A DNA stretch of 61,696 nt, taken from NCBI GenBank assembly GCA_017889725.1, contig JAGGAE010000004.1, positions 1 through 61,696 on the forward strand, given 5' to 3'. Under the pieces are notes generated by a model. It was not told the DNA's origin. It ran no database searches and worked only from the letters and a program-made list of their open reading frames with translations. The translations under genes and the position numbers were made by a program. Positions 1 through 61,696 of the stretch are shown here, piece by piece; positions within the stretch are counted from its first letter, which is position 1, and every line of letters begins with the position of its first letter. Source of the stretch: Bacillota bacterium. Lineage in GTDB: Bacteria; Bacillota; Negativicutes; Sporomusales; CTSoil-080.

Positions 1-1337
1 TACGTCTGCGGGAACATATCCACTGGTTGTATCTCCCTTGTAATATACCCTAGATCATTAAGTAAAGCTAGGTCGCGAGCTAAGGAGGCGGGGTTACAGG
101 AGACGTAGATAATGCGTGCAGGCTGCATGGCGGCGAAGGTTTGGAGGACGGCGGGGGCGCAGCCGGCGCGGGGGGGATCGACGACAATAGCGTGGGGACG
201 GATGCCATCTGCGTAAAGCTTGGGCATGACTTCGACGGCGTCGCCAACAATAAATTCAACGTTTTCGATATTGTTCCGTGCGGCATTTCGGCGGGCATCT
301 AAGACGGCGGGTTCGACGACTTCAATGCCATATACTTTCGTCGCTTTGCGAGCGAGGAACAAAGTAATAGTGCCCGTCCCGCAATACGCGTCAATTACAG
401 TTTCGCTGCCCGTCAGGCCGGCATATTCAAGGGCTTTTTCATAAAGAACTGCCGCTTGGGCGGTATTAACTTGAAAAAAAGATTGGGCAGAAATATGGAA
501 GTTAAAGTCCCCCAATCTGTCGGTGATGGTGTCCCTCCCCCACAACGTACGAGTACGGTTTCCTAAAATGACGTTAGTGTTCCGGCTATTTATATTCTGC
601 ACGAGGCTGACCAGCCCCGGAATGTTATTCTTAAGCGCGTCAACCAGCTTATCCCGTTCTGGAAAATCCGGCACAGCGGTAACAAGGACAATCATGATTT
701 CCCCGCCGACAACTCCGACACGGCCAAGGACGTGGCGGAGCACGCCGCGTCCTGTACGCTCGTCATACGGACTAATTCCTAAGCCCGCCGCAATATCACG
801 GACTTTGTTCGCGATGAGGTTATTCGCCGAATGCTGAATACGGCAATCATCCACATTAATAATAGTATGGGTTCCCTGTGCGTAGCAGCCCACATCAAGC
901 TTCCCTTTTTCCCCGCCTACCGGAAACTGCATTTTATTACGGTAATACCAAGGGTCTTTCGCACCCATAGTAGGATGTATGATTACCCCTTCCAAACCGC
1001 CAATACGGCTGACGGCGTCGACGACGGTCTGCCGTTTGCTAGCTAGCTGGGCCGGATAATCCAAGTGTTGCAGCTGGCAGCCGCCGCATTCAGAAAATAT
1101 TTTGCAGACGGGCTCAACCCGATGAGGTGAGATCGTCTCTACTTTTACCAAACGCCCTTTGGCGTAATTTTTTTTGACTTCGGTAATCCGGGTTATGACT
1201 TCTTCCCCCGGCAGTCCGCCCGGTACAAATACAGTGAAGTTCTCACAGCGGCCTACGCCTTCCCCGCTGTGTCCCAATCCGGCGATTGATATTGTGTAAG
1301 TTTGTCCCTTAGTTACAGGTATCGTATCTCGTGCCAC
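1..1337 (-). CDS. rlmD: 23S rRNA (uracil-5-)-methyltransferase RlmD/RumA, TrmA family (3' end outside window)
   Basis: Missing from the ORF track (GTG start, runs off the edge). Minus-strand translation from GTG at 1337 gives VARDTIPVTKGQTYTISIAGLGHSGEGVGRCENFTVFVPG (TRAM-like) ... CGGCQLQHLDYPAQL ... DAYCGTGTITLFLA ... VDPPRAGC ... YVSCNPASLARDL; AGGAGAAGG upstream of the start. Confidence 0.9.
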   Translation of the reverse strand, partial: MARDTIPVTKGQTYTISIAGLGHSGEGVGRCENFTVFVPGGLPGEEVITRITEVKKNYAKGRLVKVETISPHRVEPVCKIFSECGGCQLQHLDYPAQLASKRQTVVDAVSRIGGLEGVIIHPTMGAKDPWYYRNKMQFPVGGEKGKLDVGCYAQGTHTIINVDDCRIQHSANNLIANKVRDIAAGLGISPYDERTGRGVLRHVLGRVGVVGGEIMIVLVTAVPDFPERDKLVDALKNNIPGLVSLVQNINSRNTNVILGNRTRTLWGRDTITDRLGDFNFHISAQSFFQVNTAQAAVLYEKALEYAGLTGSETVIDAYCGTGTITLFLARKATKVYGIEVVEPAVLDARRNAARNNIENVEFIVGDAVEVMPKLYADGIRPHAIVVDPPRAGCAPAVLQTFAAMQPARIIYVSCNPASLARDLALLNDLGYITREIQPVDMFPQT

Positions 1338-1386
1338 GTAAAAACCATCCTTCTCCTAGAAGCGCAAAAACGCTGTTCCATCTTTT

Positions 1387-3852
1387 CTATTCTGCTTTGG
1401 CTGCGCTGTTCTCCCCATCAGCCGATTTGGCAAGTTCAATAAGTTTGTCGGTATATTCTTTGAGTTTATTTTTCACCAGGTCATGGATACTGCCGCTCGG
1501 ATAAATTCCTTCGGGCGATGCCTCACCAGCGGGAACGCCGGTCAAAATCTCAATGCCCTCGTCAATATTTCTTACCGGATAGATATGGAATTTTCCTTCC
1601 CGCACGGCATCAACAACTTTGTCGCAAAGAGTAAGGTTGTTGATATTCTGATATGGAATAACAACACCCTGTTTACCATTCAGTCCTTTCAGCTTGCAAA
1701 CTTCGAAGAAGCCCTCGATCTTTTCGGTGACTCCGCCGATGGGCTGAATTTCCCCTTTTTGGTTGACGGAGCCAGTAACGGCCAGCTCCTGACGAATAGG
1801 AACTTCCGATAGGCTGGATAATATGGCGTACAACTCGGTGCTGGAGGCACTGTCCCCGTCAACCCCATCATAAAGCTGTTCAAAGGTCAGACTGGCAGTC
1901 AGCGTGAGCGGCTGGCGTTGCGCATATTTTTGTCCGAGATACCCGCTTAGAATGAGAACGCCTTTGCTGTGGCTGGTACCGCTCATTTTGGTTTCGCGCT
2001 CGATGTTGACTACGCCGCTTTTCCCCATATAGGTGTTGGCGGTAATCCTGGACGGCTTGCCGAACATGTACTCGCCTACTGACAACACTGCCAGACCGTT
2101 GACCTGCCCGACTGTTTCCCCGTCCGTATCAATTAGCAGTTTGCCCTCGGCAAACATTTCCTGCAGCCGTTCTTCGTATTTGTTATAGCGGCGCTGCTTT
2201 TCATGTGTGGCGACTTTGATATGATCCTCGTTGACCATTGGACTGTCGTCCGCTCCAGCCCAGGCATCCGCCTCGCATAAGAGTTCAACTACTTCGTTGA
2301 ACTTGGTGGTCAGCTTATTCTGACTGCCAGACACACGGGTGGCATATTCAACCACTTTTTTGACAGCTTTTTTATCAAAGTGCCGCAAGTTTTCCCTGCG
2401 GACAATGGAGGCGACAAAGCTGGTAAGTTTCCCGATGTTTTCGGCATTGTTATCCATCTCGGTATCAAAATCAGCGAATACTTTGAATAGCTTGCGAAAA
2501 TCTTCGTCATAGTTAAACAGCAGCTGATAGAGCTGCGGGTTGCCTATCAAAATGACTTTGACTTTAATAGGAATATATTGCGGTTTAACAGAAGCCATCG
2601 CCAGCATTCCATATTGTTCACCGAGATTTTCAATGTACAGTTTGCCTGTTTTCAGCACCCGTTTTAAAGCTTCCCATGCCCCGATATTGACCAAAAGGTC
2701 GCGAACCTGGAGAATAAGATAACCACCGTTGGCGCGATGAATCGCCCCCGCTTTAACCATGGTAAAGCTGGTGCTGACAACACCCATGCGATTTTCATAT
2801 TCCAGTCGTCCGATTAAGTTGTAATAGGTAGGATTAGGCTCTACCACTACCGGGCTGCCGTCCATATCCCGGTTATTAATTAACAGGTTGATTTCATATT
2901 TATCTTTGCCCGAATCCTGCATGCTCCGACGGAACATGAGAAAGGGATTGGCATCTTCTTCCATCGCCGCGGGTTTAAAGTCGCCGATATTTTTAACAAT
3001 ATCCCCTTTCACGGCTTCGAGGAAGCTGGCTACCTTAGAATACGGCTGATATTTCTCCAGCAGTTCGTCAATAAAGTGACCAACAGCAAACATCCCGACT
3101 TTAGCATCAAGGTTTTTCAGTTCCTCCCTGGCTTCGCGTTCCAGGTGCTGTACCTGATGAATGGCGTTTAGCGCCCGTTCCTGGACGGCCAGCAGTTGCT
3201 TTTCATACTTATCCTTCATCTCCCGGTCGAGGTTCTGAAATTCTTCCTGAGACATAGGCTTGCCCTCCTGAATGGGCATACCAACAAAGCCGGTATTGGT
3301 CCACTGGGGCAGTATCCCTAATTCTTCCGCCTGTTGGTTAAAAAGATCCATGACCTGACTGCGGTTTTCCTGGAATTTCTTCATTACGGTATTCTTAGCC
3401 TGATCGTAATCATCGCCGGTAAACACCTTGGGAATTTCACTCGTCAGGTCTTCTACCAAGTTTTTCATATCCTGTCTTAGCTCACAGCCTAAACCGGCCG
3501 GCAAGGACAACGCGATAGGCTGGCTAGGGTTTTCGAAATTATTAACATAACACCAATCGTCCGGCGTATCCTCGTTAGCGGCCACTTGCGTTACAGCCGC
3601 TTTGGCATACGTCATTTTGCCTGTACCTACAAGGCCGGACAGATAAATGTTATAGCCAAAGCTTTTGGTTCCAAGCCCGAATTTCATGGCTTTAACCGCC
3701 CGTTCCTGGCCTACCATCGCTTCAAGCGGGGCAACCGATTCCGTGGACTCATAGGGAAAAAGCTGATCATCGCAGGTAAACCGAAGTTTATCGGCTGATA
3801 ATTCCTGGCACTTATGCACTTTTTCATCCCCTTTTGTCATTTGTCCAAACAT
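1387..3852 (-). CDS. Lon-like ATP-dependent protease (AAA_32 / S16 family)
   Basis: 821 aa; Walker A-like GLVGTGKMTYAK; Lon catalytic Ser/Lys motifs DGDSASS and GGVTEKIEGF. Confidence 0.88.
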   Translation of the reverse strand: MFGQMTKGDEKVHKCQELSADKLRFTCDDQLFPYESTESVAPLEAMVGQERAVKAMKFGLGTKSFGYNIYLSGLVGTGKMTYAKAAVTQVAANEDTPDDWCYVNNFENPSQPIALSLPAGLGCELRQDMKNLVEDLTSEIPKVFTGDDYDQAKNTVMKKFQENRSQVMDLFNQQAEELGILPQWTNTGFVGMPIQEGKPMSQEEFQNLDREMKDKYEKQLLAVQERALNAIHQVQHLEREAREELKNLDAKVGMFAVGHFIDELLEKYQPYSKVASFLEAVKGDIVKNIGDFKPAAMEEDANPFLMFRRSMQDSGKDKYEINLLINNRDMDGSPVVVEPNPTYYNLIGRLEYENRMGVVSTSFTMVKAGAIHRANGGYLILQVRDLLVNIGAWEALKRVLKTGKLYIENLGEQYGMLAMASVKPQYIPIKVKVILIGNPQLYQLLFNYDEDFRKLFKVFADFDTEMDNNAENIGKLTSFVASIVRRENLRHFDKKAVKKVVEYATRVSGSQNKLTTKFNEVVELLCEADAWAGADDSPMVNEDHIKVATHEKQRRYNKYEERLQEMFAEGKLLIDTDGETVGQVNGLAVLSVGEYMFGKPSRITANTYMGKSGVVNIERETKMSGTSHSKGVLILSGYLGQKYAQRQPLTLTASLTFEQLYDGVDGDSASSTELYAILSSLSEVPIRQELAVTGSVNQKGEIQPIGGVTEKIEGFFEVCKLKGLNGKQGVVIPYQNINNLTLCDKVVDAVREGKFHIYPVRNIDEGIEILTGVPAGEASPEGIYPSGSIHDLVKNKLKEYTDKLIELAKSADGENSAAKAE

Positions 3853-3903
3853 CTTGGTAGCCTGATTGGATAATTATTCTAGATTATATGCAAAAAGCCC
3901 TTT

Positions 3904-4158
3904 TTACTCCCTCTGTTGTGTCCAAACAATCTCTTGGCTGTAGCAGGACAAGCACAGGTCAAAATACTCCTCTGGACTAACGCGGGCGGCGATCAGCGTT
4001 TTCTTGTCAGCTCCCACACTACTGATACTTTCGATTTGTCCATCCTCCCGAAAATGTCCCAGCATTGCTGAAACGCAGCCATTGGCCGTAGGGGCCACCG
4101 GCGGAACTTTGCTGGAACCAAACAAACGGGTATTTGCGCATTCTTTACAGTAGGGCAT
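3904..4158 (-). CDS. small Cys-rich (putative zinc-binding) conserved hypothetical protein
   Basis: MPYCKECANTRLF...CLSCYSQE with CxxC pairs; AAGGAGG RBS supports ATG at 4158 rather than the track start 4191. Confidence 0.6.
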   Translation of the reverse strand: MPYCKECANTRLFGSSKVPPVAPTANGCVSAMLGHFREDGQIESISSVGADKKTLIAARVSPEEYFDLCLSCYSQEIVWTQQRE

Positions 4159-4175
4159 AGCTACCTCCTTGGGTT

Positions 4176-4853
4176 TTAAAGTAATGTCCAACCGAAAAAA
4201 ACAAGCAATATCTTCGTGGTATTAATCACCGAATGAGCAACAATGGCGCTGACCAGCGATCCCGACCAATAGTATAGGAACGCCAACCCCGTGCCAACCA
4301 CCAGCATTTCCGCCAGCCAATAGGCGTTAAAATGAAACAAGGCAAACAGGGCCGCGCTGCCTAACGCTCCAGCAAATACCCCGTAGCGTTTCGCTAGAAC
4401 CGGAAAGGTAAACAGTCGGTACAGCATTTCTTCCGCAACCGGAGCCGCCACCCCCGCCAAAAATAGCGGTACCGCCAATTCCTCAAGCGCTTGGGCGTGC
4501 TCCACCTGTATAAGCAGTGGATGCTGTGTTGGCGTAAGGGCAAAAGATGTTGTATAAAGCCGCTCCGTATATACGCTGAAGGTGAGAAGTCCCACCCCGG
4601 CGATTAGGCCAAAGGAGAGGTTCTTCAGAAGCTTTCGGCCCGGCCCGAGCGTTATGCCCCAGCCGCTGCTCTGTCTGACGGTCAGCCAAACCAGCACCAC
4701 CACGACCAGACGGTCGGTGAGTTCAATAGCATTCTGGCTGACAGTAAACAGTACCGGATACAAAAACCGCACCAGGATAATGCCCACTACCAGCCGCAGG
4801 CAGTGTACCGCCAATACCTCCCTCATTCCCCAGGAAACGGTGCTAAAGCGCAT
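4176..4853 (-). CDS. CPBP family intramembrane metalloprotease (CAAX protease-like)
   Basis: Multi-TM protein with EEMLYR and FALFHFN motifs; GAAGGGG RBS ahead of ATG at 4853. Confidence 0.8.
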   Translation of the reverse strand: MRFSTVSWGMREVLAVHCLRLVVGIILVRFLYPVLFTVSQNAIELTDRLVVVVLVWLTVRQSSGWGITLGPGRKLLKNLSFGLIAGVGLLTFSVYTERLYTTSFALTPTQHPLLIQVEHAQALEELAVPLFLAGVAAPVAEEMLYRLFTFPVLAKRYGVFAGALGSAALFALFHFNAYWLAEMLVVGTGLAFLYYWSGSLVSAIVAHSVINTTKILLVFFGWTLL

Positions 4854-4982
4854 TGCCACCCCTTCTTTTTTATTACTTACTCTGTCATTATGTGCGCGTC
4901 CAGTTGCTTTCATACAAAAAAGCAGGGGTGCATAAAGCGCTCCCCTGCAGGTAATTAAAGGATTTTTTTCACTAGCCTTTTG

Positions 4983-6416
4983 CTACATATGTTCCTTGAG
5001 CAGTTTATTCACTACCTCGGGGTTGGCGCGTCCCTTGGTTTCTTTCATAACTTGTCCCACCAAGAAACCAATAGCCCGTTCTTTACCAGCCTTAAAGTCG
5101 GCAACCGACTGCGGGTTGGCGGCTAGAATTCGTTCTACAATGGCAACAATTTCGCCCTCGTTGGAAATCTGGACCAGACCTTCTTCTTTGACAACAGTGT
5201 CCGCATCTTTGCCGCTGGACCACATATTTTCCAGGACCGTCTTTGCGATTTTATTCGTAATGGTTCCTTTATCAAGCAGAGATATAAGTCCGGCCAGCTT
5301 TTCCGGCGTAACCGGGCAGGTTTCGATAAGCTGACCGGAATTGTTCAAAAGGCGCGATACCTCGCCCATCAGCCAGTTGGCAGCAGCTTTGGCTTCAGCC
5401 CCGCTGGCTACAGCGACATCGTAGTATTCGGCCATGGCCCGGCTGGCAGTGATGCTTCCGGCGTCGTAGTCGGACAGACCATAATCCTTCATAAGTCGGG
5501 CCTTACGAGCGTCCGGCAATTCGGGCAGGTTCTTCCTGACCTCTTCCACCCAGTCCGGATCGACTACGATGGGTACAAGGTCTGGTTCAGGGAAATACCT
5601 ATAGTCTTCGGCCTGTTCTTTATTACGCATAGACAGCGTAACGCCCCTGCCGTCATCCCATGAACGGGTTTCCTGAATGACTCTTCCGCCTTCTTCAAGG
5701 ATTTCCGTCTGGCGGTATACTTCGTATTCCAGTCCCTTCTGCACGGCTTTAAAGGAGTTGAGGTTTTTGATTTCAGACTTAGTGCCGAATTTGGTTTGTC
5801 CCTCCGGGCGAAGGGATATATTGGCATCGCAGCGCAGGCTGCCTTCTTCCATTTTACAGTCGGATACGTCGACATATTGCAGAATGGCTTTTATTTTTTC
5901 CAAATAGGCTTTAGCTTCTTCCGGCGAACGAAGGTCGGGCTCGGACACGATCTCCAGAAGCGGCACTCCGGTACGGTTGTAGTCGACCAGGGCATAGTCA
6001 GACTTATTAATGGTACCTGCGTGCACGAGTTTGCCCGCGTCTTCTTCCATATGTACACGGGTAATACCGATACGTCGCGTCTTTCCATTGACTTCTATAT
6101 CGAGATAGCCGTTGACAGCGATAGGCAGGTCATACTGCGAAGTTTGAAAGTTCTTGGGCAAATCCGGATAATAGTAATTTTTGCGGTCAAACTTGCTAAA
6201 CGGCAGTATTTCACAATTGAGCGCCAGTCCGGTACGGACGGCGAATTCCAGAACTTTGGCGTTAAAAACCGGAAGTACGCCCGGCAATCCTAAACAGACA
6301 GGGCAGACATTGGTGTTTTGTTCCGCGCCAAACTTGGTCGAACAGCCGCAAAATATTTTGGACTGCGTTTTTAGTTCGGTATGGACTTCCAGACCGATGA
6401 CAACTTCGTAGGCCAT
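4983..6416 (-). CDS. gatB: Asp-tRNA(Asn)/Glu-tRNA(Gln) amidotransferase subunit B
   Basis: [26 protein letters not shown]... full-length GatB signature; in gatCAB order. Confidence 0.97.
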
Positions 6417-6419
6417 AGC

Positions 6420-7883
6420 TTATGCTCCCCCCAGCGGCGCAAGGCGCTTATAATAATCGTTATTTTGTTCAAAGGTATAGGCCGCTTTGAGCACATCGCT
6501 TTCTCCCAGCGGTTTGCCGATAATCTGCAGGCCGATCGGCATATGTCCCTTAAAGCCGCACGGCAGGGAAATAGCCGGTACACCGGCAAGGTTGACAGGC
6601 ACGGTGCACACGTCCTGCAGGTACATGGCCAGTGGATCATTGATTTTTTCACCAATTTTGAAGGCAGTAGTAGGCGCAATAGGTGCTACCAGCACATCAA
6701 CATCTTCAAAGGCTTTATCAAAGTCACGCTTGATGAGCGTCCGCACTTTCAAAGCTTTTAGGTAATAAGCGTCGTAATAACCGGAACTTAAGGCATAGTT
6801 GCCCAACATGATACGGCGTCGCACTTCAGCACCAAAGCCTTGAGTACGGGTTTGGGTGGCCATAGAGATAAGATCCTCACCTTTTTCCCGCTGGCCAAAA
6901 CCAACACCGACATAGCGCGCCAGATTGGAGCTGGCTTCAGCGGTAGCCACCATGTAGTAGGTAGCCAGTGCATACTCGGTATGAGGCATGGACACTTCCT
7001 TGTACTCAGCACCCAAGGCCTTTAATTGTTCAATAGCCGCATAGACGGCCTTTTCCACGTCCGGGTCCATCCCGGCAACAAAGTATTCTTTAGGCAAGCC
7101 GATTTTCATGCCCCGGATATCCGGCACCAGCGCTTGGGTATAGTCCGGCACCGGCGCGTTAATGGAGGTAGAATCGCGGTGATCGTAGCCGGCGATGGCG
7201 TTCATCACCAGGGCGCAGTCAGTAACGTCGCGGGTGATGGGTCCGATTTGGTCAAGCGACGACGCATACGCCACAAGACCGTAACGGGATACACGGCCAT
7301 AGGTTGGTTTAAGACCGACAACACCGCAATATGCAGCGGGAAGACGGATAGAACCGCCGGTATCAGACCCCAGCGCCCACACGGCTTGTCCTGCAGCAAC
7401 GGCCGCAGCTGAACCGCCGCTTGAGCCGCCGGGAACGGTATCGGTGTCCCACGGATTACGTGATACCTTAAACGACGAATTTTCCGTAGAGGAGCCCATG
7501 GCGAATTCATCCATGTTGGCCTTACCAACAAGGACGGTCTGCTGGGCATTCAGCTTTTCCGTGACCGTAGCATTGTAGGGCGGAACAAAATTAGCCAGAA
7601 TTTGCGAGCCGCAGGTTGTCTTGGTTCCTTCGACACAGATATTGTCCTTTAATGCTCCGGGAATGCCTGCTAAGGCGGGCAGTTCTTCATTGGCCTTGAG
7701 TTTTTCATCTACACGGCGGGCTTGGGCCAGCGCGTTTTCTTTGGTCAGGCTGATAAAGGCCTGCACTTTATCTTCTACCGCGTCGATGCGGGTATATATC
7801 GCTTCAGCCACTTCCACTGCCGAAACTTCTTTGGTTGTTAGCTTATCTTTAAGCTCATGGGCTGTCAGTTTATAAAGCTCCAC
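6420..7883 (-). CDS. gatA: Asp-tRNA(Asn)/Glu-tRNA(Gln) amidotransferase subunit A
   Basis: Amidase signature [36 protein letters not shown]. Confidence 0.97.
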
Positions 7884-7895
7884 GCCGGTTCCTCC

Positions 7896-8186
7896 CTATC
7901 CTTCCAGTATCTTCGGCACCTTAAAATAGCCGTCTTCCTGCTCAGGCGCGTTCTTGAGCGCCAATTCCCTCGCCAGGGAAGGCTTGGCTTCATCAGCGCG
8001 CATGACATTTTTCAAGTTCAGTATGTGGTCGGTCGGTTCCACACCTTCCGTATCCACTTTGTTTAACATATCGACATACTCTAAAATAGCGTTTAATTGG
8101 CCGGTGAACTTGTCCATTTCGGCTTCATCCATAGCCAGTCGGGATAAAAACGCCACCGTTTCAACGTCTTTCCTAGTAATTTTCAT
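7896..8186 (-). CDS. gatC: Asp-tRNA(Asn)/Glu-tRNA(Gln) amidotransferase subunit C
   Basis: 96 aa, MKITRKDVETVAFLSRLAMDEAEMDKFTGQLNAIL; GatC pattern. Confidence 0.95.
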   Translation of the reverse strand: MKITRKDVETVAFLSRLAMDEAEMDKFTGQLNAILEYVDMLNKVDTEGVEPTDHILNLKNVMRADEAKPSLARELALKNAPEQEDGYFKVPKILEG

Positions 8187-8233
8187 TCTTTCACCACCCT
8201 AACTGCATGTGAATTAATTCCATATAGCCTATA

Positions 8234-10303
<2,070 letters not shown>

Positions 10304-12523
10304 TTACACCCGTGTCAGCGGTGCAAACTGAACCATTAACTGACGGATGCCCATTCCCGGAAAAGCAACTTTTATTTCCTGCTGGTCGCCGGTACCCCTC
10401 ACCTCGACAACAGTACCCAGCCCCCATTTGGCGTGCTGGGCCTTATCCCCGGCTTTCCATTCACCGCCAGCCCTCGGCACAGCGGCTCTTGGCGCACTGC
10501 CTCCGGCCTGAGGCATGGGCCGCCGGGAAGGGGTGCTGACTGGCCTTGTGGCCGAGCCGTACATGCTATTCGACGATTTGGCCTGAAAGGTTTGCCGAAC
10601 ATGCCGCTCAACCAGATTTTCCGGGATTTCACTGATAAAGCGGGATGGCGGATACATGACAGTATTGCCGTATATGGTACGCATACGGGCATTAGTGATA
10701 TAAAGCTTGGTGCGGGCGCGGGTAATGCCGACGTAGCAGAGACGCCGCTCTTCTTCAATCTCGCTCTCGTTCATCAGCGTACGGGAATGCGGGAAAATTC
10801 CTTCTTCCAGCCCGGCTAAAAAGACGATGGGAAACTCCAGTCCTTTGGCGGAGTGCAGCGTCATTAAGGTTACTCTATCTTCCGATAAATCAGCAGTATC
10901 GACATCCGACACCAGGGCTACCTGACTGAGAAAGTTTTCCAGAGTGGGTTCCATGTCTTCAGTAGCAAAATTTTTCGCTACACTTAGAAGTTCCCTCAAG
11001 TTCTCGATCCGTGTCTCGGACTGAGGCGTCTGCTCGTTTTCCAACTCAGTAAGATAGCCGGTATCTTGCAGTACCGCGCGGATAAGCTCTTCCACTGGCG
11101 TCTGCTCGGCTTTGGTAATAAGCTTTATCAACAGTTCGCCGAGCCCCTCCAGTTGATTTTTGGCCCGGGAGGTAAGTCCGGGGACAGCGTCAGGGTTGGA
11201 CACCGCGTCAAATAGCGTGGCACCCGTCGAATTGGCATACTCGGTCATGCGTGCAATACTGGTATCGCCGATGCCGCGGCGCGGAACATTGATAATCCGA
11301 AGCAAACTAATAGCATCAGAAGGGTTAAAGATTACCCGTATATAGGCCAAAATATCTTTTACCTCTTTGCGGTCATAGAACTTAAGCCCGCCTACCATGG
11401 TGTACGGAATTCCGGCGCGCATAAAGGCTTCTTCTACAACCCGGGACTGCGCGTTGGTACGATACAGTACCGCCATGTCACTATATGGAGTGCGATACAC
11501 AGTATTATGCTTAATGAGCATTTCTGTAATAAAGTTGGACTCGTCGCGTTCATCGGTTGCCAGGTAATGGGTAACTTGTTCTCCGGCAGTGTTGTCCGTC
11601 CACAGCGATTTCGGTTTACGGTCTGAGTTATTCTCAATCAGCGTATTCGCCGCATCCAGAATGTTCTGGGTGGAACGATAGTTTTGCTCCAGTTTGACAA
11701 CCTTGGCATCAGGGTAATCGCCTTCAAAATCCAGGATGTTTCTGATGTCCGCACCCCGCCAGGCATAAATACTTTGGTCGATATCGCCCACAACAAAAAT
11801 GTTGCGATATTTCGCCGCCAGCATGCTGGCTAATAGGTATTGGGCCCGGTTGGTATCCTGGTATTCGTCAATAAGGATATAGCGGAATTTTTCCTGATAC
11901 TTCGCGAGCACCTCGACGTTATCTTCCAGAAGGCGAACGGTCAACATAAGGAGATCGTCAAAATCCAGAGCATTGTGTAACCGGAGGCGCATTTGGTACA
12001 TCTTGTACACTTCGGCTACCTTTTTCTGATAAAAATTATCGGCTTCCCGGTCAAACGCATGAAAATCAGTCAGCGTATTTTTGGCGTTGGATATAGTCGC
12101 TTGTACTCCATTCGGTGGGAAATGTTTATCGTCTAGGTTGAGCTCTTTGAGACATTGCTTGATCAGCGTCTGGCTGTCCCCGGTGTCATAGATGACAAAA
12201 TTACGGTCGTAGCCGGGCAAATTATCAATTTCCAGCCGCAAAAACTTCGCACAAAAGGCATGAAAGGTGCTGAGCCATATATTCTTAGCCGTGTCGCCGA
12301 CAATGGCTTGCACCCGTTCTTTCATTTCTGCCGCCGCTTTATTGGTAAAGGTAATGGCCAGTATGTTATACGGCCGCACTCCCTGGTCAAGCAGATACGC
12401 AATCCGGCTGGTCAGTACGCTGGTTTTACCTGAACCTGCACCGGCAATAACCAAGAGTGGACCGTCAACATGAGTGGCAGCCTCGACTTGCCCCGGGTTT
12501 AATCTGTTAAGTATATTGCTCAT
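10304..12523 (-). CDS. pcrA: UvrD/PcrA family ATP-dependent DNA helicase
   Basis: GAGSGKTSVLTSRIAYLL, DEYQDTNRAQY, VGDIDQSIYAWRGADIRNIL helicase motifs; adjacent to ligA as is common in Firmicutes. Confidence 0.96.
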   Translation of the reverse strand: MSNILNRLNPGQVEAATHVDGPLLVIAGAGSGKTSVLTSRIAYLLDQGVRPYNILAITFTNKAAAEMKERVQAIVGDTAKNIWLSTFHAFCAKFLRLEIDNLPGYDRNFVIYDTGDSQTLIKQCLKELNLDDKHFPPNGVQATISNAKNTLTDFHAFDREADNFYQKKVAEVYKMYQMRLRLHNALDFDDLLMLTVRLLEDNVEVLAKYQEKFRYILIDEYQDTNRAQYLLASMLAAKYRNIFVVGDIDQSIYAWRGADIRNILDFEGDYPDAKVVKLEQNYRSTQNILDAANTLIENNSDRKPKSLWTDNTAGEQVTHYLATDERDESNFITEMLIKHNTVYRTPYSDMAVLYRTNAQSRVVEEAFMRAGIPYTMVGGLKFYDRKEVKDILAYIRVIFNPSDAISLLRIINVPRRGIGDTSIARMTEYANSTGATLFDAVSNPDAVPGLTSRAKNQLEGLGELLIKLITKAEQTPVEELIRAVLQDTGYLTELENEQTPQSETRIENLRELLSVAKNFATEDMEPTLENFLSQVALVSDVDTADLSEDRVTLMTLHSAKGLEFPIVFLAGLEEGIFPHSRTLMNESEIEEERRLCYVGITRARTKLYITNARMRTIYGNTVMYPPSRFISEIPENLVERHVRQTFQAKSSNSMYGSATRPVSTPSRRPMPQAGGSAPRAAVPRAGGEWKAGDKAQHAKWGLGTVVEVRGTGDQQEIKVAFPGMGIRQLMVQFAPLTRV

Positions 12524-12612
12524 GGCTTCCTCCGAAAATGATCTTTAAAGATGTATATTTTCTCCGTAAAGTAAGGTTTTCCTGTCTAATTGCGCAAGAA
12601 AAAAAATCTTCA

Positions 12613-12652
12613 GAACATATGTTTTACAAACACTTGTTCTGTGTATTATAAT
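12613..12652 (+). promoter_or_regulatory. Tandem LexA (SOS)-box-like operators overlapping a sigma-A promoter
   Basis: GAACATATGTTT (12613-12624) and AAACACTTGTTC (12628-12639), each close to GAAC-N4-GTTC; promoter TTTACA (12623-12628)-N18-TATAAT (12647-12652) lies across them. Confidence 0.75.
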
Positions 12653-12679
12653 AGTACCAAAAGAAAGGATGTGCAAGAG

Positions 12680-13891
12680 TTGGATGTACTGGACAAGCTG
12701 CAAATTTTAGGCGAAGGGGCAAAATACGATGTGTGCGCGTCTACTGCCACAAAAAGCAGTAAAATTATCAATCCGGCAATAGGCAGCACCAGTCCCAGCG
12801 GGATTTGCCACTCTTTTACCCCGGACGGACGCTGTATTTCGTTATTTAAAGTGCTATTAACCAATTACTGCGAGAAAGACTGCGCCTATTGCCCCAACCG
12901 TATTGATCGTAATGTGCCCCGCAGCCGCTTTACCGCGGACGAACTTGTAAACGTGTTTATGGAGTTCTACCGGCGCAATTACGTCGAAGGTTTATTTTTA
13001 AGCTCGGGTATTTTTCATTCTACTTCCGCTACAATGGATGAAATGATTAAAGTCGCCGAAATCCTACGGAATCACCACAAATTCGGCGGCTATATCCACC
13101 TGAAAATCCTGCCAGGATCCAGCGCCGCCGAAATTCAAGCAGCAGCAGCGGTGGCTGACCGGATCTCGCTGAATATGGAAGCACCGTCGGACCGGCATCT
13201 GGCAAAGCTCAGCCGAACCAAACAGTACGGGCCTGAGATTATAGGCACCATGGCAAAAATCGGTGCCTATGTCGCCCGTTACAAAGATGTCAGCCATACT
13301 ACTCAGTATATTGTCGGCGCAGCCCAGGAAAGCGACCGGGATATATTAACTTCCGCCGCCAGTCTGTATAAAGGCTATGCCTTAAAACGGGCCTATTTCA
13401 GCGCCTTTCAGCCAGTCAAGCATACGCCGCTGGAAACGGTGTCAGCTACGCCGCTCATCCGGGAAAATCGGCTGTATCAGTCTGATTTTCTCTTACGCCT
13501 ATACGGGTTTCATCTTGGCGAATTCGTCTTTGACGCAGGCGGCAATCTGGATCCTGACATAGACCCTAAGCTGGCCTATGCTCTTAACCACCCCGAGCTC
13601 TTTCCTCTGGATATTAACCAGGCCTCCTATCAGCAGCTATTAAAAGTGCCGGGTATCGGCCCCCGCTCGGCAAGCCGTATTGTTCAGGTTCGACGGACGC
13701 ACCGGCTGAATGACCCCCGCGAGTTAAAAAACGCCGGTGTGGTATTGAAACGTTCGCTGTCATTTATCACGCTTAACGGACAATACTTCGGCGACCGGCG
13801 TCTTTTAGACAAGCCCCGCCGCCAAACATATCAGCAGCTCGCGCTCTGGGGTGACGAACGCGACCTTTATTCATCGCTTATTACGGGGTGA
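12680..13891 (+). CDS. putative DNA modification/repair radical SAM protein (TIGR03916-like) with C-terminal helix-hairpin-helix
   Basis: CEKDCAYC radical SAM motif and LLKVPGIGPRSASRIVQVRR HhH. Likely start TTG at 12680 (LDVLDKLQILGEGAKYDVC); the track start 12590 would overlap the promoter. Confidence 0.85.
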   Translation: MDVLDKLQILGEGAKYDVCASTATKSSKIINPAIGSTSPSGICHSFTPDGRCISLFKVLLTNYCEKDCAYCPNRIDRNVPRSRFTADELVNVFMEFYRRNYVEGLFLSSGIFHSTSATMDEMIKVAEILRNHHKFGGYIHLKILPGSSAAEIQAAAAVADRISLNMEAPSDRHLAKLSRTKQYGPEIIGTMAKIGAYVARYKDVSHTTQYIVGAAQESDRDILTSAASLYKGYALKRAYFSAFQPVKHTPLETVSATPLIRENRLYQSDFLLRLYGFHLGEFVFDAGGNLDPDIDPKLAYALNHPELFPLDINQASYQQLLKVPGIGPRSASRIVQVRRTHRLNDPRELKNAGVVLKRSLSFITLNGQYFGDRRLLDKPRRQTYQQLALWGDERDLYSSLITG

Positions 13892-14661
13892 TTGTAATGA
13901 TATTATGCTCGCCGCAATCCTGGTCCATAATAAAAGCCGCTCTACTGGCAAAAATTCATCAGGACTTACCCTGCGTCAAAGGGGAAGAACCTTCCCTTGG
14001 GCTCTTTGGCTACTCGCCAGACTTTGACGCCGACACTTTTACCTTGCCTCACTTGGTCCAGCTAGCGGCAAAGAAGAATATCGAAGCAAAATGGCTACTG
14101 GCCGCTCCCGGAAAAACTCTGGCCAGCTATATAAACGCCAATTTACGCTATACAGCTTGCGGAAAGGTTCAGTTGGCTTTTGCCGTGATCGAAGAGTCTC
14201 TGAATGGCGGGTACAGCTATACGTTACATGGCCTCAGTGATATCAGCCGCGTATTTCTGAACCGTTACCGGGCCGTATGGCACGAAGTTCACCGCATGAC
14301 AGGTTTTATCCGGTTTCATCCCACCCCGGACGGCGAACTAGCTGCCCAACCTAAGCTGTTTCACCATACAGCCGATCTTATACTCAGGCAGTTTTCTCCC
14401 CGTTACCCGGGCACCACGCTGGTACTGGTGTTGGATAACCACGCCCTGATGCTGAAAAACGGCAAACTTTCCACCGCTCCGATGGAAAAATATCTCGCCT
14501 CTATTGAAAACGATTCTTTTACGCCGGTCTGGGAAAAATACTATCAATCGCAATATATTGCCTCGCGGAAAAATATCGCGTTGGCCGAGCGGGTCATCCC
14601 CAAGAAGTACTGGAACTGGCTGGAAGAAGGCCGCCTCCTGGAAGAGGCCGCAAAAAAGTAA
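13888..14661 (+). CDS. TIGR03915/DUF4130-type putative DNA metabolism protein, partner of the radical SAM protein
   Basis: Overlaps the upstream stop; C-terminal FIRFHP...HHTADLILRQFSPRYPGTTLVLVLDNHALML...WEKYYQSQYIASRKN pattern. Confidence 0.85.
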   Translation: MIVMILCSPQSWSIIKAALLAKIHQDLPCVKGEEPSLGLFGYSPDFDADTFTLPHLVQLAAKKNIEAKWLLAAPGKTLASYINANLRYTACGKVQLAFAVIEESLNGGYSYTLHGLSDISRVFLNRYRAVWHEVHRMTGFIRFHPTPDGELAAQPKLFHHTADLILRQFSPRYPGTTLVLVLDNHALMLKNGKLSTAPMEKYLASIENDSFTPVWEKYYQSQYIASRKNIALAERVIPKKYWNWLEEGRLLEEAAKK

Positions 14662-14669
14662 TTATTAAA

Positions 14670-14705
14670 ATAACCGGCTATTCCCTCTTGCATACCGGTT
14701 ATTTT
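14670..14705 (+). terminator. terminator-like hairpin after the DUF4130 gene
   Basis: AATAACCGG...CCGGTTATTTT inverted repeat; overlaps the -35 of the following T-box promoter. Confidence 0.5.
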
Positions 14706-14716
14706 CGTGCTAATAT
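14688..14716 (+). promoter_or_regulatory. sigma-A promoter of the T-box leader
   Basis: TTGCAT-N17-TAATAT. Confidence 0.6.
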
Positions 14717-14737
14717 GTATTAAAATCTCATAATTAG

Positions 14738-14967
14738 AAAGCAATGACAGGGAAAGTACCAACGTAACTTCCTCTTCAGAGAGCCGGACATGGTGCAAAC
14801 CGGCAGGAAGACGCCTGGGAAAGCCCCCCTGGAGCCGTAGGCCGAAACCAAAGTAAGCCGCTCCGCAACCCGGCGTTAACGGGAAAAAGTTGAGCCGTTT
14901 GGCTAATTTAGGTGGTACCGCGGGAACAATAATCTCGTCCTTCTTAGGACGGGATTTTTTATTTTTA
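14738..14967 (+). ncRNA. T-box leader (tRNA-sensing riboswitch), specifier best read as GCC (Ala)
   Basis: AGTA (14755-14758) opposite GAA (14819-14821) as a loop-E-like specifier loop; distal CTTCCT/AGGAAG helix; CAGAGAG bulge and GCCGG/CCGGC apical stem with GGTG loop; T-box motif GGTGGTACCGCG at 14911; terminator CTCGTCCTtcttAGGACGGGATTTTTT. Confidence 0.93.
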
Positions 14968-14985
14968 TTTAGAGAGGTGTACGCA

Positions 14986-15465
14986 ATGCTTGAATTACTG
15001 GAATTACTCGAAAAGGATCCTACTCTTACGGTCGATCAAATGGCCACCATGCTGGCCAAACCTAAAGAGGAAATCGCCAGAGAAATCAAACGTCTAGAGT
15101 CTGAAAAAATTATCGTTAAATTCCAAACCGTAGTTGACTGGGAAAAAGTTGGCATCGACCGCGTAAGCGCCATTATTGAAGTAAAGATTACCCCTCAGCG
15201 CGAGGTAGGCTTTGACGCCATCGCCGAGCGTATCTATCGCTTTCCAGAAGTACGCAACCTCTATCTCATGTCAGGAGCCTTCGACCTTATGGTTATGGTG
15301 GAAGGGAAAAATCTTAAGGAAGTATCCCGTTTTGTTTCCACCAAGCTGTCTACCATTGAGGGCGTACTCAGCACAACCACTCATTTCATGCTGAAAATGT
15401 ACAAAGAAGCAGGTGTCATCCTTGATGACAAAGAAGATGACCGTCGGCTGGTGGTGTCACCATGA
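14986..15465 (+). CDS. alaR: Lrp/AsnC family transcriptional regulator (AlaR-like)
   Basis: MLELLELLEKDPTLTVDQMATMLAKPKEEIAREIKRLESEKIIVKFQTVVDW HTH plus RAM domain. Start corrected from 14890, which lies inside the T-box. Confidence 0.85.
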   Translation: MLELLELLEKDPTLTVDQMATMLAKPKEEIAREIKRLESEKIIVKFQTVVDWEKVGIDRVSAIIEVKITPQREVGFDAIAERIYRFPEVRNLYLMSGAFDLMVMVEGKNLKEVSRFVSTKLSTIEGVLSTTTHFMLKMYKEAGVILDDKEDDRRLVVSP

Positions 15466-16628
15466 CCTGGGCAGATAGACTCTCACCACAAGTCCGGTCA
15501 CTCCCGCCCTCCGGCATCCGCCGTTTTTTTGACATCGTAGCTGAAATGAAAGGGGTTGTTTCCCTGGGGGTTGGCGAACCCGACTTTGTCACCCCCTGGC
15601 ACATCAGGGAAAGTTGCGTGTATGGCCTGCAGCAGGGCTACACCGCCTATACTTCGAACTACGGGCTGTTAGAACTGCGCCATGAAATCACCAAATTATT
15701 CGAACGTCAATACGGAGTAAGCTATGACCACCGCCGCGAAGCGTTGGTTACGGTTGGCGTAAGCGAAGCGCTCGACCTTGCCATGCGGGCGATTTTAACC
15801 CCCGGCGATGAAGTACTCATTCCCGAACCCTGCTATGTATCATATACTGCGTGTGTATCACTAGCGGGAGGGGTGCCGGTAACGGTTCCCACTCTGATGG
15901 AAAACGAGTTCCGGGTAACCGTTGAGCAGTTGGAAGCTTTGGTCACACCGCGCACTAAAGCCCTTCTCATCGGCTATCCCAATAATCCTACCGGAGCCAT
16001 CATGCCCAAGGAAGAGCTAGCCTCCATCGCCGACTTTGCGAAAAAACATGATCTGATCGTCATTTCCGACGAAATTTACGGCGATCTCACATATAGCGGA
16101 ACACACACTTGTTTTTCCAGTCTGCCGGATATGCGTGACCGGACCATTTTGCTGAACGGTTTTTCCAAGGCCTATGCCATGACGGGCTGGCGTATTGGCT
16201 ATGCCCTGTCCAACCCAGACTTTATCGCCGCCATGAACAAAATCCATCAGTATACCATGTTGTGTGCGCCGGTTACCGCGCAGATTGCCGCGATTGAAGC
16301 GCTAAAAAACGGACAATGTGCCAAGGAACAAATGTTACGCGAATATAACCGTCGACGCCGTCTTATGGTCGACGGTCTGAAAAAAATCGGTCTTTCCTGC
16401 TTTGAGCCGAAGGGAGCCTTTTATATCTTCCCTTCGATTAAAGAAACAGGCTTAACCTCCCTGGAATTTGCCGAAGAGCTGCTGAAAAAGGAAAAGGTAG
16501 CTATTGTGCCCGGCGACGCCTTCGGCACCAGCGGCGAAGGATTTGTCCGTTGTTCGTACGCCTCCTCCACCGCCAACCTGACCGAAGCACTCACCCGTAT
16601 TGAACGGTTTGTGAAAAATTATTTATAA
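15462..16628 (+). CDS. alaT: class I/II PLP aminotransferase (AlaT/PatA-like)
   Basis: GYPNNPTGAIM, SDEIYGDLTY, NGFSKAYAMTGWRIGY (PLP lysine). Coupled to the Lrp gene as in B. subtilis alaR-alaT. Confidence 0.85.
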   Translation: MTWADRLSPQVRSLPPSGIRRFFDIVAEMKGVVSLGVGEPDFVTPWHIRESCVYGLQQGYTAYTSNYGLLELRHEITKLFERQYGVSYDHRREALVTVGVSEALDLAMRAILTPGDEVLIPEPCYVSYTACVSLAGGVPVTVPTLMENEFRVTVEQLEALVTPRTKALLIGYPNNPTGAIMPKEELASIADFAKKHDLIVISDEIYGDLTYSGTHTCFSSLPDMRDRTILLNGFSKAYAMTGWRIGYALSNPDFIAAMNKIHQYTMLCAPVTAQIAAIEALKNGQCAKEQMLREYNRRRRLMVDGLKKIGLSCFEPKGAFYIFPSIKETGLTSLEFAEELLKKEKVAIVPGDAFGTSGEGFVRCSYASSTANLTEALTRIERFVKNYL

Positions 16629-16630
16629 GC

Positions 16631-17875
16631 TTACCGCACTAATTGCGATACAAATACCAGTCTGATGCCGGCCGCCTCCAATTCGGGAATCATTTCCCTA
16701 ATGGCTTGGGCGGTATGCATCCGAGCATGACCAATAAGGACGGCACTCCCATTCTGCAACGCTATATGCATGCCTTTTCGTATCTGGCCTTTTATATACC
16801 CTACATCTGATTGGTTATCTATAAACAAATCGTTTTCCGTTGTAAGCACACCCATTTGCCGGGCGCTCTGATAGGCTACCGAGCTTCCGCTGGTACGGCT
16901 GTCAACAAAAAATAAACTATTGGCTTTCATAACCTGGAGCACATTCTTCATCACACGGGCGTCTGCAGTTGCCCTTGACCCCTGATGGTTGTTCACACCA
17001 ATCAGTCCGGGTATTGCATGAACCGCTTTAGACGCCGTTTCGCGAATGTCCGCATCTGACATATCTACAGTAATTGTTGTCGCTTCCGACTGTTCACTTG
17101 CGGACATTGGCTGCATAGGCAGGTGCAACATTACCTGATGCCCTGAGCTAATCCCTCTGGCAGCCGCCTCGTTGGTAAACTGACGATTGGGCAATACCGA
17201 AAAAGTGAGCGGGCGGTTAATAGCGGCATATGCTTCTATCGGCTCGCTGCTATATCCAAAGTCATCAATTACGAAGGCCAGTTTCGCCTTCCCGCTGCCG
17301 CTAGGCGGGTCGACCAATATACCGGATTCAGACGGCGCCTCTTGCCCCGTTTGACCCGGCTTTTCTTTTATAATATATATCTTGTCGGTCACAAGCGTTA
17401 ACGGATCACCTTCCAGAGTGTCCCTTATTCCGATATCTAGGCGCGTCACCGCCTGTTCGTTAAATGTATCGGCCTCTGAGGCCAGGACCTCGCCTTTTAC
17501 ATTTGCTAACTCGGCTGATAGGGATTGAGTAAAAGCTTCTATGCCCTTTTCCGGCGGCAAAATTACTACAAACTGCCTTGCCGACCATGTGATACTGCCC
17601 TCTACCTTAGTCCTGGGAACTTTGCGTTCACTAGAGTCGATTTGTTCCGCTTTCAATTTTTCTTTATCTAATACTGCATCAACCTTATCGTGAATCTTTT
17701 TGGAAGCTGCCGTATAATCAGCCACTACACCCGAACCCGTTTTCTCCAGCTGAAACAGCTGCTCGGAAGAAGTAGTATCTTGGGTCGTTTTATGTGTTGC
17801 CTGAAAGTAAAGCACTGCCGCCAAGATAACAAGCGCAATAAGCACCCAACCCCGGCTAGAGCGTTTTTTTGCCAT
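16631..17875 (-). CDS. divergent polysaccharide deacetylase family protein (YibQ/DUF610-like), membrane anchored
   Basis: N-terminal TM; KLAFVIDDFGYSSEPIEAYAAINRPLTFSVLPN...HQVMLHLPMQP...GVNNHQGSRAT. Confidence 0.8.
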   Translation of the reverse strand: MAKKRSSRGWVLIALVILAAVLYFQATHKTTQDTTSSEQLFQLEKTGSGVVADYTAASKKIHDKVDAVLDKEKLKAEQIDSSERKVPRTKVEGSITWSARQFVVILPPEKGIEAFTQSLSAELANVKGEVLASEADTFNEQAVTRLDIGIRDTLEGDPLTLVTDKIYIIKEKPGQTGQEAPSESGILVDPPSGSGKAKLAFVIDDFGYSSEPIEAYAAINRPLTFSVLPNRQFTNEAAARGISSGHQVMLHLPMQPMSASEQSEATTITVDMSDADIRETASKAVHAIPGLIGVNNHQGSRATADARVMKNVLQVMKANSLFFVDSRTSGSSVAYQSARQMGVLTTENDLFIDNQSDVGYIKGQIRKGMHIALQNGSAVLIGHARMHTAQAIREMIPELEAAGIRLVFVSQLVR

Positions 17876-17991
17876 ATTCTTCTCCTTTTTGACGTATTTC
17901 TACCCAAACTCTATTATACTTGCCTAACCCAAAATGAGCAACCAGTCCGATCTGGCTCCTCTTTGCAAATAAAACATTATACTAAGGAGAT

Positions 17992-18513
17992 ATGTTTATG
18001 AAGGAAGTCTCTGATATCATCGCTCCCGGCCTTGCTATCCTGTTTATAGGCTTTAACCCCGGTGAACGGTCCGCCCTAACCGGCCATCACTTTGCCGGTC
18101 ACTCCAACCGTTTCTGGAAAGTGTTGGCATCATCCGGTCTTACGCCACGTCAGCTAAAACCGGATGAAGACCGGCTTCTTTTAGAATACGGCTATGGCAT
18201 AACAAACATTGTCGCCCGTCCCACCAAAGCAGCCTCCGAAATCACGAAAGAGGAGTACCGCGCAGGACGGCTCATCTTGCTGAATAAAATAGCCCGATAT
18301 CAGCCCAAGCTGGCCTGTTACGCCGGTATCGGCGTATACAAGGAGCTAACGGGAACAGCTAAAATCCATTGCGGCCTGCAAACAGCCTCAGTAGTAGCGG
18401 GTACTCTAGACTTTGTTGTACCGTCTCCGAGCGGACTCAACCGAACTCCCTTCGCCGAACAGCTGACCTATTACCAGGAACTTCGCAAACTTACCAACTC
18501 ACCTTTGATCTAA
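17992..18513 (+). CDS. Mug-type mismatch-specific (G:U/G:T) DNA glycosylase
   Basis: FIGFNPGERSALTGHHFAGHSNRFWKVLASSGLTP and VVPSPSGLNR motifs of the TDG/Mug family. Confidence 0.85.
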   Translation: MFMKEVSDIIAPGLAILFIGFNPGERSALTGHHFAGHSNRFWKVLASSGLTPRQLKPDEDRLLLEYGYGITNIVARPTKAASEITKEEYRAGRLILLNKIARYQPKLACYAGIGVYKELTGTAKIHCGLQTASVVAGTLDFVVPSPSGLNRTPFAEQLTYYQELRKLTNSPLI

Positions 18514-18534
18514 GATACGGTCGCTAAAAGCAAT

Positions 18535-18563
18535 TTGACATATCCCCCCACCAGCTGTATACT
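18535..18563 (+). promoter_or_regulatory. sigma-A promoter for the GNAT pair
   Basis: TTGACA-N17-TATACT. Confidence 0.75.
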
Positions 18564-18598
18564 ATTTCCAATTTATATTTCATACTATTAATACTGGG

Positions 18599-19189
18599 GT
18601 GATTACTATGCCAAGAATTATTGGCGACACAATTATGCTTCGCGAATATAGCCAGGATGACTTACTTCCTATGCGGGACTGGGTAAACGATCCTGAAATT
18701 ACCGATCACTTGTCCGATATTTTTCTACATCCGCAAACCTGGAACGACACTGAAAAATTTCTACAAATGGTCATAGAGGGAAAACTAGAGACCCGCTTCC
18801 ATTTTGTTATTGCCAATAAAGAGACGAGCGCCTATCTCGGCCAGATTGACCTTTTATTCGTGGATTGGAAAAGCCGCTGCACAGAAATGGGCATTGTCAT
18901 CGGCAAAAAAGATTTACTGAGTAAAGGCATTGGTACCGAGGCCATCAAGCTGCTGCAATACTTTGTCTTTGACAAGTTAAACCTAAACCGTCTCCAACTT
19001 ACAGTTCATTCCAACAATCCTCGGGCAATCAAGTGTTACTCCAAGTGCGGCCTTATCGAAGAAGGTCGCTTGCGGCAAAAGATCTACAATAATGGTGAGT
19101 ATTCCGATTTGATTTATATGGGCATTCTGCGTGAAGACTATGATATGCTTACCAGTAACTTCAAACCTGACAGGACGTACAGCATATGA
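18599..19189 (+). CDS. GNAT family N-acetyltransferase (RimJ/RimL-like)
   Basis: LGQIDLLFVDWKSRCTEMGIVIGKKDLLSKGIGTEAIKLL acetyl-CoA binding motif. Confidence 0.85.
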   Translation: MITMPRIIGDTIMLREYSQDDLLPMRDWVNDPEITDHLSDIFLHPQTWNDTEKFLQMVIEGKLETRFHFVIANKETSAYLGQIDLLFVDWKSRCTEMGIVIGKKDLLSKGIGTEAIKLLQYFVFDKLNLNRLQLTVHSNNPRAIKCYSKCGLIEEGRLRQKIYNNGEYSDLIYMGILREDYDMLTSNFKPDRTYSI

Positions 19190-19668
19190 TAACACTTAGC
19201 ATCTTAGGATCAGATAACTTAAACGATCTTCAACTTCTTTTGGAAAAAGGACAGGATTACTTTGCCTTCCAGGAAGGAAAACCAGTAGACGCTACCGCCG
19301 GCAAAAAGTTATTCTCTTTTTGCCCGGCAGATTGCCCACTTGAAAATAAACTAGTGATGGGTTTGTACCAAAAAAATCTATTAATCGGGGTGTTTGAGTT
19401 ATTCCAACACTTCCCAACGGACAACGTACTAAACCTGGGACTGCTACTCATCGACCCGGCTTTTCGGAGCCAAGGTTTGGGAAGTCAAGCCTACCGGAAG
19501 CTGGAACGATGGACTTTAGCCCATAACATGAGTCTGATAAAACTAGGAGTACTGCTCCCCAACACCAGTGCTCAAAGATTCTGGGAATCTCTTGGTTTTC
19601 GCAAAACCGGAGAGATTAAACCCTATCTTCACCATCAGTTCTACGTTTTGGAGAAAATCATCAGCTAG
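19186..19668 (+). CDS. GNAT family N-acetyltransferase
   Basis: LLIDPAFRSQGLGSQAYRKLERW motif; overlaps the preceding stop. Confidence 0.8.
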   Translation: MITLSILGSDNLNDLQLLLEKGQDYFAFQEGKPVDATAGKKLFSFCPADCPLENKLVMGLYQKNLLIGVFELFQHFPTDNVLNLGLLLIDPAFRSQGLGSQAYRKLERWTLAHNMSLIKLGVLLPNTSAQRFWESLGFRKTGEIKPYLHHQFYVLEKIIS

Positions 19669-19688
19669 TTCTATGCGCTTACCCTATC

Positions 19689-19739
19689 TGTAAAAAGAAC
19701 ATCGTTTCTTGCTGTGCAAGAAACGATGTTCTTTTTACA
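19689..19739. terminator. perfect 24-bp stem / 3-nt loop hairpin (bidirectional terminator-like)
   Basis: TGTAAAAAGAACATCGTTTCTTGC-tgt-GCAAGAAACGATGTTCTTTTTACA. Confidence 0.85.
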
Positions 19740-19883
19740 TCTACAAATACCTATACAGAACAAATGATATTACATAGCCATGCACCTACTTTGCATCCGG
19801 GACATAACTTAGGAGAAGAATACTGCTGCTATCGTCTATAGTAGTTGTTGTTCCCATTTTTTTTGGGGGGAGACGTGTTATCT

Positions 19884-20858
19884 ATGAAGTTTGCTGTTGT
19901 TGGCTCATCTTCAAGCGTACAGTTACTTAAACAATGCGAAGGATACACCGTAAGTATTGACTCAGAGAATAATGATTTTAATCTTTTCATGGAATCTTTC
20001 CCAGAATTACAGGTAATTTTTGTAGAGCTGTCCCCTGCATGGCTCAGTTATATTCAAGCACATTTACAATATCTTCAATCTAAACCAATTGTCTATTTTG
20101 AATACACTGAGTCAAATATTCGTATTAATAGTCCGCTTACCGTCGCATTCGAAAACATAGTAAGCAATTACTACAAAGTACAAACTCAAACCCAAGGTCA
20201 GATCGGGTATCTTGATGCAACAACCATTACATTAACGTGTCTAAACCACCTTAACAAGAGTAACCTTGATCAAGTCAGAGCCCTAGAGGTAGGAAGTTGG
20301 ACAGGTTGTTCCTCTTACTTTCTTGCTAAAGCCATTAACTCTCTCGGTTCACAAACCGGGACACTCTACTGTATGGATACCTGGCGAGGCAGTGAATACT
20401 GGAATTATGACATTGCAGCTTATATCGACATCTTTGCAAATTTCCGAGGATATATGACTAGTTATGACGTATATCGTTACATTACTCCTGTTATCACCGA
20501 TAGTTTAGTAGGATTCTCTATGATGCGTGACGACTTTTTCGATATTATTTTTATTGATGGGGATCACCGCTATACAAAAGTTTATTCCGATATAAAAAAT
20601 GCCCTTCAGAAAATTAAACCCGGCGGACTACTGATGGGACATGACTGTCGCGGTTATGCAGATGCTTTACCTTCTGAATTTTTACAAAGTAACCTTGAAA
20701 AAGACTGCGCCTTTTATCAAGGAAAGCAATACAGCTGCGGCGTTCTAAAAGCACTTCAAGATTTTTTTGGATGCAACTATCATACCGTAGATGGCGGCTC
20801 TGTCTGGTACAAATTTATTTCACCAGAAGATAAATCCGCTCTCCTCTTACCCAATTAA
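19884..20858 (+). CDS. class I SAM-dependent methyltransferase (Methyltransf_24-like)
   Basis: ALEVGSWTGCSSYFLAKAI, TGTLYCMDTW, FDIIFIDGDHRYTKVYSDIKNALQKIKPGGLLMGHD; ATG at 19884 after GGGGGGAG (track starts at 19845). Confidence 0.75.
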   Translation: MKFAVVGSSSSVQLLKQCEGYTVSIDSENNDFNLFMESFPELQVIFVELSPAWLSYIQAHLQYLQSKPIVYFEYTESNIRINSPLTVAFENIVSNYYKVQTQTQGQIGYLDATTITLTCLNHLNKSNLDQVRALEVGSWTGCSSYFLAKAINSLGSQTGTLYCMDTWRGSEYWNYDIAAYIDIFANFRGYMTSYDVYRYITPVITDSLVGFSMMRDDFFDIIFIDGDHRYTKVYSDIKNALQKIKPGGLLMGHDCRGYADALPSEFLQSNLEKDCAFYQGKQYSCGVLKALQDFFGCNYHTVDGGSVWYKFISPEDKSALLLPN

Positions 20859-20913
20859 TGTTATCTGCCAACTCCACACTTTTTCTCTTGTTCTTCTTCC
20901 ACTTCCACAATTT

Positions 20914-21033
20914 TTACAATATTGTCCCACAGTCTGCAATCCGATTTCCCCCGAATATTGAGGCTGATATTACAGATAGCATCCCGGCAGCGTTCCACCT
21001 TACTTCCATCCTTTTAAATTTGAAATTTTTCAT
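20914..21033 (-). CDS. possible 39-aa small protein downstream of pgeF
   Basis: GGAGGGAA then ATG; MKNFKFKRMEVRWNAAGMLSVISASIFGGNRIADCGTIL-stop. Confidence 0.3.
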   Translation of the reverse strand: MKNFKFKRMEVRWNAAGMLSVISASIFGGNRIADCGTIL

Positions 21034-21051
21034 TTCCCTCCGCCCCGTTCT

Positions 21052-21855
21052 TTACAACGAAACAATTGCCCCTATTCTCCCAGTACGCCCTTTACCCGCC
21101 CGATACGAATAAAATAACTGAGTATTACAGTTTGTGCATACTCCAGACACCGCAATATTGCCACCGTTTACGCCAATATCCATCAACTGACGCTGGTTGG
21201 TCTCCCATAAGTCAAGCAGCCAACGCTCGCCGCGTGGCGTAACCACTTCACGCCACCAGCTAAAGGATTTCTCCAGTGACTGTATAACCGTTTTATCAAC
21301 CTCATAACAGCATCCCCCAATGGAAGGGGCGATTGCCGCTAAACAGTCTTCAGGCTTACTGCCAAACTTTTCTTGCATCGTATACAGCGTCTTTTGCGCG
21401 ATTTTAGCTACCGTTCCCCGCCAGCCGGCGTGGCTTACCGCGACCACCTTCTTTACCGGATCATATAGTAAAACGGGTACACAATCGGCAAAAGAAAGCA
21501 TAATCGGCACATCTTTCGCAGCGGTCACCAGTGCATCGGTCTCCTGAATCAATGTGACCTCACCCTTATTAATGTCCTTTTCTTCCACTACATATATCCG
21601 ATCTCCATGCACTTGTCCAGCCGTCACCAACCGATTGGCATCAACGCCGACCGCCTCACAAAATAGCCTCCGGTTTTTCATAACCAATTCCAGTTCGTCC
21701 CCGGTTGATATACCCATATTCAAAGAATCAAACGGTTCTTGACTTACTCCTCCCAAACGAGTGGATACACCATGTTTCACGTTATGCTTTTCCAAAAGTC
21801 CAAAAGTACCAAACCATACCCCGTTATTATGTCTTTTTACACAAAAGTTGTTCAT
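21052..21855 (-). CDS. pgeF: peptidoglycan editing factor PgeF / YfiH (polyphenol oxidase family)
   Basis: HGVSTRLGGVS, ADCVPVLLYDP, SHAGWRGTVAKI, APSIGGCCYEV, CTNC. Confidence 0.93.
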   Translation of the reverse strand: MNNFCVKRHNNGVWFGTFGLLEKHNVKHGVSTRLGGVSQEPFDSLNMGISTGDELELVMKNRRLFCEAVGVDANRLVTAGQVHGDRIYVVEEKDINKGEVTLIQETDALVTAAKDVPIMLSFADCVPVLLYDPVKKVVAVSHAGWRGTVAKIAQKTLYTMQEKFGSKPEDCLAAIAPSIGGCCYEVDKTVIQSLEKSFSWWREVVTPRGERWLLDLWETNQRQLMDIGVNGGNIAVSGVCTNCNTQLFYSYRAGKGRTGRIGAIVSL

Positions 21856-21873
21856 ATTTTCCTCCTTTTGCCG

Positions 21874-23631
21874 TTAGCGGCACACACCACAACGTTTGCA
21901 GTCCGACTGGCAAATAGGCGTCGCCTTCTCCTCGGCTGCCCTCAGGCATTCCATTTCTAAATACCCCTCATTCAAACCAACATCAATGACATTCCAGGGA
22001 AACACTTCCCCTCTGGGACGCTCGCGATATAAATACTTGTCCTGATCAAGGCCGCTCTCTTTTATTGCCTGTTTCCACGCCTTGCTTCCCCCTAGTTCCT
22101 CTGCTGCCAAAAGTACCTTGCCCAAACGCCGATCTCCCCGGGCAAGCACGCCCTGCACATAAGCCTCACGCGGTGATTCCACCAGAATCTCTACCCCTTT
22201 GTTTCCTTTAAACGCCGTTTGCAGGGTTTTTAGGCGTTTTTCGACTACGGCCATGTCCGCCATAGGTAACCATTGAAAGGGAGTAAAGGGTTTAGGCACA
22301 AAGGGATTAACACTCAAGGTTAATTTCCCTTTGCTACCTTGCTGCTCCATTTGCTGTTTGGCAGCCAATGTCATATCCAGTATTTGCCGGATATCTTCGT
22401 CTGTTTCATAAGGAAGTCCCACCATGATATACAAACGAATATTAGGAATCCCCGCCTCAATGGCTACCGCTACAGCCTGCGTTATATGTTGGTCGGTAAT
22501 TCCTTTATTAATTACGCGCCGCAGCCGCTCACTGCCTGCTTCGGGCGCTAACGTCAGAGTCTTGTGCCCACTCAGTGCCAACGCCTTAGCCAATTTAGGC
22601 GTAAGGGAATCCGCACGCAGGGAAGCCACGGATAATTTCATCCCCTGGTCAAGAATATATTCACATAAGGCATCACCGTCAGGATAGTCGGAAATGGCCG
22701 CGCCCACCAAGCCCACCTTATCACGGTACTTAACCGCATCCCTGACCGCAGCCGTTACTCTGTCAAAGGAACGCACCCTCGGCCTTCGGAAGCAATACCC
22801 TGCCATGCAAAACCGACAATGACGACCGCAGCCCCGGGAGATCTCGATTAAGTACATTCCGTTGAACTCAGTATTATCCGTCACAATTACCGTCTGCCCG
22901 TCATACTTATCCAAATCTTTAATCCAGCGGCGTTTCACCCTGTCCGGCACGTCAGCCAACCGTTTATAACAAGCCACAGAACCGTCTTGGTTATATTCCG
23001 GTTGGTAAAATTGCGGCACATATACTCCGTCTATACCCGAAAGAGCCAGCAAAAGCTCCCGACGGCTAAGTCCGTTTTGACGGCCCTGATAATATACGTT
23101 CAGAAATTCCTGAATGATCTCTTCCCCTTCACCGATGATAGCCGCATCAATAAAGTCAGCCAAAGGCTCAGGGTTAAAGGTAGCACAAGGCCCACCAATA
23201 AGCACCAGCGGATGATGTTCCTCCCGTTCTGACGCCACCAGCGGTATTTTCCCTAACGTCAGCATATGTATGAGATTAAAATAATCCATCTCAAATGAAA
23301 CGGCAAAGCCTATCAGTCCAAATTCATATATCGGTCGCTGCGTTTCCAGCGTCATAAGCGGCGTATTGGTCCTGCTATACTCAGCCAGCGTTTTTTTATC
23401 AGGCAAAAACAGCCTTTCACACGCTGTATCGCCGCGCCGGTTGATTTCCTTATACATAATCTGAAACCCCAAGTTAGACATCCCGACATTATATGTATTC
23501 GGATAGGCTAAAACAAACCCCTGACGACTGCCGGGTGCATAACTACATGCCCCCTCCTCCTCCTCCAATACTTTTTGTAATTTCTCTTTTAATTGCCAGG
23601 ACATACGCGCCTCACATCTTCCTATATTCAA
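21874..23631 (-). CDS. B12-binding-domain radical SAM protein (TIGR03960-like)
   Basis: SRGCGRHCRFCMAGYCFRRPRVRS radical SAM motif; ends with KRCGVCR. Confidence 0.88.
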   Translation of the reverse strand: MNIGRCEARMSWQLKEKLQKVLEEEEGACSYAPGSRQGFVLAYPNTYNVGMSNLGFQIMYKEINRRGDTACERLFLPDKKTLAEYSRTNTPLMTLETQRPIYEFGLIGFAVSFEMDYFNLIHMLTLGKIPLVASEREEHHPLVLIGGPCATFNPEPLADFIDAAIIGEGEEIIQEFLNVYYQGRQNGLSRRELLLALSGIDGVYVPQFYQPEYNQDGSVACYKRLADVPDRVKRRWIKDLDKYDGQTVIVTDNTEFNGMYLIEISRGCGRHCRFCMAGYCFRRPRVRSFDRVTAAVRDAVKYRDKVGLVGAAISDYPDGDALCEYILDQGMKLSVASLRADSLTPKLAKALALSGHKTLTLAPEAGSERLRRVINKGITDQHITQAVAVAIEAGIPNIRLYIMVGLPYETDEDIRQILDMTLAAKQQMEQQGSKGKLTLSVNPFVPKPFTPFQWLPMADMAVVEKRLKTLQTAFKGNKGVEILVESPREAYVQGVLARGDRRLGKVLLAAEELGGSKAWKQAIKESGLDQDKYLYRERPRGEVFPWNVIDVGLNEGYLEMECLRAAEEKATPICQSDCKRCGVCR

Positions 23632-23711
23632 GTTATTATTATCTAGGTCTGTTATTAGTTATACATGCCGTTATCCTTTCCCTGCCCATTCCTCGCTAGC
23701 CTCTGCCAGCC

Positions 23712-23749
23712 AAAAAAGACAACTCACACCTGTGAGCTGTCTTTTTTTG
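23712..23749 (-). terminator. Rho-independent terminator downstream of nrdG
   Basis: AAAAAAGACAACTCACACCTGTGAGCTGTCTTTTTTT hairpin with T tract. Confidence 0.85.
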
Positions 23750-23753
23750 GTTT

Positions 23754-24278
23754 CTAATCAGCATTTTGGCCCTCGACAACCGGCCAAGGTGTTATGTGGC
23801 CCAGCGCCAGCGACGTTTTCACGTCAATCAAGCGTTGATTGCGCGATCCCCGAAACGCCAGACCAATATCACGCTGTTCTGCTTTAAAAGGTCCGTCTAC
23901 TAATAAGTCGGTATGCCGGAGGAGCGTATGGATAGCCGGATTATCCTCCGCCATAACCAATAATTCCTCAAAAGTATACCCCGAGTAAGTTACCAAATTC
24001 AATCCCAATTCCTTTATTTTTGCAGCTAAAGCAGCTAACGGCTCGGGCTGAATAAATGGTTCACCGCCGGAAAAAGTGACCCCGCGAATAAGTTTAGCGG
24101 CTGCAATTTCAGCATATAACTCTCCAGTAGTAGTCACCAGCCCCTCAGCCGGGTCATGTGTTTTGGGGTTATGGCAACCCGAACAGCGATGAGGGCAACC
24201 TTGCGTAAAAATAACATATCGTATTCCCGGACCATCAACAACGCTTTCTTTAACCGTTCCGGCAATTCTAATCTCCAT
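23754..24278 (-). CDS. nrdG: anaerobic ribonucleoside-triphosphate reductase activating protein
   Basis: TQGCPHRCSGCHNPKTHD radical SAM motif; directly after nrdD. Confidence 0.93.
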   Translation of the reverse strand: MEIRIAGTVKESVVDGPGIRYVIFTQGCPHRCSGCHNPKTHDPAEGLVTTTGELYAEIAAAKLIRGVTFSGGEPFIQPEPLAALAAKIKELGLNLVTYSGYTFEELLVMAEDNPAIHTLLRHTDLLVDGPFKAEQRDIGLAFRGSRNQRLIDVKTSLALGHITPWPVVEGQNAD

Positions 24279-24304
24279 AAAGCCAACCTCTTAACCATGA
24301 TTTT

Positions 24305-26329
24305 TTATGCGTGAGAAGTGCGTTCATTAAGTTCATGGCACTTTGCATCATTAAAGCGTTCCACAGTACTTAAATAGCCGGTAATACGCCGCACCCTGCG
24401 TATTGACGAAGTACCGCACGCCGGGCATTGATCGCTGTCAATAACGCCAAACTGTCCGCAATTGTCGCAAAAGTCAACCGGAAAATTTATGCCCGCGTAC
24501 CCGATATCGCATTGGTTCATGTAACGGATAATATCTTCGACCGCACTTAAGTTATTAATCGGCGGTGAACTGAATTCCACATAACTGATATGTCCGGCGT
24601 TTGTATATTTATGATACGCCCCTTCGATTTTCAACTTATCGAAAAAGGAGATCGGATAACTTACTGGCACATGAAAGGAATTCGTGTAATACTCTTTATC
24701 GGTTACCCCCGGAATTACCCCGTACTCCTTGCGGTCCATACCTACAAACCGCCCGGACAGACCTTCAGCCGGCGTAGCCAGAAGAGTATAGTTCAAGTCA
24801 TAGCGCTCGACAGCCTTATCGACTTTGTTCCGCATAAACGCCACAATCTCTTCGCCTAAAACCTGCGCCTCGTCACTTTCGCCATGATGCTGCCCGGTCA
24901 GGGCAACCAGCGTTTCCGCCAAACCAATAAAGCCAACCGAAAGCGTGCCATGTTTGATAACATCTTCGATTATATCATTGGGTCCCAATTTTTCAGAATC
25001 CAGATACAAGCCTTGTCCCATCAAAAACGGCATATCTTTCACCTTGAGTTTGGCTTGCACAATATAACGGTGATGGAGCTGCTCAACGGTTAAATCAATA
25101 AGTTCATCCAGATTATGGTAGAATTTCATCAAATTGCGCTCTGCCTTAATAGCCAAACGCGGCAGATTGATAGTGGTAAAGCTAAGATTTCCCCGCCCGT
25201 CAGTTACTTCCGGCCCCCTCCGGTTAGACATCGTCCGGGTACGGCAACCCATATATCCGACTTGATCTCCGTAAGGCTTGTTAAAGGAAGAATCCATGAA
25301 GCTGAAAGTCGGATTAAGTCTTTTCGACGCCACGCGGATTGCTAGTTTAAACAAATCATAATTCGGATCGCAGGGATTTAAATTGACGCCCTCTTTTACC
25401 CGGAAAATGATATTGGGGAAAATCGGATTTTCACCGCGGCCCAGCCCTTTTTCATAAGCCAATAGAATGTTACGGATTACCATACGGCCTTCCACCGAAG
25501 TATCGGTCCCCAAATTCAAGCTGGAAAACGGCACCTGTGCCCCTGCTCGGCTGTGCATGCTGTTTAAATTATAAATCAAAGCCTCCATTGCCTGAAACGC
25601 TTCATCCTCGTCGATCCCTTTCAGGTACGGGGCCATATCTCGATCAAAAAAGGCAAAAGACTGGCCGCCATGCATATCGTTCTGCGAACTTTGCAGAATA
25701 ATCGCTGCCTGCGCCGTGGCGGAAGATGGCCGTTTCGGGGGCCGGATAAAACCATGCCCGGTATTGAAGCCGTTTTTAAGCAATTTACCCAACGGGATCT
25801 GCAGACAGGTCAACGTCTTTCCGTAAAAATCAAGGTCATGAATATGATAATCCCCGCGTTTATGTGCCAGCGCCATATTTTCCGGAATTACACGGTCCAA
25901 ATAATACGCTTTACTGGCTGCACTGGCAATCTGCAACATTTTCGCGGAAGGGGAATTGGACACATTAGCATTTTCCCGGTTGGTTTCAACCAGAATCTCA
26001 CCGACCGCATCCATTAAATCCGACTTAGCTTCTCGGATTTTAGTGCGTTGGTTGCGATATATAATATAGGCTTTGGCGGTTTTCGCATGTCCCTTTTCGA
26101 TGAGCAATTTTTCCACCGCATCCTGTACATCTTCTACTGTAAATATTCCGCCGTTATGCTTTTGTTTCAAATAGCGCAGCGTATCCAACGTAAGTTCCAT
26201 CGCCATTTGCTTGTCCGCTCCGCCTACGGCTTTAGCGGCTTTAAAAATAGCCTCAGTTATTTTGCTTTCATCAAAATCTACTTCCCGGCCATCACGCTTT
26301 TTAATTTTAACAAACATCGAATCTCCCAC
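24305..26329 (-). CDS. nrdD: anaerobic ribonucleoside-triphosphate reductase (class III)
   Basis: ATP-cone N-terminus; CDNCGQFGVIDSDQCPACG zinc site; C-terminal RRITGYLST glycyl-radical region. Confidence 0.95.
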   Translation of the reverse strand: MGDSMFVKIKKRDGREVDFDESKITEAIFKAAKAVGGADKQMAMELTLDTLRYLKQKHNGGIFTVEDVQDAVEKLLIEKGHAKTAKAYIIYRNQRTKIREAKSDLMDAVGEILVETNRENANVSNSPSAKMLQIASAASKAYYLDRVIPENMALAHKRGDYHIHDLDFYGKTLTCLQIPLGKLLKNGFNTGHGFIRPPKRPSSATAQAAIILQSSQNDMHGGQSFAFFDRDMAPYLKGIDEDEAFQAMEALIYNLNSMHSRAGAQVPFSSLNLGTDTSVEGRMVIRNILLAYEKGLGRGENPIFPNIIFRVKEGVNLNPCDPNYDLFKLAIRVASKRLNPTFSFMDSSFNKPYGDQVGYMGCRTRTMSNRRGPEVTDGRGNLSFTTINLPRLAIKAERNLMKFYHNLDELIDLTVEQLHHRYIVQAKLKVKDMPFLMGQGLYLDSEKLGPNDIIEDVIKHGTLSVGFIGLAETLVALTGQHHGESDEAQVLGEEIVAFMRNKVDKAVERYDLNYTLLATPAEGLSGRFVGMDRKEYGVIPGVTDKEYYTNSFHVPVSYPISFFDKLKIEGAYHKYTNAGHISYVEFSSPPINNLSAVEDIIRYMNQCDIGYAGINFPVDFCDNCGQFGVIDSDQCPACGTSSIRRVRRITGYLSTVERFNDAKCHELNERTSHA

Positions 26330-26346
26330 CCTTTACATGACTTAAA

Positions 26347-26811
26347 TTAAACCTTATTCTGCACCTTCATTAAAGCTTCCAACTCTTGCACAAAGTTATT
26401 TAGATCGGTAAACTGGCGATACACTGATGCAAATCTGACATAGGCCACCTGGTCGATTTCCTTCAAACGCCGGCTGACCATATCGCCAATGCTTTGAGAA
26501 GGAATCTCTCTCTCCATAAGGTTGCGAACCTCTTTTTCAACCTGTTCCACAACATTCTCGATCGTTGCCATGGGGATAGGGCGCTTTTCACAGGCTCGTA
26601 CCAGCCCATTTAACATCTTGGTCCTATCAAACATCTCTCGTCGCCCGTCTTTTTTAATCACCATTAAAGGGGTTTCCTCTACTACCTCATATGTAGTAAA
26701 CCGCCGCATACATTGCAGGCATTCTCGGCGGCGGCGAATCGAATTGCCCTCTTCGGCCGATCGCGAATCGATGACTTTACTTTCCGCATAACTACAGAAT
26801 GGACAGCGCAT
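26347..26811 (-). CDS. nrdR: transcriptional repressor NrdR
   Basis: [34 protein letters not shown] zinc ribbon plus ATP-cone. Confidence 0.97.
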
Positions 26812-26879
26812 AATTTTCTCTCCCCATGTTATTGGTTTTCCAAGCTTGTCTTTAGACGCTTCTTAAACCTCACTCATAA

Positions 26880-26923
26880 TACCATATCTTGTACCATTAA
26901 ATCAATACTACTCCATATATTGT
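26880..26923 (-). promoter_or_regulatory. promoter with paired NrdR-box-like motifs
   Basis: ccatatcttgta (26882-) and ccatatattgta (26913-), 11/12 identical, 31 bp apart; minus-strand TTGATT-N18-TATTAT between/over them. Confidence 0.55.
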
Positions 26924-26952
26924 ATAATTCCTGCCTATAAAAAATTTTTTAA

Positions 26953-26985
26953 CAAAAAAAGACCTGGTTATCTTCACCAAGTCTA
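26953..26985 (-). terminator. terminator downstream of ymxH
   Basis: minus strand AGACTTGGTgaagataACCAGGTCTTTTTTT. Confidence 0.7.
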
Positions 26986-27003
26986 TCCCGGTAAAAACTC
27001 GCG

Positions 27004-27276
27004 TCAATCATCAGTTGGCTTGATTTGCGCGTTGGAGGGACTTTCCACTAAAATACAGTCTACACCAATTTTATTAATTTTTTCCCAAGGGATAACCACA
27101 TCTTCGTTGCGGCCGAACAACCCTAAAAAACGTCCGGGACCTGGCACAACAATAGCAGTAAGCCTGCCGTTGGAAATATCAATTTCTATATCCATAATGC
27201 CGCCTAACTGCTTGCCGTCAAGAACATTTACCACCATCTTCGATTTGAGATCGCAACCCCAAACGCAGTCATACAA
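27004..27276 (-). CDS. YlmC/YmxH family PRC-barrel sporulation protein
   Basis: DLKSKMVVNVLDGKQLGGIMDIEIDISNGRLTAIVVPGPG...IPWEKINKIGVDCILVE; exact start uncertain. Confidence 0.75.
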   Translation of the reverse strand: MYDCVWGCDLKSKMVVNVLDGKQLGGIMDIEIDISNGRLTAIVVPGPGRFLGLFGRNEDVVIPWEKINKIGVDCILVESPSNAQIKPTDD

Positions 27277-27309
27277 TGCTATTAAGTATTGTATTAGGAG
27301 AAAAGCAAA

Positions 27310-27729
27310 ATGGTTTTCTTATACGCTTTTATTGCCGTTCTCTGTTTAGGCGTAGCCCCCTTCTTCGGCAAATCCATTATTGTGTGCATCAATCCCTTAG
27401 CCGCGTTTGCCATACGAACCATTATCGCCGCGCTTCTCGTTACGGTATGGCTGATATTCAGTCACACCTATTTTGAACTCAGAAACTTGTCCTTGACCTT
27501 CTGGATTACCGTCACCATAGAAGCCGCTCTGGCCGCCGTATTTGCTGATTTAGCTTATTTTTATGCGTTAGAAAAAGGGACGATCAATCAAGTTGCTCTG
27601 GTAATTTCCTGCGCTCCCTTAGTCACATTAGTAACAGGTTATTTCTTTTTCAACGAACTAATTTCCCTGAAACAAATGATCGGCGCATTCTTAATAACCA
27701 GCGGTTTAGTCATTCTCAACATGAATTGA
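27310..27729 (+). CDS. single-domain EamA/DMT-type transporter
   Basis: 139 aa, multiple TMs, ends ISLKQMIGAFLITSGLVILNMN; RBS AGGAGA. Confidence 0.75.
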   Translation: MVFLYAFIAVLCLGVAPFFGKSIIVCINPLAAFAIRTIIAALLVTVWLIFSHTYFELRNLSLTFWITVTIEAALAAVFADLAYFYALEKGTINQVALVISCAPLVTLVTGYFFFNELISLKQMIGAFLITSGLVILNMN

Positions 27730-27748
27730 AGCGGCTCCCGGTAAAAAA

Positions 27749-27961
27749 CTATGGAATAGGAGGCTGCTGCTCCTCCTTACTGACAACCCGTCGGCCTAGT
27801 ACCTCAGCAAAAGCTTTGGCGATCCGGGAGCGAATTTCCGGCGGGATATCCTCCTGCGGATAAAAATCCTCCGGCTTTAATTCCTCTTCTCGGCAAAAAC
27901 CTTTTTCTTTTTTAAATCCTAGAAAGATAAATTCCGGTTCTTTGCGACTCAACTTGACCAC
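27749..27961 (-). CDS. small hypothetical protein, divergent from the recombinase
   Basis: 70 aa MVKLSRKEPEFIFLGFKKEKGFCREEELKPEDFYPQEDIPPEIRSRIAKAFAEVLGRRVVSKEEQQPPIP; AGGTGG upstream. Confidence 0.5.
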   Translation of the reverse strand: MVKLSRKEPEFIFLGFKKEKGFCREEELKPEDFYPQEDIPPEIRSRIAKAFAEVLGRRVVSKEEQQPPIP

Positions 27962-27973
27962 CTCCGGTAAAGC

Positions 27974-28017
27974 TTATGCGAATAGGGTTGCCTATATTTC
28001 ATACCGTTTTCGCATAA
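27974..28017. repeat. inverted repeat upstream of the serine recombinase
   Basis: TTATGCGAA (27974-27982) / TTCGCATAA (28009-28017), 9-bp perfect arms. Confidence 0.6.
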
Positions 28018-28076
28018 ATTGCTTATATTTTATCGTTCCGGAATAAGCTTCAAAAACTATCGAAGGTTGTGATTGC

Positions 28077-29570
28077 ATGCATGCCATATATATACGTGTC
28101 TCTACAGAAGACCAGGCGCGGCATGGCTATTCCATCGATTTTCAGCGGGAAGAATGTCGCCTCCGGCTTGCCGAACTCGGCATTACCGAAGATATTGAAG
28201 AATTCGTAGATGACGGTTACAGCGGTGAGTTTTTGGAACGCCCGGCGTTGAGCCGTTTAAGGAATGCTCTTTACTCTGGTACAGTAGGCACCGTTACCAT
28301 TTACGATCCGGACCGGATGAGCCGGAATCTGACCAACCAGTTAATTCTTTCAGATGATATGGAAAAAAATGGTGTCAGATTAATGTTTGTCACCGGCGAT
28401 TACGATATATCCCCGGAAGGTCGCCTATTTTTCTCACTAAAAGGGGCTGTCGCCGCCTACGAAAAAGCCAAGATCAGGGAACGGACGTCGCGCGGCCGGC
28501 GACAAAAAGCCTTACAGGGTAAAATAGTTCAAAATGCCCGGCCCTATGGATATAGCTGGGATGAAAAAAATTCCAAGTATATTGTCAATGTCGATCAAGC
28601 AAACGTTGTGCATATGATCTACGACATGCTACTCCATAAAGAAATGGGCTGCCGTGGAATCGCACTAGAATTAAAACGGCTGGGTATCCACGGACCAAAA
28701 GGTTCTCCCCTATCTGCCACTACCATTCATAAAGTGCTGTCACGTGAAATGTACTGCGGAACGCATTACTTATTTCGTCAAAGAGTAAAAAAAATCTCGC
28801 CCAAACAAACTCAAATTACCAACCTTCCGCCGGAAGAGTGGGTGCCCGTACAAGTACCCGCAATTGTTACCCGGAAAGAATGGGAACAGGCTCAGCTACA
28901 ATTGAAAAGAAATCGAAAGTTTTCGCGCCGCAATACGCAACAAGACTACTTGCTCCGCGGCTTCTGCCGCTGCCTGGCCTGCGGCAGAAGCCTTACGCCG
29001 CATACACGCCGCTATGAACGAAAAAAAGCGCAGGCAAAACACTACTCCTATTACACCTGCATAACATTAGAAAGCAATCAATATGCAATTCGCGGGGATC
29101 ACTGCCGAAGTATGCGCATACCTGTCGAAAAATTAGACAACCAGGTCTGGAATGACCTGGTTGCTATCGCCATACAGGAACCGTCGTTTACCTTATCTAT
29201 TGCTAAGATTCCGTCTAACCACTCAGCTAAGCTTTCCGCCCTTAGCCAGGAACTTACCGCGCTAAAGAATCGCCATTCAGAGATCGCCCGCCTGCTTCGG
29301 GAAGGAATCTTAGAATCAGCCGCAGCCGAAACGGAACTAAGAACCGCAAACCGTCAAATTGTCACTCTTAACAACCAACTGCTATCTGTCGAAGCCGCAA
29401 AAAAAAAACTATTGGCAACAAAACCAGAAGATATGACAGTAGATCAAATTCTTTCGGCAGCCACTTTTGACGACAAACGAAGGATCCTGAAACACGCCGA
29501 AGTTCAACTATACATCCTGCGTCGAGAGAGTAAAATAAAGTATTATTTCAGCCATACCGGCAAAATTTAA
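28077..29570 (+). CDS. large serine recombinase (resolvase/invertase N-terminal domain + recombinase domain + zinc ribbon)
   Basis: MHAIYIRVSTEDQARHGYSIDFQREECR; YDPDRMSRNLTNQLILSDDMEKNGVRLMFV; CRCLACGRSLTPH zinc-ribbon region; C-terminal coiled coil. Confidence 0.93.
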   Translation: MHAIYIRVSTEDQARHGYSIDFQREECRLRLAELGITEDIEEFVDDGYSGEFLERPALSRLRNALYSGTVGTVTIYDPDRMSRNLTNQLILSDDMEKNGVRLMFVTGDYDISPEGRLFFSLKGAVAAYEKAKIRERTSRGRRQKALQGKIVQNARPYGYSWDEKNSKYIVNVDQANVVHMIYDMLLHKEMGCRGIALELKRLGIHGPKGSPLSATTIHKVLSREMYCGTHYLFRQRVKKISPKQTQITNLPPEEWVPVQVPAIVTRKEWEQAQLQLKRNRKFSRRNTQQDYLLRGFCRCLACGRSLTPHTRRYERKKAQAKHYSYYTCITLESNQYAIRGDHCRSMRIPVEKLDNQVWNDLVAIAIQEPSFTLSIAKIPSNHSAKLSALSQELTALKNRHSEIARLLREGILESAAAETELRTANRQIVTLNNQLLSVEAAKKKLLATKPEDMTVDQILSAATFDDKRRILKHAEVQLYILRRESKIKYYFSHTGKI

Positions 29571-29589
29571 TACATATTGCCATATGTAT
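29570..29589. repeat. palindrome at the recombinase stop codon
   Basis: ATACATAT-TGCC-ATATGTAT. Confidence 0.6.
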
Positions 29590-29669
29590 ACGCGTTGTCT
29601 TGAGATCGCGGGTACCTTAACCGACTACGGAACATTATAGGGGAATGATACTATTTGTAGCCTAAAAAT

Positions 29670-29708
29670 AAAAAGAGGCTTCCCCTTAAAACTGGGAGAG
29701 CTGCCTCT
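29670..29708 (-). terminator. terminator downstream of spoIIR
   Basis: minus strand AGAGGC...GCCTCTTTTTA with inner CTCCC/GGGG pairing. Confidence 0.7.
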
Positions 29709-29719
29709 AGCTCCATGCG

Positions 29720-30301
29720 TTACAAACCTTGAATCAATTCTGCCAACTTCCATCTTATTTCCACTTTGCCCTTTTTGAACTCACCAGCCCCCGCCGGCAC
29801 GGCCACAGCCCCACTGCCATCCACAAAACAAAGGGGTGGAAAAAGAACGCACCACCAATTTTTCCCTTTTGCTTCTCCCAGCAAGATGCGCACCGCTTCA
29901 TAACGTCCGGCCGGAACTACAACCGCTCCATAGGAACGCAGGGGAAAATCAAACCAGCCTGTTTCAATACGTGCTGAATATTCCGCACCATTCTCTCTAA
30001 TGACCCCTTTTGCAATCGCCAAAAGTTCTTCCTGGTTATCTAAAATGACCGTTCTCGCTTGTTCTGGTTTTTTTACATTACTCAATTTTGGAGTTAAATA
30101 AGCTACCACAGCATCACGGACTTTTAACTTCAGCTGCTGATCACCGGCGCTATCACTATTAGCCAGAATGTGCAAGCGGATTAACCCTTCCGGTCCAGCA
30201 GCCTGAACCAGGGAATGCGGCGTACTGGTAAGAAAATACCAGCCGGCCGCTAAAAAAACACTTACCCCAAGAAAAAAAAACAATCGTATCTTGCTTTCCA
30301 T
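29720..30301 (-). CDS. spoIIR: stage II sporulation protein R
   Basis: N-terminal TM then GLIRLHILANSDSAGDQQLKLKVRDAVVAYLTPKL, SpoIIR signature. Confidence 0.92.
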   Translation of the reverse strand: MESKIRLFFFLGVSVFLAAGWYFLTSTPHSLVQAAGPEGLIRLHILANSDSAGDQQLKLKVRDAVVAYLTPKLSNVKKPEQARTVILDNQEELLAIAKGVIRENGAEYSARIETGWFDFPLRSYGAVVVPAGRYEAVRILLGEAKGKNWWCVLFPPLCFVDGSGAVAVPAGAGEFKKGKVEIRWKLAELIQGL

Positions 30302-30320
30302 TTCTACTCTCCCCTAAAAA

Positions 30321-31100
30321 TCATACATATTTTCGCATATGTCCCAGAGCAGCCTTTTCCAGGCGCGATACCTGAGCTTGCGATATACCTATTTCTTCGG
30401 CAACCTCCATTTGGGTTTTGCCCTCAAAAAAACGTAATGTCAATATATGTTTTTCCCGATCGCTGAGTTTTCTCAGCGCTTCTTTTATCGTGACCCCTTC
30501 CAGCCAATTTAAATCCTGGTTTCGGTCGTCACTAATTTGATCCATAACATATATGGGATCACCACCATCATGGTAAATGGGTTCGAACAGAGAAATCGGT
30601 TCTTGAATGGCGTCGAGTGCAAACACAATCTCTTCTCTTGGTATTTTAAGTTCATCAGCAATCTCACCAACCGACGGTTCTCTGGAAAACCGATAGACAA
30701 GAGAATCTCTAATCTGCAAGGCCTTATAAGCTACATCCCTCATGGACCTGCTCACACGAATAGGATTGTTGTCGCGTAGATACCGCCTTATTTCTCCAAT
30801 AATCATTGGCACAGCGTACGTCGAAAATTTAACGTTTTGCGATAAATCAAAATTATCAATAGCCTTCATTAAACCGATGCAACCAACTTGGAAAAGATCA
30901 TCCACATACTCGCCGCGATTGTTAAACCTTTGAATTACACTCAATACCAACCGCAAATTACCGTAAATTAACTGTTCACGCGCATCAAAGCCACCTTGTT
31001 GCATTACCTCAAACAGTTCACGCATTTTACTGGCCGGTAAAACCGGGAGTTTTGCTGTGTTAACGCCACAAATCTCGACTTTGTTTACTAGCACCGTCAT
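30321..31100 (-). CDS. sigG: RNA polymerase sporulation sigma factor SigG
   Basis: VEICGVNTAKLPVLPASKMRELF...RVSRSMRDVAYKALQIRDSL...GISQAQVSRLEKAAL; start ATG at 31100 after GAGGGGAGGG. Confidence 0.95.
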   Translation of the reverse strand: MTVLVNKVEICGVNTAKLPVLPASKMRELFEVMQQGGFDAREQLIYGNLRLVLSVIQRFNNRGEYVDDLFQVGCIGLMKAIDNFDLSQNVKFSTYAVPMIIGEIRRYLRDNNPIRVSRSMRDVAYKALQIRDSLVYRFSREPSVGEIADELKIPREEIVFALDAIQEPISLFEPIYHDGGDPIYVMDQISDDRNQDLNWLEGVTIKEALRKLSDREKHILTLRFFEGKTQMEVAEEIGISQAQVSRLEKAALGHMRKYV

Positions 31101-31137
31101 CCCTCCCCTCAATTTCCCACGAGTTTAATTCCTACCA

Positions 31138-31168
31138 GCATTATTGCCACCTGCCAAGTCTTTTATAC
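31138..31168 (-). promoter_or_regulatory. candidate sigma-F promoter for sigG-spoIIR
   Basis: minus strand GTATA-N15-GGCAATAAT, near the sigma-F pattern GYWTA-N15-GGNRANAMTW. Confidence 0.5.
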
Positions 31169-31183
31169 ACCCCGCAATAAAAC

Positions 31184-31209
31184 AAGCCCGGGTACTGCTA
31201 CCCAGGCTT
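31184..31209 (-). terminator. terminator downstream of sigE
   Basis: AAGCCTGGGTA-gcag-TACCCGGGCTTGTTTTATT (minus). Confidence 0.7.
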
Positions 31210-31295
31210 TAGAGAACCGTACCACAATTTGAAGTTTTACTTAACGTAACAATGGGAAAGGCTAGACCACAGACCCTCACCTTTCCCTACTTTAG

Positions 31296-32039
31296 TTATT
31301 CCCCGCCCATCAAGCGAATATGCTTTTTCATTTTTTGAATAATTCGCTTTTCCAGCCGCGAAATATAGGACTGAGATATCCCTAACATATCGGCCACTTC
31401 TTTTTGCGTTCTTTCCAGCCCCTCACCACTTAAGCCAAACCGCAATTCCATAATGCGCTGTTCCCTGCGTGTCAGCTTATTCATGGCTGTATGCAGCAAC
31501 ACCTTATCGACTTCTTCTTCTACAGACTTATAAATTATATCATTTTCTGTGCCAAGGACATCAGATAATAAGAGCTCATTACCGTCCCAATCCACATTAA
31601 GAGGTTCATCAAAGGATACCTCGGCCCGTGTCTTGCTATTACGGCGAAGGTACATGAGAATCTCATTCTCTATGCATCGAGACGCATACGTAGCCAATTT
31701 GATACGTTTAACCGGATCAAATGTGTTCACCGCCTTGATAAGTCCTATAGTACCAATACTGACCAAATCTTCAATGCCCACACCGGTATTTTCAAACTTT
31801 CTAGCAATATAAACAACCAGCCGCAGATTTCTTTCAATAAAAACGCTTTTTACACTACTATCGCCCTTTTGCAATCGGTTGAGCAAAAATACTTCTTCAT
31901 CCCCGGATAACGGCGGGGGCAGAATTTCCGTACTTCCCACATAAAATACTTCATCAGGCTCCAATATGTGCAAATAACGAAGTATGGTGATAACTCGAAG
32001 TTTTATCATTAGCTTGCAAATATTCCAGGTTATGCGCAT
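31296..32039 (-). CDS. sigE: RNA polymerase sporulation sigma factor SigE (pro-form)
   Basis: Pro-sequence then [62 protein letters not shown]. Confidence 0.95.
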
Positions 32040-32959
32040 GTATTTGCCTCCTCTTCCCCATTACTCCGCTGGAGCACCTCAGCATGAAGTAACGCATTAT
32101 ATTTACCGTCTGCGTCAAAATTACCGCTATATATGCCGATTATAGCAACATCATTTCTTACCACCTGCGAAGCTTTTACAGCGACGTCTACCGCATCCGG
32201 CCGAAACCCTAATAACAGACTTGATCTCCCCACGCCCCGAAACGGAATACACTGTATTCTGGCCAGCCAAGCCGAATCGGGGCACTGTACCAGATCCGTT
32301 AGCCACCGCTCTGGCTCTCGCTCAAATAAATAGCGCCTTACCTCTTCATTAAATAATCCTTTTAACGCTTTGTACTCTACCAATATTACCGGTGCCTGCC
32401 CACTGGAACTAAACAACCTGTTTCCTGTGTCAAGTAGCGCCAATACGCTTACCTGCCTCCCTTCATAAAAGACACTAATCCGATACATCCACTGCCGCTG
32501 CGATATATTCATACCCAGCCTTCTCAGTGCCATTAAGAATAACCCTGCCATAATAAGTGCCCCCATAAGTAAATGACTCCAGCCAACCGTAAGCAACGAA
32601 ATATCACGGACAGGCACTTCCCCTCCGGCATTTACAAATAATAGCCAGCCAAACACTGCTCCGCCCGCAAAAAGAGACATAATATAGAACCAGGCTAACG
32701 TGACGGCAAAAGCCCGCCACCGTCGTTTTCCATAGGCAATAAATATAATAATTGCCGACATAAAAATTTTAGTCACCGGACTATATAAATAAGGAAAATC
32801 GACGATTACTTCACTTAGTGCATAGCCCCCCCCCAAGAAAGCTGCTAAAAGAATCCGCCAAACTTTGTAATGACAACCGGCTGCCCAACCCGTAAAGAGT
32901 AAAATAATACTATTCATAACAACATTTACAGCTAAAACAACATCGGCATAAATATACAC
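32030..32959 (-). CDS. spoIIGA: sigma-E processing peptidase SpoIIGA
   Basis: [25 protein letters not shown] 5-TM region; aspartic protease motif LLDTGNRL; likely GTG start at 32959 after AGAGGTG. Confidence 0.92.
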
Positions 32960-33160
32960 GCCCAACACCTCTTGTGTAATTATACACACTACCTATATTT
33001 TGGCTCATATAACAAATTATGGTTTTCCCATAACAGATAGTACCATTATAGCAAACCACTTCAAAAAAAATTGTAAGATTATGAACCTTATAACGGCGCA
33101 AAAAAACTAGATCTTTGGCAATCAACCGCTAAGAAAGGTCTATTACACTTCTTTTATCAA

Positions 33161-33194
33161 AAAAGTACCACCCCGTAATTGGGATGGTACTTTT
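33161..33194 (-). terminator. terminator downstream of ftsZ
   Basis: Not strictly downstream: lies between spoIIGA and ftsZ; AAAAGTACCAcCCCgtaattGGGaTGGTACTTTTATT. Confidence 0.8.
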
Positions 33195-33207
33195 ATTACA
33201 CTAATTT

Positions 33208-34257
33208 TTAGGAACGCCTCATCCAGGCCGGAATATCAAGATCGCCCCGTTTAAAAGGTTCGATAACCGGCGCACCGCCTTCCTCTTCTTTCAAACTCAC
33301 AGGTTTTCCGTCAAATCCAGTGGCAATTACCGTCACTCTAACCTCGTCATCAAATTTCTCATCGATAACCGCACCAAAGATAATGTTCGCTTCCGGATCA
33401 GCCGCCTGAGCAATAATATCGGCCGCCTCGTTTACTTCGAATAATCCTAGACTGGTGCCACCGGTTATATTTAACAACACCCCTTTGGCACCTTGTATCG
33501 AGGTTTCCAACAGAGGACTCTTTATAGCCGACTCAGCCGCTGTAACGGCACGATTGTCACCCGTGGCAATACCGATACCCATAAGAGCGGAACCAGTTTC
33601 CATCATAATTGTCTTGACATCGGCAAAGTCCAAATTAATGAGTCCAGGTACCGCGATAAGATCGGATATACCTTGGACCCCTTGCCGTAATACGTCGTCA
33701 GCAATTCGGAAAGCTTCTAAAATCGGTGTTCTTTTGTCAACAACCTGCATCAACCGATCATTTGGAATGGTTATCAGCGTGTCTACTTTTTCCTTCATTT
33801 TCGCAATCCCGCGTTCAGCTTGTCCCTGCCGTCTTCTTCCTTCAAAAGAAAACGGACGGGTAACCACCCCTACCGTCAGCGCTCCCACTTCCTTGGCGCA
33901 CTCGGCAACGACCGGGGCCGCTCCGGTCCCGGTACCGCCGCCCATTCCAGCGGTAATAAAAATCATGTCCGCCCCTTTTAGGGCTTTAATAATTTCCTCC
34001 CGGCTTTCTTGTGCCGCTTTTTCGCCCACCTCGGGATTAGCTCCGGCACCAAGCCCTTTGGTCAGCTTTTCACCAATTTGAATACGATAAGGCGCCTGCG
34101 ATAGAAGCAACGCCTGAGCATCCGTGTTAACGGTAATAAACTCCACTCCTTGAAGACCAGCAGCAATCATCCGGTTAACCGCATTATTACCGCCACCCCC
34201 GACACCAACGACTTTTATAGCTGCAAATTGGTCCAAATCCATATCAAATTCGAGCAT
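33208..34257 (-). CDS. ftsZ: cell division protein FtsZ
   Basis: [41 protein letters not shown] tubulin signature. Confidence 0.99.
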
Positions 34258-34290
34258 GGATACTATTTCCCCCTTATTTACAAGTGCGTA

Positions 34291-35475
34291 CTAAAACAAT
34301 CGCTTAACTTTTTCACAAATAATCGACAATATACCTTGACGATCTTCCTTATTCGTCAGTATCTCTCCTGAAAATTGACGCAAAATACCATAACATGCCG
34401 TATTTTCCGGACAAGCGTATTCGGCGGGCAACACCCCGTTAAGCTCGGCTACTTCTGCTTTAACCCCAAATACTTTCTCCGCGTGTTTTATAAAACTCGG
34501 CAAAAGGGACGAACCTCCTGTTAAAACCACAGTCTCAACTTCATAATTAGCTAGCATTGGTTGAAGATACTGATGAGCAATCTGCATAATTTCTTCCGTC
34601 CGGCTTTCTATTACCTTTTCTAAAAAGCCGTATGTAACCATTTTATCAGTAGTACCATCACTATTGCAATCCAAAACCGTGTCCTGCTTTACAAGCTTAC
34701 TGCTTACTTTCGCGTAATAACGCTTTATTTCCTCCGCATGATTCCGGTTAACTCCCAGTCCTTGCATAATATCATTTGTCACATAGTCTCCACCCATAGG
34801 TATGGAAGCCGCTAGGTACGTCTTCCCTTGGCTGGTTAGTACTACGTCACTGATTCCAGCTCCAATGTCAACCACCAGACAAGGGTGCACACGCTCAGCC
34901 GCTACATAAGCTTGAGAAACCGCATTCGCCACCACTCCGGCAACCTCAATCCCTTGCCTCGACAACGCATGAGTAATTTCATCAACCACTGAACTTAAAA
35001 TACTGACAACGCAAACATCTACCTCAAGTCGTTCCCCTAGTTTTCCTAGTGGCGCATCGTCATATAAAGTTCCATCAACCCAAAACTTTCTCGGCAGGAC
35101 ATGCAATACCTGATGATCGTCCGGTGTCACCAATACTACAGCAGCCCGGCATACGCGGTCTATATCCGCTTCTGTAATCAGGCCATCATGAACAGCAACA
35201 CTACCCAAACCACTTACGGAAAGCATCTCTAAGCCGCCGATTCCAAGGAATACCGCTTCCACGGCAGCCCCGGTTACCAATCCTGCACAGGAAATCGCCC
35301 CTTGAATGGCTTTTGCCAGTGCCTCGGCATCCATTAACTGTCCTTTGGAAAACCCGGCAGACGGTACAACCCCACTACCAATAAGTAAGATATTATCCTT
35401 GGCCTCTATCTGTGCAGCCAATACTTTTACTGATGCTGTTCCGATATCAACTCCTAGGGAACATTTTTTAACCAT
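34291..35475 (-). CDS. ftsA: cell division protein FtsA
   Basis: CSLGVDIGTASVKVLAA; VVDIGAGISDVVL; VVLTGGSSLLP actin-fold motifs; upstream of ftsZ. Confidence 0.93.
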   Translation of the reverse strand: MVKKCSLGVDIGTASVKVLAAQIEAKDNILLIGSGVVPSAGFSKGQLMDAEALAKAIQGAISCAGLVTGAAVEAVFLGIGGLEMLSVSGLGSVAVHDGLITEADIDRVCRAAVVLVTPDDHQVLHVLPRKFWVDGTLYDDAPLGKLGERLEVDVCVVSILSSVVDEITHALSRQGIEVAGVVANAVSQAYVAAERVHPCLVVDIGAGISDVVLTSQGKTYLAASIPMGGDYVTNDIMQGLGVNRNHAEEIKRYYAKVSSKLVKQDTVLDCNSDGTTDKMVTYGFLEKVIESRTEEIMQIAHQYLQPMLANYEVETVVLTGGSSLLPSFIKHAEKVFGVKAEVAELNGVLPAEYACPENTACYGILRQFSGEILTNKEDRQGILSIICEKVKRLF

Positions 35476-35649
35476 GATTGATCCTCTTAAAACTAATTAT
35501 GTTCATTGTAATAAATGTTTCAACATATTTGGCTTTTTCCCTTTTTTATCTTAGAACAAAATCCAAATTCACGCGAAATTTTTAAATATATGCAAATTTA
35601 CTACCATTTCCTTACTTAAATGGAGACAAATTAACCTATAACCCTATAC

Positions 35650-35682
35650 AAAAAAAGAAAGGCTGTCAGAGCCTTTCAAAAC
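35650..35682 (-). terminator. terminator at the end of the unknown dcw cassette
   Basis: minus strand AAAGGCTctgacAGCCTTTCTTTTTTTG, overlapping the 35676 stop. Confidence 0.75.
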
Positions 35683-36293
35683 TTCCAAACATGTTTAATT
35701 TCTCCACCGTTAATATTGAAATTTGTGCCAAGTTCCTTATGAATTTCTAAGGATATTGCCTTATTTTTACTATAATCAGCTTGATATTCCATGGGAATAT
35801 ACCATTCGTCATGGTAGCCTATCCCAACCCCAATGCCATGGTGCTTGATATCTTTCGCCCATTTAGCCCTTTCTTCATTTAACTGAGCCGCTAAAATTTG
35901 GTTAACCAAAGGGGTAACATCTACTTGACTAGTTGTCTGATGCTGTATCTCCAGTTGACCGTTTGTACCCAGCTCCACATTTGTCGAATTAGTCGTGGAA
36001 GGAATTTCATATTCTTTATCATTAATAATGGCAATTACTTTACCTGACCGTTCCCGAAACTGCACCACATCCCCGGGAAGGTTCACCGGCACAACTACAG
36101 CTTGCGTTACAGTATCAGTTTTTGTCGTTATCGGCATAGATTCCGTGATCGCGTCTGCGCTTTTTTCTTTGGTTACCGTTACCGTTTTTTGGGGTCCCCA
36201 AAGGTACATGCCACCTGCGCCAGCACATATCCCCAAGGCGAAAACAAGCAAACCTACACCTATGAAAGTCCGCAATTTAATGGTAATTTCCAT
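35676..36293 (-). CDS. hypothetical membrane-anchored extracytoplasmic protein
   Basis: N-terminal TM (TFIGVGLLVFALGICAGAGGMYLW) then ~170 aa exported domain; GGTGGAGGG RBS before ATG at 36293. Confidence 0.75.
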   Translation of the reverse strand: MEITIKLRTFIGVGLLVFALGICAGAGGMYLWGPQKTVTVTKEKSADAITESMPITTKTDTVTQAVVVPVNLPGDVVQFRERSGKVIAIINDKEYEIPSTTNSTNVELGTNGQLEIQHQTTSQVDVTPLVNQILAAQLNEERAKWAKDIKHHGIGVGIGYHDEWYIPMEYQADYSKNKAISLEIHKELGTNFNINGGEIKHVWKF

Positions 36294-36385
36294 AGCTATT
36301 TTCCCTCCACCCATTTTTGCCTCTTTCCTTCATATTATTCACAGAAAGAAAAAGGGGTGAGGGAAAATGCCTCATAACTCACTAC

Positions 36386-36637
36386 TTAAGACCATGAAAA
36401 CTCTAGTGTAACCGTCAGCCCATCCCCTTCTGGTTTTATACTATAATATTTGGCTCTTCCAAACACCTTTTGCAAGGATCGTATTTGTTTAGGTGTTTCC
36501 GCCATAATTTCATCCACTCGGACAATCACCATAGCTTTATTTTTAAAATTTTCTACCACACTGACATTATTTGAAACAAGCTTGATTCCGGTAAGTATTC
36601 GTATAAAAGTTACCCTTTTCATAACTTTTCCTCTCAT
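36386..36637 (-). CDS. hypothetical small protein
   Basis: 83 aa ...KRVTFIRILTGIKLVSNNVSVVENFKNKAMVIVRVDEIMAETPKQIRSLQKVFGRAKYYSIKPEGDGLTVTLEFSWS; AAGGA/GAGAGGA possible RBSs. Confidence 0.6.
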   Translation of the reverse strand: MRGKVMKRVTFIRILTGIKLVSNNVSVVENFKNKAMVIVRVDEIMAETPKQIRSLQKVFGRAKYYSIKPEGDGLTVTLEFSWS

Positions 36638-36696
36638 TTTTTCGCTTCCTTTATTAATAGTATAATAGATTTTCTTAAAAAAAGAACAAAAAATAG

Positions 36697-36726
36697 AAAG
36701 TAAGGCACTTATGCGCCTTACTTCTT
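36697..36726 (-). terminator. terminator downstream of sbp
   Basis: minus strand AAGTAAGGCgcataagtGCCTTACTTTCTATTTTTTG, overlapping the sbp stop. Confidence 0.75.
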
Positions 36727-37047
36727 AAGAAAATAACGTCTGATAATTGCTAGATTTTGAAATACCCGTAATCCAAAAGCCAACAAAGCTACATAATATA
36801 GATCAATTCCCAGCCGATCGCCTACATAAACCAATCCGGCTGCAAGTAAGGCGTTAGTAAAAAAACCACTTATAAATACCGTATTATCAAATTTATCTTC
36901 GGTTCCAGCCCGAAGTCCTCCAAACACGGAATCAATCGAAGCCAAAAGTGCTACTGACATATACTTTGCATATTCCGAAGGTACGCTTCCAGGAAATGAT
37001 ATACCGATAACAATTCCTATCATAAGTCCGATAATGGGTAAGATCAT
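36718..37047 (-). CDS. sbp: small basic family protein (DUF1290)
   Basis: MILPIIGLMIGIVIGISFPGSVPSEYAKYMSVALLASIDSVFGGLRA. Confidence 0.92.
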   Translation of the reverse strand: MILPIIGLMIGIVIGISFPGSVPSEYAKYMSVALLASIDSVFGGLRAGTEDKFDNTVFISGFFTNALLAAGLVYVGDRLGIDLYYVALLAFGLRVFQNLAIIRRYFLKK

Positions 37048-37760
37048 TGTTTACCCTCCCCGGCCACCGGTTTCGCGTAATCGAACCGGAATGAACCTTT
37101 ATAAGCTGGTATGTCAACCTTTTCCTGTGCTTTTATGCCCACCTGAATCCCCCAGAATTGCAGCGTCTCAGCGACTCCGCCCCTCAGGCGAAGCGCGTTT
37201 TCCATCGTCTGGGAATCACCAATTGCCCTAATTTCATAGGGAGGAGAGTAATGTGTATTGTTGACAGAGAGTGTTGGCCCGGCACAGCGAATCTCGGAAG
37301 TAGCAATCAGTCGCTGTTCATTAACGGCAATGGCCTCTGCACCGGCAGCCCTGAGTTCATTTATTACTTTCAAAATATCATCGTCATGAATAAGGTATAA
37401 GTTCGGATTTTCTCCCGGTTTCGTCGGGCGCTTGCTATCATCTATGGTTACAACAACTCCTGGTCCGGTAAGAGCCACCGTACCCGCTCCCATTTTAATA
37501 GTCTCTAATTCTTGAGACACCACACCACTACCCGCCGCCTTACGTAATTTTTCGACCTCGTTGGCTAACGCATCCCGCTCTTTTTCGGTTTGACTAAGCC
37601 GCTGTGCCATATCCTCAACCCGTTGATAAGGAAGGGTTGACCGAATATCCTGCGTTGTCCTAAATTGCACCGCTATCATGATACCTAGCACAACACATAC
37701 AAACGCGATAGCCACTTGTCCTTGCTTAATATGTCCCACTGTTCTCCCTCGCTCCATCAT
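37044..37760 (-). CDS. DUF881 domain-containing protein
   Basis: TM, coiled coil, GPGVVVTIDDS...LIHDDDILKVINELRAAGAEAIAVNEQRLIATSEIRCAGPTLSVN. Confidence 0.92.
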   Translation of the reverse strand: MMERGRTVGHIKQGQVAIAFVCVVLGIMIAVQFRTTQDIRSTLPYQRVEDMAQRLSQTEKERDALANEVEKLRKAAGSGVVSQELETIKMGAGTVALTGPGVVVTIDDSKRPTKPGENPNLYLIHDDDILKVINELRAAGAEAIAVNEQRLIATSEIRCAGPTLSVNNTHYSPPYEIRAIGDSQTMENALRLRGGVAETLQFWGIQVGIKAQEKVDIPAYKGSFRFDYAKPVAGEGKQ

Positions 37761-38512
37761 TGTCTAAACTTAATATACGGCGAAGCATACTGCAAATCAA
37801 TATAATCCACCGCCGCTTTTCGATCCCCAATATCCTGCAAGATATCCTTCGTCAGTTTCGCCTTTTCCGCTAGTCGTTCCTTGCTTCCTAACCGAATGGT
37901 AGCGGTTTGAACCGTATAGGCAATTAATTCTCCGGAAGCACTTATGTTGACTTCAGAAAGATCGTTAAGCGTGTCTTCATCCAACGCCGACAAATATTCC
38001 AATACAGCTAATACTGATTCCTCCTTAACGGTATCCCCGACATAAATATTACCTAGATTGACTCCTGTTACGACTGGGATATTCAACTGTTTTATATTTT
38101 TTTGCGCAGCCAACACCGTACCTGGTTTGTCCAATTCAACAAAACCATAGTTGCTGGCCACCAAGGCTAACGGTGTTCGCTCTTTTAACTGAATTACGAT
38201 GGTAGCTGGAAATCGGCGGAATACTTCCACTTCCCCCACACGAAGATCCCGAAGCAAGCGGTTTTTTATATCCGTGCTGTTAAGGCGGAATATATTAACT
38301 TTTTCCGGAACTCCGGCGGCTCTAAGCACGTCTTCCACCGGCATAAATTTGTTTCCTTCGATGATTACTGTTCCAACTTCAAAATAACTGGAATTAATGA
38401 ATAAATATGCAGCAAGCAAGACAATCAGCACAATCAACAAATAAATTAACCGGGGTGCTGACACTGAACGCCCGGGGCGCGCTCCTAACAAAGGCCTCTC
38501 CTGTGTTCGCAT
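37757..38512 (-). CDS. ftsQ: cell division protein FtsQ/DivIB (POTRA domain)
   Basis: TM then FEVGTVIIEGNKFMPVEDVLRAAGVPEKVNIFRLN POTRA; start ATG at 38512 after GGGAGTGAGAG. Confidence 0.88.
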   Translation of the reverse strand: MRTQERPLLGARPGRSVSAPRLIYLLIVLIVLLAAYLFINSSYFEVGTVIIEGNKFMPVEDVLRAAGVPEKVNIFRLNSTDIKNRLLRDLRVGEVEVFRRFPATIVIQLKERTPLALVASNYGFVELDKPGTVLAAQKNIKQLNIPVVTGVNLGNIYVGDTVKEESVLAVLEYLSALDEDTLNDLSEVNISASGELIAYTVQTATIRLGSKERLAEKAKLTKDILQDIGDRKAAVDYIDLQYASPYIKFRQ

Positions 38513-38607
38513 ATCTCTCACTCCCACCCGCTTGTCCTTCACCAAGTAATTATACACCAACACAGCACTCAAATAAACATAAAATTATTCCCTACACATA
38601 AAAAAAC

Positions 38608-38690
38608 AGGCTGTTAAAGCGCTTAAATACCCCAAGGACGCGCACTATAGATTGCCGGTGTGCACAAGGGATTATACGCTTTAACAGCCT
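38608..38690. repeat. 83-bp structured inverted repeat between ddl and ftsQ (terminator or MITE/REP-like)
   Basis: AGGCTGTTAAAGCG ... CGCTTTAACAGCCT, 14-bp perfect arms, additional internal pairing, T tract on minus strand. Confidence 0.7.
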
Positions 38691-38738
38691 TAGCCATTCT
38701 TATACTTAACTAATTACCTCATTTTCCAGTACCGCGAA

Positions 38739-39680
38739 TCAGTTGGCCATACTGCCAACTGTAGCAGTCAGCAATATGATCTCGCACAAATCAGCAAAAG
38801 CAATTCCAGCAGCGACCGCCGCTTTAGGAACAAGACTGGTTCCCGTCATTCCGGGAATAGTGTTAACTTCCAGCACATAGGGAGTACTGTTTTGATCCAG
38901 CATAACATCAACCCGGCCGATGCCCCGGCAAGCTAGCGCTTTAAACGCGGCCAACGCTTCTTCCTGTACTGCCTTTGTAGTCAACGAATCAAGCCGGGCA
39001 GGTACAATATACTCGGTCGAACCTTTTGTGTATTTCGACTGATAATCATAGCGTCCATTATGCGGAACAATCTCAATTACCGGTAAGACCTTGGGTTCAT
39101 CGGTTCCCAAGATTGCAACCGTCAATTCTTTTCCCTGAATAAACTCTTCGATCAATATATCGCCAAAGTGAAAGGCTTCCTTTAATGCCGACAGCAAATC
39201 TTCTGCCTGTTCAACAATGACCACACCAATACTTGAACCTTGTGTCACCGGCTTTACTACAACAGGAAGACTGAATTCCGATACAATCAGTTCTACCAAT
39301 TTGTCGTCAGCTGATTGCTTCGCATATTGCCTGGATCTCGGTGTACTGATGTTCGCTTGCAAAAAAAGACGTTTAGATATGCCTTTATCCATTGCCACAG
39401 CGCTTGCCAGAACTCCCGATCCGGTGTATGGAATGCCCAAGAGTTCGAGTGCACCCTGAAGAATACCGTCTTCACCGTATTTGCCATGAATGGCGTTAAA
39501 AACAACTTCAATACCTGCTTCAGTCAATTGTTTAACAAGATTGCGTGGATCAATATCTATGCCAACTGCATTATAACCCTTTTCTTGGAGTGCTTGAACT
39601 ATAGCCTTTCCGGTATTCAAGGACACTTCCCGTTCTGCTGAAGGGCCTCCCATTAGTACAGCAATACGCCGATTTTTCAA
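38739..39680 (-). CDS. ddl: D-alanine--D-alanine ligase
   Basis: RIAVLMGGPSAEREVSLNTG; FNAIHGKYGEDG; VKPVTQGSSIGV; EVNTIPGMT. Confidence 0.96.
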   Translation of the reverse strand: MKNRRIAVLMGGPSAEREVSLNTGKAIVQALQEKGYNAVGIDIDPRNLVKQLTEAGIEVVFNAIHGKYGEDGILQGALELLGIPYTGSGVLASAVAMDKGISKRLFLQANISTPRSRQYAKQSADDKLVELIVSEFSLPVVVKPVTQGSSIGVVIVEQAEDLLSALKEAFHFGDILIEEFIQGKELTVAILGTDEPKVLPVIEIVPHNGRYDYQSKYTKGSTEYIVPARLDSLTTKAVQEEALAAFKALACRGIGRVDVMLDQNSTPYVLEVNTIPGMTGTSLVPKAAVAAGIAFADLCEIILLTATVGSMAN

Positions 39681-39692
39681 AATCAGTCCCCC

Positions 39693-40943
39693 CTAATATA
39701 CTCGGACAATATCTCCACCGAGGCTCTGTAATCGCGTTTCCAGCGATTCATAACCACGATCAATGTGAAAAACGTTTTCGATTTCGGATGTTCCTTCTGC
39801 TGCAAGAGCCGCCAGGACCATGGCAGCACCAGCCCTTAAATCATGCACGGCCACCGTCGCACCGGTAAGCTTTGATACGCCGCGAATAATCGCAGTCCGA
39901 CCCTCCACTTTTATCTTGGCACCCATGCGTGATAATTCATCAACATGCTTAAATCGATTTTCAAATATTGTTTCCGTGATAATACTTGTGCCTTTTGCCA
40001 AAGTCAGCATAGCTAGCAGCGGGGCTTGCAAATCTGTGGGAAATCCAGGATATGGCAGAGTTTTAATATCCACTCCGCGAAAACCGCCAGCTCTCACTCT
40101 AATGCTATTGACACCGTTAATGATCTTTACCCCAACCTCCCGCAGCTTATCCGTTACTGCTGAAAGATGTTCGGGTATGACATTTTCCACAATGACATCC
40201 CCGCCGGTAATGGCACCGGCAAGGATAAACGTTCCTGCTTCGATTCTGTCGGGAATAACGGTATGCTCCGCCGGGTTTAGGCGTTTTACTCCTGTCACCC
40301 GAATAGTGTCACTACCGGCTCCAAGAATTTTAGCCCCCATCTTATTAAGAAAACATTCCAAATCAAGTACTTCCGGTTCACGGGCAGCGTTACGAATAAT
40401 GGTAACGCCTTCAGCCACCGCTGCCGCCATCATGGCATTTTCCGTAGCTCCTACACTGGGAAAATCTAAATAAATTTCGCCCCCGGTAAGTTCAGTTGCT
40501 TCAGCTTGAATATAACCGAACTTATCACAAACCAATGCGCCAATGCGCTCCAAAGCCTTGATATGCAGATCAATCGGCCTCGGGCCGATCGCACAGCCAC
40601 CGGGATAGGATAACCGTACTTTTCGAAATCTGCCTAACAGTGGGCCCATTAAAAAAACAGAGGCTCGCATCTCACGCATAAGATGTTCCGGGATTTCGGC
40701 CTTACTGACACCGGTAGTATCAATCACCAGTGTATCATTGCCCTCATGGCTTATCTTCGCCCCCAGCAGGGTCATAATATCCTGCATCATGACGATATCC
40801 CGCAAGTTAGGCACACCGTGCAGTACACTTATACCTGAACTCAAAAGCGTTGCAGCCATAAGCGGCAAAGTCGCATTTTTCGCACCGTTAATTTTTACAT
40901 TACCGTTTAATTGTACTTCTCCTTTGACGATAAATTGCTCCAT
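39693..40943 (-). CDS. murA: UDP-N-acetylglucosamine 1-carboxyvinyltransferase
   Basis: LNGNVKINGAKNATLPLMAATLL; PGGCAIGPRPIDLH catalytic loop. Confidence 0.96.
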   Translation of the reverse strand: MEQFIVKGEVQLNGNVKINGAKNATLPLMAATLLSSGISVLHGVPNLRDIVMMQDIMTLLGAKISHEGNDTLVIDTTGVSKAEIPEHLMREMRASVFLMGPLLGRFRKVRLSYPGGCAIGPRPIDLHIKALERIGALVCDKFGYIQAEATELTGGEIYLDFPSVGATENAMMAAAVAEGVTIIRNAAREPEVLDLECFLNKMGAKILGAGSDTIRVTGVKRLNPAEHTVIPDRIEAGTFILAGAITGGDVIVENVIPEHLSAVTDKLREVGVKIINGVNSIRVRAGGFRGVDIKTLPYPGFPTDLQAPLLAMLTLAKGTSIITETIFENRFKHVDELSRMGAKIKVEGRTAIIRGVSKLTGATVAVHDLRAGAAMVLAALAAEGTSEIENVFHIDRGYESLETRLQSLGGDIVRVY

Positions 40944-41001
40944 CGTCTTCCCTCCCAGAAAAGTACAACCACCCGCATCATAAAATACATAGTTATCGGA
41001 A

Positions 41002-42381
41002 TTATTTTTTCTCTACTAACTTTTCTACCAGTTCTTCACCTGATAAATAAATATTGCCGGCCCCCATCGTCATCACCAAGTCTCCCGATTCTGCAATTTC
41101 GGTAAGATAACGGGATACATTGGCTCTATCAGGTATATAGATAACCTTTTTCCCAGTTTGCCGCTCCACCTCTTCTTTGATCAGCTCACCGCTAACGCCT
41201 GGTATCTGTGCCTCGCCGGCCGAATACACATCGGTGAGAATCAGAAGATCAGCATTCTCGAACGCACCGCCAAATTCTTTTGCAAGAAATTTGGTGCGGG
41301 TATAACGATGCGGTTGGAAAACGCAAACCAGACGCTTAGGGGCAACACCACGAGCTGCCTGGAGTGTTGTTGCAATTTCCGTCGGATGATGCGCATAATC
41401 ATCAACAACCCAGACTCCGTTTACACATCCCTTGGTCTGGAATCGCCTTTTTACCCCCCGAAACATGGCTATTCCCTCAGCGATTTGCGGAAAGCTTAAT
41501 CCCACCGCCATACCAACTGCAACTGCCGCCAGCGAATTAGCAACATTATGACGGCCGGGAACGTGGAGCTCAATTTCTCCCAGCCTTTTGTCCCTGCAAT
41601 ATACGGCAAACGTTGTTGTCGTGCCACGAACTACAATATCCTTTGCCATATAATCCGCTTCATGATCTAGAGCATACGAAACATATTTTCTATTAATTTG
41701 AGTAGCCATATCTCTCACATAATGATTGTCAAAGCAGAGTACTCCCAGGCCTTCCTGCGGATGCAGTTTAGACAAAAACTCATTAAACGCCTGCAAAATA
41801 CATTCCATTGTACCATAATGATCCATATGGTCATTCTCAATATTCGTGACAATGGCAATATAAGGCGAAAGTTTCACAAAGGAACCGTCGCTTTCATCCG
41901 CCTCGGCAACCAAATATTTTCCTTGCCCCCACTTGGCGTTACCGTTTAAGTAATCCAGGTCACCACCAATAATAATAGTTGGATCAAGGCCGCTTTTTTC
42001 AAGCATAAGAGCAACAATAGAAGTAGTCGTTGTTTTACCGTGAGCACCGGCTACCGCAATTCCCTGGACCTCATTCAGCAGCATAGCCACAATATCCGAC
42101 CGGTGATATATGGTAAGCCCCCGTTCTTTGGCCGCCTGTACTTCGGGGTTATCGGCAGAAATGGCGGTTGATACAACAATCGCCTCGGTTCCCTCGATAT
42201 TTTCGGAGCTATGTCCTATAAAAACTTTCGCTCCCAAACGCTCCAGCCGGCTAACTACCTCCGACTCTTTAATGTCTGATCCTGTCACTAAGTAACCTTT
42301 TTGCAGCAGGATTTTGGCAATGGCACTCATACCTGCACCGCCAATGCCTACAAAATGAATTCTACTAATTATATTAGGCAA
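41002..42381 (-). CDS. murC: UDP-N-acetylmuramate--L-alanine ligase
   Basis: HFVGIGGAGMSAIAKIL; GAHGKTTTTS; DDYAHHPTEI. Confidence 0.97.
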   Translation of the reverse strand: MPNIISRIHFVGIGGAGMSAIAKILLQKGYLVTGSDIKESEVVSRLERLGAKVFIGHSSENIEGTEAIVVSTAISADNPEVQAAKERGLTIYHRSDIVAMLLNEVQGIAVAGAHGKTTTTSIVALMLEKSGLDPTIIIGGDLDYLNGNAKWGQGKYLVAEADESDGSFVKLSPYIAIVTNIENDHMDHYGTMECILQAFNEFLSKLHPQEGLGVLCFDNHYVRDMATQINRKYVSYALDHEADYMAKDIVVRGTTTTFAVYCRDKRLGEIELHVPGRHNVANSLAAVAVGMAVGLSFPQIAEGIAMFRGVKRRFQTKGCVNGVWVVDDYAHHPTEIATTLQAARGVAPKRLVCVFQPHRYTRTKFLAKEFGGAFENADLLILTDVYSAGEAQIPGVSGELIKEEVERQTGKKVIYIPDRANVSRYLTEIAESGDLVMTMGAGNIYLSGEELVEKLVEKK

Positions 42382-42464
42382 TCAATTCTCCCCCTTCCTG
42401 CCGTTCGCGCCCCCTTCTAACGCAATGTTATACTATGCACGATTTGGCAAGGGTGTTACATTTG

Positions 42465-43583
42465 CTATATTGAGACTGCGAGTTTAGCCGCTAATCGGGC
42501 AATAACCTGCGCTGCGTCAGGCTGTCCCATTTTTCTGCTGAACTCGGACATTTTCTTCAACTTTATTCGGTCATTTACCATACGATCAATGACGCCTGCC
42601 AGCTTCTCACCTGTTAATTCGGCATCGCTTATGACAATGGCCGCCCCATGGCTCTCCAGTACCTTTGCATTAAACTCCTGGTGGTTCGCAGCAGCATATG
42701 GGTAGGGAATCAACACCGCAGGAATTCCCCTGACAGTAAGTTCCGCCAATCCAATCGCTCCCGCCCGAAACACCGCGAGATCAGCTGCCGCTAAAGCAAG
42801 CGGCATATTGTACAGATAGGGAATAATTATAATATTACCCGCTTTTTGAATGTCTATACCAGCCTCTTCCAAGTAACCAACCATATTATTATACTCGTTT
42901 TGACCTGTTGCATGCAACACCTGGATATCTTCCCGTCCTGCCAAAAGACGGTAGACCTCGACCATGGCCTTATTGATAGCCCTCGCCCCGCGGCTTCCCC
43001 CGGCAACTAATAACGTTAGCTTATCTTCGACAAGACCTAATTCCTTTAGTCCTTCCTCACGGGATGCCGACAATATATCAGGCCGGACGGGATTACCGGT
43101 TACCACAATCTTATCCCCTTGTTTTCCAAAATGCCGGGCAGCTTCCGGATACCCGACGGCAACCTTTTTAACGAAGCGTGCCAATATCTTATTGGTAACC
43201 CCGGGTATAACATTTTGTTCTTGAATCATAGCGGGAATGCCCAGTAAACAAGCAGCCAGTAAAACAGGGCCGCAGACATATCCCCCGGTCCCAATTACAA
43301 TATCTGGTCGGAAACGCCGAATGACCGAAAAGGATTGTCCTAGCCCTTTTACCGTAGTAAACATCGTTCGAACCGTATCAAAGGAAAGCCGCCGTTCAAA
43401 CCCCCGGCCACTTATACCTTCAAAACGAAAGCCTTCTTTCGGGACAATATCGGCTTCCATACCGTTTTCTGTTCCGACAAACAAAATCTCACTATCTTTA
43501 ACCAAGCTCTGAATAGCCTTTGCAATGGTCACGGCGGGATAAATATGCCCGCCTGTACCTCCGCCCGAAATTATAATTCGCAT
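42465..43583 (-). CDS. murG: UDP-GlcNAc:undecaprenyl-pyrophosphoryl-MurNAc-pentapeptide GlcNAc transferase
   Basis: ISGGGTGGHIYPAVTIAKAI; VAGGSRGARAIN; RAGAIGLAEL. Confidence 0.97.
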   Translation of the reverse strand: MRIIISGGGTGGHIYPAVTIAKAIQSLVKDSEILFVGTENGMEADIVPKEGFRFEGISGRGFERRLSFDTVRTMFTTVKGLGQSFSVIRRFRPDIVIGTGGYVCGPVLLAACLLGIPAMIQEQNVIPGVTNKILARFVKKVAVGYPEAARHFGKQGDKIVVTGNPVRPDILSASREEGLKELGLVEDKLTLLVAGGSRGARAINKAMVEVYRLLAGREDIQVLHATGQNEYNNMVGYLEEAGIDIQKAGNIIIIPYLYNMPLALAAADLAVFRAGAIGLAELTVRGIPAVLIPYPYAAANHQEFNAKVLESHGAAIVISDAELTGEKLAGVIDRMVNDRIKLKKMSEFSRKMGQPDAAQVIARLAAKLAVSI

Positions 43584-43594
43584 AATAAAACTCC

Positions 43595-44698
43595 TTACTT
43601 ATAGTCCACATAACGCGAAATATTCAACAATATCCCCACGCCTGCCAGCATAAAAATTAGCGCCGACCCGCCAAAACTGATAAATGGCAGCGGAATACCC
43701 GTAACCGGCATGGAGGCGGTAACAACCGCGATATTCATCAGCGCCTGAACAATAATCATCGTGGTCAATCCGGTCGCCAGCACACTTCCGAAAATATCCG
43801 GTGCACCTATGGCTGCTTTAAGCCCGCGCCAGGCGAACAGAAAAAAGAGAATAATTACCACCGCGGTGCCGATAAAGCCTAGTTCTTCTCCTAAAATAGC
43901 AAATATAAAATCCGTATGAGGTTCAGGAAGGTACAGAAACTTTTCTCGGCTTCTACCCAGCCCGACACCAAACATCCCGCCGGAACCTATGGCATAAAGG
44001 GATTGAATAATATGATATCCAGTGTCTAACGGATCAGACCAGGGATCACTAAACGCCAATAACCGTTTCAAGCGGTACGGCTCTAAAATAATTGCGGCAA
44101 TAATACCCATAACCCCTGCTGATCCTAAGTAAGCCAAATGGCTGATCTCTGCACCTGCTGTAAACAAAAGAACAAAGATAGTTCCTCCTATCGCCAGCGC
44201 AGTACCCAGGTCAGGCTCTTTCAGAATGAGAGCAAAAACCAGGAGAAGCATGAATAACTGTGGTGCCAATCCTTTTACAAAACTCACTAGTTTACTCTGG
44301 TTCCGCGCTAAACTATCGGCACTGAATAGTACCATACTGAGTTTGGCAATCTCAGACGGCTGTAAATATAACGAACCAAAGCCAAGCCAACGCCTCGCTC
44401 CGTTCACCACTTTCCCCAGACCGGGAATAAGTACCAATACCAATAACAAAAGAGTTGTATAAAGTATAGGCTTTGCCAGCTTACGCCATACATGGTAGTC
44501 GATGTTCATTGTAAACAGCATGGCTAATATCCCAAGTAAAGCCCAAACAAGCTGACGTTTTAGAAAATAAAAACTATCCGAATAATTAACTTGCGCCGAT
44601 ACTGCGCTGGAACTATAGACCATAACAACACCAAGCCCCAACAGGGCGAGCACCGAAAAAAACAAGATAAAGTCGGGAGATTTTGGTTTTGCCGCCAA
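43595..44698 (-). CDS. ftsW: FtsW/RodA/SpoVE family peptidoglycan polymerase
   Basis: YSSSAVSAQVNYSDSFYFLKRQLVWALLG; LPEPHTDFIFAILGEELGFIG; GIPLPFISFGGSAL. Confidence 0.94.
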   Translation of the reverse strand: MAAKPKSPDFILFFSVLALLGLGVVMVYSSSAVSAQVNYSDSFYFLKRQLVWALLGILAMLFTMNIDYHVWRKLAKPILYTTLLLLVLVLIPGLGKVVNGARRWLGFGSLYLQPSEIAKLSMVLFSADSLARNQSKLVSFVKGLAPQLFMLLLVFALILKEPDLGTALAIGGTIFVLLFTAGAEISHLAYLGSAGVMGIIAAIILEPYRLKRLLAFSDPWSDPLDTGYHIIQSLYAIGSGGMFGVGLGRSREKFLYLPEPHTDFIFAILGEELGFIGTAVVIILFFLFAWRGLKAAIGAPDIFGSVLATGLTTMIIVQALMNIAVVTASMPVTGIPLPFISFGGSALIFMLAGVGILLNISRYVDYK

Positions 44699-44711
44699 TC
44701 CCTTTTCCTCC

Positions 44712-46067
44712 TTAACTCAAGCGGTGTACCAGGTCTTTGAACACTTTCCCCCGTTCCTCATAGTTGGCAAACATATCATAACTGGCACAAGCCGGAGACA
44801 GAAGCACCACTTGTGGCGGCTTTGCCAACGAATGCGCCAGGCCAACAGCCGACACCAAATCCTCCGCCTGCTCTACACTGGCCAGTCCGGCCTGTCTCGC
44901 AGCATCAAAAAATCTAGCTCGTGCTTCGCCTATTAAAATTAAATGGTCTACTCTTTCTTGGGCTAACTTCATGAACTCCGACAAGTCCGTGTTTTTATCC
45001 CGTCCACCGGCAATCAGAATGATATGCCCGTCAAAAGCTTCTAATGCTTTAATTGAGGACTCCGGATTGGTAGCCTTTGAATCGTTATAATACCATACCC
45101 CGTTAATTTGCGTTACCGGCTCGATTCGATGCTCAACCCCGGAAAAGTTCCTGAGTACCTGAGCCATTATATCAGAGCCAACTCCCAGGAAAAAAGCACA
45201 TCCGCATGCTGCTAACGCATTTTCAACATTATGCGCGCCTTTTATTGTAACATCTTCAACCGGTAATATTTTTGTAGTATCTCCATTCCAACGTATTGTA
45301 ATGACACCGTCTTTAACATAGATTCCTGACGGTAATTCTACACATCGGCTGAAGAAAACTACTTGAGAGGAAGCCCTCTCAGCCATATGCCGTACAGCGG
45401 CATCATCATAATTTAAAATGAGATAATCCCCCGCTGTTTGATTGGCAAAAATCTTTTCTTTCATTAGCTGATAGTTTGCCATAGTACGGTGACGATCGAT
45501 ATGGTCGGGTGTAAGATTCAATATCGCAGCCACATGCGGCCGAAAATCAATCGCCCCCTCCAACTGAAAACTGGAAATTTCAGCAACTGCCACGCCCTCT
45601 TTACTAACAGGCAAAACTTCCTCCGACAAAGCCCTTCCAATATTTCCGCCCACAACGGTTTCCCGTCCGGCTGCCTTGACTATTTCACCAAGCAACGTTG
45701 TTGTAGTTGTTTTCCCATTGGTCCCCGTGACCGCAACCATAGGTGCCTGGCAAAGCTGATACGCTACTTCAATTTCACTCATGACAGTAACGCCTTGACC
45801 CTTAGCCTGTTCGACCAACGAATTGTAAATAGAAATACCCGGCGACAACACGACGTAATCCACATGATCTAGCAGCGATTCGTCCTGCTTTCCGAGCGCC
45901 AATACTACACCTTTTGCCGTGAGCTGAGCCAAATCCTTTTTTATCTCATCTTGGCATTTGGTATCGCTAAGCGTAACCTCCGCCCCTAATTGTTTCAGAA
46001 TTCCAGCCACAGCAATGCCGCTGATTCCGGCCCCCAGTACAAGTATCTTTCTACCGCTAAATTCCAA
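44712..46067 (-). CDS. murD: UDP-N-acetylmuramoylalanine--D-glutamate ligase
   Basis: VTGTNGKTTTTTLLGEI; NLTPDHIDRH; DSKATNPESSIKAL. Confidence 0.96.
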   Translation of the reverse strand: MEFSGRKILVLGAGISGIAVAGILKQLGAEVTLSDTKCQDEIKKDLAQLTAKGVVLALGKQDESLLDHVDYVVLSPGISIYNSLVEQAKGQGVTVMSEIEVAYQLCQAPMVAVTGTNGKTTTTTLLGEIVKAAGRETVVGGNIGRALSEEVLPVSKEGVAVAEISSFQLEGAIDFRPHVAAILNLTPDHIDRHRTMANYQLMKEKIFANQTAGDYLILNYDDAAVRHMAERASSQVVFFSRCVELPSGIYVKDGVITIRWNGDTTKILPVEDVTIKGAHNVENALAACGCAFFLGVGSDIMAQVLRNFSGVEHRIEPVTQINGVWYYNDSKATNPESSIKALEAFDGHIILIAGGRDKNTDLSEFMKLAQERVDHLILIGEARARFFDAARQAGLASVEQAEDLVSAVGLAHSLAKPPQVVLLSPACASYDMFANYEERGKVFKDLVHRLS

Positions 46068-47040
46068 AGCCTAAACCTCCTTTACCGGCCACCAGCATAA
46101 TAAGAGCCAATGCAGCAAATACAACCCCAGCCAGCCAGAATACTTTAACTACCTTAGTTTCCGACCATCCAGATAACTCAAAGTGATGGTGAATAGGGCT
46201 CATGCGGAATACCCGCTTGCCCGTTGATTTAAATGAAGCCACCTGAATGACAACTGACAGCGCTTCAATGACAAACACTCCACCCACAATAATTAGCAAA
46301 AACTCGGTTTTCGTCATAACCGCCACCGCCGCCAGGGCACCACCAATTGCCAAAGACCCGGTATCGCCCATAAATACTTTTGCCGGGTGAATGTTATACC
46401 TAAGAAAGCCCAGTGCCGCTCCGGCAAGTGCCAAACAAAATATTGCAAGCGGCATTTTATCCACCGCGAGGGAGATCAGCGCATAGGTTGTCGCTGCAAC
46501 AGTAACTGTACCTGCAGCCAGGCCATCCAGACCATCAGTCAAGTTGACCGCATTCGTGGTACTGATAAGCACCAGAAAAATCAGTCCGTAATATAGCGGG
46601 CCAAAATCAAAACTTAGATTGAACACGGGTATCCAAACATCAGTCCCTCGACCTAAATAGGTAATAGCAATATACGTCATTGCCACAGCCATAATAACTT
46701 GGCCCAAAAGTTTCTGCCGGGCTTTGAGACCTAAATTTCGTTTTAGAACAACCTTTATGAAATCATCCAAAAATCCTATTAGACCATGTCCTAATGTAAT
46801 AAATAAGGCCAGCCACACTTCGGTATGTTTTCCGGCAAAGAGGAGCGCCGAAATCGTCAGCGCAGCCAAAATAATGACTCCGCCCATCGTAGGCGTTCCC
46901 GCCTTCGCCTTATGCCTCTGCGGCCCCTCTTCCCGAATACTTTGCCCAAATTTCAGCCTTCTTAAGACCGGAATGACAACCGGACCAAGCGCTATCGCCA
47001 ACAAAAATGCCACTGCGGCTGCATAGTATAAATCTTGCAT
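46057..47040 (-). CDS. mraY: phospho-N-acetylmuramoyl-pentapeptide transferase
   Basis: AGTPTMGGVI; NAVNLTDGLDGLAAG; FMGDTGSLAIGGAL; SPIHHHFELSGW. Confidence 0.97.
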   Translation of the reverse strand: MQDLYYAAAVAFLLAIALGPVVIPVLRRLKFGQSIREEGPQRHKAKAGTPTMGGVIILAALTISALLFAGKHTEVWLALFITLGHGLIGFLDDFIKVVLKRNLGLKARQKLLGQVIMAVAMTYIAITYLGRGTDVWIPVFNLSFDFGPLYYGLIFLVLISTTNAVNLTDGLDGLAAGTVTVAATTYALISLAVDKMPLAIFCLALAGAALGFLRYNIHPAKVFMGDTGSLAIGGALAAVAVMTKTEFLLIIVGGVFVIEALSVVIQVASFKSTGKRVFRMSPIHHHFELSGWSETKVVKVFWLAGVVFAALALIMLVAGKGGLGFGI

Positions 47041-47075
47041 ATTTGTTACCCCTCCGTAATAAGCTACTGCAATAA

Positions 47076-48443
47076 TTAGGACTTAAATATTTCCATTACC
47101 TTCTCCATCCGCATACCTCTTGACCCCTTAAGCAAAACAGTGTCTCCGGGACGCATCAGCTTGCTTAACGCCTCTTTGACTTCTTCATGGTTTTTGCAAG
47201 ACACCGTTACAGCTACCCGGTCCTTCAGCGCTGCATGTGCAATATTTTTCGCCAATTCACCGAGCGTGATCACTACCTGAACGCCTTCCGCCGCTAACTT
47301 TTTACCGATACGTCGATGCGCATCTACCGCCACGTCGCCCAGTTCGAGCATATCACCTAACACCGCTACCTTCCTGCCCTTTGCCACTGTCGAAAGGGTT
47401 TCGATTGCAGCCGTCATAGAAAGTGGACTGGCATTATAAGCATCATTAATAACGGTATAATCCCCTTTTGTTTCAATATGTAAACGCATAGCCCCGGAAA
47501 CGAAATTTTCCAGGCCCAAAGCAATCTCGTTCGGTGTAAGCCCTAATTCCAAACCTGTGGCAATCGCAGCCAGGGCATTGTACACATTATGTTTGCCAAT
47601 CGCATGGAGTTTTACGGTAAACTGCCCGGCCGGATGGACACAATCAAATGTCGTCCCTTCATCAGCAGAATGAATATTAAGCGCTTTTACACAGGCACCA
47701 GCGGTATTTAAACCATAAAAAACGGCTTTTGCCCGCGAAAGAGACGTCATGGAACGAACTAACGGTATATCGGCATTAAGAATCGCAACATCGCCCGTCC
47801 CAAGGCTTTCTATAAGTTCGCCCTTAGCGGCCGCTATATTTTCTACCGTACCCAATAACTCTAGGTGGGTTTCTCCCACGTTCGTAATGATGCCTATAGT
47901 AGGTTTAGCAACATCCGCCAGCCGTTTTATCTCGCCCCGTCCCCGCATACCCATCTCAACAACCGCGGCCTGATGCCGGGTTGTAAACTTCAGTAAAGTC
48001 AACGGCAAACCAATATCGTTATTATAATTGGCCTCGGTTTTTAGCACGCGGTACTTAGCCTCCAACATAGCAGCGACCATGTCTTTTGTGGTAGTTTTGC
48101 CGTTCGATCCCGTAATGGCTATTACCGGAAAACTAAACCGCTGGCGATGAAACGCAGCCAGGTTTTGCAATGCCTGAAGCGTATCCTTCACAGTAAACAA
48201 GGCGACCTTTTCCGAAATACCGGTTACCTCTTTACTGACAATGATACCTCCAGCACCCAATTTGGCTGCTTGTGCGGCAAAGTTGTGACCATCAAAGTTT
48301 TCCCCGATAAGAGCTATAAACAAATTACCCGGCTGTAAGGTCCGGGTATCGGTCGAAATACCATAGAAAGTGTTAACAGAAGCCGTGTTCATCAGCTGTC
48401 CGCCTGTCGCCTCTAACACTTCTCTCATCGTAAATTCAGCCAT
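47076..48443 (-). CDS. murF: UDP-MurNAc-tripeptide--D-Ala-D-Ala ligase
   Basis: ITGSNGKTTTKDMVAAML; NDAYNASPLSM. Confidence 0.96.
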   Translation of the reverse strand: MAEFTMREVLEATGGQLMNTASVNTFYGISTDTRTLQPGNLFIALIGENFDGHNFAAQAAKLGAGGIIVSKEVTGISEKVALFTVKDTLQALQNLAAFHRQRFSFPVIAITGSNGKTTTKDMVAAMLEAKYRVLKTEANYNNDIGLPLTLLKFTTRHQAAVVEMGMRGRGEIKRLADVAKPTIGIITNVGETHLELLGTVENIAAAKGELIESLGTGDVAILNADIPLVRSMTSLSRAKAVFYGLNTAGACVKALNIHSADEGTTFDCVHPAGQFTVKLHAIGKHNVYNALAAIATGLELGLTPNEIALGLENFVSGAMRLHIETKGDYTVINDAYNASPLSMTAAIETLSTVAKGRKVAVLGDMLELGDVAVDAHRRIGKKLAAEGVQVVITLGELAKNIAHAALKDRVAVTVSCKNHEEVKEALSKLMRPGDTVLLKGSRGMRMEKVMEIFKS

Positions 48444-49933
48444 TACCTCATCTCCCCAATAATTTGCCGAGCTATTTCCCGGTCATCAAAATCAATCGTC
48501 TTATCTTTTAGTATTTGATAAGTCTCATGTCCCTTACCGGCAATAATAACGACATCACCTTTCTGTGCGATTGCTATTGCTCTGGCAATGGCTTCTTTCC
48601 GATCAATAATAATCTCATAATCTTTGCCACCAGTTTGCCCTTCATGCAAACCTACTTCAATCTCATGTAAAATTCCTGCCGGCTCTTCAGATCGAGGATT
48701 ATCCGACGTAGCAATCACTACATCCCCATAATCCATTGCCAATTTTCCCATAATAGGTCTTTTAGTCCTGTCACGATCTCCGCCACAGCCAAAAACTACA
48801 ATGATTCGATTATTAGCAATTTGACGGGCGGTTTTTAAAATATTTTCCAGTCCATCAGGAGTGTGTGCGTAATCCACGATTACAGCATAAGGCTGCCCGG
48901 CATCAACCAATTCAAAGCGGCCGGGTACGCTTTTAAAAGATTCCAGCGCTTGTTTTATCGTTTCAACGGCAATCCCTTCCGCCCAAGCTATACCAAAAGC
49001 TGCTAAAACATTATATACGTTGAACACACCTGTAAGTTTTAACTCTAAGGGAACCGTGCCAAATTGCCCTACTACCTTAAACTTCGCTCCGTCTGCTCTA
49101 ACCTGAATATCCTGTGCCAAAAAATCGGCCTGCTGGCGAACCCCATATGTGATATTTCGGGCACAGCTACTCGCCAGCATAACTTTTCCGGCCGCATCAT
49201 CAGCATTTACTACCGCCGCTTTACCCTTTTTAGCCGAGGTATCAGCTACAAGCAGCTTAAATAGTTCAGCTTTTGATTTGCAATAATTGTCAAAAGTAAC
49301 ATGAAAATCCAAATGATCGCGCGTCAAATTCGTAAATCCTGCCACGTCAAACTCGCAGCCAGCTACCCTTCCCAGCGCCAAAGCATGGGAAGAAACTTCC
49401 ATAATGGCATATTCTACTCCTTCCGCCACCATTCCCGCTAATAACGACTGCAATTCAATTACATCCGGTGTTGTATTCTTAACAGGCAGTACCCGGTCAC
49501 CAATCAAACTGTGAATAGTTCCGATCACCCCTGTGCTAAATCCGGCCTTCATTAAGATCGCCCGTACTAAGTGAGTGGTCGTCGTTTTTCCATTAGTCCC
49601 GGTTACACCTATCAAACGCAGTTTGCGGCTTGGATAATCATAAAAATATGGAGCCATAACCTGCACTGCCTTCCGAGTATCCGGCACTTTAATCACTGTT
49701 ACATCCGGTCCGACGCTAACCTCTTTTTCCACCAGCACCGCTGTAGCACCCTTTTGACAAGCGGCGGCAATATAATCATGGCCATCCACCTTAGTGCCGC
49801 TAAAAGCCACAAACAACGCCCCAGGTACCGCAGTACGCGAATCCTGAGTCATTGTCGTAATATGCTGTTCTTTATTCCCCCTCACCTCAGCCTGGGGTAC
49901 CTGCAAGATTAGATCGCATATTGATTTCGACAT
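48443..49933 (-). CDS. murE: UDP-MurNAc-L-Ala-D-Glu--meso-diaminopimelate ligase
   Basis: GVTGTNGKTTTTHLV; TSDNPRSEEPAGI (DNPR motif, meso-DAP type). Confidence 0.96.
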   Translation of the reverse strand: MSKSICDLILQVPQAEVRGNKEQHITTMTQDSRTAVPGALFVAFSGTKVDGHDYIAAACQKGATAVLVEKEVSVGPDVTVIKVPDTRKAVQVMAPYFYDYPSRKLRLIGVTGTNGKTTTTHLVRAILMKAGFSTGVIGTIHSLIGDRVLPVKNTTPDVIELQSLLAGMVAEGVEYAIMEVSSHALALGRVAGCEFDVAGFTNLTRDHLDFHVTFDNYCKSKAELFKLLVADTSAKKGKAAVVNADDAAGKVMLASSCARNITYGVRQQADFLAQDIQVRADGAKFKVVGQFGTVPLELKLTGVFNVYNVLAAFGIAWAEGIAVETIKQALESFKSVPGRFELVDAGQPYAVIVDYAHTPDGLENILKTARQIANNRIIVVFGCGGDRDRTKRPIMGKLAMDYGDVVIATSDNPRSEEPAGILHEIEVGLHEGQTGGKDYEIIIDRKEAIARAIAIAQKGDVVIIAGKGHETYQILKDKTIDFDDREIARQIIGEMR

Positions 49934-49997
49934 ATCCGTTTCCTCCTGGGTATTCTACTTATATTATTACCTTAGTTACCAAAATTAACCGAAATAT

Positions 49998-52103
49998 CTA
50001 CTCATAGAAAACAACCATCGTAGTTCCAGACTGCACCTTGCTCCCGGGAAAGGGATTTTGCCTGATGGCCGCATCCCCGTTTCCAAACGGCTGGAACAAA
50101 AGACCAAGTTCTCCTAATATATCAGCTGCCTCCCGCTTGCTTTTTCCTGTCAAGTCAGGAACGGTAATTTCCCCTTCCGCATAACGCGGTGTAACTGTAT
50201 ACAAAATAACAGTAGAACCGACGGGCACCCTGCTGCCCGGTTTCGGTACTTGATCGGCCACTCGTTCCCCATTTTCCTCAACCCTAACTAGCAGTTGCTG
50301 ACTTTGTAAAAGCTGGGCCGCCTCGCTTGCCAAATAATTATATACAGAAGGAACAATCATATGGGTAGGAGCCGTTTGTTCAGGCCCTGGTGCCACTTCA
50401 GGTACCAACTTTAGGTATTGAAAAATATCTTGAGCCACCGCATTGAAAACCGGCGCGGCAATTACCCCGCCATAATAAGCGCCGATCGGTTCGTCAATAA
50501 CCACCAATATAGCAAATCTTGGATGTTCAACCGGCGCAAAACCAACAAAAGACGCAACATATTTACCGGCAGCATAACCGCCGCTGCCTACCTTCTGGGC
50601 CGTTCCGGTTTTACCGGCAATTCGAAAACCTTCGATATAAGCACCCTTTCCTGTTCCTTGTTCCACAACATTTTCCAAAATTCCTTTTACTTCTTGTGCA
50701 GTTTTCTCATTGAGTACAGTTTCTACTACATCCGGCTGAAAGCTTCGGATGACAGACCCGTCTTTTCCCTTCACTTCCCTCACAATTTGTGGCCGGAGCA
50801 GTTTTCCGTTATTTGCCACCGCACCTGCGGCACAGATAAGCTGAATCGGCGTAACCGCAATACTCTGTCCGATTGACATAGTTGCTATATTAATCGGTGT
50901 GACCTTCTTGGGATCAATTATAATTCCCTTAGCTTCACCAGGCAAATCAATACCGGTTGCCTGACCGAAGCCAAATCCTTTGATGTAGCGGTAAAAGGCT
51001 TCCGCCCCCAACCGCAACCCTACATTCACAAAGCCCACATTACAGGAGTTTTTAACAACCTCGACAAAAGTTTGACTTCCATGCCCACCAGGCTTCCAAC
51101 AATGAATATTGCGCCCTTGCACCTCGACTTCTCCCGGATCAAAAAGACGTTCTTCCGGCGTAACCACCCCGTCGCCCAGCACAGCCGACGTAGTAATAAT
51201 CTTAAACGTTGAGCCTGGCTCATAGGCATTGGAAATAGCGCTATCACGCCAAAGCACAGGCGCATAATCGGCAAAACGGTTCGGATTATAATCCGGTTTA
51301 TTGGCGAGTGCCAAAATTTCTCCCGTATTAGGATCAATCACAATAATGCTTACGGATTTTGCTTTTGTATCCCTTAATACCTTTTCAAGTTCCCGCTCAA
51401 CAATCTGTTGAATCACCAAATCGATTGTCAAGAACACATTCTGCCCGTCAATCGGCGGTACATAGCGGTGGGTAGCATACGGTATTTCCCGGCCTTTTGC
51501 ATCATATTCAATAACGATGCCGCCAGGACGACCCTTAAGATAGCTGTCAAAAGTCAACTCAACGCCGTCAAGGCCTTGGCTATCAATGCCTGTAAACCCC
51601 AAAATATGAGAGGCTAAATTGTCATACGGGTATTGGCGACGCCCCTCCTGGGTCAAACCAATACCCGGTAAATCAAGTTCTTTAATTGCTGCTGCTTCTG
51701 TTTCACTTATTTTGCGCTTAATCCAGGTAAAGGCTTGCCTTCTTTTAAGTTTAAGCGACAGCTTATCAGTATCTAATGCTAAAATAGCAGCCAATTTGGC
51801 TGCTGTTTCGTCGGCTTTAACTATTTCTGCAGGTATTGCGTACACTGACTCGGTGTTCACACTGACCGCAAGTTCCTTGCCATTTCGGTCATATATTATA
51901 CCGCGTTTGGCCTCCACTGGTATTTCTCTTACTCTTTGGTCAGTTGCATTCTCCGTAAGCCAATGACTTTGAAAAAACTGTAGATAGGCCAACCGCCCGA
52001 CAAGACCCACCATTACAATAGCGATAAAAAGAAACAGTACCGTTGCTCGTTTTCTGACTGTGACATGTGAAGCTGACGCCACACACTTCTCCCCCATCAA
52101 CAA
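49998..52103 (-). CDS. PASTA-domain penicillin-binding protein 2 (FtsI/SpoVD)
   Basis: Transpeptidase motifs EPGSTFKIIT, SCN (KNSCNVGFVN), KTGTAQK; two C-terminal PASTA domains. Confidence 0.94.
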   Translation of the reverse strand: MLMGEKCVASASHVTVRKRATVLFLFIAIVMVGLVGRLAYLQFFQSHWLTENATDQRVREIPVEAKRGIIYDRNGKELAVSVNTESVYAIPAEIVKADETAAKLAAILALDTDKLSLKLKRRQAFTWIKRKISETEAAAIKELDLPGIGLTQEGRRQYPYDNLASHILGFTGIDSQGLDGVELTFDSYLKGRPGGIVIEYDAKGREIPYATHRYVPPIDGQNVFLTIDLVIQQIVERELEKVLRDTKAKSVSIIVIDPNTGEILALANKPDYNPNRFADYAPVLWRDSAISNAYEPGSTFKIITTSAVLGDGVVTPEERLFDPGEVEVQGRNIHCWKPGGHGSQTFVEVVKNSCNVGFVNVGLRLGAEAFYRYIKGFGFGQATGIDLPGEAKGIIIDPKKVTPINIATMSIGQSIAVTPIQLICAAGAVANNGKLLRPQIVREVKGKDGSVIRSFQPDVVETVLNEKTAQEVKGILENVVEQGTGKGAYIEGFRIAGKTGTAQKVGSGGYAAGKYVASFVGFAPVEHPRFAILVVIDEPIGAYYGGVIAAPVFNAVAQDIFQYLKLVPEVAPGPEQTAPTHMIVPSVYNYLASEAAQLLQSQQLLVRVEENGERVADQVPKPGSRVPVGSTVILYTVTPRYAEGEITVPDLTGKSKREAADILGELGLLFQPFGNGDAAIRQNPFPGSKVQSGTTMVVFYE

Positions 52104-52109
52104 TCAAAA

Positions 52110-52556
52110 TTAATTTTTTGCACTCACCTGTGCTGCGTTGCTTTTAAGAAGCGCACTAACCATCGGGTTAATGCCCGATCGCAAGTTATTGCTTGGGCTT
52201 GAATCCGCAAAATAGGCCGTAGACGGTCTAACCATGCCTAGTTCTTCCGTGGCAATCTTTGCTATACGCTGAGGTGATTTAAGCTTCGCAATTTCAAGTT
52301 GAAGTAGGTCATTTTCTTTTTCCAGTTTGGCGGCTTCCTTTTTCATCTGCACTAAGTCATATCCAGCCCGTACCATAACTTCGCTATGTATCGTAATCAC
52401 CATAGCCACTGCAATTACCACAGCGACAAACTGTAGGCACCGTTTACGAAACTCAGGATTCGGTCTTGCCGCTACTTTGCGTTTCGGGTTCGCCGGTTTT
52501 ACAGCCTCAGCCGGCATTTCATAGTGAGTCCAAACTTCTTTGCGCTCTACTAACAT
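52110..52556 (-). CDS. ftsL: FtsL-like septum formation protein
   Basis: One TM plus coiled coil between rsmH and the PBP; EELGMVRPS C-terminal pattern. Confidence 0.85.
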   Translation of the reverse strand: MLVERKEVWTHYEMPAEAVKPANPKRKVAARPNPEFRKRCLQFVAVVIAVAMVITIHSEVMVRAGYDLVQMKKEAAKLEKENDLLQLEIAKLKSPQRIAKIATEELGMVRPSTAYFADSSPSNNLRSGINPMVSALLKSNAAQVSAKN

Positions 52557-52599
52557 AGTATTTAACCTCCCTGGAAATTAGAACAACTTACTCTTTTGT

Positions 52600-53532
52600 T
52601 TACAACTTCTCCGCAACCCTCAACCTGGCGCTACGGGAGCGCGGATTTTCCTCAAGCTCAGCCGGCGATGGGGCAACAGGCTTACCTAAAATCTTAACCT
52701 GCGGCGCATGATTACAAACACAAACCGGAAAATCCTTGGGACATACACATCCTTTAGCTAATTCCACGAGTGTCTTTTTCGCGATACGGTCTTCCAGCGA
52801 ATGAAAGGTAATAATACAGATCCGGCCTTTTTCATTTAGCCGTTCAACTACCGCAGTAAACGTATCGCGCAGTATCCCTAGTTCATTATTGACCTCTATA
52901 CGAATGGCCTGAAACGTCCGTTTCGCCGGATGGGGGCCTTCCCTTCTGGCTGCAGCCGGAATCGCCTTTTTTATTGCCTCGGTCAGTTCCGCCGTTGTCT
53001 TTATCGGGCCAGCTTCCCGGGCTTGAGCAATACTGCGGGCAATCCGCTTCGCCCAGCGTTCTTCACCATAGCTAAAAATAATTTCAGCTAGTTTCTCTAC
53101 ACTGTATTCATTAACAACCTGATATGCTGACAATTTTTGTGTGGGATTCATCCTCATATCCAACGGACCATCCTGCATATATGAAAACCCTCGCTCAGCT
53201 ATATCCAACTGATGAGAAGAAACCCCCAAATCGAATACAACGCCATCAACCTTGTCAATCCCCAGCGCATCCAGCACCCGGTTAAAATGTTGAAAATTAC
53301 TATGTACAAGTTCAATCCGGCAAGAGGCTTGCTGAAGTCGTTCTTTTCCAGCGGCCAATGCTGCCGGATCCTGATCAAAACCAATAAACAAAGCCTTTTC
53401 ATTCAGCCGCTGCACAACCCCGGACGCATGTCCGGCACCACCTAACGTGCAGTCGACATAAATTCCATCCAGCTTGGTTACCAATGCATCCAGCGTTTCT
53501 TTATAAAGTACACTTTTATGCTCAAACTCCAT
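52600..53532 (-). CDS. rsmH: 16S rRNA (cytosine(1402)-N(4))-methyltransferase
   Basis: HKSVLYKETLDAL; VDCTLGGAGHASG; FDLGVSSHQLD; GRICIITFHSLEDRI. Confidence 0.97.
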   Translation of the reverse strand: MEFEHKSVLYKETLDALVTKLDGIYVDCTLGGAGHASGVVQRLNEKALFIGFDQDPAALAAGKERLQQASCRIELVHSNFQHFNRVLDALGIDKVDGVVFDLGVSSHQLDIAERGFSYMQDGPLDMRMNPTQKLSAYQVVNEYSVEKLAEIIFSYGEERWAKRIARSIAQAREAGPIKTTAELTEAIKKAIPAAARREGPHPAKRTFQAIRIEVNNELGILRDTFTAVVERLNEKGRICIITFHSLEDRIAKKTLVELAKGCVCPKDFPVCVCNHAPQVKILGKPVAPSPAELEENPRSRSARLRVAEKL

Positions 53533-53535
53533 TAC

Positions 53536-53967
53536 TCAAATCCCCAAGTCTACTAAATTTTCCGCGATCTTTGTAACTTCAGGACCAATTTCGTTATTAT
53601 ACGCATCCCAATTTGTCTTATCCCAAATTTCAACTCGGTTTGACACACCAATAACAACAACATCCTTATCCAAAGCGGCATGTTCCCGAAGATTAGGCGG
53701 CAACAGAACCCGACCTTGCTTATCGCACTGAACCTCAGCGGCTCCGGAAAAGAAAAACCTCACAAAAGCCCGCGCTTCAGGTTTAGCCATCGGCAGTTTT
53801 TTTAGCTTTTCCTCTAACATGGCCCATTCGCCTTGCGTATATACAAACAAGCAATTATCCAACCCTTTGGTGGCAACAAAAGTTTCTCCTAGCAGGTCAC
53901 GAAACTTGGCAGGGAAAGTAAGACGCCCTTTATTATCGATAGTATGTAAATATTCCCCCATAAACAT
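53536..53967 (-). CDS. mraZ: transcriptional regulator MraZ
   Basis: [20 protein letters not shown] and [16 protein letters not shown] AbrB-like repeats; track start 54003 overlaps upstream boxes, so true start is probably 53967 or 53961. Confidence 0.95.
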
Positions 53968-53996
53968 CGGCGTCATCACCACCAAAAAGTCTTTTT

Positions 53997-54026
53997 CAAC
54001 CACTTTACACCACTTTACCCCACTTT
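53997..54026 (-). promoter_or_regulatory. MraZ-box-like operator: three 10-bp direct repeats
   Basis: minus strand AAAGTGGGGT AAAGTGGTGT AAAGTGGTTG, exact 10-bp periodicity. Confidence 0.8.
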
Positions 54027-54046
54027 TAGTACAGTTCTTGACAAAA

Positions 54047-54083
54047 TAAAAAAATCCTTCATGATTTGAAGGATTTTTTTATT
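54047..54083. terminator. terminator upstream of mraZ / downstream of the deacetylase
   Basis: AATAAAAAAATCCTTCatgatttGAAGGATTTTTTTATT. Confidence 0.85.
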
Positions 54084-54089
54084 TTCTTA

Positions 54090-54902
54090 CTAATTTCGAA
54101 TAATCCCCAGCCGCTCTAGAATGGGAGCGGCGGTTAAACGATAATAAAAACTTCGAAATGTCTTTGTACTGCGGAAAATAGGAATACGCTCAATAGCAAA
54201 ATGATCACTTTCCATACCTGCCCGCCCATATCGAATGGTAAAAGCCGCCCTATATCCCACCCGTCTTACAAGCTGCTCTGCCTGGCGGTTATACGCACCG
54301 GTAGGATAGGCAAAATAGGCCGGCTTGGTTCCCAGCTGGTTTTCCATTACCATACTTGATTCTGTCAGTTCTTTTTGCGCCTGTTCCGGCCCCAACTGGG
54401 TAATCGGCACATGATTGGCCGTATGAGACCCAAAAACAAAACCGTTTTGCCGCATCTCACGTATTTGATTCCACGTTAAAAACCGTGGATCATTTCCTAC
54501 CAAACCGGTCACAACAAAAATTGTAGCTGTAAACCCATATTTTTTCAGTATAGGGTACGCCTTGGTATAATTATCGAGATACCCGTCATCAAAAGTAATC
54601 AGCACGGCATTTTCCGGTAATCTCCGCCCATATTCCAAATAATCCAAGAGTTGATCTGGAGTAATAGAATGATATCCATTTTCGGAAAGATATTTCATTT
54701 GCTCATCAAACTGCTCCGGTGAAATAGACAACGGAATAGCCAGATTATCCACCATATGATAATTCAGCACCGGCACCTCGACTAACTGCCCTTGAGAGAA
54801 CTGCGGCCCCGCCACCGTTCTGCTGCCAACCAGGGAAATCGCCATCAATACAAAAAGTGCAGCAGCAGCCATACATTTGATAATTATATGCCGCCGAACC
54901 AT
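54090..54902 (-). CDS. polysaccharide deacetylase family protein (exported)
   Basis: Signal/TM; VLITFDDGYLDNYTKAYPILKKYGFTATIFVVTGLVG; GSHTANH; YPTGAYNRQ NodB motifs. Confidence 0.92.
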   Translation of the reverse strand: MVRRHIIIKCMAAAALFVLMAISLVGSRTVAGPQFSQGQLVEVPVLNYHMVDNLAIPLSISPEQFDEQMKYLSENGYHSITPDQLLDYLEYGRRLPENAVLITFDDGYLDNYTKAYPILKKYGFTATIFVVTGLVGNDPRFLTWNQIREMRQNGFVFGSHTANHVPITQLGPEQAQKELTESSMVMENQLGTKPAYFAYPTGAYNRQAEQLVRRVGYRAAFTIRYGRAGMESDHFAIERIPIFRSTKTFRSFYYRLTAAPILERLGIIRN

Positions 54903-54956
54903 GTAGCCGCCACCCCCAAAGTACTTAATCTATTGCTGCTTTAAACTGCCCGAACG

Positions 54957-55754
54957 TTACTGTTTACCTTTTGACCGTACCGAAGTTTCCATCTCCCGGG
55001 CCACAGCTAACAGAACTGTAACCGCCATGACCCCCAAACAAATAAGTTTACTTGAATATAAACCCCCACTTACTAATCCGTCAAGCCGCATGGAATCAAA
55101 ATATAAATGTCCACTCGCATATAAAAATAAATACAACAAAAATACCAAACCATTACGTTTTGGAAAATTGAACTTCACCCGACCATAGGCCATAGCCAGC
55201 AAAACAATAAACATCATCGCGTTCCAAATCGATTCATAAAGAAAGACGGGATGAAAAAAATCAAATTGTTCATAGCCGGATGGTCGATACAAAAAATCGA
55301 TGTAGACGCCCCACGCAAGAGAGGTCGGAAATCCAAAACCCTCTTGCGTCATGAGACTGGCCCATTGGCCAACAGCCTGACCAAAAGCCAACCCCGGTGC
55401 CAATATATCCGCCCAGCGCCAAAACGGGAAACCAAAAACATGGGTATAAAACATATATATACCCACCGCCCCAATTAGTGCACCACCAAAAAACATACCG
55501 CCATGCCAAAAACGGAATATCTCGGCCCAGTTCCCCTTAAATAACGGCCAATCCATAAGCACAAAACTCATTCTCGCAAAAACAATCCCAACAGGCACCG
55601 AAATCAGTAAAAGATCTACAATCGGCATCGCCGGTTCGTGAAACAGCCGGGTTTGCCAAAAAGTAATCAGTGCTGCGGATAACACCGCCGCCGCCATAAT
55701 AATCCCATACCAATAGAAATTCAACGGGCCTAGAGAAAAAGCAATCTCATCCAT
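54957..55754 (-). CDS. lgt: prolipoprotein diacylglyceryl transferase
   Basis: LNFYWYGIIMAAAV; HGGMFFGGALIGA; HPVFLYESIWN; Lgt topology. Confidence 0.93.
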   Translation of the reverse strand: MDEIAFSLGPLNFYWYGIIMAAAVLSAALITFWQTRLFHEPAMPIVDLLLISVPVGIVFARMSFVLMDWPLFKGNWAEIFRFWHGGMFFGGALIGAVGIYMFYTHVFGFPFWRWADILAPGLAFGQAVGQWASLMTQEGFGFPTSLAWGVYIDFLYRPSGYEQFDFFHPVFLYESIWNAMMFIVLLAMAYGRVKFNFPKRNGLVFLLYLFLYASGHLYFDSMRLDGLVSGGLYSSKLICLGVMAVTVLLAVAREMETSVRSKGKQ

Positions 55755-55869
55755 CGTATCACCAGCGTTTGCATATTATACTCGCTAATATATCTAGTAT
55801 TGTAACTCGTAAAAAATAAAATTACCAGCGGGATTTTTTTCGTATAAAAATATTACAGCCGGCCATACT

Positions 55870-56265
55870 AAGCTCGTAAGGGTTCGTAATGGTCGAGCCA
55901 AGATTGATATCTGATCTCTTGGGGTTGGGTATCAGTCGGCCAAAGATAGGTATCAGGTCGGCCCGGCTTGGTGCTTGTCGGCGGGAAGATCATTATATGT
56001 CTTGTAAGGCTGTACGGCAGCCCAACTGTTGTCGTGTGGTCAAAAGGGATGTATAATGGTCGAGCTAAGACTGTCAAGGGTTCCGCAGGTCGTCCGGGAA
56101 CCTCTTAGGGGTCTATCGTTGTCGGGAGATTGCGGTAGGTTTCATAGGTACTCTTGGCAGTCGAGCAAAGGTCGGCGTTTGTTGCGTAATGCTTGTGCGT
56201 AGTCGAAAGATTGCGTATAGGTATGTAGGGATGAGCGCTGGCTGTAGCGAAGATCATTACGGGCT
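55870..56265. repeat. array of degenerate GTCG-containing repeats, function unknown
   Basis: 11 GTCG on + strand and no CGAC; recurrent core near GTCGAGCCAAGATTG at 20-54 bp spacing; G-rich + strand. Confidence 0.7.
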
Positions 56266-56332
56266 CTTTCTATATTTTTCCTACAATAAATAACTCATGC
56301 AACGAAAAATACATTATAATAAAACTTGTACA

Positions 56333-56361
56333 ATGACAAATTTATCTTGCTATGTTATAAT
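56333..56361 (+). promoter_or_regulatory. sigma-A promoter of the DUF1858 gene
   Basis: ATGACA-N17-TATAAT. Confidence 0.65.
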
Positions 56362-56403
56362 CTAAGAAACTATCATACTTGCCCCTGAAAGGAGGACAAT
56401 TCA

Positions 56404-56631
56404 ATGGTTATTTCTAAAGACATGGGTATTATCGAAATAGTCCAGAAATACCCTCAAACTACCGAGGTATTCCGCAACTATGGTATGGGATGTTTCGGGT
56501 GCGCAGCCGCCCGCTATGAAAATATTGAGCAAGGTGCTTTAGCTCACGGCATCGATGTGGACGCACTTATTGCAGATCTAAATAAGGCTGTAACAAGCAC
56601 TGGTGGTTGCGGGTGCGGGTGCGGTAATTAA
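56404..56631 (+). CDS. DUF1858 domain-containing protein
   Basis: MGIIEIVQKYPQTTEVFRNYGMGCFGCAAARYENIEQGALAHGIDVDALIADLN; GAAAGGAGG RBS. Confidence 0.9.
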   Translation: MVISKDMGIIEIVQKYPQTTEVFRNYGMGCFGCAAARYENIEQGALAHGIDVDALIADLNKAVTSTGGCGCGCGN

Positions 56632-56640
56632 TACTTACTC

Positions 56641-56669
56641 AAAAAGCAGGATACTATCCTGCTTTTTTT
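56641..56669 (+). terminator. Rho-independent terminator after DUF1858 gene
   Basis: AAAAAGCAGGATactATCCTGCTTTTTTT. Confidence 0.9.
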
Positions 56670-56749
56670 CTATCTAGCCTCCCATAGTAGCAAAGCCCCT
56701 TTGAGATGCATAAGATACACGGGTAACGAAACTAGAAGGAGGCATTTGT

Positions 56750-56863
56750 ATGGGATTCGGTCGTTTCGGCTGCGGGGGTGGCGGTAGCGCAATGGCTATT
56801 GTCATCATAATCATCATACTTCTTCTGCTATTCATGGGAGAAGAAAGTTCCGCCTCGATTTAA
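56750..56863 (+). CDS. 37-aa Gly-rich single-TM small protein (YjcZ-like layout)
   Basis: AGAAGGAGG RBS; MGFGRFGCGGGGSAMAIVIIIIILLLLFMGEESSASI; below the ORF-track length cutoff. Confidence 0.7.
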   Translation: MGFGRFGCGGGGSAMAIVIIIIILLLLFMGEESSASI

Positions 56864-56924
56864 AGCACATAGCCTAAATTCAATCACAACCACTAGAAAC
56901 CGCGTTGCTTTACCCCCTGTATAA

Positions 56925-57033
56925 TAGGAGGGGCTGTCTCATTAAAGAAAGATTCCGCTATATATTGTGACTGCATTCAAGCAAGATTCACAATATACGG
57001 TAGAAAAAATCTTAGTGAAACAGCCCCTTCCTA
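56925..57033. repeat. ~109-bp imperfect inverted repeat (MITE-like or long intergenic hairpin)
   Basis: TAGGAGGGGCTGTCTCATTAA...TATATTGTGA / TCACAATATA...TTAGTGAAACAGCCCCTTCCTA. Confidence 0.75.
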
Positions 57034-57048
57034 CTTGCATTATATTTT

Positions 57049-58011
57049 TTAACGTTCCGGTTTTGAATATGTCAAATACGATTGATATTTCTTCAAACGC
57101 TCCGGCAATTCATGTATCTTCGGATTCGGTTTTAGGGAAACTTGCTTCAATTCGTCCACGTGTGCAAATTTACCTGAGATCATAACATGAGAATGCGGAA
57201 TTTCCTCTTCCGCGATTTCAAAGGTAACTTTATTACCTGACACCTGCAAAGTACCCTTAACCCCGCAAATTCCGCAAATTGCCGGGTAGTTGCTGTTAAC
57301 ATCCCTGATTTCAACCAACTTTGAATGGCAAAGCGGACATATACCCGGTTCGCCAATGTACTTAGCTTCTTCCATCGGCTTTTTCAGTGTATCTGCCACA
57401 TGGCGTCCTGATTGTCTTGCTCTTTCGAGAGCGTCTTCTTTAAAGACAACCGCACCGGGCAAGCCAACCCAGTTAACCAGCATTTTATCAACAACATTCA
57501 TTTGCATGGACAACGAAAATAAATGCATCATAGGCAACGCCAAGGTATCCCATTCACTGCCGCCGACGGCAATCAGAGAAGCCGCCCTCGGCTTAAAGGA
57601 TCTTTCATCCGGCCCTTGTCCGGTAGTAATACCGCGCTCTTCGCGAATTTTTTTTGCAATCATACGGAAAGCAATATCGTGGGAAGGTCCCATACGATCA
57701 TTTAAAACCTTCAGTTGTCCACTTGGGGTTTTTTCATAAATGGGTGACCCTAGAATCAATCCGTCGCACTCCATAATTTTTTCATCGATAAACGGAAAAT
57801 CGTCATTTTTAAGAATACAATTTCCTGCTCCGCCCTTTTCAAACAGATCAATAACACACGCATTACAGCCAGTACACGGTTTAAGATTAAGGTCCTGCAG
57901 CCGAACAAGTTCTACATCGGCACCTCTTTCTTGGGCTCCCATCAACGCTTCCTTAACCAAGATTTCGGTATTGCTCATTTTTCTGCCGCAGCTTATACCT
58001 AAAATTTTCAT
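57049..58011 (-). CDS. flavodoxin-family NAD(P)H-dependent oxidoreductase with C-terminal CxxC-CxxC region
   Basis: MKILGISCGRKMSNTEILVKEAL...KPCTGCNAC...ILGSPIYEKTPSGQLKVLNDR; CPLC...CGIC C-terminal. Confidence 0.85.
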   Translation of the reverse strand: MKILGISCGRKMSNTEILVKEALMGAQERGADVELVRLQDLNLKPCTGCNACVIDLFEKGGAGNCILKNDDFPFIDEKIMECDGLILGSPIYEKTPSGQLKVLNDRMGPSHDIAFRMIAKKIREERGITTGQGPDERSFKPRAASLIAVGGSEWDTLALPMMHLFSLSMQMNVVDKMLVNWVGLPGAVVFKEDALERARQSGRHVADTLKKPMEEAKYIGEPGICPLCHSKLVEIRDVNSNYPAICGICGVKGTLQVSGNKVTFEIAEEEIPHSHVMISGKFAHVDELKQVSLKPNPKIHELPERLKKYQSYLTYSKPER

Positions 58012-58158
58012 AATATTCCTCCTTCAATGATCTACTTTTATTTTATCGCATAAAATTTTTCCGTCAATAAGGCCAAAATCCACCACAAAGAGGCCAACAC
58101 AAAGAAATTTCTAAAAACATACAACCGCGGATTATTGCGATATCAGCTAAAAATCAAA

Positions 58159-58203
58159 GTAAAACACCCCTTTTGCAACATAACTGCAAAGAGGGTGTTT
58201 TAC
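58159..58203 (-). terminator. terminator downstream of cysK
   Basis: GTAAAACACCCcttTTGCAacataacTGCAAaGAGGGTGTTTTAC hairpin. Confidence 0.8.
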
Positions 58204-58234
58204 TTATTTTATAGTTATTGATTCAAATATGCTA

Positions 58235-59164
58235 TCATTCAAACAAAGGTATCGATAAATACCTTTCCCCGGTATCCGGCAACAGCACTACAATTGTCTT
58301 ATCCTTATTTTCCGGTCGTAACGCCAGTTGAGTGGCGGCAAAAACGGCAGCCCCGCTAGATATGCCGACAAGCAGCCCTTCCTGGTTCGCCAAAGCCTTC
58401 GCCGTGCTGAACGCTTCTTCCGTTTTGACCGGCAATATCTCATCCAGAATAGCCACATTGAGCACCTCAGGAACAAATCCGGCACCAATCCCTTGAATTT
58501 TATGCGGTCCTGGATTACCTCCCGAAAGCACCGGTGAATCAGCCGGTTCAACAGCTACCACTTTTACCCCGGATTTCCGCGCTTTAAGCACTTCGCCTAC
58601 ACCTGTAATCGTACCGCCGGTACCTACACCCGCAACAAAAATATCTACCTTACCGTCCGTGTCGCGCCAAATTTCTTCTGCTGTAGTTTTGCGGTGTATT
58701 TCCGGATTTGCTGGATTTTTAAATTGCTGCGGAATATAAGAATTCGGTATCTCAGCTGCTAACTCTTCCGCCCGTGCAATAGCGCCTTTCATACCCGTAG
58801 CCCCCGGAGTCAACACCAGTTCGGCTCCTAACGCTTTCAAAAGGTTGCGCCGTTCCACGCTAAAGGTTTCCGGCATAGTCAAAATCAACCGATACCCTTT
58901 AGCCGCGGCCACAAAGGCCAAGCCAATACCGGTATTGCCACTGGTAGGCTCAATAATTACTGTATCTTTATTAATCACACCGCGGTCTTCGGCATCCTTA
59001 ATCATGGCATAACCAATACGGTCTTTCACACTGCTCAAGGGATTAAAGTATTCCAACTTGGCAATAATCTTTGCTTTCGCCCCCACGCTGGCATTGTAAT
59101 TTTTTAATTCCAATAACGGGGTATTCCCAATCAACTCGGTTAAATTTGAGGCAACATTAACCAT
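58235..59164 (-). CDS. cysK: cysteine synthase (O-acetylserine sulfhydrylase)
   Basis: [28 protein letters not shown] (PLP Lys); [16 protein letters not shown]. Confidence 0.96.
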
Positions 59165-59218
59165 TTGTTTTCCATCCTCTCATAATTTATTTATCGTTAA
59201 ATACGACTACTCATTGTA

Positions 59219-60502
<1,284 letters not shown>

Positions 60503-60547
60503 TTATATCCTCCTTTTTTCCATTTAAATTAGGGGAAATTATACAAT

Positions 60548-60594
60548 AAGGCCAAGGTGCTATTGCCATCAAATGGCAAGTCGCCCTCAGCCTT
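60548..60594 (-). ncRNA. structured leader hairpin upstream of metY, class unidentified
   Basis: RNA AAGGCUGAGG-GCGAC-UUGCCAU-UUG-AUGGCAA-UAGCA-CCUUGGCCUU: 10-bp outer stem (with G-U), symmetric 5x5 internal loop, 7-bp inner stem. Confidence 0.5.
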
Positions 60595-60640
60595 CAGTTT
60601 TCTGATCAGCAGAAGTAATATATGGTTTGTATGAATGGTA

Positions 60641-60671
60641 TCACAGATATCCCCCGCCGTCAACCTCTATT
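60641..60671 (-). promoter_or_regulatory. sigma-A promoter for metY-cysK
   Basis: minus strand TTGACG-N17-TACCAT (approximate coordinates). Confidence 0.5.
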
Positions 60672-60812
60672 TGGATTTTTTTAAACTTTACTGTATACTA
60701 CACCCTTATGATGCACCATTAAAGATCATTTTACACTGGTCTTTTACGCGTTATAGTGCCTTTCTTTAAAACTGCCTTTAAACACCGATTCTCGGTTTAA
60801 TGCAGCTAAATC

Positions 60813-61676
60813 CTAACTTTGAAAACTTTTAATTTGATTCGTTATATCGGCAAGAAAAATCCCTTTGCATACACTCATAACTGCACCAGTCATATGTACA
60901 TGACCTTCACTATCAATTTTTACATGAATTATCCCACCAGGCATATGCACATGTAGTTCACTATCCACTAGCCCAAGTTCGAAGGCGGCACTTGCGGCCG
61001 CACAGCTACTACTGCCAGAAGCCAAAGTATAACCTGCACCTCTCTCCCATATTTCAATGCTGATATTTTTATGATCTAGCACTTTAAGTAATTGAACATT
61101 TATCCGATTGGGAAAGAGTTCATGCTTCTCAATAATGGGACCAATCTCCTCAGCTAGCTCCCTGGAAATGCTGTCAAGCGGAATCACACAATGCGGGTTT
61201 CCAATTGATAAGCAATTAATACTATATGTTTTTCCCTGTATAGAAAGTTGTTCTTGCATAACATTTCGAGGATTACCGCCCACAGGAATTTGCGGACTAT
61301 AAAAAGTTACTTTCCCCATATCTACTCTAATTTGACTCGCTTTCTCATCCAATATCTCAACAAATACTTTTCCGCCTGCGGTTTCTAAATGGAAAGTATT
61401 TGTTTCTACATAACCTGCATCAAAAAGGTATCTAGAAAATATTCTAATTCCATTCCCGCTTTTCTCAGCCTCACTTCCGTCCGGATTATAAATTCTTAAT
61501 TGATAATCCTTGTCCTTCATTATCGGCCCGTATAATATCCCGTCTGAGCCAACGCCAAAGTTTCGATGACATATAAGCTTAATTACTTCAGTGTTAAGAA
61601 TAACATCATTTTTTTGTGGGTCAATAACTATGTAATCATTACCTAAAGCATGATATTTAAAATAGTCAAATTCCAT
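60813..61676 (-). CDS. diaminopimelate epimerase (DapF)-like protein with both catalytic Cys replaced by Ser
   Basis: KYHALGNDYIVID; NPDGSEAEKSGNGIRIF; IGNPHCVI; ERGAGYTLASGSSSCAAA; ATG at 61676 after GGAGG. Confidence 0.85.
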   Translation of the reverse strand: MEFDYFKYHALGNDYIVIDPQKNDVILNTEVIKLICHRNFGVGSDGILYGPIMKDKDYQLRIYNPDGSEAEKSGNGIRIFSRYLFDAGYVETNTFHLETAGGKVFVEILDEKASQIRVDMGKVTFYSPQIPVGGNPRNVMQEQLSIQGKTYSINCLSIGNPHCVIPLDSISRELAEEIGPIIEKHELFPNRINVQLLKVLDHKNISIEIWERGAGYTLASGSSSCAAASAAFELGLVDSELHVHMPGGIIHVKIDSEGHVHMTGAVMSVCKGIFLADITNQIKSFQS

Positions 61677-61696
61677 GTAAACCTCCAAATTTTTTT

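Follow-up and report, generated by a model that had tools for sequence, protein, structure and literature searches.

What is the run of GTCG tetramers that lies between lgt and a DUF1858 gene in this Bacillota genome? The window, by which we mean the whole 61,696-nt stretch of DNA that was analysed, had been read in an earlier note as holding 11 GTCG on its + strand (at 55892, 55935, 55957, 55977, 56031, 56059, 56089, 56121, 56160, 56171 and 56202) and no CGAC within a 396-nt segment (55870-56265), with 24 G and 12 C in 55921-55980. These positions and counts proved exact, and the flanking genes are those the note had named (lgt, PF01790; DUF1858, PF08984). Dinucleotide-preserving shuffles, a check that the note had proposed, gave 4.5 ± 1.8 GTCG, with P(≥11) = 0.001. 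Among the best eight 396-nt stretches listed (step 20, both strands), only those overlapping the element reached a count of 11.

Folding of the + strand (55860-56280) gave an energy of -192.7 kcal/mol, compared to a mean of -130.5 kcal/mol for shuffles (z = -10.95), while the minus strand of the same segment gave z = -1.47. One third of the predicted pairs are G-U, and the RNA's own strand folded better than its complement in all homologues compared (39/39 and 37/37). The molecule under selection is therefore an RNA, and not a DNA cruciform. RNAalifold, applied to 39 diverse full-length copies from relatives (alignment A1), returned 141 pairs, 75 of them with compensatory change. Under this structure 98.7% of cells paired, a value equalled by none of 500 shuffles, and slid versions of the structure brought pairing down to 33-46%. 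The same kind of fold was obtained from a phylum-wide alignment (49 sequences, mean identity 61%), again with 141 pairs, 96.1% of cells paired and changes on both sides in 125 of the 141; it was lost in column shuffles. The locus is thus almost certainly a structured RNA, with a closing stem and five arms (Table 1). Like other large, ornate bacterial non-coding RNAs, it is hundreds of nucleotides long and has a complex fold that carries compensatory changes.

Table 1. Features of the RNA and of its predicted promoter (window coordinates).
Feature	Position	Strand	Basis
-35 element GTATA of a predicted forespore-type (sigF/sigG-like) promoter	55842-55846	+	sequence; conserved in copies; ssp match
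-10 element GGCCATACTA (predicted)	55861-55870	+	17 nt past GTATA; fits GGNNANAHTR and CATNNTA; for divergent copies, 7-10 nt ahead of the RNA
Structured non-coding RNA, ~400 nt	55876-56275 (ends approximate)	+	folding z, homologues, covariation
P1 closing stem, 16 bp	55879-55894 with 56252-56267	+	99.5% of cells paired; 7 pairs with double changes
Arm A, 17-bp hairpin, variable loop	55902-55937	+	double changes in 13/17 pairs
Arm B, 3 + 14 bp hairpin, AAA bulge at foot	55939-55982	+	double changes in 9/14 main-helix pairs
Arm C, 15 + 14 bp, internal loop, conserved apex	55988-56061	+	double changes in 10/15 and 4/14
Arm D, 18-bp foot; variable insert 56085-56112; GNRA-type hairpin 56113-56138	56064-56166	+	double changes in 10/18 and 5/10
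Arm E, 16 + 15 bp, GAAA loop cap (56205-56208)	56170-56243	+	double changes in 13/16 and 4/15; region modelled by R1

How does this fold account for the GTCG units? They belong to paired helices and recur as three kinds of motif within the RNA: multiloop joints (GUC-GRGC-NAA-GA), GNRA-capped hairpins (GUC-GNRA-GAU) and stem positions. Projected on the fold, the tetramers at 55892, 55935, 55977, 56059 and 56160 fall in interhelix joints, each of which runs from the terminal GUC of one helix through a G-rich linker and an A-rich bulge to the AGA that opens the next arm. Those at 56121 and 56202 fall in hairpins with GNRA-type loops, and those at 56031 and 56171 within stems; 55957 sits at the edge of the arm B loop, and 56089 belongs to the variable portion of arm D. 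The recurrence seen in the earlier reading is therefore real, as motifs of one folded RNA, and its tandem or array character is not. Tandem Repeats Finder gave only a single 20-bp pair, and we rejected a tandem repeat, minisatellite or CRISPR array, the last in agreement with the note. A coding element, which the note had also denied, was rejected as well: depending on the homologue, the longest ORF on the + strand is anywhere between 19 and 122 aa in length, and pairing spans most of the sequence. The note had guessed at a protein-binding array, a structured RNA or a decayed minisatellite; fold and covariation bear out the second, and the other two found no support.

The 3' third of the RNA (116 nt) was used to build a covariance model, R1, whose E-values are rough. 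In many copies R1 also gives weak matches to the 5' part (32-43 bits), which suggests that the arms may share an origin or motifs. In a subtype from other classes of the phylum, seen as the 3' third in L163, L164, L166 and L168, the foot of arm E differs (GUCGAACGAACCAU...GGUGCAAGGUAGAUC).

The search in related genomes that the note had called for returned blastn homologues in 30 of 61 genomes, most of them near full length and often several per genome, with up to 14 full or partial copies in one. The note's refuting case, homologues without the motif at this locus, does not hold: in several families the RNA is again found next to lgt and/or DUF1858. The copy in the window is 92% identical to its orthologue in a sister genome and 83-85% identical to those in two other families, compared to 81% for a paralogue in the same genome. 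As orthologues across families are closer than this paralogue, the loci appear to be old and vertically inherited, with occasional amplification. Copy numbers are lower bounds because copies often lie at contig ends; contigs that end inside an RNA copy (G002 C6, C24, C56, C125 and C146; G001 C2) show that draft genomes under-count the RNA. A third copy in the window's own genome (L032:2867-3219; G000:C88:27880-28216) lacks the distal part of arm E and is a decayed or variant paralogue. G003 has a tandem pair of full-length copies (L019:1485-1895 and 2028-2444), separated by about 130 nt and each with a promoter of its own.

The neighbours of the copies vary widely. The 200 flanking proteins represent 152 families and are oriented almost at random, no conserved partner gene was found among the direct neighbours, and the downstream gene is sense to the RNA in 43 cases and antisense in 56. 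Copies do not hold the fixed place and orientation before one gene family that would mark a cis-regulatory leader or riboswitch. Such variable neighbours point to a stand-alone gene, whose RNA very probably acts in trans. Terminator-like hairpins follow 41 of 61 copies, compared to 17 of 61 random stretches; the same scan found none after the window's copy.

Some copies lie in unusual surroundings. One locus, L058 (G031:C1:2451900-2468000), has seven partial copies in about 10 kb (3028-3160, 6159-6286, 7717-7843, 8820-8922, 10184-10276, 11526-11787 and 13015-13146), mostly the 3' third of the RNA with its terminator. They adjoin repeated fragments of a hemagglutinin-like frame (weak DUF637 match) and small unknown genes, and the locus resembles an array in which toxin-tip/immunity modules have been displaced, with junctions that lie within the RNA. 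Virus-like contigs also carry copies (L210:2187-2582 and L211:5471-5866, both IMG/VR contigs, and L209:2-368). That in L210 is full length and lies between the large terminase gene and a portal gene that is split over two frames. The Negativicutes pattern found three viral contigs and the pattern for other classes none, and the phage and plasmid collections gave no match to the RNA.

When is the RNA made? Alignment of 61 copies at the RNA 5' end revealed a common GNAT at -35, a gap of 17 nt and then (C/G)ATA(A/C)TA, that is, a promoter of the form GNAT(A/G)-N17-(C/G)ATA(A/C)TA about 8 nt upstream of the RNA. The G.AT of the -35 element stands at a fixed spacing (within one base) in 51 of 54 scored copies, and the ATA(A/C)TA of the -10 element is near invariant in the 61. 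Promoters recognised by sigG and sigF of B. subtilis carry GNATR with CATNNTA or GGNNANAHTR. A matrix trained only on the RNA promoters was then run on the upstream regions of 30 ssp genes, located with an HMM in the window's genome and its relatives. The mean score was 10.8, compared to 0.24 for 278 control ORFs (p = 2.4e-15), and the matched sites were mostly 55-77 nt before the start codon; that in the window's own genome (L193) is GGTATGGCTCGGTTCGTTTAAGCCATGCTA. For 36 divergent copies the best site ended 6-10 nt upstream of the RNA in most (p = 3e-19 against controls taken farther upstream), 89% scored above the 95% level of those controls, and 18 fitted the sigF -10 element GGNNANAHTR. 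SigF and SigG promoters overlap in C. difficile (PMC7438776). As would be expected of a forespore RNA, the element thus has a promoter that is, judged by its sequence, of the sigF/sigG type, and expression in the forespore is highly likely on this basis.

If the RNA is made in the forespore, is it confined to spore formers? With R1, 39 of 251 genomes in the class and 144 of 399 in the phylum were RNA-positive. A search of the same genomes for the small acid-soluble spore protein SASP (PF00269) was positive in 53 and 344, respectively. All 39 and all 144 RNA-positive genomes had SASP, and R1 found the RNA in 0 of 198 (class) and 0 of 55 (phylum) genomes lacking it (Fisher p = 3e-34 and 3e-12, both overstated because the genomes are related). 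Among SASP-positive genomes, 14 in the class and 200 in the phylum sample gave no R1 match. Divergence was rejected as the cause, as a laxer search of 18 such genomes, run without a positive control of its own, still found no copy. The RNA is therefore not needed for sporulation as such. Its hosts are Negativicutes and other classes of the phylum, and the 3' motif occurs in named records of Propionispora, Lucifera butyrica, Pelosinus, Sporomusa ovata, S. acidovorans, S. malonica, Anaerospora hongkongensis and several MAGs. Among the SASP-positive genomes of one genus of the order, some keep the RNA and some have no detectable copy (G008, G022, G025 and G027 versus G017, G021, G023 and G024), a natural comparison for its function.

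Taken together, the data make it likely that a stand-alone gene of spore-forming Bacillota here encodes a large RNA of a new class, which the forespore would produce and which would act in trans, perhaps as a scaffold. Other explanations differ in what they make of the same evidence. A role as a cis-acting leader or attenuator for the DUF1858 gene is suggested by the position of this gene, 124 nt downstream on the same strand, and by the same arrangement at six other loci. We rejected this reading on the variable neighbours: most copies have others, the downstream gene is antisense in 56 of 99 cases, and the DUF1858 gene has a TATAAT-type promoter of its own in between, near 56333, which would serve it. 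It can be given hardly any weight. (Beyond DUF1858, at 56750-56863 on the + strand, lies a 37-aa Gly-rich, hydrophobic small ORF reminiscent of small spore proteins of the YjcZ kind; Pfam gave no such match.) A second reading, that another sigma factor drives a vegetative or general stress RNA which merely co-occurs with sporulation, is improbable. The -10 ATA(A/C)TA is partly TATAAT-like, and the co-occurrence of RNA and SASP is confounded by phylogeny, but the -35 element is GNAT(A/G) at fixed spacing and not TTGACA, the RNA-promoter matrix also picks out ssp promoters, and half of the divergent copies fit the sigF -10 element.

Could the element instead be a selfish mobile repeat (MITE-like or REP-type) whose fold serves its own copying? 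The high copy number, the near-identical recent copies in G031, the copies in prophage-like contigs and the array of partial 3' copies all fit such a repeat. Its positions appear to be old, however, as the identities of the lgt/DUF1858 copies indicate, nearly all copies have their own promoter at the RNA start, the fold is selected on a single strand, the restriction to SASP-positive genomes is strict, and no transposase link was seen among the named flanks, which are annotated in part. We consider a mobile repeat a little less probable still than a different sigma factor. The strongest competitor, although itself unlikely, keeps the forespore RNA and replaces the scaffold with an antisense or base-pairing regulator of mRNAs, as proposed for CsfG and Bvs196. 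The predicted promoter type and cell compartment are as for these two RNAs (PMC9147052), and the molecule's variable tips, together with the variable region in arm D, might offer exposed seeds. Against this, the molecule is nearly all paired (141 pairs in ~390 nt), and conservation lies in the joints and internal loops, the loops of arms A and B being unconserved. Little conserved single strand is left, which makes base-pairing regulation less likely.

A trans-acting scaffold could work as follows. RNA polymerase with sigF and/or sigG would transcribe the RNA in the forespore, and the RNA would fold into a compact star held by GNRA loops and the repeated A-rich joints. It would then act in trans as a stable scaffold in the developing spore, either protein-bound, as OLE is, or self-assembled, as in the cages of ROOL and GOLLD. 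A high dose may matter, as many genomes have several dispersed copies. By analogy with these RNAs, a scaffold or ribonucleoprotein role is a tentative proposal, to which we give somewhat less than an even chance. Equally speculative is the fuller picture of a five-armed spore RNA machine, made only in the forespore and often encoded by several genes, that would self-assemble or nucleate a ribonucleoprotein in the spore core and aid dormancy, protection or germination across much of the spore-forming Bacillota. If our reading is right, Rfam 15 lacks a conserved RNA of ~400 nt that 144 of the 344 sampled SASP-bearing genomes of the phylum possess. It would then join the few RNAs with a link to the spore itself, and the large ornate bacterial RNAs, a small set, would gain a new architecture. 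As its hosts include genera with cultured species (Sporomusa, Pelosinus, Propionispora, Anaerospora and Lucifera), it is directly testable.

How does the RNA compare to known systems? Searches with cmscan of the window, 13 other loci and one divergent copy against Rfam 15 (4227 families) gave no match at gathering level over the RNA, and below gathering only matches at chance level (E up to 10 or 1). The class is absent from Rfam 15, and we found no earlier description of it in the open-access papers searched. The sole Rfam match in the window is a T-box leader (14735-14945, + strand).

Bvs196 of Bacillus is 294 nt long, and CsfG is smaller. The RNA described here, at ~400 nt and with five arms, differs from both by description, and it occurs in Negativicutes and other classes, whereas they were described in Bacilli. 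Like them, it is an independent RNA gene with, as predicted here, the same promoter type. CsfG and Bvs196 (S547) are reported to be under sigF/sigG control in the forespore (PMC9147052), and would be its closest functional analogues (PMC9147052; PMC12456014). Deletion of Bvs196 lowered the heat and UV resistance of spores (PMC9147052), so a forespore RNA can matter.

In size and ornateness the RNA resembles OLE, a large, conserved RNA of anaerobic or extremophilic Bacillota. OLE differs in its length (~600 nt), sequence and fold and binds Oap proteins at the membrane, and no Rfam OLE match was found here. The raiA motif RNA, also conserved and structured and abundant in Bacillota, is not known to be restricted to spore formers. 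It is shorter (~205 nt) and has another fold, and no Rfam raiA match was found here; its C. difficile member, ModT, affects development (PMC11706538). ROOL and GOLLD RNAs form homo-oligomeric cages (PMC12286853). They share with our RNA a large multi-arm form without a fixed protein partner gene, but they are longer and borne by phages or prophages, whereas ours is mainly chromosomal, tied to spore formers and without an Rfam match. Finally, GC-IGR surveys have yielded mobile/repeat sequence candidates (MRSC) that, like the RNA here, have several structured copies per genome (PMC11109978). The example given there is a single long stem in dozens of copies, sometimes near transposases, whereas the RNA described here has five arms, its own promoter and orthologous positions.
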